A DNA stretch of 35,923 bases from a virus: positions 1 through 35,923 of IMG/VR virus record IMGVR_UViG_3300043570_001503. One strand, 5' to 3'. The notes beneath the pieces are model-generated. The model had not been told where the DNA came from. It did not search any database and saw nothing but the letters and a program-made list of their open reading frames with translations. This document shows, piece after piece, positions 1 to 35,923 of the stretch (within the stretch, counting starts at the first letter, position 1; each line of letters begins with the position of its first letter). The position numbers and the translations under genes were made by a program.

Positions 1-742
1 CTCCAGGAAGTCGGACAGCAATACCAACAACATCGTTGGCACTTGCCCACAACTTACGGCGCACAGTACCCACACGGGTGTTTGCGGCTTCGATAATTTC
101 TCCGTTACCTGCGTAGATAGCAATGTGGCTGCCATCTTTCCAGGCCACGATGTCTCCAGGTCGCAGGTTCTTTACCGAGGTGCGAACACCAGGAATGTTT
201 TTTCCCTGCCAAGTAGCGTCGTGTTGGGAAACTTTGAAACCAAGTTTGTTGTACACAGACATGACTAGGCCAGAGCAGTCGATACCTTGCTTGGTAGTCC
301 CACCAAGAACATACTTACTGCCAATGTAGGAAGAAGCATTTGCTAGAAGAGAGTTACGGCTATCGGATAGCGTACCGTCTGCTTTCCACGCCCTACCTGC
401 AGCATTGATATCCCCGTAATTTACGTTACCCAAGCCACCATTTGTGTTGAGTTGGTTTGCTTGAGCTGCGTTGTCCGCTTGGAATGAGGCAAGGCGAGCA
501 TTGAACTCTGAGTTGATTCGGTCAACGTCAGACTTTACGGTGTCAAGTCCGCGACGAGCCCAGTAAGAACCAGCACCGCCAGCACTAGCACCAGTGTCCT
601 GTAGTCCGACAGAACGGCTACCAGGAAGAAGCGATGTGGGCGCAAAGGAAGTAGAACTGCCCCCAGTGACAGGGGGAGTTTGATATCTAGCAGTCTGTCC
701 TGCGACAAACTGGTTAGCCTCATCTTGAAGATTAGTAACCAC
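1..742 (-). CDS. NlpC/P60-family peptidoglycan hydrolase, virion-associated (C-terminus beyond the window)
   Basis: About 247 residues are visible and the stop lies left of position 1. The C-terminal part is an NlpC/P60 cysteine peptidase domain: the catalytic Cys sits in GIDCSGLVMS (about residue 156) and the catalytic His in GSHIAIYAG (about residue 206). It is preceded by a linker and a short helical, probably coiled-coil stretch (residues 70-100). Such enzymes cut the stem peptides of peptidoglycan. As the last gene seen in the late block, after the giant internal protein, it probably acts from the virion during DNA entry rather than as the lysis enzyme, because a separate endolysin lies at 17605-18228. 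The GTG at 742 is the only in-frame start after an upstream stop, and it overlaps the end of the previous gene by 11 bases. The family assignment is firm; the virion role is inferred. Confidence 0.85.
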   Translation of the reverse strand, partial: MVTNLQDEANQFVAGQTARYQTPPVTGGSSTSFAPTSLLPGSRSVGLQDTGASAGGAGSYWARRGLDTVKSDVDRINSEFNARLASFQADNAAQANQLNTNGGLGNVNYGDINAAGRAWKADGTLSDSRNSLLANASSYIGSKYVLGGTTKQGIDCSGLVMSVYNKLGFKVSQHDATWQGKNIPGVRTSVKNLRPGDIVAWKDGSHIAIYAGNGEIIEAANTRVGTVRRKLWASANDVVGIAVRLPG

Positions 743-3700
743 TTCTTGTACTCACAGCCTCTCGGTTTCGCTTTTCAATCTCAGCGTAGTTGACGTAGTT
801 AGGTTTACTGTACTCTGAAATTCCTAAACCAGTAAGGTAGTTGGCAAAAGAAAGCCCAGAAGATATCCCTGTTCGGTTGCCCGCAGACACTTGGTACATC
901 GGGTCTAAGCCCATTCCCTGCAAGGCAGAAGCAATGGAACCTGTCGGGCTATACCCAGAAATAGTTGCTGCGTAGTTGATTCCAGGAATACTAGAGTCAA
1001 TGTAATCTGAGAAGTCACGAATCTTTGCCCCAGTACCTAGCGAAGTTCCCGTCAAAAGTTCCAAAGGCATACGAATAATGGGGCTTGACATTCCCAACGC
1101 ACCTCGGAACGGGTCAGCACCAAATGTGTTGGGAATATCCCATGAGATAAAGCCAGGGCTGACACTGTAATACTTACCGCCAATTTTGAATTGAGGTCCT
1201 TGTATTTTTTCAGTGAGAAAACTGGGAAACATCTGGTCTTCGGGGAATGGGTCCGACAAAGAATCGGGGTTTACCCCCATAGCGACAGCTAGGTTATAGC
1301 TTGCTTTATTTATAGCAAGTACTCGCCCAGGATTCATGGCAGCAGCTTCTAGTAATGCGGGTATTGCCCCACGAGTCCATTGGTAAAACGGGATAGTACG
1401 AGTCATGTACTTTCGCTCAAAATTACTCAAGGTACTAGAGTCAGGGTGAAACTTCTGTACCCGCTTAGCCGCGTATTTGTACAGACCGTCTATGTCAGGA
1501 ACTTTTTTACCCTTGACTATTTTGTAAAAACGAAGTGACTTGGCGTTTTGCTCTTTGTGGATAATCTGAAGGAAGTGAGACAAGCGCCCAATGTTATCGA
1601 CAAATTCCGATGCTTGAGTAGCAATATCACCAACGACAGTATCTCGTAAGGATGCTTTTTGAATAAACTTTCCGTAGCCAGCTAAAGCTCCTTCTTCATC
1701 TTCCCAAATACCTTCAGCTACTTTGCCAATTCGTCGCATACCAAGTTGGTGGTAAACATCTACAGAAGTCTCACGAGTTATGTCGCCATACTTGCCCCTA
1801 GAGAATACTTCACCAGCACGAGGAAGTACGGGCTGACCCGCCTTGTTTAGGTAACGAACCATATCTACGTCAGTAATGTTTCCAAAAAGGTGTAGCGCCT
1901 TAGCCGCGTCAATAGTTGCTTTAGCCATGTATCTAGGACCTTCAGCAATACCTTGAGCGCTAAAGTTTCCTGCTGCATTTCGAGGGTGGTGCCCAGGGCG
2001 CAACTGAGTTATGCTGTATTTCCAAAACTGAAGAGTCTGGTCGTACACTTCCATGACCTTTGCCATGTCCCCAGTAATTTTGTTAGAGAACAATCCAAGC
2101 TCATCCATGCGGTACAGTACGTCAGCTACTTCTTTGTCGTAATACAGAGTGTTATCAATTAGCTTGTCGTAACGACCAAGTTTTTCTAAGTCAAGTTTGA
2201 TAAATCCTTCGGCTGCCAATTTAGACGTAAGACCCGCAGCATCAACTGTTTTTTGAAAACTTCCAATAACGCCAACATCTGTAGCTAATCTAAGCATTGC
2301 TGCGTCAATTTTGGTAAGAAAGTCTGCGACATCATCAACAGGCCAATCTCGCCATTGCCTCATAGCAGTAGTTAGGAGGTCTTCTTTTTTCCCAATTTTT
2401 GCCATTTGTCGTTGCTCGTCAACAGCTTTTTGAATATCAAAGAAATCCATTCCCGAGCCAACAAATTCCTTGGCCTCTTTAGTCTTGAACCCACCGTTAG
2501 GTGTAAGTACGTTGAAGTCTTTGAGGGTTTTGTTTACCATCTCAAGTCCTGTGGGGCTGTTACGCATAAGAGGAGTATTCAACATTGCAGTATCTGATTT
2601 ATTAGTGGTATCAAATAAAGTGTTTACTACCTTAGACAGCTCCTTGAAAGCTGCTGCAATTTCAGGGTTGGCGCTCCTTGCATCTTCTTTTTGAAGAATC
2701 ATAAAAGCTTGCTGAAGGGCGCTGGTCCCCTTGCCGTCTAACGGTTTTCCGTAAGTAGCTGCAAGTTTTTTGTATTGTTGAGTGCGCTGACCTAAAAGAA
2801 CTTTTGCCACGTTATCTACGCCTCGAAGAATCTCCCACGCATCAATCTTTTCATTTATCATGCCGTGGCTACCGACAAAAGCTTTGTGCAAAGAGGGGAA
2901 CATAGTAGCAATAGTGCCTCGGATACCCGCCCCGATGTTAGACACCATTCTTTGATAACTACTTTGATTGAGTTCCTCAAATACCTCATTTGCCGCTTGC
3001 GGAGGTAATTCGCCGTTACGGGCCGCCTCAACTACCTCATCAAAATTCTTATCGGCAAACTCTTGCCCAATTTCGTAAGACTCTTGGTTGAGTTTTGACT
3101 GAGCTTTTCTAGCCGCAGCCTTCTCAGCAGGAGTCTTAGCTACAACAGAAGCCTTAGCTACATCCCTACGCTTGACCTGATTCTTAGCCAGTTTTTGAGG
3201 AATGTCGCCAACAGCGCTTTCGACAATTACGTCTGCTACTGCGTGGGCAGTAGCCGATGCTCCAACCTTGACTGAGTTTTCAATAACAGCGTTTTTCAGG
3301 TTTGCAACTTCGAGGATTCCATCTGCTACCTGTACTTCGCTTCTGAATTTCTTGACGACGTTATTGATTGTCCTAGTGGCTACAGCAAAAGCATCCGCCT
3401 TTGCTGTGGTGACAATGTTATCAAGGTTACTCTTAGCCAGTAATTCTAAGTCGTCCACATGGGACATAATGGCATCAGTCAGAATGTCTGCAAGGTCGTC
3501 TGCCTTGTAGACAATGTACTTAGAAGTGCTACCACTTTTTTGCTGAAGCAACGCTCCCTCGACAGAAGTCTTGTCACCTCTAGGAACATTTCCATAAACA
3601 CCAGTAGCTTGACCCTCCGACAGAAAGTTAGGGACTTTTGTAGTGCCGCCGTATCCAGGGTTTTCGGCTTCGATTGCGGCTCTACGCTTTGCTGCTTCGG

Positions 3701-6254
3701 CACTTTCAAGCTTTGCTTTATTTCTATGGGTAGTTCCTGTAAGCATTTTGCGAACAGCCGCACGGTCTCCGCCAGCAAGTGCTACAGCAGTAGCGTCAAG
3801 GAATTTGGTAATTGCGGAACCAGTACCTTTGACTCCTTTACCAGGTTTTGAGGCATTGAAGAAGGCTGCAGTAAGGGCGTGGTAATTCTTAGAGCCAATT
3901 TTTTCGTATAAAGTTTCAAAGATATCGGTAATGCTGAGCATAAAGCGCTCACCACCGAGAGGGTTATCGATATGTAGGTTGAAGCCGTGGTGTCGGAAGA
4001 AATCTTCCGCTAGTTCCATAGCTCCCTTACCAATTTGGTAACGATTTGTGTTGAGCGTAAGTCCTTGAAGTTTGCCATCACCAAATAGTTTTGCAAACAC
4101 TCGTTCGTTGACTGCTTTGTACAAGTCGTATTGAAAGAAAGTGTTAGCACGGCTTAGGTCTCGCGCTACACCGATACCAAAATCGTCACTTGTCTGTAGA
4201 ACACCATTACCTGAAAGAAATTTGTACAGTTCTCCCAGTTTTTTCATGTCAAGGTCTTTTCCAAAAACCTCAATGATTGCCTGTTTGACAATGTTCACAA
4301 CTTCTTTGACATCAATCTTGGCACTTTTCAGCCCATAATTTATTGCCAAGGCCTCTGTTGGCTCTAAGAAATCGTTTAGTGCTTCCTCGACAGTAGTGGC
4401 TGCTGTGTTGGGGCTAACTTGGGCTCGAACGCCAGCGGCATCTTGCAAACGACGGAATGATTCGTAGTCAACCCCAACACGTTCAATAAATTTGACTAGC
4501 CGCGCCCGCTGGTCATCAAGAGTTTTGCTGCCCGTAGCAATAGCGTCATCAATAAGGCCATCCTTGTCTAGGATGCCAAGGAAGTTATCAAGAGCGCTAT
4601 CAAACGCATCGGGATTCAGGTTACGCAGACTGTTAGTGAGGTCTTTGCCAAACAATGCTTCTGCTGTAGCACGGGCAAAAGCATAAGAAAGCTGTAAGTT
4701 GCCCAAGGCTGTGGTAACTTTTGTTTCCCTGTTTACAGAAATTATGTCACCAAGAATTGTTACTGCTTTGTCGTCACCCATTACTTTGGAGTTGAAAGCA
4801 TCCGTGTATTTCTTGTAGAGGTCTTGGAGGTCTTCAAGAATAACTTTGTACTCGGCGCTATCAGTAGCACTTGCACTAGCTAGGCTACGAGTTTTCTCGG
4901 CAATGGCGGCATCTGCACTAGCTATGGTTGATTGAAGAGAAAGAATCTTTGGGTCGTTCTCGTCAATGCCAGGAAGGTAGTCCATCTCGTCCAGTTGCTG
5001 AGCAAGTTCATCACGCATAGACTTCATTTCTTGAAGGCTTGCTTTTGCCTCGGCGCTTACTGCCTTGCCTGGCTTTTTCTTGAGGGCTTCTTCAGCACGA
5101 AGGGCAAGTGCTTTGACATCAATAGGAGCCCCGACAACAGTGGTACCCTCTCCCTTTATTTTGGATACTTCCATACGGAAAGTTGTTTCGACAGGCCCGT
5201 CTTGTTTCTTTGCCCAGTCAAAAATGGTCTTAGAGAAATCTTCAAACGAGCGCGGAACCTCATCAATGATGTATCCCTGCTCGTTGTAATTCTTAGGAAC
5301 TTTCAAATCTTTGATTTGCTCGCTCAGTGCTTTCTTACCGCCAACAGTACGAACAGCATTGATGACAGCTCGCAACGGAGCACCTGCAAATTTGTCAGAA
5401 AACTTTTCAACTTGAACGGCTTGAGCCGCTTTTTCATCTGCAAGTTTTTGCTGACGAACTGTTAGGCGCTTAGGGGCAGGTGTCGGCTCAGGAGTTGCGG
5501 CAGGTGTGCCCTTAGCCGCAGACTCTTCAATAACATCATTGACCAAAACTTCAGCGTTAGCTGCTTGAGTAGTGTCTGCCAAATCGGTGGGGTCACTAAT
5601 ATCGTCAGCTTTACGCATACGCTTAGAAATTTTTTGGGCTGCACGACTTGTAGCTTTAGCTGCGTTAGTAAGCAATGGGGAGGATTCAACCAATGCTTTA
5701 GTTGCATTAGATGTAGCCTTACCCGCAGCAGATTCGGCAACCTTCTTACCTAGTTTTGTGTAAAGCCCAAGTCCAAGATAAGTAGTGAAGTCAAGACCAA
5801 CATCTCCAGCAAAACCAAGTACACCCTTGGTTACAGGGTCTACGTTGTCCTGTACATCTTTGTAGTTAGGGTTGGTGTTTTTGCCAACAACGTCGGTACC
5901 CTTTTCAATGAGCTCGCCTGTGTAGATTTTGTCGGCAGCGTTTGTAGAGAAAAATCCACGAAGCGGAGCAGAAGCCACATGACCTGCTCGTTCCAAAAGA
6001 TTCATGCTGCTTTGTGGGTCAGCGGCATCAATTACTGAGCTGGCTGTTTCGGTTACTGCAAATAGGGGACGTGAGGCAATGTCAATAAGCCACGACAAAA
6101 AGTCTTGGCTTGATGCGTCTTGGTCTTTGTTAGGACTGTAGACACTGGCATCTTTAGAGCGCAAATCAACTGGCTTCAGACCAGACCCAAGCTTCTTATT
6201 TTGAGCTAGGAAATCAAGTACAGCCTGATTGGGAGCAGGTTGCTGAGAGGCCAT
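732..6254 (-). CDS. Giant internal virion / DNA-ejection protein (1840 aa)
   Basis: This is the largest gene in the window. It is rich in Ala, Lys and Asp, mostly predicted helical, and has no signal peptide. A Pro-rich hinge (PAATPEPTPAPKR) lies near residue 255. The C-terminal third holds aromatic blocks such as RKYMTRTIPFYQWTRGAIP, DPFPEDQMFPSFL and ISGYSPTGSIA, a type of C-terminus I recall from large internal proteins of environmental short-tailed phages. I see no clear transglycosylase or peptidase motif. Its position after adaptor, nozzle and small virion proteins, and the absence of a tape measure, support a role as an inner-core or ejection protein that enters the cell with the DNA. 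No good Shine-Dalgarno precedes the ATG, which lies 23 bases after the upstream gene. A DarB-like or polymerase-carrying virion protein is an alternative, but the motifs for these were not seen. Confidence 0.65.
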   Translation of the reverse strand: MASQQPAPNQAVLDFLAQNKKLGSGLKPVDLRSKDASVYSPNKDQDASSQDFLSWLIDIASRPLFAVTETASSVIDAADPQSSMNLLERAGHVASAPLRGFFSTNAADKIYTGELIEKGTDVVGKNTNPNYKDVQDNVDPVTKGVLGFAGDVGLDFTTYLGLGLYTKLGKKVAESAAGKATSNATKALVESSPLLTNAAKATSRAAQKISKRMRKADDISDPTDLADTTQAANAEVLVNDVIEESAAKGTPAATPEPTPAPKRLTVRQQKLADEKAAQAVQVEKFSDKFAGAPLRAVINAVRTVGGKKALSEQIKDLKVPKNYNEQGYIIDEVPRSFEDFSKTIFDWAKKQDGPVETTFRMEVSKIKGEGTTVVGAPIDVKALALRAEEALKKKPGKAVSAEAKASLQEMKSMRDELAQQLDEMDYLPGIDENDPKILSLQSTIASADAAIAEKTRSLASASATDSAEYKVILEDLQDLYKKYTDAFNSKVMGDDKAVTILGDIISVNRETKVTTALGNLQLSYAFARATAEALFGKDLTNSLRNLNPDAFDSALDNFLGILDKDGLIDDAIATGSKTLDDQRARLVKFIERVGVDYESFRRLQDAAGVRAQVSPNTAATTVEEALNDFLEPTEALAINYGLKSAKIDVKEVVNIVKQAIIEVFGKDLDMKKLGELYKFLSGNGVLQTSDDFGIGVARDLSRANTFFQYDLYKAVNERVFAKLFGDGKLQGLTLNTNRYQIGKGAMELAEDFFRHHGFNLHIDNPLGGERFMLSITDIFETLYEKIGSKNYHALTAAFFNASKPGKGVKGTGSAITKFLDATAVALAGGDRAAVRKMLTGTTHRNKAKLESAEAAKRRAAIEAENPGYGGTTKVPNFLSEGQATGVYGNVPRGDKTSVEGALLQQKSGSTSKYIVYKADDLADILTDAIMSHVDDLELLAKSNLDNIVTTAKADAFAVATRTINNVVKKFRSEVQVADGILEVANLKNAVIENSVKVGASATAHAVADVIVESAVGDIPQKLAKNQVKRRDVAKASVVAKTPAEKAAARKAQSKLNQESYEIGQEFADKNFDEVVEAARNGELPPQAANEVFEELNQSSYQRMVSNIGAGIRGTIATMFPSLHKAFVGSHGMINEKIDAWEILRGVDNVAKVLLGQRTQQYKKLAATYGKPLDGKGTSALQQAFMILQKEDARSANPEIAAAFKELSKVVNTLFDTTNKSDTAMLNTPLMRNSPTGLEMVNKTLKDFNVLTPNGGFKTKEAKEFVGSGMDFFDIQKAVDEQRQMAKIGKKEDLLTTAMRQWRDWPVDDVADFLTKIDAAMLRLATDVGVIGSFQKTVDAAGLTSKLAAEGFIKLDLEKLGRYDKLIDNTLYYDKEVADVLYRMDELGLFSNKITGDMAKVMEVYDQTLQFWKYSITQLRPGHHPRNAAGNFSAQGIAEGPRYMAKATIDAAKALHLFGNITDVDMVRYLNKAGQPVLPRAGEVFSRGKYGDITRETSVDVYHQLGMRRIGKVAEGIWEDEEGALAGYGKFIQKASLRDTVVGDIATQASEFVDNIGRLSHFLQIIHKEQNAKSLRFYKIVKGKKVPDIDGLYKYAAKRVQKFHPDSSTLSNFERKYMTRTIPFYQWTRGAIPALLEAAAMNPGRVLAINKASYNLAVAMGVNPDSLSDPFPEDQMFPSFLTEKIQGPQFKIGGKYYSVSPGFISWDIPNTFGADPFRGALGMSSPIIRMPLELLTGTSLGTGAKIRDFSDYIDSSIPGINYAATISGYSPTGSIASALQGMGLDPMYQVSAGNRTGISSGLSFANYLTGLGISEYSKPNYVNYAEIEKRNREAVSTRSGY

Positions 6255-6277
6255 ATATCAATACTACATTGAAACTG

Positions 6278-7354
6278 CTACATAAGTCCTAGTTGCGTAG
6301 CGGCATCGTTAGCGCGTTGGGCTGCTTCTTCAGGACTTGCGTTATTACTTCTTTCAATTTTGTATTGTTCTTGCCAAAAACGCTGCGCGTCTTGCGTCAA
6401 ACCGCGAGTATATTCCTGCATAGCAATCGTCTCAGAAACCGACATCTGTTGGGGTTCAAAGCTCTGGTCATAACCACGCAAGCCCTGAGCATAGTTCATA
6501 CGCTGCATAGGAAGTTGCTGATTCTGCTGTTGCTGAGCCATGTCAAGTTGTGCAAGTTGATTGAGCAAATCACTTTGCAACTGGCTACGGAAATCAACGC
6601 CCTCAAGACCTGTAATGTCACGGGTCTGTTGGTTGAAAGCAGATTCGCCTTGACCAAGTTCGGTGTTGAGGTTGCCCGAAATCTGTCCCAACTGGCGAGA
6701 AATAGCCTGATTACGACCAGATTCGGCTGCTACACGCTGAGCAGGTTCTTGAGCAAGAGTTTCACCGAGTCCAAGCGCCGCCATTTCATCGGCAAGCGAG
6801 CTAATGGCGTTGTCGTATCCCTGTTGAATATCTGATGCTGCTTGAGTGGCTGAAGTGGCAATAGATTCTCCAGCTGCGGTGCGCGAGCCTTCACGGGTGG
6901 CTGCTTCTTCAGCCTGAATGTCGCGCATTGCGCGATACATAGCCTTGACACGGGCATCAGTATCCGACACAGAGGTCTTGGCGCGGGCTTGGAGGCCTGA
7001 AAAATCAATTCCAGGAAGTTGCTGCGTAGCCAAGTTCATGTAATATGCAGCGTCTTTGACGACAGGGGGTTCTGGAGTAAACGCTGTCGTCCTAGTCGGA
7101 ATCCTGCCCCGCACAGATGCACGACTACGGGCAGCATCGGAGAAAGTAGTTGGTTCGCCAATAGGAGCACCAGTTGTTCCAGGAAAACCCTGAAAACGAC
7201 TTGTAATTTTAGGCATAAGCGGTCTTGGCGCTCCAGAGCCTCCCATACCTTCAAAAGGGTTTTGTAATGGCGTTACTGCCCAAGGAGCGACAGGGCGAAT
7301 AAGGTCACGCAAGCCCTTAGCAGGAGCATTGATAAAATCCATAAATGTAGCCAT
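6278..7354 (-). CDS. Glutamine-rich virion-associated protein (358 aa)
   Basis: The first 90 residues are Pro/Gly-rich and probably disordered. Residues 110-300 are a long helical, Gln/Ala-rich region (runs such as QLAQLDMAQQQQNQQ), and the tail ends in NNASPEEAAQRANDAATQLG. I do not recognise a domain. The composition and its place between the small virion genes and the giant internal protein resemble the helical internal core or ejection proteins of short-tailed phages, which line the channel before DNA release. AGGAGACATC precedes the ATG, and the gene starts 8 bases after the 158-aa gene, so the two are translated together. Structural role inferred; function unknown. Confidence 0.6.
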   Translation of the reverse strand: MATFMDFINAPAKGLRDLIRPVAPWAVTPLQNPFEGMGGSGAPRPLMPKITSRFQGFPGTTGAPIGEPTTFSDAARSRASVRGRIPTRTTAFTPEPPVVKDAAYYMNLATQQLPGIDFSGLQARAKTSVSDTDARVKAMYRAMRDIQAEEAATREGSRTAAGESIATSATQAASDIQQGYDNAISSLADEMAALGLGETLAQEPAQRVAAESGRNQAISRQLGQISGNLNTELGQGESAFNQQTRDITGLEGVDFRSQLQSDLLNQLAQLDMAQQQQNQQLPMQRMNYAQGLRGYDQSFEPQQMSVSETIAMQEYTRGLTQDAQRFWQEQYKIERSNNASPEEAAQRANDAATQLGLM

Positions 7355-7362
7355 GATGTCTC

Positions 7363-7839
7363 CTAGAACATTCCTGCTCGTAAGGCATCTTGCCTACGAC
7401 GTAATGCGGCCTCACGAGCCGCCGCGAGAGTATCTGCCTGGTCCGCCTCAAAAGACTGCAAATCAGAAGTCTGCCCAGTCTCAAACTGCTGCTGACCAGT
7501 CCTCAAGTTAGACGCTTGCTCCTCAAACTGCTTACCAACACCAGCACGAGCAGCACCATAGCCAGATGAGCGCAACATGCCACGTCCAGCAAAGTTCTGT
7601 CGAGCAGCGTTTGTTGCCTGAGCATAGCCACGTTGCTTATCAAAAACATCAAACGAGTTTGCGTCTGGGTTGTAGCCAAGCGTGTTGTAAGCGTTCGACA
7701 GGTCAAGTTGTCGGGCTCCTGCTTGTGCAGTTTGGCCTGAACGATACTGGGCTAAGGCACGTTGGATAGCCGCTTGCTGACGCTGAAAATCAGTGTCGGC
7801 AGCGAGAATCGTTGCGTCGTCTTCCTTAGCCTTAGCCAT
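7363..7839 (-). CDS. Small helical virion-associated protein (158 aa)
   Basis: This is an Ala/Gln/Arg-rich protein made almost entirely of predicted amphipathic helix (for example QRQQAAIQRALAQYRSGQ and ADQADTLAAAREAALRRR). A central Gly/Arg loop reads FAGRGMLRSSGYGAARAG. It has no cysteines and no membrane segment. It resembles its downstream neighbour in composition, and the pair may be partners in the virion core. It sits 2 bases after the 73-aa gene in the same run of closely spaced genes. Family not recognised; a structural or ejection role is inferred from context and composition. Confidence 0.6.
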   Translation of the reverse strand: MAKAKEDDATILAADTDFQRQQAAIQRALAQYRSGQTAQAGARQLDLSNAYNTLGYNPDANSFDVFDKQRGYAQATNAARQNFAGRGMLRSSGYGAARAGVGKQFEEQASNLRTGQQQFETGQTSDLQSFEADQADTLAAAREAALRRRQDALRAGMF

Positions 7840-7841
7840 GA

Positions 7842-8063
7842 TTACTTATTCAGGAATCGCTTTTGGATTGCTTGCTTGCGGGCCATGTTTTTGTCCATGC
7901 CGCCAGGCTTACGCATATCGTTGCCCATGCCACCAGGCTTTTGCGTATCGCTACCAGGCATTTGAAACTTTGGCATTGGGCCACCAGTAGTGGGCTTGAA
8001 CGGCTTGTTCTGACCAGGCTTTACGGGGCGACCAAACATAGGGTCGTTACTCATTTTGGACAT
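7842..8063 (-). CDS. Small basic Gly/Pro/Met-rich protein (73 aa)
   Basis: This low-complexity basic protein contains a repeated unit around KPGGM (QKPGGMGNDM, RKPGGMDKNM) and a Lys/Arg-rich C-terminus (MARKQAIQKRFLNK). It is probably disordered and may bind DNA or a capsid component. The start codon overlaps the stop of the 66-aa gene by one base (TAATG), which indicates coupled translation. No known family was recognised. Its place within the virion block suggests a minor structural component. Confidence 0.55.
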   Translation of the reverse strand: MSKMSNDPMFGRPVKPGQNKPFKPTTGGPMPKFQMPGSDTQKPGGMGNDMRKPGGMDKNMARKQAIQKRFLNK

Positions 8064-8263
8064 TACTTTCCCATCCTTCGTTGTAGGGCTTCACGGCGAG
8101 CTTTCGCTTTTGCATCACGCTCAGCGTAGCCGTACTTATTGGCAATCTTACCAGTAGTAGGCATCGAACGGCCTGAACCATAGTGCTTGCTACCAGCGGC
8201 GTACTTGTTGAATCCTCCACCACCCACAGCGGGTTTTTGGAAACTATTGCGAATCGGATTCAT
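8063..8263 (-). CDS. Small basic virion-block protein (66 aa)
   Basis: A Gly-rich N-terminus (PAVGGGGFNKYAAGSKHYGSG) is followed by a basic helix (ERDAKAKARREALQRRMGK). Composition matches the following 73-aa protein, with which it is translationally coupled. The ATG lies about 26 bases after the nozzle gene and lacks a clear Shine-Dalgarno. It is probably a minor capsid or connector-associated peptide; function not identified. Confidence 0.55.
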   Translation of the reverse strand: MNPIRNSFQKPAVGGGGFNKYAAGSKHYGSGRSMPTTGKIANKYGYAERDAKAKARREALQRRMGK

Positions 8264-8289
8264 ATTTATATTCTAAACTATCTATTAGC

Positions 8290-9849
8290 TTAGTTGATAG
8301 CTTTCGATACGGTTTCTTTAGCATCGACATAGGTAATTAGCGAGTAGATACGCATAGGAGCTGTGGACAATGTTCCGTCCATTGAAACCGAAATCTTGAA
8401 GTTGATTTGGCGGAATCGCAGACTCTTGAGGAACTTGATGAGTCGACGACCAGGAGTAGTACCTGCTGTCGTGCGGACAGTTTCGACAGATGCTTGAGGT
8501 GTCTGCGGCTGGCTCCAAGTAAAGTTGCGTATGTTGCCCCAAGTGGTTGCTCGTACTACACTCCAGTTGATTTGAGAACTAAAGGAGATAGGGAAAGCCG
8601 TTGCAGTCAGTGTTCCTCGGAATAGGCCATCGACACCCCACCAGAACAAGCGCTTGAATTTGGCTGTGGCGCTGTAGTCAAGGTCTTTAGTCTGCATAGT
8701 GCAGACCATTGCTTCGCCGCTGGCGCTAATAACATCGGAAATAGTAAGTGTTTTAGCTAGGCGGGTGGCTCCAGTAACTGCTGTAGAACTGTGGACGTAA
8801 GCAAAGGTGTCAATGTCCTCACTCTCACGCTTCATAATCTTGCCAATAGACCCGTATACGGTGCTGTTCCACGATGTCCAAGTACGGGTAATTAGGTTGT
8901 ACACAAACATTGTGTCGTAGTAAGAGAAGATAATGCGTCGATTGAACTCTGACACGACAAAAGGCATGTAGATTCCTGCTTGACTGCCAGCCTCAAACGG
9001 TACTTTGAGGTTCAACTGGGCGGCGCGTCCGTTAGTGAACTCGTAGGCACGGTCATCGTACATAAAGTAGATGTAGCTTTCAAAGACCACAACGGCTTCT
9101 TTAGATGAAAGGCCAATGCTACCAACGACCTGGGACACGGTACCTGTAGCGGGGTCATCGCTGTAGGTATAGCTCCAAATGCTTCGGCTACGGAACACCA
9201 TAATTGTGTTGTAGTACACAAGAACTTGCACAATTTCTTGACCGTCACCAAAACCGATGTCAACAAAGTCTGGGGTGGCAACCCAAAAACCTGCTGGGTC
9301 TCCAAGGATATTTGAGTACCTAATTTTGGTAGGCTCGCTGGCAAATCCCGATACCCACAGTCGGTCTTTGTAGTTGACAAGAATGTTGCCCTTGGGCATA
9401 TTGGTTTCGGCAGTAAAGGTTCCGTAGGTTCCGCCAGAAATCCAGTAACCGCTAGAGCCAGCACCGCCCTCGGGAGCAAGTAGGTAGGCACGTCCGTTGT
9501 ATTGAGTAAACGCTGTGGCTGCAAAAGCAGTATGCCCTGCCGCAGGGTCAAAAACACTTACCCAAGCCGACCCAGTAAAGAAATAAGTGTTATTGAGGCC
9601 ATTAGTGGCTAATAGGAACGGTGAGCCAGCAGTGTCGTAGTAGTAGCCAAGTAGAACAATGTTGCCTGTAGCGCCAAGAGTCAGCGTAACTGTAGTATCT
9701 ACAAACGGTGGACGCGATTTGATGGAACCATCAAGGTCAAGTTCTACGTTTTGGGCTACGACAAGTTCGTTTGATGAAACAGATGCAGGGTCGCTGAAGG
9801 TATTGAGCCCACCAGTAAAGGGGCCAATAGGAATCTGCTGACCACTCAA
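8290..9849 (-). CDS. Tail nozzle / DNA-stabilisation (stopper) protein, beta-propeller type (519 aa)
   Basis: The N-terminus (GPFTGGLNTFSDPASVSSNELVVAQNVELD, with KSRPPF just after) is the typical opening of podovirus nozzle or gp10-like DNA-stabilisation proteins. The body is beta-rich with repeated strands carrying aromatic/Asp turns (YKDRLWVSGF, YNGRAYLLA, YFMYDDRAYEFTNG), as expected for a beta-propeller. The family closes the tail channel below the adaptor and keeps packaged DNA inside. The neighbouring adaptor gene directly upstream supports this. The only usable start is TTG at 9849, preceded by AGGTGG and placed at the stop of the adaptor gene, so expression probably depends on coupling. 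Confidence 0.75.
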   Translation of the reverse strand: MSGQQIPIGPFTGGLNTFSDPASVSSNELVVAQNVELDLDGSIKSRPPFVDTTVTLTLGATGNIVLLGYYYDTAGSPFLLATNGLNNTYFFTGSAWVSVFDPAAGHTAFAATAFTQYNGRAYLLAPEGGAGSSGYWISGGTYGTFTAETNMPKGNILVNYKDRLWVSGFASEPTKIRYSNILGDPAGFWVATPDFVDIGFGDGQEIVQVLVYYNTIMVFRSRSIWSYTYSDDPATGTVSQVVGSIGLSSKEAVVVFESYIYFMYDDRAYEFTNGRAAQLNLKVPFEAGSQAGIYMPFVVSEFNRRIIFSYYDTMFVYNLITRTWTSWNSTVYGSIGKIMKRESEDIDTFAYVHSSTAVTGATRLAKTLTISDVISASGEAMVCTMQTKDLDYSATAKFKRLFWWGVDGLFRGTLTATAFPISFSSQINWSVVRATTWGNIRNFTWSQPQTPQASVETVRTTAGTTPGRRLIKFLKSLRFRQINFKISVSMDGTLSTAPMRIYSLITYVDAKETVSKAIN

Positions 9850-9850
9850 A

Positions 9851-10510
9851 TCAATACCACCTGTTGTCGTAAACGGTGATGGTTTCGTAGGTCATGTTCT
9901 GAGCTTGACGTTCCTCGTCAGTAAGCCCCAGCATTGAGCTTTCAAACTCTTGACGCTTGTAGTTCATCATGGATTCGTTCTCATCCATTTCGTATGCGCG
10001 ACGAAGAACAAAGTTGACAACATCTGAGAAGAACTCGTCAGGAAGCGCCAAGGTGTTTCCAAGTGTCGTGAGCAAGTCAGGCATTGCTGTGTAGCGAATA
10101 AGAATTTCGCCATCAAGGTTTGGCTTGGGCCAGAAAGTAATTTCGCCAGCCCACTCGTACCAAAAAGCGGGGAATCCGTCTTCCTCGGCTAGTGGGTCGC
10201 TAGTTGAAATGGTTTCTTCAGCCTGTGCGGTTGACATGTTACCAACGCGGCGACCATCAACAAGGAGGCTTTCAATCTGGTCAATTTTTGGGCTGATGGC
10301 GGTAAGAGAGTAAGTGTTAGTACCGTTTACCAAGGGCTTAGTAGCTTTTGCTTTGAGCACCTTAGTGCTATCAGCAATGGCTTGCTGTGCCTCGTTAGTC
10401 CAACCAATGATGTCGTTGTCTACAAGTTGGACACCAGACTCGTCACCAAATAGACGCTTGACTGTGTTTGCCACGTCAGCGACTGTTTTTGTGGGATTGC
10501 TATAGCTCAT
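9851..10510 (-). CDS. Head-tail adaptor / tail tubular protein A-like (219 aa)
   Basis: The protein has helical ends and a beta-sandwich-like middle (TYSLTAISPKIDQIESLLVDGRRV; EITFWPKPNLDGEILIRYTA). The pattern of an N-terminal LVDNDIIGWTNEAQQAIAD helix, a beta domain and a C-terminal helical arm matches phage adaptor proteins such as tail tubular protein A and gp4-like connectors. These form the ring under the portal. Gene order (major capsid, unknown, adaptor, nozzle) fits. The ATG overlaps the upstream stop by 4 bases (ATGA). Assigned from fold-like pattern and order, not from a catalytic motif. Confidence 0.7.
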   Translation of the reverse strand: MSYSNPTKTVADVANTVKRLFGDESGVQLVDNDIIGWTNEAQQAIADSTKVLKAKATKPLVNGTNTYSLTAISPKIDQIESLLVDGRRVGNMSTAQAEETISTSDPLAEEDGFPAFWYEWAGEITFWPKPNLDGEILIRYTAMPDLLTTLGNTLALPDEFFSDVVNFVLRRAYEMDENESMMNYKRQEFESSMLGLTDEERQAQNMTYETITVYDNRWY

Positions 10511-10992
10511 CGTTCAAATGTCTTTCCGCCGTGTTTGTAGGTGTGAAGTTTGTTGTTGCCGCCTGAAAGCATGAACTCGGCAAATTCAGCCATGTCTTCA
10601 AGTTCGTCCTCACGGTTTTTCATCTCCATAAGCTTTTTGGCATCTTCCTCAGCCTGAATACGTTTGAATACGTTGTCGGCTCCGTGGCGAACGGTATCTC
10701 CCATAAACAGCCACGACAGAATCTTCTCTGGGGCGTCCATTTCTTTAGGTGTGAGGTAGCGGACGATGTACGGCGGAACCCCATCGGGGCTGTCGAGAAT
10801 AGCAAAAGGCTTGGAGTGCTCTTCGGGAGATGTGCGGTCTACTTCGGGGATAAACACCAATGAGTAGGTTGGCTTGAAATCGGCAAGAACCTCTGCAAAA
10901 CGTCGGTGATTCTCATTGATGAATTGCCCGTGGTTGGAGTTCCATACCTGCGGGTCATTGGTGAGGGCCGTAGTCATAGAAATATCGCTCAT
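10507..10992 (-). CDS. Unknown protein following the major capsid gene (161 aa)
   Basis: It has a globular N-terminal half (HGQFINENHRRFAEVLADFKPTYSLVFIPEVDR) and a highly charged helical C-terminal half (AEEDAKKLMEMKNREDELEDMAEFAEFML) ending in KHGGKTFER. I recall similar proteins next to capsid genes of actinobacterial phages but know no function. It lies after the major capsid gene beyond a hairpin (11023-11050), so its transcript level may be lower than that of the capsid. GAAAGGG lies about 13 bases before the ATG. A head-completion or capsid-associated role is possible. Confidence 0.55.
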   Translation of the reverse strand: MSDISMTTALTNDPQVWNSNHGQFINENHRRFAEVLADFKPTYSLVFIPEVDRTSPEEHSKPFAILDSPDGVPPYIVRYLTPKEMDAPEKILSWLFMGDTVRHGADNVFKRIQAEEDAKKLMEMKNREDELEDMAEFAEFMLSGGNNKLHTYKHGGKTFER

Positions 10993-11022
10993 AGTAAGAG
11001 TTTACCCTTTCAGACATGAGAA

Positions 11023-11050
11023 TGGGGTCAGCCGTTACCGACTGACCCCA
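11023..11050 (-). terminator. Hairpin after the major capsid gene
   Basis: A perfect 9-bp inverted repeat (TGGGGTCAG / CTGACCCCA) with a 10-base loop sits 11 bases after the major capsid stop. There is no long T run after it on the minus strand, so it may be a partial terminator or an RNA-stabilising 3' end that lets capsid mRNA outnumber downstream messages. Confidence 0.6.
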
Positions 11051-11061
11051 CCCTCTAAGGC

Positions 11062-12285
11062 TTACGCCTCGGTGATGTCCTGGATGACACCGTTCGAGTT
11101 ACGACGGTCACAGCCAAGCTCGTGGTACTCAACGAGTCGGCAGTAGTAAGCGTCGTAGTCTCCGTTAGCATCACGAACCTGCTTCCACATCGAACCGTCA
11201 CGGTCAAGCCAGTGCCAGTCCTCATCGCGGTAGTAGGTCATGGTGTCTTCGTTGATGAAGTACTGCGTTCCCAAAGGAGCGTCGACATCCGCGATAACAG
11301 GGATTTCTCCACGGTCAGTCGTGAACGCGAGTCCTGAGAACCCACCAGTGAAGTCCTGCGTGTTTACCGTCTGGCGGTACTGCGACAGGAGGTTGAAGTA
11401 GGCGCGGCGAACACCGAGCGACTGAAGGATGAGAGTAGTTGAGCCACCGCGTGTGCGGATACGGTCAACCATCTTTATCATCAGCGACTCGGAGAGAGCG
11501 CGTCCAGTTCCGCTGTTCGAGTCAACTTCGGAAGTCCACTCAGGTTCCGTCGAGGGGTCGACGTTGTAGAGCGTTCCCGTGTTTGAAACGATTGCGGCGA
11601 GACCCGTGAGTTCACGGTTTCCACCAGCAGCGGGGCCAGAGCCCGTGCGAACGAGAATCTGAGCTGCGGTGACGTTGAACGCTGCACCCGAGAGGGTAAC
11701 AGTGTTTGCGCCAGAGGCAAGCGAGACTGCCGTAACGGTACGAGCCGAGATTGCAACTGTCGAGGGCAACGTAATAACGTCGACGACAGCACCAATCTGG
11801 AACAAACGAGCATCGGTGACGGGAACGATGTTTACGGTAGTCGAGGTGGTCTTGACCACGCCGATAGCTCCGTTGCCCGAACCATAAACCTGACGGTTCA
11901 TGTCCTTCTTGACATCGTTCTTGAGGCCCTCAACTTCGTTGTCCAGTGCGCGGGCGAAAGCCTTTGCATCGGTTGACGAGAGCGAGATTGCCTGTCCAGT
12001 GAGCTGGACTCCACCGTAGCCATACTTCAGCCCAACACGAGCTGCTGCGTGACCCTGCTGACCAGGAGTCGGGAGAGCCTCAGATTCGAGGCGCGAACCG
12101 ATACCTGCGTTGCGCTTGGTGTGGATGGGGAAAGTAACATACTTTCCGCCAGTTTCGTTGGTGACACCTGAGCCACTTCGCGTGATGCGCTTGAGTGCGA
12201 CAATTTCGTCGTTCAACTGCTCACGGATGCGTCCCTGGTACACCTCCTTCATGTACGACTCAATGGTCGAGAGGTTGGTTGGCAC
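11062..12285 (-). CDS. Major capsid protein, HK97-fold type (407 aa)
   Basis: Length, position directly after the scaffold gene and sequence character identify the coat protein. It has an N-terminal helix (TIESYMKEVYQGRIREQL), an E-loop-like region (GSRLESEALPTPGQQGHA), a long spine-helix candidate (LDNEVEGLKNDVKKDMNRQVYG), and a Thr/Val-rich beta insertion at roughly residues 125-215 that could be an I-domain-like accessory. The ending is CRLVEYHELGCDRRNSNG. The start is GTG with AAGAAGG upstream. Codons look more GC-rich and uniform than in the giant internal gene, as expected for the most strongly expressed virion gene. A perfect hairpin follows the stop. Confidence 0.85.
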   Translation of the reverse strand: MPTNLSTIESYMKEVYQGRIREQLNDEIVALKRITRSGSGVTNETGGKYVTFPIHTKRNAGIGSRLESEALPTPGQQGHAAARVGLKYGYGGVQLTGQAISLSSTDAKAFARALDNEVEGLKNDVKKDMNRQVYGSGNGAIGVVKTTSTTVNIVPVTDARLFQIGAVVDVITLPSTVAISARTVTAVSLASGANTVTLSGAAFNVTAAQILVRTGSGPAAGGNRELTGLAAIVSNTGTLYNVDPSTEPEWTSEVDSNSGTGRALSESLMIKMVDRIRTRGGSTTLILQSLGVRRAYFNLLSQYRQTVNTQDFTGGFSGLAFTTDRGEIPVIADVDAPLGTQYFINEDTMTYYRDEDWHWLDRDGSMWKQVRDANGDYDAYYCRLVEYHELGCDRRNSNGVIQDITEA

Positions 12286-12316
12286 TAGGCCACCTTCTTT
12301 CTTGGTTTAGTGGTGA

Positions 12317-13159
12317 TTAGACACCCTGTTGTAGAGAAGCTGCAATCAACGATTGCACATCTCCACGCGACATCTTCCCAAGGGGAGTTCCCTGCCCGTT
12401 TCCAGTGGGAACACCACCAGAAGTCGGAAGAAGTCGAGGGGCCGCATCACCAGGTCGCGGCACGGCGCGAATACGGTTGACGGTCTTTTCGATGTACTCC
12501 TGGGCAATTTGTTCAAGACTACGGTTGTCGCCATTCGACAAGTCAAATGCTGCTCGCATTAGAACTTCTTGAACGTCGTCTTCCGAAAAGTCAGGAAACT
12601 TTTGCTGGAGTTGCCCGATTTCCTGTTCAAGAGCTTTGTCCGCTTCCTGTGCGACACGAGTATTCTCTTGCTCTTCCAGGAAAAGACGCATCTGTTCCTG
12701 TTGCTGCGCAAGTTCGTCGTAACGCGGGTCACGGAGCTCCTGACCATCTTCCTCAACATCATCGAGGGCATCTTCCATCTCTTTTTTAGATTCAGGAAGT
12801 CGTCCGTTTTGCTGCAAGAAATTGCCTAAAGCTTCGTAAATAGCCTCGGGGTTAGCGTCAATCTGCTGAGCAATCTGAGCATACTGTCGCAACTGGTCTG
12901 CATCACCCAACTCGGAGTAGTTCTTGAGTTGGCTGTTGAGAGTAGAGATACGGGTTTCCGCACTCTTGTCCCAGCCCTTGAGGTCATCTTCAATAGCTTT
13001 GAAGCTGATGGGGTCGAGCTTTGTACGAAGAGACTCCCACGCAGGGTTCCCTCCAGCTCCACTATCTGTGGCGGAGGTCCCGCCGTCTACAGGCCCTGAA
13101 TCCGTTGTAGGAATCTCTGCCGAGATATCCACTGAATCTGTACCAGTAAGGTCGTCCAC
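12317..13159 (-). CDS. Scaffolding protein (280 aa)
   Basis: This is an acidic, Gln/Glu-rich, strongly helical protein. A disordered N-terminus (TDSVDISAEIPTTDSGPVDGG) is followed by a long coiled-coil-like region at about residues 60-215 and a basic/flexible C-terminus (RAVPRPGDAAPRLLPTSGG) ending in a short helix. This design, together with its place between portal and coat genes, is classic for internal scaffolds that guide procapsid assembly through the C-terminal helix. The start is GTG at 13159 with TTAGGAG upstream. A separate promoter may lie in the 100-base gap before it. Confidence 0.85.
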   Translation of the reverse strand: MDDLTGTDSVDISAEIPTTDSGPVDGGTSATDSGAGGNPAWESLRTKLDPISFKAIEDDLKGWDKSAETRISTLNSQLKNYSELGDADQLRQYAQIAQQIDANPEAIYEALGNFLQQNGRLPESKKEMEDALDDVEEDGQELRDPRYDELAQQQEQMRLFLEEQENTRVAQEADKALEQEIGQLQQKFPDFSEDDVQEVLMRAAFDLSNGDNRSLEQIAQEYIEKTVNRIRAVPRPGDAAPRLLPTSGGVPTGNGQGTPLGKMSRGDVQSLIAASLQQGV

Positions 13160-13204
13160 TTGTACTCCTAACGCCGTACCTCTTGCGAGGCCCTAGCTGT
13201 TGTA

Positions 13205-13239
13205 ATTGTAACTGATTTTCATGTGAAATGTTATTCACA
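13205..13239 (-). promoter_or_regulatory. Candidate promoter and operator before scaffold and capsid genes
   Basis: The portal-scaffold gap (13160-13260) is the widest in this part of the late block. On the minus strand it carries TACAAT (13210-13205), a good -10 fit, with no clear -35. Just upstream is the inverted repeat TGTGAA / TTCACA (13222-13239, 6-base loop), which could bind an activator. A further small hairpin (CCTC/GAGG) lies between the -10 and the start. Together these suggest extra transcription of scaffold and capsid. Confidence 0.4.
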
Positions 13240-13260
13240 CGCAAAATTAGTCTAACAGTG

Positions 13261-15423
13261 TTAGGCCGTTACGTCGGGAACTGCGCCATTAGCGGACATT
13301 TGAGCGCCCGCGCCCATGTCAGGAGGTCCTGCTACCTCGACACTCATGTCCTGCTGGGTGGGGTCTTCAGGCAAACCCTGGCTTCCATCTGAAGGAATCA
13401 TGTCAAGGAACCCCATGAGGGCGGCTTGTTGTTTGTACTGTTCGTGAGTAGAGACGTGAAGTTCAAATTGTTCTTTGATTTCCTTGGGCAGAAGTTCATA
13501 TTCCTGAGACATACGGAAACGGTTGTGCGTCTCGATGTGAACATCGTGCATATCAAAGTCATCGACAGTGACAATAAGCGGAGCAGGAACATTAGCAATT
13601 TCTTGCTGAACTTGAGGGTCCTCAATAATGGCAGGGTCAAGTTGTTCGAGAATCTGCTGAATCTGCATCTGTCGTGCTTGCTCAACTTCTTGGGGCTGGA
13701 GCATCTTCATCTTGATGTTCTCACGCTGAGCCTTACGCTCTGCCGTGTTGAGAGTGTCCATAACCTTCTGAGTTCCGCCCATTTCGAGCAGAGTCTTTGC
13801 TTGGTTTTGGTCAATGATTCCAACAGCAAACATATCCATGACACGGGCTTCTTGAGCTGCCTTTGACTTGGCAATGCTGGAGCCAGGCTCAACACGAATG
13901 TCAGTACCGTTAGTGATATCAGCACCCTGAAGCATCATGGTGTCAAATGCACCGTCAGCACCAATCGTGCGAATCTTTCGAGGCATGTCTACATACTGCT
14001 GGAATAGACCAATAGTCTGGGCAGCAATTCTTTCGTAGCCAAGCTCAATGCTTTGGTACTGAGGGGTCAGGTACTGGTTACTTGCTTCTTGCAAGTAATT
14101 GATAGCTGTACCCGAGGTAACACCAGGAGGTGTGCTACCTCGGGACACTTCACGCTCACCTGAAATGTCAACCCAGTCGTTCAGGATGCGGTCTTGCTGG
14201 TCGAGGTAGTACTGGGGCAGCGGGTTCATCGGAAGTGGCTGAGGCGGTGCCATACCAGGCTTGTACTGAATTACCAGACCAGGTTCGTTTGTAATCTTGG
14301 ACGGGACAATGGAGCCGACAGGTGCAATAAGTTGCGGCTTTGCCATGCGTCGACCAGCTTCGGAGATTTCCGAACGGAGCTGGTTGTAGTCACGCTGAAG
14401 TTCTACAAGGTCAACGATGGGTGAGTCTGCGTAGAACGTGCTGGTGGGGACGTGCTCAAACTTGGTGAAGGGGTACTGCTTGTGGTTGTAGGGAAGTCCG
14501 TCACGGTACACGTTGATGAGGATGTTGTCAACACTGATGATGACACCGCCCTGTGGTAGCAACTTGGTAGCACCAGGTTTTACCCACGTTTCGTACACAA
14601 TTACGGAGTCAGGCGAGCGTCCCGCACCGAGGTTGAGGTATGCCTCATCAATGATTTGGTTAGCACTGGAGACAGAGGGCTGAAGAGTCTTGCCCTTGAG
14701 CTCGTTAGCAAAGTAGTGGTAGCACCATTCGACAGGCTTAGTGTAAGCGTTGATAACGAATGGCTGGTCTTCCATGTCCTGTTCGCGGATGTCGGGAACA
14801 AAAAGGTGAAAAGGAGTGATGTTACCAAACTTCAAGTCTCCAGGCTGGCCTGACACAGGGTCAATGCACTGCTGGTCCCAATGAGTCTTGATGAATCCGT
14901 TACCCGTCATCACCATCCACCACATTGCGCGACCAAATTGTGCGCGTAGCTTCTTGCCCTCGCTGATAGAAGTCCAAGCCTGTTCAGCAGCGTAAGCTGC
15001 TCGCTGGTCTTGGTCCTCAGACGAAGCAGGAACGGCACGAGCCGAAGGAGTCTGTGACAGAAGCTTCGACAGTTCCCAACGCGAATAGGAACGAATACGG
15101 TTTACCGTCTTGCGCTGGTGGTAGTAAGGCTTCTTAGGAACAAACATCTTGTCGCGGAACTCATTGGGGAACGCGCTCTTAGTCTGTTCCGACCACTGCT
15201 GACCATAGAACATAGACATGTTCTGGTACCACTGAATCTGCTTCTGGCTACGGTTCTGCTTAGCCTTGCCCCACTGCTCCTGAACCCAGGCTACAAGTTG
15301 AGCTGCTTCCTTGCTATCGCGGAACTGTTCAAGATTGATTCCGCTGTCAGGAAGCTCAGTTACCGTAGAGTTCGGGGTCGATTCCAGTGAGCTCTGTGAG
15401 TAGGGCTCTTTGTTCTTCGGCAT
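13261..15423 (-). CDS. Portal protein (720 aa)
   Basis: Size (720 aa), location between TerL and scaffold, and pattern match the large portals of short-tailed phages. The N-terminal part has the helix AAQLVAWVQEQWGKAKQNRSQ, then YQNMSMFYGQQW and the basic VNRIRSYSRWELSKLL. The middle has RDYNQLRSEISEAGRRMAKPQLI and SRGSTPPGVTSGTAINYLQEA, both typical of portal wing and stem regions. The C-terminus is a Gln/Met-rich barrel-like helix plus an acidic tail (LPEDPTQQDMSVEVAGPPDMG). Twelve copies form the DNA entry ring and bind TerL. The start ATG follows GAAGGGGAAGTAA and lies 68 bases inside the previous gene. Confidence 0.85.
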   Translation of the reverse strand: MPKNKEPYSQSSLESTPNSTVTELPDSGINLEQFRDSKEAAQLVAWVQEQWGKAKQNRSQKQIQWYQNMSMFYGQQWSEQTKSAFPNEFRDKMFVPKKPYYHQRKTVNRIRSYSRWELSKLLSQTPSARAVPASSEDQDQRAAYAAEQAWTSISEGKKLRAQFGRAMWWMVMTGNGFIKTHWDQQCIDPVSGQPGDLKFGNITPFHLFVPDIREQDMEDQPFVINAYTKPVEWCYHYFANELKGKTLQPSVSSANQIIDEAYLNLGAGRSPDSVIVYETWVKPGATKLLPQGGVIISVDNILINVYRDGLPYNHKQYPFTKFEHVPTSTFYADSPIVDLVELQRDYNQLRSEISEAGRRMAKPQLIAPVGSIVPSKITNEPGLVIQYKPGMAPPQPLPMNPLPQYYLDQQDRILNDWVDISGEREVSRGSTPPGVTSGTAINYLQEASNQYLTPQYQSIELGYERIAAQTIGLFQQYVDMPRKIRTIGADGAFDTMMLQGADITNGTDIRVEPGSSIAKSKAAQEARVMDMFAVGIIDQNQAKTLLEMGGTQKVMDTLNTAERKAQRENIKMKMLQPQEVEQARQMQIQQILEQLDPAIIEDPQVQQEIANVPAPLIVTVDDFDMHDVHIETHNRFRMSQEYELLPKEIKEQFELHVSTHEQYKQQAALMGFLDMIPSDGSQGLPEDPTQQDMSVEVAGPPDMGAGAQMSANGAVPDVTA

Positions 15424-15742
15424 TTACTTCCCCTTCAGAGGCAAGATTAGGGTTACGGTCAAGGATTCTCTGGGCTTCGCCCTCATCGGAAGGGTCATAG
15501 TCCTGGTATCCATCATAACCTGTAGGAAGATTCATCGCCTGTATTTGCTGAAACGCGAGGGGGTCGCTTGCGGCTACCAGTGCTTGCGACTTTTCGTTCA
15601 GTGACACCAGCATCCTCAGTTCCTTCGAGTGACTGTCCTGAAGGTCTTGCATTGTCTTCCTCTTCAACAACTCCTGTAACACCAAAAGTGTCCAAGACGC
15701 TAGGACCAACACGGTCAGCAAGACGAGTAAGTAAATCTCCAT
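15356..15742 (-). CDS. Small membrane-anchored protein overlapping its neighbours (128 aa)
   Basis: The N-terminus (IYLLVLLTVLVLASWTLLVL) is one clear membrane segment without a lipobox, followed by a basic turn, a helical stretch and an acidic C-terminus (DPSDEGEAQRILDRNPN; ELTGIDPELYGN). AAGGAG precedes the ATG at good spacing, so this frame is very likely translated. It shares 230 bases with the 165-aa gene in another frame and 68 bases with the portal gene. Function unknown. An overlapping membrane gene can suggest a spanin-like role, but there is no partner lipoprotein and the lysis genes are elsewhere. Confidence 0.65.
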   Translation of the reverse strand: MEIYLLVLLTVLVLASWTLLVLQELLKRKTMQDLQDSHSKELRMLVSLNEKSQALVAASDPLAFQQIQAMNLPTGYDGYQDYDPSDEGEAQRILDRNPNLASEGEVNAEEQRALLTELTGIDPELYGN

Positions 15743-16010
15743 AGTTCTCCTTGAGTGCTTCGGAGTAGCCTTTGTTGAACCACTCTTGTTCTTTCAGCTC
15801 GGCGGAGGCGGACTTGCCTTCGTCGAGAATACCTGCGACACGCGCCATTTCACGCAGAATTTCTACTGAAATGTAGATACGTCCACGTTCGATAAACATG
15901 CGACCAACATCAACACCTGTGTCGATGAAAGGCCCTTCTGAGTTCTTGCTAATCCAGCAATGCCCAGGACTGAGTATCGGAGTATCCGTTACGCTGAAGC
16001 GACTTGTCAT
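15513..16010 (-). CDS. Conserved-type protein between TerL and portal (165 aa)
   Basis: It has a beta-rich N-terminal half (TPILSPGHCWISKNSEGPFIDTGVDVGR; RGRIYISVEILREMARVAGI), a helical middle (ELKEQEWFNKGYSEALKENYGDLLTRLADRVG) and a disordered charged C-terminal third. A strong AGGAGG sits 5 bases before the ATG. The N-terminal 90 residues look like a real fold; the C-terminal 75 lie over the membrane protein frame and are low in complexity, as expected where one frame constrains another. No function recognised. Its place between TerL and portal suggests a packaging or head accessory role. Confidence 0.65.
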   Translation of the reverse strand: MTSRFSVTDTPILSPGHCWISKNSEGPFIDTGVDVGRMFIERGRIYISVEILREMARVAGILDEGKSASAELKEQEWFNKGYSEALKENYGDLLTRLADRVGPSVLDTFGVTGVVEEEDNARPSGQSLEGTEDAGVTERKVASTGSRKRPPRVSANTGDESSYRL

Positions 16011-16018
16011 TTTTCCTC

Positions 16019-17590
16019 CTAGTAGTAGTCACCGTAGGAACTGACTGTAACCCAATCTGTATCTTGGTTTTCCACAAAGGTGACTTCGGGGTCGTTCTGC
16101 ATCCGCAAAAGCAACTCTTCATATCTTAGCGTAGTCGGAGGTTCTTTGAGTATTTCAATGTTGATAGGTGTTAGGTCAGGGCGTGTCGTGGCAAAGTACC
16201 GCGCAGAGTCAAAAGCGTGGTCATCCTTCTTGTGGACGACTTCCTGCTTGTTCATCTCATACGCAGTCTTGTCTGAGCTGTAAGTTCCCCAGCGAAGTTT
16301 CTTCATTTCGCGTAGAAAATTGGCGCAGTTTCGTGAGATAACCCATTTGGGTCGTTCTTTGCCCCAGTGACTATCGTTGCGGAATCGGAAATAACCCTGC
16401 ATCTTCTCAATACCGACCATGACATCGTGGGGGATTCCTTCAACATTGATGTATACCCCATTGAGTGCGTACTCCTGCAGGATGCTAGTGCCTGTAATTC
16501 CGCTACGCTGACGCATTGCAGGGTCGCCCATACGTTCTACATTTTCAGGGTCTTTACCCCAAGACAATTCACGCTGGCGAACAGTAGCAGCATGCTCCGA
16601 CACAATCATGTTTGTCTGGTAATGCTCGGCAAAGGTCACAATATCGCCCTGCGGAGATACCGCATGCCATAGCCACGCAGTCGGGTTGTTCAGTCCGTGG
16701 TCTACTGACGCATAGATAGCCCAATGCTTAGGCACATCGGCAGGACTAAAGTCCACAACATGTCGTTCAAAATCAGTGTTGAAACTAGGAAATACCAAAC
16801 CCGAGCGAGCAACGAACGAACCTTTTTCACGAATTTCCCGTTCCTGCTTGTCCATACCCAGCATATAGAAGTTCATATCATCCATGTCTGCCTGGATGTA
16901 AGGGTTTTGTTCAGCCGACAGGGTAAATGTGTCAATATCTAGCTCAGGGTCGTTAGTGGCGGGTTCCCACAGTAGGTCGAATGTCCAGCCCATACCCTTT
17001 GTCGGGGTTGCTGCAATGACCCAGAATCCGTTGTAGTCAATGAGACGCATCATAGATTCGTTGAAAATGTGCTGCGGGGGCTCCTCATCAAAGAAAATGC
17101 CGTGTCGGGGGACTCCACCAAGCTTCATCATGTCCATTCCCCAGGTCACAAAGTCAATCGTGGAGCCGTTGGCGAAGGTCAGGATGTAGTTTGAGCTGTC
17201 CCAGCTCCTATCCCAGCTACCTTCTTTGAGGTAGGACTTGGGAATCCATCGTTGCATCTTGGGCAAAATGATTTGTTCAATGCCTTTAGCCACGTCTACA
17301 ACGACAAAGCGGAGGCTGACAGGCCCGTTACCCCATTCTTCGGGGCGTTTTAGGTACGGATGGCTGTTGGTTGCCCACCAAATAGACTCAACAACCTCAG
17401 CATCGGTCTTTCCGCCTCGGTTTCCACCAGAAACAAACCTTCCACGAGCAGCTGATTTATGGAATCGTAGTTGCTCGGGGTAGTCTTTCTCACCATAGTT
17501 GAGAATGTTTGGCTTGTGGATACTCTGGTCAAGCTCGTATAGAGCAATCTGGAGTAGTTCCTCAGCCGAAGGCTGTCTTTTAGTAGCCAT
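16019..17590 (-). CDS. terL: Terminase large subunit (523 aa)
   Basis: This is the packaging motor ATPase and headful or cos nuclease. The Walker A motif GGNRGGKT is at residues 55-62, Walker B with catalytic Glu in GIFFDEE at 164-170, and the coupling motif in AATPTKG near 193-199. The RNase H-like nuclease domain shows an acidic residue in ASVDHGLNNP (Asp297), another in TFAEHY (Glu322) and the C-terminal DDHAFDSARY (about 456-464). Length is normal for the family. It docks on the portal encoded two genes later. AAGG precedes the ATG, and the gene begins 14 bases after the endolysin stop, so packaging and lysis genes share one transcript. Confidence 0.95.
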   Translation of the reverse strand: MATKRQPSAEELLQIALYELDQSIHKPNILNYGEKDYPEQLRFHKSAARGRFVSGGNRGGKTDAEVVESIWWATNSHPYLKRPEEWGNGPVSLRFVVVDVAKGIEQIILPKMQRWIPKSYLKEGSWDRSWDSSNYILTFANGSTIDFVTWGMDMMKLGGVPRHGIFFDEEPPQHIFNESMMRLIDYNGFWVIAATPTKGMGWTFDLLWEPATNDPELDIDTFTLSAEQNPYIQADMDDMNFYMLGMDKQEREIREKGSFVARSGLVFPSFNTDFERHVVDFSPADVPKHWAIYASVDHGLNNPTAWLWHAVSPQGDIVTFAEHYQTNMIVSEHAATVRQRELSWGKDPENVERMGDPAMRQRSGITGTSILQEYALNGVYINVEGIPHDVMVGIEKMQGYFRFRNDSHWGKERPKWVISRNCANFLREMKKLRWGTYSSDKTAYEMNKQEVVHKKDDHAFDSARYFATTRPDLTPINIEILKEPPTTLRYEELLLRMQNDPEVTFVENQDTDWVTVSSYGDYY

Positions 17591-17604
17591 GCTACTAACT
17601 TACC

Positions 17605-18228
17605 TTAGCCCAGTGCCTTCCAGGTCATAGGTCCGACAATGCCGTCTGCAGCAAGGCCGTGAGCTTTCTGGAACTTTTTGACTGCTGCTGCAGTTCCTTT
17701 GCCAAAAATACCATCGGCAGTAATCTTGAGTTTCTGCTGTAGTTCTTTGACAGCGGCTCCGTTAGACCCTACTTTGAGCGTAGGGTGTCCAGCGGGCTGC
17801 TTAGCGGGGGCTTTTCCGCCACGAATAAAGGCTTCAAAATCGAAGTTGCCCTTGCGGGAAACATGCTTACCGCCAATTCGGGCTGCAAAGTGGAGGTGTG
17901 CGCCGTATCCGCGCTCGGAGCCTTTGCCAGAACCGCCCGACAAGCCCAAAACTTCGCCTTGCTTGACCTGTGCGCCTTTTGCCACATTGACCTTGGAAAG
18001 GTGCAAGTAGTCAAAGTTGTATCCATCAGCGCAGTTGAGCCATACCATGCGCCCACCAGCACCAGCAATCGAGGTAGTTACGCCTACGACAGTGCCGTCA
18101 GCAACTGCTACAACAGGAGTTCCTGCTTTTACGGCGTAGTCGGTTCCAGGATTGACTGAGCCACGAGCAACATGGTCGTGAAAGTCGTCTGAAATGGGCT
18201 TTGCCTTGGTGGGGCGAATGAAAGCCAT
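17605..18228 (-). CDS. Endolysin: M23-type peptidase with C-terminal peptidoglycan-binding domain (207 aa)
   Basis: Residues 1-130 form a LytM/M23 metallopeptidase domain (KAGTPVVAVADGTVVG; catalytic-type His76 in DYLHLS; zinc ligands His111 and His113 in GAHLHF; Asp30 in NPGTD). Residues 148-207 are a PG_binding_1 domain (LKVGSNGAAVKELQQKL; GIFGKGTAAAVKKFQ; DGIVGPMTWKALG). It probably cuts peptidoglycan cross-bridges at lysis. The usual first zinc-ligand His of HxGxD is Asn26 here, with His17 and His19 just upstream as possible substitutes. There is no signal peptide, so it needs the holin, whose stop overlaps this start by one base (TAATG). Confidence 0.88.
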   Translation of the reverse strand: MAFIRPTKAKPISDDFHDHVARGSVNPGTDYAVKAGTPVVAVADGTVVGVTTSIAGAGGRMVWLNCADGYNFDYLHLSKVNVAKGAQVKQGEVLGLSGGSGKGSERGYGAHLHFAARIGGKHVSRKGNFDFEAFIRGGKAPAKQPAGHPTLKVGSNGAAVKELQQKLKITADGIFGKGTAAAVKKFQKAHGLAADGIVGPMTWKALG

Positions 18229-18491
18229 TACTTCTTGTTCTCTTTCGAGCGAACGGTCTCAATGGCAGAGTTGATGGTTGCATCAAAGTCTTCGTCGGAG
18301 ACCTGACCCTTGCCAGCAAAGATAAATGAGGTTGCGGCGATTACACCGATTACCCCCATGAGGGCACCAAAAGCGCCACTTTGAACAAGGTCAAGGCCAA
18401 TTACTGAGCCAGCACCAAGACCTGTAAGCCCTGCACCAAGGGCAAAAGCGGCAACGCGAAGGAGGCGCTTGAGGATAAATTTGAAGTTCAT
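18228..18491 (-). CDS. Probable holin (87 aa, two membrane segments)
   Basis: A basic N-terminus (MNFKFILKRLLR) is followed by two hydrophobic segments (VAAFALGAGLTGLGAGSVIGL and FGALMGVIGVIAATSFIFAG) joined by a short turn, then a charged C-terminal tail (RSKENKK). Size, topology and one-base coupling to the endolysin fit a class II-type holin that opens the cytoplasmic membrane for the lysin. No lipoprotein or spanin is nearby, which agrees with a Gram-positive host. No strong Shine-Dalgarno is visible before this ATG. Confidence 0.75.
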   Translation of the reverse strand: MNFKFILKRLLRVAAFALGAGLTGLGAGSVIGLDLVQSGAFGALMGVIGVIAATSFIFAGKGQVSDEDFDATINSAIETVRSKENKK

Positions 18492-18530
18492 GCTAGAAGT
18501 TTAGCATGGCTAATTTATTTTTGACGAAGA

Positions 18531-18668
18531 CTACTCGGCAGTTTTCCAGTTTAGGTATTCTTGGTACATTCGGTTTTGTTCGTTGACGGGTATCCACCAA
18601 ATTTCACCGTCTTCTGTGGTGTGTTTGATTATGGTTGAACCGTCTTCGTCTGTGACTTCTTCATACAT
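18531..18668 (-). CDS. Small acidic protein downstream of the tail fibre (45 aa)
   Basis: A complete short frame starts at 18668 after GGAGATAAA. It encodes MYEEVTDEDGSTI, then EDGEIWWIPVNEQN and a helical end YQEYLNWKTAE. Small proteins with this shape, with a tryptophan-rich WIP segment and an NxxYQxYL tail, often follow tail-fibre genes in marine and freshwater phages, but no function is known to me. Its start lies 8 bases after the fibre stop. The good ribosome site and protein-like composition support it as a true gene. Confidence 0.7.
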   Translation of the reverse strand: MYEEVTDEDGSTIIKHTTEDGEIWWIPVNEQNRMYQEYLNWKTAE

Positions 18669-18676
18669 TTTATCTC

Positions 18677-21397
18677 CTAAAGTTCCGCATCAAGCGCAAT
18701 GTTTCCAACGCCTATTGAGTAAAGATACAAACCAGTACCAGCAGCTAGACCAGTTGTTGTGGCAAGAATAATCATGGCTTTTCTATTTATGCCACCACTA
18801 GTCACTGCGGTAGATGAGAAAACTGGGTCAGTTCCACTTCTTGAAATTCCAAATGTAGAAGCACCGCCCGATGCAGTAAAAGATGGCGCAACTCTTTTTT
18901 CGGCATAGTTGAGAATAAACCTTCCGATGGTAGTTGCGTTTGCGTAACCAGAAACAATAACACCATCAGGGTAAGTTTCGTAATACCGTTGACAGGCGGC
19001 AAATTCTCCTTGAATACTTGCCGCGTTCCGACGGAACGGGGTAGCAATACCCCCAAGTTCTAACTGTGCGCCAGTATAAAGAGTTGTTGTTGAGGTGGTT
19101 GTGACGTTACGGTATATTCTAAAACGGTAACCGCGTGTAGCCAATGCGTTAGTGGTAAAACTTGCGGTATAACGTGTCCATGTTCCTACTGTCATTGAAG
19201 CACCAAAAACTCCAGAATTATCTGAAATTGGTGTAGTCCAGTTGTCTACTGTTGTCGGATACGAACTTTGCCACGAAAGACCACCAGTACCCACAGTTGA
19301 CTTTGCCCATATTGAAATAGTCACTTCTTTACCCGCAAACTGAATTGAATTATTAGACTCAATGTACTGGTAAATTCCTGGAGTAGTGCCACTTGTAGAT
19401 GCAAACGATAAAGAATATTTAGCAATGTACTCTGCTGGCACATCAGTTGATTGTGAAACTGTAGATGTACCTGCAGCCCTGTTGTGATACCACCTGTCAG
19501 CAAGGTATACGCCACTTGCTGTTGATGATGTTCCGCGTTGCCAAAAATCAAATGCACCATTTATCAAGTAATTGTACGATTTAGGGATAACGTCAAGGTC
19601 AGTAGTCAAATTTGTTACTTGCGACTGTGCAATAGTTATAGGGTCTGACCCAGCCGATGCATGTGTCGAAGCATGTGCCGTAGGTGTGCGGGCATCCGAC
19701 AGTCTGCTGTCAGCCGTGACTACTGCAGTGCCAGTTACTTGACTAGGTCCAATAATCAGTGCTGACTGTGCCGCTTTAGTCCACATGCCTGTTGTTGAGT
19801 TGTAAATAATCAAATCACCGTTTGACGGCGATGCGGCTGAAACATCGTGCAATTCGTTGATTTCGTAACCGTTTTGTACCTTGACAACAATTTGACCGTT
19901 GTTGGCATTTGCCCGCATGACAACACCAAGGTAAACCGAGTGTGCTGGCTCTGCGGGAGGTGCACCAAAAACATACCCGCCAGCGGTGCTAGAAAGCCAC
20001 ACAGTCTGTCCCGCTGTGGCTGCTGCTGTGTCTACATTGTCTAGCAAGCCCTCAATGATTACATAGCCGTCAGCGTTGTTTGCAAGGTTTTGGTCTAGAA
20101 AACCAAGAGTTTTTGATGATGTTGCTTCTGTGTCAGCATCCGACAAAGAGACAAGTACATGTGTGCCATCGGCACCACTGATATAAACAACCTGACCTTT
20201 AGTCATGGTTGAGCCAGTGCTGTTACGAACCAACTGCTTTACGACAGTTGTATAGGCGGCGGCTCCAGGAGCAGCCCAAACTGTGTCGTAGTTTGTGCTG
20301 GAGTTTTTAGTAAGAATTTGACCACTAGTGCCGCCAGTAGGAACTCCAGCACCTTCAGGAATAGTGAAATTGAATGTGGCGGCACTGGATGTTCCAGAAT
20401 TAGTTACGGTAGCGGGTGTTCCAGGGCTACCAGTAGTTGTCGTACCTACGGCAATAGTGGCGGCGGCACCTGCGGCACCAGTTGAACCTGTTGCGCCAGT
20501 TGCGCCAGTAAGTCCAGTGTCTCCCCTAGGTACCGTAAAATCAAACACTGCTGCGGAAGAAGTACCACTATTGGTTACTGCTGCCGATGTACCTGCCGCA
20601 CCTGTCGTAGTAGTTCCAGCAGCAATAGTCGCTGCGGTACCAGTAGCTCCTGTAGCACCCGTAGCCCCAGTCGCACCCGTGCTTCCAGTTGGGCCTGTAG
20701 GTCCTGTAGGTCCTGTAGCACCTGTAGGTCCTGTAGCACCAGTCAGTTCGATAGCAACAAGAGTGGGGGAATCTGATGGGGAAGTTTGCTCCCCATACGT
20801 CATAGTCCCAGTTCCCTGAAATGCCTTGATTGTGTAAGTGTAAGTACCTGCAGCAGGCGTATCGACATGCGTAATGGCAAAGGGCCTATTGGCACTAATT
20901 GTGGACTCTTGAATTGTTATTGCTTTGCCTATGGCGGTACTTCCCTGGTAAATGCGAATGAAGTTCCACGCGCCAGCGGTTGTTGGGTTTGCGTCCCCAG
21001 TCCCCGACAAATACACAGGCCCACCAGTTGTCGTAATTGTGACAGTAGCAATAGTGGTCGGGGTAGTGCTGTTTACTGTTACGGTTCCAGAAGTACTGGA
21101 AATTGCGTAATTCATGTTCCCCGTAGAACCAGCAGCTCCCCACGCAAAAGTGCCGTCACCAACACTTTTGAAAAACTGACCATTAGTTCCAATACCAGGA
21201 AAGTCAGTAAGTTGTACAAGTTTGTGAGTGTGGTCTCCAGGGGCAGCCTGAAAAGTGCCTTTACCTAGTGTGTGATGCTGGGCTTCGGCACGAGTATCTA
21301 CGTCGCTGTTGGTGTGGTAATCATTGACAACATCAGGAGTTGGGCGGCGGTTCCCCGAAGAACCAATACCGCTACCCGTGAAGTCATTGTTTGCCAT
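18677..21397 (-). CDS. Tail fibre with collagen-like repeats and carbohydrate-binding-type C-terminus (906 aa)
   Basis: The N-terminal 60 residues are a virion-attachment-like region. Residues about 65-210 are beta-rich. Two collagen-like GXY stretches (about 214-251 and 291-309) alternate with two near-identical 45-residue modules ([15 protein letters not shown] and [15 protein letters not shown], each ending in [10 protein letters not shown] plus a short beta tail). The part from [17 protein letters not shown] onward is a jelly-roll carbohydrate-binding-type module ending in [14 protein letters not shown], a recurrent phage receptor-binding C-terminus. The trimeric fibre probably recognises a surface glycan. 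GXY repeats and module duplication mark it as a fast-evolving host-range gene. Confidence 0.88.
20465..20755 (-). repeat. Collagen-type and duplicated-module repeats inside the tail fibre gene
   Basis: Short 9-base units coding for GATGPT-like triplets repeat in two blocks, about 20645-20755 and 20470-20525. They surround one copy of a duplicated segment; the second copy lies at about 20325-20470. Such repeats change length easily by slippage or recombination. Confidence 0.75.
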
Positions 21398-21406
21398 AAC
21401 TCAACT

Positions 21407-21487
21407 CTACTGGCAACTCTCACATTGAAGAAAGTCCATAGGGTCGACGGGGGGGATGGGGAATCCACTAAGTTTTTCGTTGTCCAT
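21407..21487 (-). CDS. Tiny cysteine-containing peptide between phosphoesterase and fibre (26 aa)
   Basis: A complete frame starting at 21487 encodes MDNEKLSGFPIPPVDPMDFL followed by QCESCQ. It fills the otherwise gene-free 100 bases between the metallophosphoesterase stop and the fibre start. The C-terminal CESC pair could bind metal or form a disulphide. No clear Shine-Dalgarno is visible, so translation may rely on coupling to the gene ending 12 bases upstream. Moderately supported by position and composition only. Confidence 0.4.
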   Translation of the reverse strand: MDNEKLSGFPIPPVDPMDFLQCESCQ

Positions 21488-21499
21488 CAGACTATTCTA

Positions 21500-22726
21500 T
21501 TACACGATTTTGGGGTCAGACCAAAGGTTGTCGCGTGTCTGGAAAGTAAGCATGCCAGATGTGCTCCATTCGCCCCGAGAGTTCGTAAACCACGACGAAC
21601 CACGGTCACTGGACGGTCCGACAAACACCCATCGAGCATCTCCAGACTGGTACATTCGGAAACTGTGCCAGTGCCCAGAGATGAGAATACGGGCTTGAGA
21701 GGTCGGCATATTTCCATGTGATTGCCCTTTCCACCAGTCGCCAATCTTGTCAGGGCCCCCTGCTTGGTGTCCGTGTACGACACCTATTTGGCTTCCGCTG
21801 GCTTCAAAGATTAGTGAGTCGTGGTACAGTTCGGGCTTGATTACGTCGATGTTTGTGGCGGAGCGAATCATGTCGGCTAGGGCTATTCCCCAGTCGTCGT
21901 GAACATCGCCTTCCATTGATTTGATTGCGACTCTGCTGGCTCCGTGGTTGGAGGGGACTGCCACATATCGGACGGGTGCTACTTTCGACAGAATGGCTAT
22001 TCCTGTGAGCATGAGTTCAAATGCTTGGGATACTTGTGCGGGAAGCGAAAGGCTGTTGGTGCTTCGTTGACTTGACACGTTGTAGATGTTTTCGATGGGG
22101 TCTCCAGCGTCTACCATCACAATTTCGCTGTTTCCGTTGCGGTCAGCTTCTTCAGCAGCCCGATGGAAAGATGTCAAAGTTTGGTCGATGGTTTCTTTGT
22201 GGTCGCCGTTCCAGTCTTTTTTACCTAGTTGTAGGTCGGTGGGGACTAGGATGCGCGAACCGCTGGCTGTGTCTTCTTTGCCACTTACATATTGGAAGGT
22301 GTCTAGTATCGACCTGAACTCTTCGGGGTCGACAGCATAGATAGTTTCTTTAGGTTTACGCTTGCCGCCAACTTTGAAGGCGTGTAGGACGCGAAGCCCG
22401 TTTGTTTTGGAGAACTGTTCCCATTCGCTGAACCGCCACTGGTAATCCCACTCTTCGGGGTTGAGTCCTTTTGACTCAATAAATTTTTGAACGTCATCTG
22501 TGGTTAGCGGCAGGTAGGAAGCTTTGCTACTTCCTGAAAATTCTTCGGCTCCGACATCCCACGAGTAGCCTGTTGCTTCTGTGGGTATCAGATGCTTCTT
22601 GTGTCGTCGAATAGCTGCTTCGCTTGCTCCCACAACCTCGGCAGTTATTCGATTTGATTTGGTTAGGTCGAGGCGTTGCCCAGTAGTTTTTTCCCACTGA
22701 CACGCAAGGCATTGCTCTATAGACAT
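21500..22726 (-). CDS. Calcineurin-like metallophosphoesterase with N-terminal DNA-binding-type region (408 aa)
   Basis: Metal-binding motifs occur in order: PTDLQLGKKDW (Asp164; the usual DxH appears as DxQ), VDAGDPIEN (Asp209), VPSNHG (Asn260-His261), VVHGH (about 317-320) and SGHWHS (His352 and His354 region). This is the Mre11/SbcD-like fold. The N-terminal 50 residues (CLACQW; NRITAEVVGASEAAIRRHKKH) look like a small helix-turn-helix. Such proteins are frequent near tail genes of actinobacterial phages and are thought to be nucleases or phosphodiesterases; substrate unknown. The ATG at 22726 follows AGGAGG and is preferred over the in-frame TTG just before it. Confidence 0.8.
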   Translation of the reverse strand: MSIEQCLACQWEKTTGQRLDLTKSNRITAEVVGASEAAIRRHKKHLIPTEATGYSWDVGAEEFSGSSKASYLPLTTDDVQKFIESKGLNPEEWDYQWRFSEWEQFSKTNGLRVLHAFKVGGKRKPKETIYAVDPEEFRSILDTFQYVSGKEDTASGSRILVPTDLQLGKKDWNGDHKETIDQTLTSFHRAAEEADRNGNSEIVMVDAGDPIENIYNVSSQRSTNSLSLPAQVSQAFELMLTGIAILSKVAPVRYVAVPSNHGASRVAIKSMEGDVHDDWGIALADMIRSATNIDVIKPELYHDSLIFEASGSQIGVVHGHQAGGPDKIGDWWKGQSHGNMPTSQARILISGHWHSFRMYQSGDARWVFVGPSSDRGSSWFTNSRGEWSTSGMLTFQTRDNLWSDPKIV

Positions 22727-22761
22727 CAAAACCTCCTGTTAGCGTCCCACACTAGCAGAGT

Positions 22762-23823
22762 TTATGACAAATCCACCCAATTTGAACCATCCCAGCGTTT
22801 AGCAGTACCAAGGTCTACCCACGCGGAACCATCCCAACGTTTACCAGTTGACGCTGAGTTCCAGGCGGAGCCGTCCCAACGCTTACCGCCAGCAGGAACA
22901 AAAATACCAGCACTTGTTGTGTAAGAAGTATTTGTGCCATCCCCAACTGCATAAACACGGAACACATAAGTTTGTGCAACAGTCAACGAGGAATAAGTGT
23001 ACGCCTGAGCAGTCATAACGACAGGAGTGGTCCAGTCAACACCCGCATTGATGCTGTACTGCACATAGTAATCAGAAACTGTGCCGTTTGCGTTACCCGC
23101 TACTACGGCAACATTTCGACCCGTTCGTGTAGCCGTAATTGTTGCGGGAGCACCCGCCGTGTATTTGGTAGCACTCCACGGACCATTTCCCTCAGAACTT
23201 ACGGCCCGAGTTTGATAGTAGTAAACCTGTGTTGCGGTAAGCCCCACAATGTCTGTGGTTGCTGACGGGGTAGCAACAGTAGTAGCAGTTCCCCAAGTAG
23301 TACCATCAGTGCTTTGTTGATATTGATAACTACTAATTGCAACAGGGGAAGTTGCTGTGCCCGACAAAATGGTAACTGTAGTTCCAGCGGCGTTGCGAGA
23401 AAGTGTGGGTCCAGTGGCGGGCGCTGTTGGTAGCCGAACAAAGTTAGTCATAGCAACAGTGGCAGTTCCGTAGGAATCAGTCCATGAAGTACTGGCTACT
23501 GCGCCATCTGCTGTAATAGTTACGGATAAGGAACCGTCCGCATTGTGCGTTACCGTCTGCGTCTTAGTAAAAATTATTGTGTTTGTTTCGCCAGCGGCGA
23601 TTGAAACGGAACCACTAAAATTTTGCTGTGTGCCCGCAATAGTTATGTAACCACTAAAACTACCAAAAGTTGTTGAATAGCCAGCAGCTTTTGATACTCG
23701 AAAGCGAGCTGTAATAGTGGATTGGTTTAGCGACTCATCGTAATCTTCAGTCCAGTAAAGGTTTCCAGACATACCTGCGCCGTTTACGGCTAGGTTGAAA
23801 GTACCTGACAGGCCAGCAGTCAT
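22762..23823 (-). CDS. Minor tail / fibre protein with fibronectin type III domains and KRWDGS repeats (353 aa)
   Basis: Residues 1-130 are a beta-sandwich (LAVNGAGMSGNLYWTEDYDE; GETNTIIFTKTQTVTHNADGSL) seen in phage adhesins. Two fibronectin type III-like domains follow (AISSYQYQQSTDGTTWG with YYYQTRAVSSEGNGPWS; VSDYYVQYSINAGVDWT with TYVFRVYAVGDG). The last 40 residues carry three copies of KRWDGSxW, a short aromatic repeat typical of virion surface binders. The role is likely reversible binding to host glycans next to the main fibre. GGTAGG precedes the ATG, and the gene begins 8 bases after its neighbour. Confidence 0.8.
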   Translation of the reverse strand: MTAGLSGTFNLAVNGAGMSGNLYWTEDYDESLNQSTITARFRVSKAAGYSTTFGSFSGYITIAGTQQNFSGSVSIAAGETNTIIFTKTQTVTHNADGSLSVTITADGAVASTSWTDSYGTATVAMTNFVRLPTAPATGPTLSRNAAGTTVTILSGTATSPVAISSYQYQQSTDGTTWGTATTVATPSATTDIVGLTATQVYYYQTRAVSSEGNGPWSATKYTAGAPATITATRTGRNVAVVAGNANGTVSDYYVQYSINAGVDWTTPVVMTAQAYTYSSLTVAQTYVFRVYAVGDGTNTSYTTSAGIFVPAGGKRWDGSAWNSASTGKRWDGSAWVDLGTAKRWDGSNWVDLS

Positions 23824-23830
23824 TGACTAC

Positions 23831-24151
23831 CTACCAGAACCAGAGGTCGTTCGTTGCGTTAGCTGTAGGTTGACTCGACTGGACAAATATGGTGACAGGT
23901 GCACTTTGCAGCACCCACGCGGACCCAGACCAGACGTAACTCAGTTTTGTGTTGGTTTCGTAAATCTGCTGACCCGTGAATGGGGTGGCTGGGCGGGTGC
24001 TGGACGTAACAATTTTGGCACCAGTCGCTGTATCAATGGCTGTGAAGTTCAGGTTCAGCTTGTCAATGTCAGCTGTTTCATCGGGCCCACCAATGCCTGC
24101 GGAACCGCCACCTGGCAAGTACAGGGCAAGTTTGGTTGTGTATGTGGGCAT
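23831..24151 (-). CDS. Small tail-associated protein (106 aa)
   Basis: The N-terminal half (YTTKLALYLPGGGSAGIGGPDETADIDKLNLNFTAID) resembles the start of phage tail-fibre or tail-spike proteins that define the particle attachment region. The second half is a short beta module with RPATPFTGQQIYETNTK and SYVWSGSAWV, often found in actinophage minor tail proteins. The start overlaps the upstream stop (TAATG) after GGAGACATA. It is probably a fibre adaptor or a short receptor-binding component used with the 353-aa protein. Confidence 0.65.
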   Translation of the reverse strand: MPTYTTKLALYLPGGGSAGIGGPDETADIDKLNLNFTAIDTATGAKIVTSSTRPATPFTGQQIYETNTKLSYVWSGSAWVLQSAPVTIFVQSSQPTANATNDLWFW

Positions 24152-24876
24152 TATGTCTCCAAAGTCTTAGGGGAACCCGCTTCACTAATTGTAGTCGCAT
24201 AAAGTGAAATGTCGGTGAGGATTGCTTTACGGACATCAGGGTCTTTCACATGTGTCGTAATTGCTTCAACAATCTTCATAATAATAACACGCGCATCTTC
24301 CAGGCTTTGCTGGGCAGGGTTCCACTCATTAGTAATAGCAAACACCAACTCAATGGCTTTGTGGTCTCCCGCTTCTGCGTTACTAATCAGACGGTTACGC
24401 AAAGCGGGCAACGCTTCACGGTAACTGTTCTGCGTGTAGTTGTTGTAAATCTCAAAAAACAGGGGCTGCTTCAGCCACGCCTGGTAGCGAGGCATGGGCA
24501 CACCCAACTCTTTCAACTTCGTCGACAAAGCCCGCTTATCAAATGGGTCCGACAGCTTCAACAAAGTGGTCTGCTGTTCCATCGTCAAACCGTTTTCAGG
24601 GTCCCAGTTGACACCACGGTAAGCCAGTGCGTCTTTGAACTCCTGCGTCAGCATCATCTTGGAAATGGTCTGCTTTGGAATACTAGGCCACAACAGTGCA
24701 ACACCGTCAACTGTCGGAACAGCACCGTTGACACGGTACGCAGTGTCAAACGCGGACACAATGTTGCGAAACGCCAAATCGGTAAACCCTGCAGGGGTTT
24801 GAATCTGCTTGAACTTGCCAGCAGGGTCGGCTACTTCAATGCCACCCTCAAACTTATTTATCTCGGTCATCGCCAT
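24151..24876 (-). CDS. Terminase small subunit-like DNA-binding protein (241 aa)
   Basis: Residues 75-170 contain ALAYRGVNWDPENGLTMEQQ, then SDPFDKRALSTKLKELGVP followed by MPRYQAWLKQPLF, LPALRNRLISNAEAGDHKAI and ELVFAITNEWNP. This is the pattern of phBC6A51-type helix-turn-helix terminase small subunits: a recognition helix before WLKQP and the closing AGDHKAIELVF helix. If correct, it recognises viral DNA for packaging, although TerL lies about 7 kb away across the fibre and lysis genes. The extra C-terminal helices may form the ring. ATG at 24876 or 24870; the gene overlaps the preceding 34-aa frame by about 20 bases. Confidence 0.6.
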   Translation of the reverse strand: MAMTEINKFEGGIEVADPAGKFKQIQTPAGFTDLAFRNIVSAFDTAYRVNGAVPTVDGVALLWPSIPKQTISKMMLTQEFKDALAYRGVNWDPENGLTMEQQTTLLKLSDPFDKRALSTKLKELGVPMPRYQAWLKQPLFFEIYNNYTQNSYREALPALRNRLISNAEAGDHKAIELVFAITNEWNPAQQSLEDARVIIMKIVEAITTHVKDPDVRKAILTDISLYATTISEAGSPKTLET

Positions 24877-24958
24877 TTTTTCTTACAGCCGACACAACCA
24901 GCATTACTAAGCCAGCAATCCCAAACCACCAAAAGAACATTACGTCTAGAAGTGTCAT
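24854..24958 (-). CDS. Tiny single-span membrane peptide (34 aa)
   Basis: The frame encodes MTLLDVMFFWWFGIAGLVML, then VVSAV and a charged tail RKNGDDRDK. This is one membrane helix with positive and acidic residues after it. The start overlaps the upstream stop by 4 bases (ATGA), AGGAAA lies upstream, and the end overlaps the next gene. Tight coupling and a clean transmembrane design support it as a real gene. Function unknown; it could be an anti-holin, a superinfection-exclusion peptide or a membrane anchor. Confidence 0.5.
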   Translation of the reverse strand: MTLLDVMFFWWFGIAGLVMLVVSAVRKNGDDRDK

Positions 24959-25473
24959 AGTGTTTCCTGAACCCACACGCTTTGCGCGTTGCTCAGCGGA
25001 AGCCAGTTGAAGCCGATGTCATCAAAAGCGTTGATAACTTCTTTCGGCATCGAAATGGTTTGTCCCCGCATGTAACGGTTCAGGGTTGTGGGTTGGATTT
25101 TGAACGTCTTACAAAAACGCTGAATCGAACCTGCCACCGTCCGAGCAAAAACCTCCATCGGGCTTTTCTCACCCAGCGAGGGGTAACTACTCGGGAACGT
25201 CTGCGTGTCAATGGCTTTCCTTTCCTCGGTACGCCACTTACTGTACGCGACAGTTAGGCTCTCCGTACCGTATTCGTCCAAAAGAATTGCTTTCGCATCA
25301 ACACCGCGATTAGCGCACTCATACCCTAGGGATACATTCTGTCGTTCGCTAACGCTGGTGTAAATCCCTGCCTCCAGATACACCATTGTCATCTTGCCAA
25401 AGTCGTTTCGTTCACAAAACGCTTTTTGCGTCAAGCCGCACAGCTCACGCAAACGGATGTAAGGGTTTTTCAT
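24955..25473 (-). CDS. Helix-turn-helix DNA-binding protein (172 aa)
   Basis: The N-terminus (IRLRELCGLTQKAFCERNDFGKMTMVYLEAGIY) is an XRE-type helix-turn-helix. A second possible one occurs near residues 125-150 (IQRFCKTFKIQPTTLNRYMRGQ), so the protein could contact two half-sites. It lies near the head of the leftward block and could regulate late transcription or take part in packaging. A long inverted repeat (25493-25550) occupies its leader. Role inferred. Confidence 0.6.
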   Translation of the reverse strand: MKNPYIRLRELCGLTQKAFCERNDFGKMTMVYLEAGIYTSVSERQNVSLGYECANRGVDAKAILLDEYGTESLTVAYSKWRTEERKAIDTQTFPSSYPSLGEKSPMEVFARTVAGSIQRFCKTFKIQPTTLNRYMRGQTISMPKEVINAFDDIGFNWLPLSNAQSVWVQETL

Positions 25474-25492
25474 GTTGTTCTTTCAGGTAAGG

Positions 25493-25550
25493 GGTGGGGA
25501 GGGGCACAGGCCGCATCATAAGCCTGTAAGGGGTAGCCGCGCTCCCCACC
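25493..25550 (-). promoter_or_regulatory. Large inverted repeat in the leader of the HTH gene
   Basis: The outer arms GGTGGGGAG (25493-25501) and CTCCCCACC (25542-25550) are perfectly paired. Within them is a second stem ACAGGC / GCCTGT (25506-25511, 25522-25527). It fills the gap between the stop of the 90-aa gene and the start of the HTH gene. It may act as terminator, attenuator or binding site for the HTH protein. Confidence 0.5.
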
Positions 25551-25554
25551 AGTT

Positions 25555-25827
25555 TCACAGCTGCTTGAGAAGGTCTTTCAAGTCAGCAAGTTTGATTTCT
25601 GCGATAACCAGTGCAGGTTCTCCAACCCACCCAACAGGCATCAACGCAATGGTTCCACGGGTTTCGTCGCGGATAGCAACAAAGTGCTTCGAGGTAGCGT
25701 ACTCAATCATTTCCTTAGCTACTTTCATCAAAGGCTGCTCCTCACTCGATGAACCAGTCGTAACCGTCACTGAGCTCGTTTCGGATTCGCTCAAGTTTTC
25801 GCTTGAGGCTGTTTCTTTCTCGACCAT
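25555..25827 (-). CDS. Small unknown protein (90 aa)
   Basis: The ATG at 25827 has a near-perfect AAGGAGAAGT ribosome site, which decides the start although the open frame extends further upstream. The N-terminal third is Ser/Glu/Thr-rich and disordered (ASSENLSESETSSVTVTTG). The rest looks globular (MKVAKEMIEYATSKHFVAIRDETRG; WVGEPALVIAEIKLADLKDLLKQL). Its first 86 bases overlap the end of the 143-aa gene in another frame. No family recognised; probably a regulatory or early-late transition protein given its place at the head of the leftward block. Confidence 0.6.
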   Translation of the reverse strand: MVEKETASSENLSESETSSVTVTTGSSSEEQPLMKVAKEMIEYATSKHFVAIRDETRGTIALMPVGWVGEPALVIAEIKLADLKDLLKQL

Positions 25828-26173
25828 ACTTCTCCTTTTTGTTGTGTCGAAAGGTGATGCGATAGTTAGCGTCAAACTGGCTACGCGAAACAACTACTAA
25901 AGAATCACCGTCATAGACAAGCCAATCCCCAACAGTCATCTCAAGCGGAAGCTCTGTCGGTTGAAACCACAGAACACCCATAGCCGAGTCAAACTTTAGA
26001 AGGCTGAACTGAGACTCATCCCCAAACGAATTAGGTCCTACCACCGTGAGATACATGCTCGAAAGCATGTCAAGGCTACTCTCACTCTCCAGCTGAATAG
26101 CCAGAACAGTGGCCCGTTTACGAACAACATGCAGCACGGGGTTAGCGTACCGTATCTTCTTGCTCGCCTTCAT
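25742..26173 (-). CDS. First gene of the leftward transcript, unknown (143 aa), probably leaderless
   Basis: It has a basic N-terminus (KASKKIRYANPVLHVVRKRATVLAIQLE), a beta-rich middle (LTVVGPNSFGDESQFSLLKFDS; MTVGDWLVYDGDSLVVVSRSQFD) and a basic helical end (RHNKKEKYGRERNSLKRKLERIRN). The middle resembles a small beta-barrel found in many actinophage proteins. TACGCT lies 7 bases before the ATG, leaving no room for a leader. A second copy of the same motif occurs inside codons 9-11, 6 bases before an in-frame GTG at 26137, so that GTG is an alternative start. Function not identified. Confidence 0.6.
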   Translation of the reverse strand: MKASKKIRYANPVLHVVRKRATVLAIQLESESSLDMLSSMYLTVVGPNSFGDESQFSLLKFDSAMGVLWFQPTELPLEMTVGDWLVYDGDSLVVVSRSQFDANYRITFRHNKKEKYGRERNSLKRKLERIRNELSDGYDWFIE

Positions 26174-26179
26174 AGTGGA

Positions 26180-26188
26180 TAGCGTACC
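26180..26188 (-). promoter_or_regulatory. Candidate leftward promoter -10 (GGTACGCTA)
   Basis: The minus strand reads TGGTACGCT directly before the 143-aa gene, fitting an extended -10 (TGn plus TANNNT). The ATG begins 7 bases after the hexamer, the arrangement expected for leaderless mRNA. No clear -35. The same 9-mer recurs at 26143-26151 (minus), 30802-30810 and 35302-35310. Confidence 0.5.
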
Positions 26189-26209
26189 ACGGGATTCTGA
26201 TTATTCGAT

Positions 26210-26241
26210 ACGAGATACCCCTAATAGTGGAAACAAGTGGA
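26210..26241 (+). promoter_or_regulatory. Divergent control region with GAGATACCCCTAAT box and first copy of the TGGAAACAAGTGGA element
   Basis: Leftward and rightward blocks separate in the gap 26174-26316. It holds the 14-base box GAGATACCCCTAAT (about 26212-26225), repeated near 28300, and directly after it TGGAAACAAGTGGA (26228-26241), copy A of the element found before four other cassettes. TACAAC lies 17 bases after TGGAAA, a possible -10. CCCC/GGGG (26279-26297) can pair in the leader. Confidence 0.55.
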
Positions 26242-26316
26242 CGATTCGTGTACAACATCATTCCAGACTAGAGGCATACCCCAGCACAAGGCAGGGGCTA
26301 CAAGGAAGGCAACACA

Positions 26317-26871
26317 ATGAACGAGCAAGACAATGTGACCCCATCAGGGGACACACCACCAGCAGAGCAGGAGACACCACCCCCAACGGTGGCGCCCTCC
26401 ATCGAGGATGGTTGGCAATACAACGCGCAGGGATTCCAGCGCTACTATAGCGGGAATGTAGTCCAGACCATGAGCGAACGCCAGTTTGCTGATTACACCA
26501 CTGCGCTCCAAGAAAGCGAGCGCAAACTAAAGTTCGAGCAGATTGATGGCTCGGATTCCCGCCTCACCGATTTCTGGGAGAAGGCTCAGGAATTGGCAGA
26601 CAACGCCAACCACTGTGAGGTGTTCGATACCATCGCTGAGGCTCTCGGAGGACCTAGCCGAGTCAAGGAATGGAGCGTCACCGTAACGATGATGGTTCAG
26701 GTTCCCGTTTCCTACCAGATGGACACCGAGGCGAAGAGTGCCGAGGAAGCCGAGGAGTGGGCAACCGACTACGTTCGCTCGATGAACGCCACCGACCTCG
26801 AAGATTCCGCCGATTGGTGGAGCGCCGAGATTGACACCTATTCAATGGAAGCCGAGGCCGAGGAAGCCTAA
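26317..26871 (+). CDS. First rightward gene, acidic unknown protein (184 aa)
   Basis: It has a disordered Pro/Thr/Glu N-terminus (GDTPPAEQETPPPTVAPS), a helical centre (MSERQFADYTTALQESERKL; LTDFWEKAQELADNANHCEVFDTIAEALGG) and a beta-alpha end (WSVTVTMMVQVPVSYQMDTEAKSAEEAEEWATDYV). The C-terminal part resembles the small strand-helix folds of many actinophage early proteins. AAGGCAACAC precedes the ATG. Strong acidity suggests a host-protein-binding role, possibly a DNA mimic, but this is inference. The gene stands alone: element copy A before it and a perfect hairpin 5 bases after its stop. Confidence 0.65.
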   Translation: MNEQDNVTPSGDTPPAEQETPPPTVAPSIEDGWQYNAQGFQRYYSGNVVQTMSERQFADYTTALQESERKLKFEQIDGSDSRLTDFWEKAQELADNANHCEVFDTIAEALGGPSRVKEWSVTVTMMVQVPVSYQMDTEAKSAEEAEEWATDYVRSMNATDLEDSADWWSAEIDTYSMEAEAEEA

Positions 26872-26876
26872 ACCCC

Positions 26877-26902
26877 GAGGCGGGGGAGCAATCCCCCGCC
26901 TC
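26877..26902 (+). terminator. Perfect 11-bp hairpin after the first rightward gene
   Basis: GAGGCGGGGGA pairs with TCCCCCGCCTC around a GCAA tetraloop. There is no T run, so it may be a strong pause, an RNA stabiliser or a factor-dependent terminator. Confidence 0.6.
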
Positions 26903-26936
26903 ACCATTACCCGCCACGACAGGAGAGGAGGCCGCG

Positions 26937-26996
26937 ATGAATCCCCACGCTGAATGTGAATGTGACAAACAACGATGCCCCCGCCACGATAACTAA
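26937..26996 (+). CDS. Micro-ORF, 19-aa Cys/His peptide between two hairpins
   Basis: AGGAGAGGAGG lies just before an ATG encoding MNPHAECECDKQRCPRHDN. The three Cys and two His in so short a peptide could hold a metal ion. The ribosome site is one of the strongest in the window. It lies between the hairpin at 26877 and the terminator at 27002, so it is on the end of the first cassette transcript. Could be a leader peptide or chance; only sequence context supports it. Confidence 0.35.
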   Translation: MNPHAECECDKQRCPRHDN

Positions 26997-27001
26997 AAAA
27001 T

Positions 27002-27036
27002 AAAATTGTCTCCCCTTCGGGGGAGGCAATTTTTTT
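27002..27036 (+). terminator. Intrinsic terminator, probably bidirectional
   Basis: The stem (CTCCCC TTCG GGGGAG, extended by AAATTG / CAATTT with one G-U pair) ends in seven T residues. A-rich sequence on the other side means it can also stop minus-strand transcription. Confidence 0.9.
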
Positions 27037-27045
27037 ATAAAAATA

Positions 27046-27083
27046 AACTGGAAACAAGTGGAGTTACTGGCTGTCTGCTCGCC
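27046..27083 (+). promoter_or_regulatory. Cassette element, copy B
   Basis: It contains TGGAAACAAGTGGA (27049-27062), then a 4-base insertion relative to copies C and D, and CTGTCTGCTCGCC. It begins 10 bases after a terminator and lies about 45 bases before the next start codon, the position of a promoter. Confidence 0.65.
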
Positions 27084-27097
27084 GTAGATTTGGAGAT

Positions 27098-27114
27098 GTC
27101 AGGAAAGCCCTGAC
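27098..27114 (+). promoter_or_regulatory. Leader stem-loop before the 35-aa gene
   Basis: GTCAGG / CCTGAC, 5-base loop, directly followed by GGAAAGG and then the ATG at 27127. It leaves the ribosome site single-stranded at its 3' foot. Confidence 0.5.
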
Positions 27115-27126
27115 GGAAAGGCAAGT

Positions 27127-27234
27127 ATGAACAACCCATTCGACGAAAGCGTCATCAACACTGACGCAATCGACAATTTGGATGATGAGACGGTAGACAC
27201 CATTCTCGCCATCCTCACCAAGGCGGGATACTGA
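27127..27234 (+). CDS. Small acidic peptide (35 aa)
   Basis: The frame encodes MNNPFDESVINTDAIDNLDD followed by ETVDTILAILTKAGY, mostly one amphipathic helix. GAAAGG precedes the ATG, and its TGA overlaps the next ATG (TGATG), so it is coupled to the 90-aa gene. Helical peptides of this type are common in early regions of actinophages. It may bind the 90-aa partner; function unknown. Confidence 0.55.
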   Translation: MNNPFDESVINTDAIDNLDDETVDTILAILTKAGY

Positions 27235-27506
27235 TGGAGACCATCGACATCACGCCTACCCGCGAGGAACACGCACGAATCATCGCCTACATCCTCGCAA
27301 GTCACATCGGTGGCTCCCCGTATTTCTTTGGGGACTATTGGAAACTGACGAACAACGAGGAACAGGCTCTGTTTCTGACTTGGGAGCACCTTGACAAGAT
27401 TGACGAGAGCCTGAAAGCCATCGGGCTTGGACTCTACGAGTTGCCCAAGACTCAGAAGAAGAAAATCATCCTCACCGCGTTCTCTCAAGCGATGGAGAAT
27501 GTTTGA
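27234..27506 (+). CDS. Unknown small protein (90 aa)
   Basis: Soluble and helical (TREEHARIIAYILASHIGGS; EEQALFLTWEHLDKIDESLKAIGL; TQKKKIILTAFSQAMENV). No motif recognised. It is the second gene of cassette B and depends on coupling with the 35-aa gene. A strong hairpin follows its stop at 13 bases. Composition and length fit a small host-modulating early protein. Confidence 0.65.
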   Translation: METIDITPTREEHARIIAYILASHIGGSPYFFGDYWKLTNNEEQALFLTWEHLDKIDESLKAIGLGLYELPKTQKKKIILTAFSQAMENV

Positions 27507-27518
27507 TTCCTCCAGATT

Positions 27519-27544
27519 GGGGCACCCCTTACGGGGGGTGCCCC
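27519..27544 (+). terminator. Perfect GC hairpin ending cassette B
   Basis: GGGGCACCCC (27519-27528) pairs with GGGGTGCCCC (27535-27544) over a 6-base loop. A short pyrimidine run (TCTC) follows. The stem is nearly identical to the one at 27790. Confidence 0.75.
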
Positions 27545-27579
27545 TCTCAATCGGAACTCGCTTCGCTCGTCCGTTATTC

Positions 27580-27613
27580 AACTGGAAACAAGTGGACCAA
27601 CTGTCTGCTCGCT
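27580..27613 (+). promoter_or_regulatory. Cassette element, copy C
   Basis: It contains TGGAAACAAGTGGA (27583-27596), then CCAACTGTCTGCTCGC. It lies 36 bases after a terminator and about 40 bases before the 43-aa gene. A small stem TGGT/ACCA (27624-27635) and AGAAAGG follow. Confidence 0.65.
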
Positions 27614-27651
27614 CCCACCAGACTGGTACTAACCAAACAGAAAGGTATCAA

Positions 27652-27783
27652 ATGTCCGCGACTGACCCACTGTTCGATGAGGACGACCTCAACGAGCCAG
27701 ATTACCGCTGTAAGCACGGCACTTTCATCGGCAACCCCTACGGCGCAGATTACCTGTGCGGTTGGTGCGAGTCGGGCGAATAA
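27652..27783 (+). CDS. Small zinc-ribbon-type protein (43 aa)
   Basis: An acidic start (MSATDPLFDEDDLNEPDY) leads into RCKHGTFIGNPYGADYLCGW and CESGE. The C-x-H / C-x-x-C arrangement is a compact zinc-binding site, and I recall very similar CKHG...CGWC proteins in many actinobacterial phages, with unknown function. AGAAAGG precedes the ATG at 27652. It is the only gene of its cassette and has its own element and terminator. Host origin is supported by this family; role unproven. Confidence 0.7.
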   Translation: MSATDPLFDEDDLNEPDYRCKHGTFIGNPYGADYLCGWCESGE

Positions 27784-27789
27784 CGCCTA

Positions 27790-27811
27790 GGGGCACCCTT
27801 CGGGGTGCCCC
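27790..27811 (+). terminator. Perfect GC hairpin ending cassette C
   Basis: GGGGCACCC, TTCG loop, GGGTGCCCC, 6 bases after the stop of the 43-aa gene; no T run. Confidence 0.75.
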
Positions 27812-27819
27812 AACCCCCT

Positions 27820-27853
27820 AACTGGAAACAAGTGGACTTACTGTCTGCTTGCT
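27820..27853 (+). promoter_or_regulatory. Cassette element, copy D
   Basis: It contains TGGAAACAAGTGGA (27823-27836), then CTTACTGTCTGCTTGC. Same spacing as copy C, so the conserved unit is about 33 bases. TACTGT inside it resembles a -10 but is not kept in copy C. Confidence 0.65.
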
Positions 27854-27871
27854 TCTGCCAGAATTTTAGTA

Positions 27872-27888
27872 GTCGGGATGTACCCGAC
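27872..27888 (+). promoter_or_regulatory. Leader stem-loop before the 97-aa gene
   Basis: GTCGGG / CCCGAC, 5-base loop, followed at once by AGAAAGG and the ATG at 27901. Same layout as at 27098. Confidence 0.55.
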
Positions 27889-27900
27889 AGAAAGGCAGTT

Positions 27901-28194
27901 ATGACTAATCCATTTCCCATCCGCCCTCACCGCTTCTCGGTGGTGATTGACCACTACTTCACGGACAGCACGGGGCACACCGAAGAGGTCGCCCTGTTCG
28001 TTCAGGACAGCGACGCTGAACGCTTCGCCAAGTGGCTCGCAAGTGATATCCACAACCAAGCGTCAATCAGTGACAGCGTGATTGTGTCGGTCTTTGAGAA
28101 CACGACTGGCAATGTTGTCTATGTTAGCCCCGAGATTTCGACTTTCACGGGGTTCCCGATGATGAATCTTCAGGGTCAGTACATCCAACCCTAA
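27901..28194 (+). CDS. Unknown beta-alpha protein (97 aa)
   Basis: The start at 27901 is chosen because AGAAAGG and the leader hairpin lie right before it; the open frame runs further upstream through the terminator and element. The protein shows FSVVIDHYFTDSTGHTEEVALFVQDSDAERFAKWLA, then SDSVIVSVFENTTGNVVYV, a strand-helix-strand fold similar in feel to other early proteins here. No motif known. It is the single gene of cassette D and is followed 5 bases later by a strong terminator. Confidence 0.65.
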   Translation: MTNPFPIRPHRFSVVIDHYFTDSTGHTEEVALFVQDSDAERFAKWLASDIHNQASISDSVIVSVFENTTGNVVYVSPEISTFTGFPMMNLQGQYIQP

Positions 28195-28198
28195 ATAT

Positions 28199-28240
28199 CA
28201 AAATGAGGAGCCCTCGCTTCGGCGGGGGTTTTTCATTTTG
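28199..28240 (+). terminator. Strong bidirectional terminator ending cassette D
   Basis: GCCCTCGC, TTCG loop, GCGGGGGT (two G-U pairs), extended by AAAATGA / TCATTTT with a T run on either strand. Confidence 0.9.
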
Positions 28241-28243
28241 TAA

Positions 28244-28278
28244 AACTGGAAACAAGATGGACTAACTGCCTGTTCGCG
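28244..28278 (+). promoter_or_regulatory. Cassette element, copy E, with no gene close by
   Basis: It contains TGGAAACAAGATGGA (one extra base against the core), then CTAACTGCCTGTTCGCG. The next start codon is about 515 bases away, so this copy would produce a long non-coding leader or RNA. Confidence 0.6.
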
Positions 28279-28372
28279 AAATTGTCGCGCGGGGAAAATA
28301 TGAGATACCCCTAATTCCGACTTTCTGCCCTCTGTCGCCTTGTTGTCGTCTCCATGTCTGATTGACCGACCT

Positions 28373-28428
28373 GAGCCCGTCCGCCCCGAGCCCGTCCCGT
28401 TAGGGGCGTGGGCTCGTGGGCAGGGCTC
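28373..28428 (+). ncRNA. Long nested GC-rich hairpin, possible structured RNA
   Basis: Four stacked stems nest in order: GAGCCC/GGGCTC, GCCC/GGGC, CGAGCCC/GGGCTCG and CCC/GGG with a GTTA loop. Small internal loops separate them. It lies about 95 bases downstream of copy E and upstream of two terminators, as a stable transcribed RNA would. Confidence 0.45.
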
Positions 28429-28439
28429 GCCCTAAATAC

Positions 28440-28510
28440 AGAAAGAGCGCTTCCCCCGTTCTTTCTCTTTATTGGGGGTTACGCTCCTTGATGGAGCGTA
28501 CCCCCAATAA
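28440..28510 (+). terminator. Two consecutive hairpins
   Basis: The first pairs AGAAAGAGC with its partner before CTTTCT (28440-28466) and leads into a T-rich run. The second pairs ATTGGGGG with CCCCCAAT and ACGCTCC with GGAGCGT around TTGAT (28469-28510) with one bulged T. They close the transcript expected from copy E. Confidence 0.65.
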
Positions 28511-28617
28511 TTACAGTTGTCAAATGAGAAAAGGGGTGAGGCTGTTTTTTCGTGCCACGACGCGGGTTTAGAGCCCTCGTGATAATTGACCAAAGAAATA
28601 GACCCCCGCTATCCCCG

Positions 28618-28653
28618 CGTGAGTCCGTTGAGGACTCACGATACAGAGTTTTT
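28618..28653 (+). terminator. Perfect hairpin followed by T residues
   Basis: CGTGAGTCC / GGACTCACG with a GTTGA loop; five T residues follow at 28649-28653. No gene ends nearby on the plus strand. Confidence 0.6.
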
Positions 28654-28714
28654 CGACCTCTCGCAACTCGACCCGCCGTTACCAAACTGTTATCAAAACT
28701 TTCGCATTTTGTGA

Positions 28715-28742
28715 TTGACAAGGTGAAAAGTGTAGTACGCTA
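28715..28742 (+). promoter_or_regulatory. Candidate promoter of the main early operon
   Basis: TTGACA (28715-28720) and TACGCT (28736-28741) are separated by 15 bases. The -35 is a perfect consensus, the spacer short. GTACGCTA matches the motif before other transcription units. The leader stem-loop and the 53-aa gene follow. Confidence 0.5.
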
Positions 28743-28749
28743 AATGTAG

Positions 28750-28772
28750 GAGGCAGGGACAGACCCCGCCTC
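28750..28772 (+). promoter_or_regulatory. Leader stem-loop before the 53-aa gene
   Basis: GAGGC / GCCTC encloses GGG / CCC around ACAGA. GAAAGGCAACAC and the ATG at 28793 follow after a short spacer. Confidence 0.5.
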
Positions 28773-28792
28773 ACGACACGAAAGGCAACACA

Positions 28793-28954
28793 ATGTTATT
28801 CACTATCACCACCACGACTAACGACGGGGCAACTGCTTCGTCCGAGGTAGTTAGTTCTGAACTCGCTGATTCAGTTTGGCAACTGACGCGCTATGTCACC
28901 GAAGGCGTTTTTACTTCGCTCGTTGTCACCCGCACCGAAGGGGGCGACAACTAA
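28793..28954 (+). CDS. Small Thr/Ser-rich protein (53 aa), first gene of the main early operon
   Basis: The frame encodes MLFTITTTTNDGATASSEVV, then SSELADSVWQLTRYVTEGVF and TSLVVTRTEGGDN. It is a strand-helix-strand unit like a shortened version of the 97-aa protein at 27901. GAAAGG precedes the ATG, and TAATG couples it to the next gene. Short early proteins of this style occur in many actinophages; function unknown. Confidence 0.6.
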   Translation: MLFTITTTTNDGATASSEVVSSELADSVWQLTRYVTEGVFTSLVVTRTEGGDN

Positions 28955-29286
28955 TGAGCGACACCATTACAGAACGCGACCTGCTCGAAGCAGTACGGGC
29001 AACGGCTCAAGAAATCCTTGACTGGAACCCCGACGCAACCGACATTGACCAACTACCCGACAACACTCTAAACGAGAGCGCTGACGGGCTTGTCAATGTC
29101 TACACCTATCCGTGCGCTCAAGAGTGGCTCGCCGTAGGCATGCCCCTGACAGAAGACCTCGTAGGCGAAACTTTCGAGGGCGATGTCCACGAGCAAATTC
29201 GTTTTGGGATGTACTTCTGGTATCAGAACCAACTCATCGAAGAACTGACCGAACTTCTCGACGCACGAAATGAGGCAACAGCATGA
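28954..29286 (+). CDS. Acidic unknown protein (110 aa)
   Basis: The start at 28954 overlaps the previous stop (TAATG). The protein is helical at both ends (ERDLLEAVRATAQEILDWNP; HEQIRFGMYFWYQNQLIEELTELLDARNE), with a long acidic middle including DATDIDQLPDNTLNESADG. No recognisable domain. It is followed by an ATGA overlap with the zinc protein, so it belongs to the same tightly packed operon. Confidence 0.6.
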   Translation: MSDTITERDLLEAVRATAQEILDWNPDATDIDQLPDNTLNESADGLVNVYTYPCAQEWLAVGMPLTEDLVGETFEGDVHEQIRFGMYFWYQNQLIEELTELLDARNEATA

Positions 29287-29642
29287 GCGCCGAAAAGTTT
29301 GCGGACGCATGGCTATGCCCTCTCTGTACCGTGATAGCCACGACACGAATCACCTCACTGACCGACAACTACGACATGGAAACCGAGGACGGCTTTCGCG
29401 CTTTCTCAAAAAACCCGTGTTTCTTGTGCGAGTCACCGCTACACGGCGAGCGCTACCGTTTCGCTCACTGGTACTTCGAGGAGAACCAGACACTGCCCTG
29501 CCAGACCTGCGGGACACCCGTCCCCGCAGACATTCACGCCGAAGAGTTGGGGTACTGCCAGCCGTGTCAGGCTGAGTACTTCGACTCCACGCAATCCGAG
29601 ATTGACGCTTTCATTGACTCACCGACACGAGAGGAAAACTAA
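29283..29642 (+). CDS. Zinc-binding protein with four CxxC pairs (119 aa)
   Basis: The CxxC pairs are CPLC (12-15), CFLC (46-49), CQTC (73-76) and CQPC (92-95), enough for two zinc ribbons. Between the last two lie PVPADIHAEELGY and an aromatic segment HGERYRFAHWYFEEN. Such double-ribbon early proteins could bind nucleic acid or host RNA polymerase, but the family is not known to me. ATGA overlap at the start and an adenine-coupled start of the next gene (29642) show operon translation. Confidence 0.65.
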   Translation: MSAEKFADAWLCPLCTVIATTRITSLTDNYDMETEDGFRAFSKNPCFLCESPLHGERYRFAHWYFEENQTLPCQTCGTPVPADIHAEELGYCQPCQAEYFDSTQSEIDAFIDSPTREEN

Positions 29643-29824
29643 TGAGATACACCGAACAAGAACTACGCGACTTTCTGACCCGACAAGTCGAAGAGTTCCG
29701 TGCTGAAATAGAAGACCCGCGAGCCGAGTTCTATGACCGTGGCTACGCACGAGGCGCACAACAGGCTTACGAGTTTGTGCTTCGATTTATGGACGAGTAC
29801 AAACTAGAGGAGGTGACATCGTGA
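29642..29824 (+). CDS. Small helical protein (60 aa)
   Basis: Almost one continuous charged helix (TEQELRDFLTRQVEEFRAEI; YARGAQQAYEFVLRFMDEY). A likely coiled coil that may dimerise. GAGAGGAAA lies before the ATG, which overlaps the preceding stop by one base. No family recognised. Confidence 0.6.
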   Translation: MRYTEQELRDFLTRQVEEFRAEIEDPRAEFYDRGYARGAQQAYEFVLRFMDEYKLEEVTS

Positions 29825-30246
29825 CCGTCACGGATGGACTAACTCCCCAGCGCTTCGAGAACTTGCTCGTCAAGATGTACGACGAGGAGAAGCCCCAGTT
29901 TGTCACCGTGTCTATCGGTGGCGACCTGACCAATACCGAAGACTTCGTGTATGACGGGATGGTTTTCTTCTACTTCGAGAACGACGCGGAACTGACCGCA
30001 AGCCTTCACCCCTCGTGGGACGGTGGCGACAACTCGTTCTACACACTGGCTCTTCTCGACGACAAAGCCGAGGCAGGTGACTACAAGCCCTATGTCGCTA
30101 CTGCCACGCTGATTAGCAACCTTGAGGGAACTGTTTGGGCGCGTAGTCAAGAGGAAGCGCAATCCTTTGTGGACGGTAACTGGATAGTGGACGACTTCGA
30201 GAAAGTCGGCGGAGAGTTCACACTGGACGAGGTGTATGAGGCGTGA
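29821..30246 (+). CDS. Unknown beta-rich protein (141 aa)
   Basis: GTG start at 29821, overlapping the previous gene (GTGA), with GAGGAGG upstream. Sequence such as FVTVSIGGDLTNTEDFVYDG, MVFFYFENDAELTASLHPSW and YVATATLISNLEGTVWARSQ points to a beta-sheet fold with acidic loops. No cysteines and no membrane segment. Function unknown; located in the middle of the early operon. Confidence 0.6.
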   Translation: MTVTDGLTPQRFENLLVKMYDEEKPQFVTVSIGGDLTNTEDFVYDGMVFFYFENDAELTASLHPSWDGGDNSFYTLALLDDKAEAGDYKPYVATATLISNLEGTVWARSQEEAQSFVDGNWIVDDFEKVGGEFTLDEVYEA

Positions 30247-30479
30247 CCCGACAGGATATCCCTCTGGAGCACGAGGACTATGACAATGTAGTTGTCTTGC
30301 TCTCGAAGAAAGCCTTTGACAAGGCACTACCTATTCGCATCAACCCGAAGCGCGTAGGGCTCACTCTGGAGCAGTGGGAAAAGGTACACGCCGAGATTGA
30401 CCGCAAACTTGACGACTGCCTTGACCTCATATGGACAGACATAAATGACCGCATAACGAAAGGAACTTACTTCCGATGA
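30243..30479 (+). CDS. Small unknown protein (78 aa)
   Basis: GTG start overlapping the previous stop (GTGA). A short strand (DYDNVVVLLSKKAFD) is followed by charged helices (LTLEQWEKVHAEIDRKLDD). GAGG lies at the usual distance upstream. No motif; part of the coupled early operon. Confidence 0.55.
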   Translation: MTRQDIPLEHEDYDNVVVLLSKKAFDKALPIRINPKRVGLTLEQWEKVHAEIDRKLDDCLDLIWTDINDRITKGTYFR

Positions 30480-30811
30480 TTACTAATCGAGCGATTGACC
30501 TGAATATCTTCTACCGCGAAGAGTGGGACGAAGAGGCACTAACTTCGCACTGGACAGACAACTTGTTTATAGATGTCTACGACTACTGGCAGTACACGCA
30601 CCCCGACCACGGGCTGTGCTCTGACCACGCCGAACTAGGCGTACTGATTGAGTGTACCCCCGAAGAAACCGCAGTCCTACGCAGGGCTTACCCTGAGCAG
30701 GAATACGGTTCCGACTGGTGGATTCACTACAACGAGGCTGTGCTTCCTGTAATGCTCCACGAGAAAATCCAAAACAAATTGCGTACAGTTACAATTCCTG
30801 TGGTACGCTAA
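30476..30811 (+). CDS. Acidic unknown protein (111 aa)
   Basis: It shows many Trp and Tyr residues (YREEWDEEALTSHWTDN; DYWQYTHPDHG; GSDWWIHYNEA), acidic overall, with a central ELGVLIECTPEETAVLRRAY that looks like a strand-helix. AAAGGAAC precedes the ATGA overlap. It ends the first segment of the operon: the candidate GGTACGCTA motif overlaps its last codons, so transcription is probably renewed here. Not recognised. Confidence 0.6.
   Translation: MITNRAIDLNIFYREEWDEEALTSHWTDNLFIDVYDYWQYTHPDHGLCSDHAELGVLIECTPEETAVLRRAYPEQEYGSDWWIHYNEAVLPVMLHEKIQNKLRTVTIPVVR
30802..30810 (+). promoter_or_regulatory. Candidate internal promoter -10 (GGTACGCTA)
   Basis: TGTGGTACGCTAAT overlaps the end of the 111-aa gene; TGG plus TACGCT fits an extended -10. 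TTGCGT lies 19 bases upstream as a weak -35. The next ATG is 22 bases downstream after GAAAGG. Confidence 0.45.
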
Positions 30812-30831
30812 TATCAAAACGAAAGGCAACA

Positions 30832-31065
30832 ATGAAAACGATAGAAAAGCACGATGTCAATTCATTTCGCAGGGCGCGAGTCGGGCAAATGATGACAATG
30901 AACTACGCAACAAAGACACAACACGCACTGACCATTACCCAGACTGGCGTTACTGACTGGGGAACCTATTGGGCAGAACTCACTGACCGACGCGGTGTCA
31001 GCATCATTATCAAAGACACCGACCTCGACAAGTTCGACCTGAAGGCAGTGAAGAAATATGACTAA
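30832..31065 (+). CDS. Small basic unknown protein (77 aa)
   Basis: The start at 30832 is fixed by GAAAGGCAAC and by the putative promoter just before; the open frame upstream belongs to the previous gene's shadow. The protein is beta-rich (VGQMMTMNYATKTQHALTIT; YWAELTDRRGVSIIIKDTD), perhaps a small OB- or SH3-like barrel. It overlaps the next gene by 8 bases. Function unknown. Confidence 0.6.
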   Translation: MKTIEKHDVNSFRRARVGQMMTMNYATKTQHALTITQTGVTDWGTYWAELTDRRGVSIIIKDTDLDKFDLKAVKKYD

Positions 31066-31663
31066 AGAAATGCGACAACTCTTTAGCAAACTGACTGACG
31101 CGGGCATCACCGTTCAGCAGACCAAGGCGGGCTGGCAAGTACTCGCCCCAGACGGGAGCATCATTACCGTCCACCGAACAGAGTCCGACCACAGGGCTAT
31201 GAAAAACACAATGGCTCGCCTCAAGCGAGCAGGAGTCCAACTAGATAAGGAGATTGACTTGGACACGAAAGCAAGGAAGCAAACACTCGAAGCAATTAGC
31301 AGGACGCTCATTGAGATGGGCAACCCCGAACAGTTTTCAGTATCGAAGGTGTACACCGCCCTCGATATGGCACCGCAAACTGTTTATCGAGGTCTCGACC
31401 AACTCGGCTATCACAAGGCTGGTCACGGAGTTTGGGCTCAGAACGCCGACACGCAGGTAGAAGAAGTCTTTGACCTCAAAGCCATCGAAGCAACTCCTGT
31501 TGTCGAGTACATCGTGGAGACTGCCAAGCCCGAGCGCGAGTTCATTGACTCGGCTGACTCATTCACCATTGACCCCAAGGACATTGCCGACCTCACGATT
31601 GACCAAGTTACTCGTATGGTTGCTGTGTCGGGGCTCAAGTACGAGATTCGAGTATGGCGATGA
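31058..31663 (+). CDS. HicA-like domain plus helix-turn-helix protein (201 aa)
   Basis: The N-terminal 60 residues (LFSKLTDAGITVQQTKAGWQVL; APDGSIITVHRTESDHRAMK; NTMARLKRAG) follow the pattern of HicA-like small dsRNA-binding domains, but the catalytic GSH motif is absent (GWQ in its place). Residues 80-125 (SRTLIEMGNPEQFSVSKVYT; MAPQTVYRGLDQLGYHK) form a helix-turn-helix. The C-terminus is Ile/Val-rich. This design is frequent in actinobacterial phages. It likely binds nucleic acid as an early regulator rather than acting as a toxin. Confidence 0.65.
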   Translation: MTKEMRQLFSKLTDAGITVQQTKAGWQVLAPDGSIITVHRTESDHRAMKNTMARLKRAGVQLDKEIDLDTKARKQTLEAISRTLIEMGNPEQFSVSKVYTALDMAPQTVYRGLDQLGYHKAGHGVWAQNADTQVEEVFDLKAIEATPVVEYIVETAKPEREFIDSADSFTIDPKDIADLTIDQVTRMVAVSGLKYEIRVWR

Positions 31664-31893
31664 GGGCAACGACGATGGGGGCTCTCATTGACCACCTCCA
31701 GCGCCACTACAAGTGGGACGAGGTACTTCTGGTAAACATCCTCACCGAGGAAGATTACCTAGAATCCTGTGGGGATACTACAATTCCCTGGGAGCGCGGG
31801 GCAGAAATTGTTACTCAGGGCGGTCTCGACTGGCTCAACCCCGAAATTCAGAACTCGATGGCACAAATCATAGGAGAGGAAGAAGAACGATGA
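31660..31893 (+). CDS. Small unknown protein (77 aa)
   Basis: Starting at 31660 gives a typical ATGA overlap with the previous stop; 31654 and 31675 (with GAGGGCAACG upstream) are also possible. The core GALIDHLQRHYKWDEVLLVN and ILTEEDYLESCG resembles small actinophage proteins with a first helix followed by a strand. It ends in an acidic tail (IIGEEEER). Function unknown. Confidence 0.6.
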   Translation: MRATTMGALIDHLQRHYKWDEVLLVNILTEEDYLESCGDTTIPWERGAEIVTQGGLDWLNPEIQNSMAQIIGEEEER

Positions 31894-32114
31894 TTTACGA
31901 AGTCGAAGATATCTACACCTGTAATGGGTGTGACGACGAAGTTGAGATGAGCCTTTCAGGTGAAATCAACGCAGGTATGGCAATCCTGATGGGCAACTGC
32001 CCTGTGTGCGGTCACGAGATTGAGACCGACTGGGTTGAGGTGCCTGAAGGATACGGTTACGACCCCGACTCGCTGGCTGACCAACAGCGCGACGAGGATG
32101 CGTGGGGACGATGA
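31890..32114 (+). CDS. Small zinc-ribbon protein (74 aa)
   Basis: It contains CNGCDDEVEM and CPVCGHEIETDW, so two CxxC knuckles about 25 residues apart form one zinc ribbon. The rest is acidic (DPDSLADQQRDEDAWGR). AGAGGAAGAAG precedes the ATGA overlap. Likely a nucleic acid- or protein-binding early factor; precise role unknown. Confidence 0.65.
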   Translation: MIYEVEDIYTCNGCDDEVEMSLSGEINAGMAILMGNCPVCGHEIETDWVEVPEGYGYDPDSLADQQRDEDAWGR

Positions 32115-32332
32115 GGAAATGCTACGGAGACAAGCACTCCTACCGATACCGCAAGTACGACACGGGTCACGAGTTCCTTTGGTGTGACCGTTGTGAGTTG
32201 ATTTTTGTGGACACAGAAAACAAACTCACCTACCAAGAGAGGCGCGACCTCACTGTCGGAGTCTTTGGCTGTATTGTCGGGCTCCCGATTCTCTGGGCTT
32301 ACATCTGGCTGTACTGGATTGCCTTTTCGTGA
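32111..32332 (+). CDS. Zinc-ribbon protein with C-terminal membrane helix (73 aa)
   Basis: The start overlaps the previous stop (ATGA). The N-terminal half has C4, H8 and CDRC (about 28-31), a probable zinc site (RKCYGDKHSYRYRKYDTGHE). The C-terminal 25 residues (VGVFGCIVGLPILWAYIWLY) form one transmembrane helix. A small membrane-attached early protein might exclude a second phage or alter host membrane enzymes; that is a guess. Not recognised. Confidence 0.6.
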   Translation: MRKCYGDKHSYRYRKYDTGHEFLWCDRCELIFVDTENKLTYQERRDLTVGVFGCIVGLPILWAYIWLYWIAFS

Positions 32333-32757
32333 GTGTTTACGAGCACAGCATCCTGTTGGCTCTACTCAACGCTTCGCGTCCGCTGACTGTCAAAGAGATT
32401 GCTCAGCGGACGCGGAGTTCGATGGCTACCGTGTATCGAATCTGTGCCGAGTCGCCTAAGATTCTCAATGTTGGGGGACGACCTGCCCAGTACTACGCTA
32501 AAAGGTACGATGAACTGGACGCTAAGAACATCCTCGTGGGGTACGAACACCCCAAAGAGGGCTGGCTAAACTGGATTGAGAACGCTAACTGGTCACTCAA
32601 AGACCTGCTGGATGTAAACACACACGACACAAAGAAACGAACGACACGGGCTGACGCGCTTCACGCGCTAGGCGTGATGTTCCTATCCCTGTCGAGCGAC
32701 ATTCGAGAAGGCATTAGCCGACCTGACTGGCGCGAAATCCTAGAACGAGAGCAATGA
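32329..32757 (+). CDS. Winged helix-turn-helix regulator-like protein (142 aa)
   Basis: The first 65 residues (HSILLALLNASRPLTVKEIA; QRTRSSMATVYRICAESPKI; GGRPAQYYAKRY) have the layout of a winged helix-turn-helix of the MarR/IclR kind: helices, recognition helix, then a Gly-rich wing. The remainder is helical, with no ligand domain. GTG start overlapping the previous stop (GTGA). It probably regulates viral or host promoters; the repeated elements near 26-28 kb are possible targets. Confidence 0.6.
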   Translation: MSVYEHSILLALLNASRPLTVKEIAQRTRSSMATVYRICAESPKILNVGGRPAQYYAKRYDELDAKNILVGYEHPKEGWLNWIENANWSLKDLLDVNTHDTKKRTTRADALHALGVMFLSLSSDIREGISRPDWREILEREQ

Positions 32758-34679
32758 GTAACATCAACGAACTATCCACACGGCTACACCTTGAGGCTGA
32801 GGCGCGAGAAGGCAAGCGCAAGCAACTCGAACAGTTGCTCGGTGAAATGGAGCAAGCCGACAAGCAAGAAGCCTCTACTCGTGCCCTTGTGCGCGAAGAG
32901 AAGAAGCGTGTCGAGCGTGAAGAGAAGCGAGCCGAGGCTCGTGAGCAAGCCGATGCGGTCACTGCCGACATTGAGCGACTCAAAGAACAGTTTGCTCGCC
33001 TTGCTGAAGGCAAGCCGTGGTACTCAGGGAACGACGAGGTTGCCCCTATCCTGCCCTTCCAGTGGGATGGTGTCCTATTCGGTGCTGGTGCTAAGCGATG
33101 GATTCTAGGCGACGGTATGGGGCTGGGCAAGACACGACAGAGCATCGGCTGGCTTGACCTAGTGAAGTCCAAGAAGGTGCTCATCGTGTGCCAAGCCGAC
33201 ATCTGTGACCAGTTCGCTGGAGAGGTGATGGAGTTGGCTCCGCACCGCAAAGTGTACAATCTGTACCGCAAGAAGCCCAAGACCCGCCACGCCCTGATGG
33301 ATGCGATTATGGCTGAGACCGAGGCTGTCGTCATTGTGAACTATGAAATCTGGCGCAGAGACAATGACCTGCTGGCTCGCCTTATGGAGTGGCAGATTGA
33401 CTCGCTCATCATTGACGAGGCACACAACCTGAAGAACACGGCGAGCGCCAACTACAAATACATTCAGATGCTGTGCAAAGTAGACAACACCTGCCCTAAC
33501 TGTCACAAACTGATTCGCGGACTGTATATAAATGAGCAGTCAAAGATGCAGATTGTCAAGCCGTGCCCTCACTGTAAGTGGGTCAAGGGGATGGATGCCA
33601 GAGTTAGGCACACCTTTGCACTTGACAAGTGGCTATCTACCAAGAGCCTGAAGAACATCTGCTTCACCACAGGAACCCCGCTGCTCAACAGCCCTCTCGA
33701 CATTTACGCCCTACTCCACCTCTGTGACCCCGTACTGTTCAGCAGTCAGCGCTCCTTTATGTCGTCGTTCTGTATTCAGAACTACCACACGGGCAAGATT
33801 GAGTTCCGTGACGGGCAGATTGAGAACCTCAAGCCCCTCATCGCTGGGCGCTTTATCTCCCGCAACCGAACTGACGCTGGCATTATCCTCCCTAAGCAAC
33901 GCAAACACCTCATCCGTGTAGACATTGACGAGGAAAGCCATCCGAAGCAGTACAAGGTCATCAAGCAACTCACTGAACGCGCACAGATTCTTCTTGAGTC
34001 GGGCGAGGGGCTGACCATTATGCACCTCATCTCCCTGATTACCCGTAAGCGACAGGCGAACGTCTGGCCTGGTGGCATCGAGGTCAAGGATGCTGACGGC
34101 AATGTTGTCTTCTCTGTCGGCTCCGAGGTACAAGAATCAGCCAAGTTTGACAGCGCCCTTGAGCACATCCTTGACATCCACAGTCAGGGACGACGACAGG
34201 TGCTATTCAGTCAGTTCACCACAGCAATCAACGCTTTTGCTGACATCCTCGAAGACCGAGGGCTTCGCGTGGCAAAGCTAACGGGTAAGACCCCCAAGCC
34301 CTTGCGTGACGAAATCAAACGCAACTTCTTCCGAGGAGTCAAGGAGGAGCCTCGCTGGGACATTGTGCTGTGCAACTACAAGACTGGGGGCACTGGGCTG
34401 AACCTGACCGATGCCACAGCAACACACATTATTGACGAGGAGTGGAATCCTGGCAAGCGCGACCAAGCGTATGCTCGGACTGACCGCATCGGGCAGACAG
34501 AAGAGAATGATGTCTATGTGTATCGCATCCCTGCTTCTGTAGATACTTGGATGGCTAACACCATTCACCGCAAAGAGCGTATGGTGTCAGAGTTCGCTGA
34601 TACGATTACGAAAGAAAACGATAACGAGGTTTCTGTCGAAGGAATCCTTGATGCAATCAAGAACGGAGAAATGCTGTGA
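32754..34679 (+). CDS. SNF2-type (superfamily 2) DNA helicase/ATPase (641 aa)
   Basis: The first 85 residues are a charged coiled coil. Then come motif I GDGMGLGKT (119-127), motif II DEAH (221-224), a zinc ribbon insertion CPNC (247-250) and CPHC (271-274), motif III TGTP (306-309), the second RecA-like domain with VLFSQFT (483-489), motif V GGTGLNL (545-551) and motif VI ARTDRIGQ (574-581). It resembles SWI/SNF translocases and should remodel protein-DNA complexes or assist replication and recombination. The ATGA overlap couples it to the wHTH gene. Confidence 0.9.
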   Translation: MSNINELSTRLHLEAEAREGKRKQLEQLLGEMEQADKQEASTRALVREEKKRVEREEKRAEAREQADAVTADIERLKEQFARLAEGKPWYSGNDEVAPILPFQWDGVLFGAGAKRWILGDGMGLGKTRQSIGWLDLVKSKKVLIVCQADICDQFAGEVMELAPHRKVYNLYRKKPKTRHALMDAIMAETEAVVIVNYEIWRRDNDLLARLMEWQIDSLIIDEAHNLKNTASANYKYIQMLCKVDNTCPNCHKLIRGLYINEQSKMQIVKPCPHCKWVKGMDARVRHTFALDKWLSTKSLKNICFTTGTPLLNSPLDIYALLHLCDPVLFSSQRSFMSSFCIQNYHTGKIEFRDGQIENLKPLIAGRFISRNRTDAGIILPKQRKHLIRVDIDEESHPKQYKVIKQLTERAQILLESGEGLTIMHLISLITRKRQANVWPGGIEVKDADGNVVFSVGSEVQESAKFDSALEHILDIHSQGRRQVLFSQFTTAINAFADILEDRGLRVAKLTGKTPKPLRDEIKRNFFRGVKEEPRWDIVLCNYKTGGTGLNLTDATATHIIDEEWNPGKRDQAYARTDRIGQTEENDVYVYRIPASVDTWMANTIHRKERMVSEFADTITKENDNEVSVEGILDAIKNGEML

Positions 34680-35302
34680 ACATTGTCGCGTCATCCTGTT
34701 GGGGATGTGTTACTGGGCTTCACTTCGAGTGCCTCGCACCTGTCGATGAAACTGAAGAAGGCTTTGTCCATTGTTGCTGTGTGTACGCGCACGTCATTGT
34801 TGAGGACGAGAAGGAGAAGCGTGGTGTGGGTCGCCCGATGCTAGATGTGTCGGAGATTACAGACATTCGCTCGACAGGGCGTAAACGCGCTGCAATGTTG
34901 TACCCCATCTTTGCCGATATGCAATGCGAGTGGGCGTTCCTGCGTAGCGCAGGTGGAGGTATTGAGCCCATCATCGGCTGTAATGGCAACATTATTCAGC
35001 CCATCAAGACTGGCCCGAGCAAGGGAGACCGTCATCACGGCCCCGACAAGAGCGTTATCAACAATAGCCCTGAGAATGTGCACCGCATCTGCTCGCCTTG
35101 CCACAACCGCTGGCATGCCCAGAACAACAAGTTCTATGGCGAGCGCCCCCCTGCTGACCAGCCCTACCTTCCCCTCAGCGAGCACGGAGAGGTGAAGGTG
35201 CATGACCGCGACACGCGGGCAACACCCGAAGAAATCCAGGAAAACAACGAGTATTGGGCATCTAAGAAAAACTTGCTCGATAAAGTTGACACTAAAGACT
35301 AG
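34676..35302 (+). CDS. HNH endonuclease with N-terminal zinc cluster (208 aa)
   Basis: An N-terminal cysteine group (SSCWGCVTGLHFECL; VHCCC) is followed by an HNH domain: HHGPDKSVINNSPENVHRIC (120-139), then SPCHNRWHAQN (140-150). His121, Asn134, His136 and the CxxCHxxWH end are good candidates for the metal-binding and catalytic residues. Such genes often lie next to SF2 helicases in actinophages. The GTG start (34676) overlaps the helicase stop. It may process viral or host DNA, or be a homing-type enzyme fixed in the early operon. Confidence 0.8.
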   Translation: MNIVASSCWGCVTGLHFECLAPVDETEEGFVHCCCVYAHVIVEDEKEKRGVGRPMLDVSEITDIRSTGRKRAAMLYPIFADMQCEWAFLRSAGGGIEPIIGCNGNIIQPIKTGPSKGDRHHGPDKSVINNSPENVHRICSPCHNRWHAQNNKFYGERPPADQPYLPLSEHGEVKVHDRDTRATPEEIQENNEYWASKKNLLDKVDTKD

Positions 35303-35334
35303 GTACGCTAATGTTCTTTGTAAACACACAAAGA
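35302..35334 (+). promoter_or_regulatory. GGTACGCTA motif and leader stem-loop before the exonuclease gene
   Basis: GGTACGCTA (35302-35310) at the end of the HNH gene is followed by TCTTTGT / ACAAAGA (35315-35321, 35328-35334; 6-base loop). GAAAGG and the ATG at 35359 follow. No suitable -35 is visible. Confidence 0.45.
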
Positions 35335-35358
35335 TTTGACTATATGAAAGGCACTCAA

Positions 35359-35923
35359 ATGCATTTATGGCTTGACATCGAAACAACGGGGCTTGACCCC
35401 AAGAATGACCTCATCCTCGAAGTGGCGTGGTTTACTACTGACCGCAACCTCGTCGAAGGAACACCGAAGAACACCTCGTTTGTTCACAACGACTACCCGA
35501 CAGTTCAGGACTTGCTGAAAGCTAACCCCGATGTGCTTCGCATGCACACCGACAGTGGGCTTCTTCTGGAAATGGCTGGTGCTTATGCAGGTACTGGCAA
35601 CCAAATGCTCAGCCTGTCAGACATCGAAGACCTTATCATCAAAGACCTGCCTCACAAGAAGGAATGGGTGCTCTCAGGAGCCAGTGTCCACTTTGACAGG
35701 TCATTCATTGCAGAGCACATGCCTCGCCTACACGAGCACCTGTCGTACCGTCACCTTGACACCTCATCCATTCGTACCATGATGACGGCATGTAACGTGG
35801 GGTACCCCGACACTATGGTGGGTACTAAGCACCGAGCACTCGATGACATCCTCGACACACACAAGATGGCAGTCGCTTACTACAAGTTCATCAGCGAAGC
35901 AGTAATGCTGATGGTAGGTAAGT
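35359..35923 (+). CDS. Oligoribonuclease-like DEDDh 3'-5' exonuclease (cut by the right edge)
   Basis: 188 residues are visible. Catalytic residues: Asp6 and Glu8 in LWLDIETTGLD; a third Asp in SGASVHFDRSFI, equivalent to the conserved Orn motif; YRHLDTSSI; and His plus Asp in KHRALDDILDT. This order and the near-complete length match oligoribonuclease, which degrades 2-5 nucleotide RNA pieces. For a phage it would recycle host RNA or help early DNA replication. ATG at 35359 has GAAAGGC upstream; the in-frame ATG at 35345 lacks a ribosome site. Only the last residues are missing. Confidence 0.85.
   Translation, partial: MHLWLDIETTGLDPKNDLILEVAWFTTDRNLVEGTPKNTSFVHNDYPTVQDLLKANPDVLRMHTDSGLLLEMAGAYAGTGNQMLSLSDIEDLIIKDLPHKKEWVLSGASVHFDRSFIAEHMPRLHEHLSYRHLDTSSIRTMMTACNVGYPDTMVGTKHRALDDILDTHKMAVAYYKFISEAVMLMVGK

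Follow-up and report, generated by a model that had tools for sequence, protein, structure and literature searches.

Repeated intergenic motifs of unclear function have been reported in the Microbacterium phage clusters EC, EF, EG, and EI (PMC7302621), where all copies of the EC motif share one orientation (PMC7302621), and Gordonia cluster DJ carries five copies of a 50-bp motif that contains a −10 (PMC9671010). The element family analyzed here is a further member of these reported actinobacteriophage motifs. It resembles them, as well as the SAS/ESAS of Mycobacterium cluster K, in being a short asymmetric motif with several copies per genome, located in upstream intergenic gaps and constant in its orientation relative to the genes. 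The published EC consensus (TAGaCTATaGGTgTaAgC; PMC7302621), the one with which we made the comparison, differs from the copies of our element. In distinction to the listed motifs, a direct repeat, the spacing to a −10, a leader hairpin, and a candidate regulator have been worked out in the present case, and there is a recurrent additional copy that precedes no gene.

Two better-known regulatory systems also bear comparison. The L5/TipsytheTRex repressor is a single polypeptide of ~ 180 aa whose two DNA-binding domains engage successive major grooves (PMC9283540). The repressor/stoperator system of cluster A mycobacteriophages is, by description, like the one presented here in that its sites are asymmetric and follow the direction of transcription, and in that one two-domain chain is the binder there and the candidate binder here. 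However, the cluster A system has > 20 sites genome-wide, belongs to a temperate phage, and uses a variant HTH as second domain, whereas here the sites are few and confined to the early region, no integrase was found, and both domains are predicted HTHs. In phage lambda, CII activates promoters at which TTGC-N6-TTGC flanks a poor −35. Our element shares with this arrangement the direct repeat of a 4-bp half-site with a 10-bp pitch, and in the window lineage it would cover the −35 region of what looks like a weak promoter if the predicted −10 is right. Its half-site, however, is TGGA, the candidate binder is a two-HTH protein, and other lineages have the site at a greater distance from the promoter.

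Sequences and related records

The window, i.e., the whole stretch of DNA that was analyzed (35,923 nt, IMG/VR record IMGVR_UViG_3300043570_001503), comes from a lytic, actinobacterial virus with a P22-like portal, an SU10-like capsid, and an early helicase, whose nearest isolates are Microbacterium phage Shocker, Cellulosimicrobium phage DS1, and the Arthrobacter phages Jasmine and Adat. IMG/VR relatives were gathered via the helicase, the exact core of the element, or a relaxed pattern; the window's record is a fragment, and so are several of the relatives' records. The first scan for the exact core returned 65 contigs, most of them apparent chance matches within genes, and L045, L063, and L070 were pursued. 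No integrase and no lysogeny genes were found in the records searched, a tRNA search gave none, and no bacterial genomes were found that carry the helicase or the two-HTH protein.

The repeated element in the window

The repeated element described in the initial annotation proved to be real. Its core, TGGAAACAAGTGGA, occurs in four exact copies, and a fifth copy has one additional base; all five are on the + strand and occupy intergenic gaps of the early region (26228–28261), and 100 dinucleotide shuffles gave 0 exact matches. When three mismatches were allowed, five cores were found in the window against 3.8 expected, a count that is not significant alone; the significance of the core comes from the exact matches and the relatives. 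The core is a direct repeat, TGGA-N6-TGGA, with a 10-bp pitch, about one helical turn. The copies and the cassette ORFs predicted between them are as follows:

26228–26241, + strand: copy A, exact core, in the divergent gap
26317–26871, + strand: cassette A ORF, 184 aa
27049–27062, + strand: copy B, exact core, then second block GTTACTGGCTGTCTGCTCGC
27127–27506, + strand: cassette B ORFs, 35 aa (27127–27234) and 90 aa (27234–27506)
27583–27596, + strand: copy C, exact core
27652–27783, + strand: cassette C ORF, 43 aa
27823–27836, + strand: copy D, exact core
27901–28194, + strand: cassette D ORF, 97 aa
28247–28261, + strand: copy E, TGGA-N7-TGGA, reading TGGAAACAAGATGGA with one inserted A, without a −10 and without a gene

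The second block noted earlier in four copies was recovered as well: a ACTGTCTGCTCGC-like block is present in copies B–E and absent from copy A. The block common to B–E is ACTGnCTGCTTGC, A-type copies have a different one (TACAACATCA), and both are kept in relatives. A 4-nt insertion or shift in the block of copy B was rejected, as the alignment is free of gaps once B is read as ACTGGCTGTCTGCTCGC. The claim that all copies except E stand shortly before a gene also held, the start codons lying 75, 64, 55, and 64 nt after the cores of A, B, C, and D, respectively. The statement that each copy follows a terminator or sits in the divergent gap stood in part: A is in the divergent gap and G+C-rich hairpins precede B–E, but those before C and D are putative terminators, since they have no T-run. 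Among relatives, the cassette ORFs that lie between the elements vary greatly and are poorly conserved. The product of cassette C is a small CxxC-type protein, and a possible 19-codon, Cys-containing micro-ORF with a good SD (MNPHAECECDKQRCPRHDN, 26937–26996, + strand) is situated between cassette A and copy B.

Promoter geometry

Contrary to the earlier impression that no consistent −10 is present at proper spacing, a yAGAnT −10-like hexamer begins exactly 22 nt past the core in copies A–D, and in two of these units a leader hairpin is placed at the expected transcription start:

26264–26269, + strand: −10-like CAGACT of copy A, offset 22
27085–27090, + strand: −10-like TAGATT of copy B, offset 22
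27098–27114, + strand: leader hairpin of B, GTCAGG-AAAGC-CCTGAC
27619–27624, + strand: −10-like CAGACT of copy C, offset 22
27859–27864, + strand: −10-like CAGAAT of copy D, offset 22
27872–27888, + strand: leader hairpin of D, GTCGGG-ATGTA-CCCGAC

All nine B/C/D-type copies of the window, G003, G012, and G009 have xAxxxT at 22–23 nt past the core, which none of 20,000 shuffles reached, a figure that overstates independence because the nine copies are kin. In a wider set (18 copies from nine genomes) xAxxxT was found at 22–24 nt in 15/18. Four of the nine copies have a leader hairpin that begins 8 nt downstream of the hexamer, where a transcript would be expected to start, and shortly before an AGAAAGG-type SD. 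If the hexamer, as the predicted −10, occupies −12 to −7, the element of the window lineage would be centred at ~ −41.5, with its site at ~ −48 to −35. No TTGACA/TATAAT-type promoter was found in 26100–28900, and the element promoters of the window have no −35 match and a mostly poor first −10 base, whereas TACGCT with an extended TG is seen in other promoters of this phage group. Judged by their letters, the −10-like hexamers of the window are of the host sigma-70/sigma-A kind.

In other lineages the distance is larger, with an extended −10 at 38–41 nt in G004, G005, G002, and G013 and at 65–66 nt in G007, and with hairpins near the expected start; these offsets are weaker evidence because they were set by eye with the hairpins in view. 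Across lineages, the distance from the element to the likely −10 ranges from 22 to 66 nt. Some element promoters outside the window lineage look strong unaided (e.g., TTGACA-16-TACGCT in L173), and start sites are ambiguous in several genomes because each has two candidate −10s.

The initial annotation had proposed a phage-specific promoter class that depends on an own RNA polymerase, an own sigma factor, or an activator. The fixed −10 distance favours the activator-dependent branch of this proposal. Nothing supports an own sigma factor: the −10s are of the host sigma type, and no Sigma70 r2 or r4 match over the cut-off (PF04545, PF04542) was found in the records searched, several of which are fragments. 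No phage RNA polymerase was found either (no PF00940 match over the cut-off), in a search run without a positive control on the window fragment and on records that are partly fragments as well.

The element in related phages

A scan of related phages, suggested by the initial annotation, located copies before early genes in relatives. The generalised form WGGANNCAARTGGA gave 34 matches in 13/19 related records, Microbacterium phage Shocker included (not a prevalence, because some records were themselves found by the element), against 0 matches for the reversed-pattern control in the same 19 records. These strict matches number one to four in each record that has any, lie in the early region, and are confined to one strand per record, the orientation always following early transcription. 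The relatives' own versions (TGGAATCAAATGGA, AGGACTCAAGTGGA, AGGAAACAAGTGGA, and others) stand after terminator-like hairpins and before early genes, and copies are alike within a genome and unlike between genomes (0.375 vs 1.81 mismatches, permutation p 1e−4). The copies of Shocker sit inside its 484-bp terminal repeat, and the −10 of this phage is not evident from its sequence.

The element was not seen among the de novo repeats of Jasmine, Adat, DS1, and ctEqG8. In the Jasmine group, the intergenic gap of the early region, without the TGGA element, is dense in TATCC/GGATA repeats (L110 43714–43850 in Adat; L109 45221–45370 in Jasmine), which are perhaps the group's own control or origin sites.

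A candidate regulator

The best candidate binder of the element, according to its predicted fold and its distribution, is a two-HTH protein whose gene heads the divergent virion operon:

24955–25473, − strand: candidate binder, 172-aa protein with two predicted HTH domains (helices 16–34 and 117–135), AlphaFold pLDDT 95

Its first domain alone has a weak Pfam match (HTH_31). The protein is present, in Shocker as gp10, in every element-bearing record whose sequence covers that gene region, and a search that used it as query retrieved eight loci that were either new or had been examined earlier without the element being seen. In all six of these loci with upstream sequence, the element is present in its usual or in a diverged or half-degenerate state, and on the early strand only; the diverged forms were identified post hoc with a relaxed pattern. 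Adat (in one domain) and DS1, both without the element, have proteins that weakly resemble the two-HTH protein, and a GurgleFerb protein matches it structurally (TM 0.60); together, these similarities suggest that the two-HTH gene is older than the element. Element distances and protein distances were not correlated in a Mantel test, and co-evolution is thus not supported. The L5 repressor (gp71) was not among the 50 PDB fold matches listed for the protein.

A screen limited to ORFs of the window, G003, Shocker, and G002 revealed no other recognised regulator that is better distributed. WhiB was rejected as binder because the records with a WhiB gene (L108, L109, L111, and G010) all lack an element match, as if a different regulator served there; the early region of G010 is mostly off-contig, and this record has a half-degenerate A-type site.

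Copy E and flanking boxes

Copy E has counterparts in relatives that also have neither a −10 nor a gene, with the N7 spacing in four genomes. E-type copies are usually followed by an ACCCCTA-type box, and the same box adjoins copy A. The features around copies A and E are:

26174–26190, − strand: putative leftward virion-operon promoter, extended −10 GTGGTACGCTA (TACGCT), with the ATG at 26173 7 nt on
26212–26225, no strand assigned: GAGATACCCCTAAT box directly before copy A, exact pair with 28302–28315
28302–28315, no strand assigned: second GAGATACCCCTAAT box, after copy E, exact pair with 26212–26225

For the GAGATACCCCTAAT pair, 0.09 is expected at up to two mismatches, and the box recurs beside the A-type copies of relatives. 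It may be the site of a second regulator because, read leftward, it is upstream of the leftward promoter. The first gene of the leftward virion operon is probably leaderless, given this short distance to the ATG. GTACGCTA is over-represented in the window (7 vs 0.59 expected), with some copies inside genes.

The ~ 500-nt non-coding region after copy E (28262–28792) has a long hairpin, TATTGGGGGTTACGCTCC-TTGAT-GGAGCGTACCCCCAATA, and a GACACGCCC-like box. Counterparts of the hairpin, with the pairing kept and the sequence different, follow copy E in many relatives (L114–L122), and the region is a possible replication origin.

Discussion

In the interpretation that we favour, the element acts as an upstream site of early promoters that depend on a host sigma factor and are under phage control. 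In its full form, the elements would be cis-regulatory sites of a phage-specific early promoter class to which the two-HTH protein recruits host RNA polymerase, an explanation to which we give slightly less than an even chance. The phage two-HTH chain (24955–25473, − strand) would read both TGGA half-sites in successive major grooves and, once bound, would bring host RNA polymerase to weak promoters from a class II position in the window lineage and from more distant positions elsewhere. Under this model, each terminator-element-promoter-leader-ORF unit could be a self-contained cassette under one phage switch. In favour of this explanation are the constant −10 spacing with its leader hairpins, the restriction of the 34 matches to one strand per record with none for the reversed pattern, the likeness of copies within genomes, the lack of a TTGACA/TATAAT-type promoter in 26100–28900 and of a sigma factor in the records searched, and the occurrence of the two-HTH protein with the element. 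The weakest steps are the sign of the effect (activation, not repression) and the identity of the binder. Activation is somewhat likelier because the element promoters of the window have no −35 match and mostly a poor first −10 base, set against the TACGCT with TG of the group, and because activators are known to act from −41.5 and from upstream positions such as those of the other lineages. Several observations count against this explanation: copy E has no −10 or gene, here and in relatives, and falls outside the reading as a promoter site; the 22 to 66 nt range between element and −10 would not be allowed by a single contact geometry; some element promoters of other lineages look strong without help; a regulator gene at the head of the virion operon is more natural for a repressor; and element and protein distances are uncorrelated, with weak protein relatives in the element-less Adat and DS1. 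A broader proposal, which we hold tentatively, is that one two-HTH chain reads the helical-turn direct repeat and switches interchangeable early cassettes on or off from ~ −41 to −85, the extra copy beside the possible origin linking this switch to replication.

The main rival to activation, by analogy, would be L5-like repression by a two-domain, orientation-sensitive protein, whereby the two-HTH protein would repress at the elements and either silence the early cassettes during expression of the virion operon or stop read-through between cassettes. As with the L5/TipsytheTRex repressor and its stoperators (PMC9283540, PMC6550527), the sites are asymmetric, point one way, and vary from genome to genome, and the candidate protein has two domains and a comparable size; in addition, the two-HTH gene heads the divergent virion operon, and copy E would simply be a site without a promoter. 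We nevertheless judge this unlikely on balance, as the sites of other lineages, centred at ~ −58 to −85, cannot block RNA polymerase by simple occlusion, the sites are few and all in the early region, lysogeny genes were not found, and the element promoters of the window look weak rather than strong.

It is improbable, in our estimate, that a host transcription factor or another, unrecognised phage protein binds the element and acts on the early promoters. The lack of co-variation between element and candidate protein would fit such a factor, as would a fragmentary record and a partial regulator screen, but a site that is genome-specific within one phage group suits a phage factor, and the screen gave no recognised regulator with a better distribution.

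Still less probable is a role as module boundaries or replication-linked repeats, in which the elements would serve recombination between the variable cassettes or an origin, with the promoters as mere neighbours. The poor conservation of the cassette ORFs and the position of copy E next to a long non-coding region, whose long hairpin is conserved in many relatives, are in line with it; fixed −10 spacing and strict orientation with transcription, however, are needed for neither role. The cassette-moving recombination sites considered in the initial annotation leave that spacing unexplained too, and recombination is possible as a side effect, because the ORFs between the elements are so variable.

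An RNA-level element (leader structure, antitermination, or attenuation signal) is very improbable, for although the elements lie behind terminators and read-through would include them in a transcript, an Rfam search gave no match and the element is outside the cassette's own transcript if the predicted start is right.

Conclusions

Repeated intergenic motifs are catalogued for several actinobacteriophage clusters without an assigned function, and the element family described here offers a measurable promoter geometry. With this geometry, relatives with differing spacings, a named candidate regulator, and the isolate Shocker on a culturable host, M. paraoxydans, the function of such a motif is directly testable.
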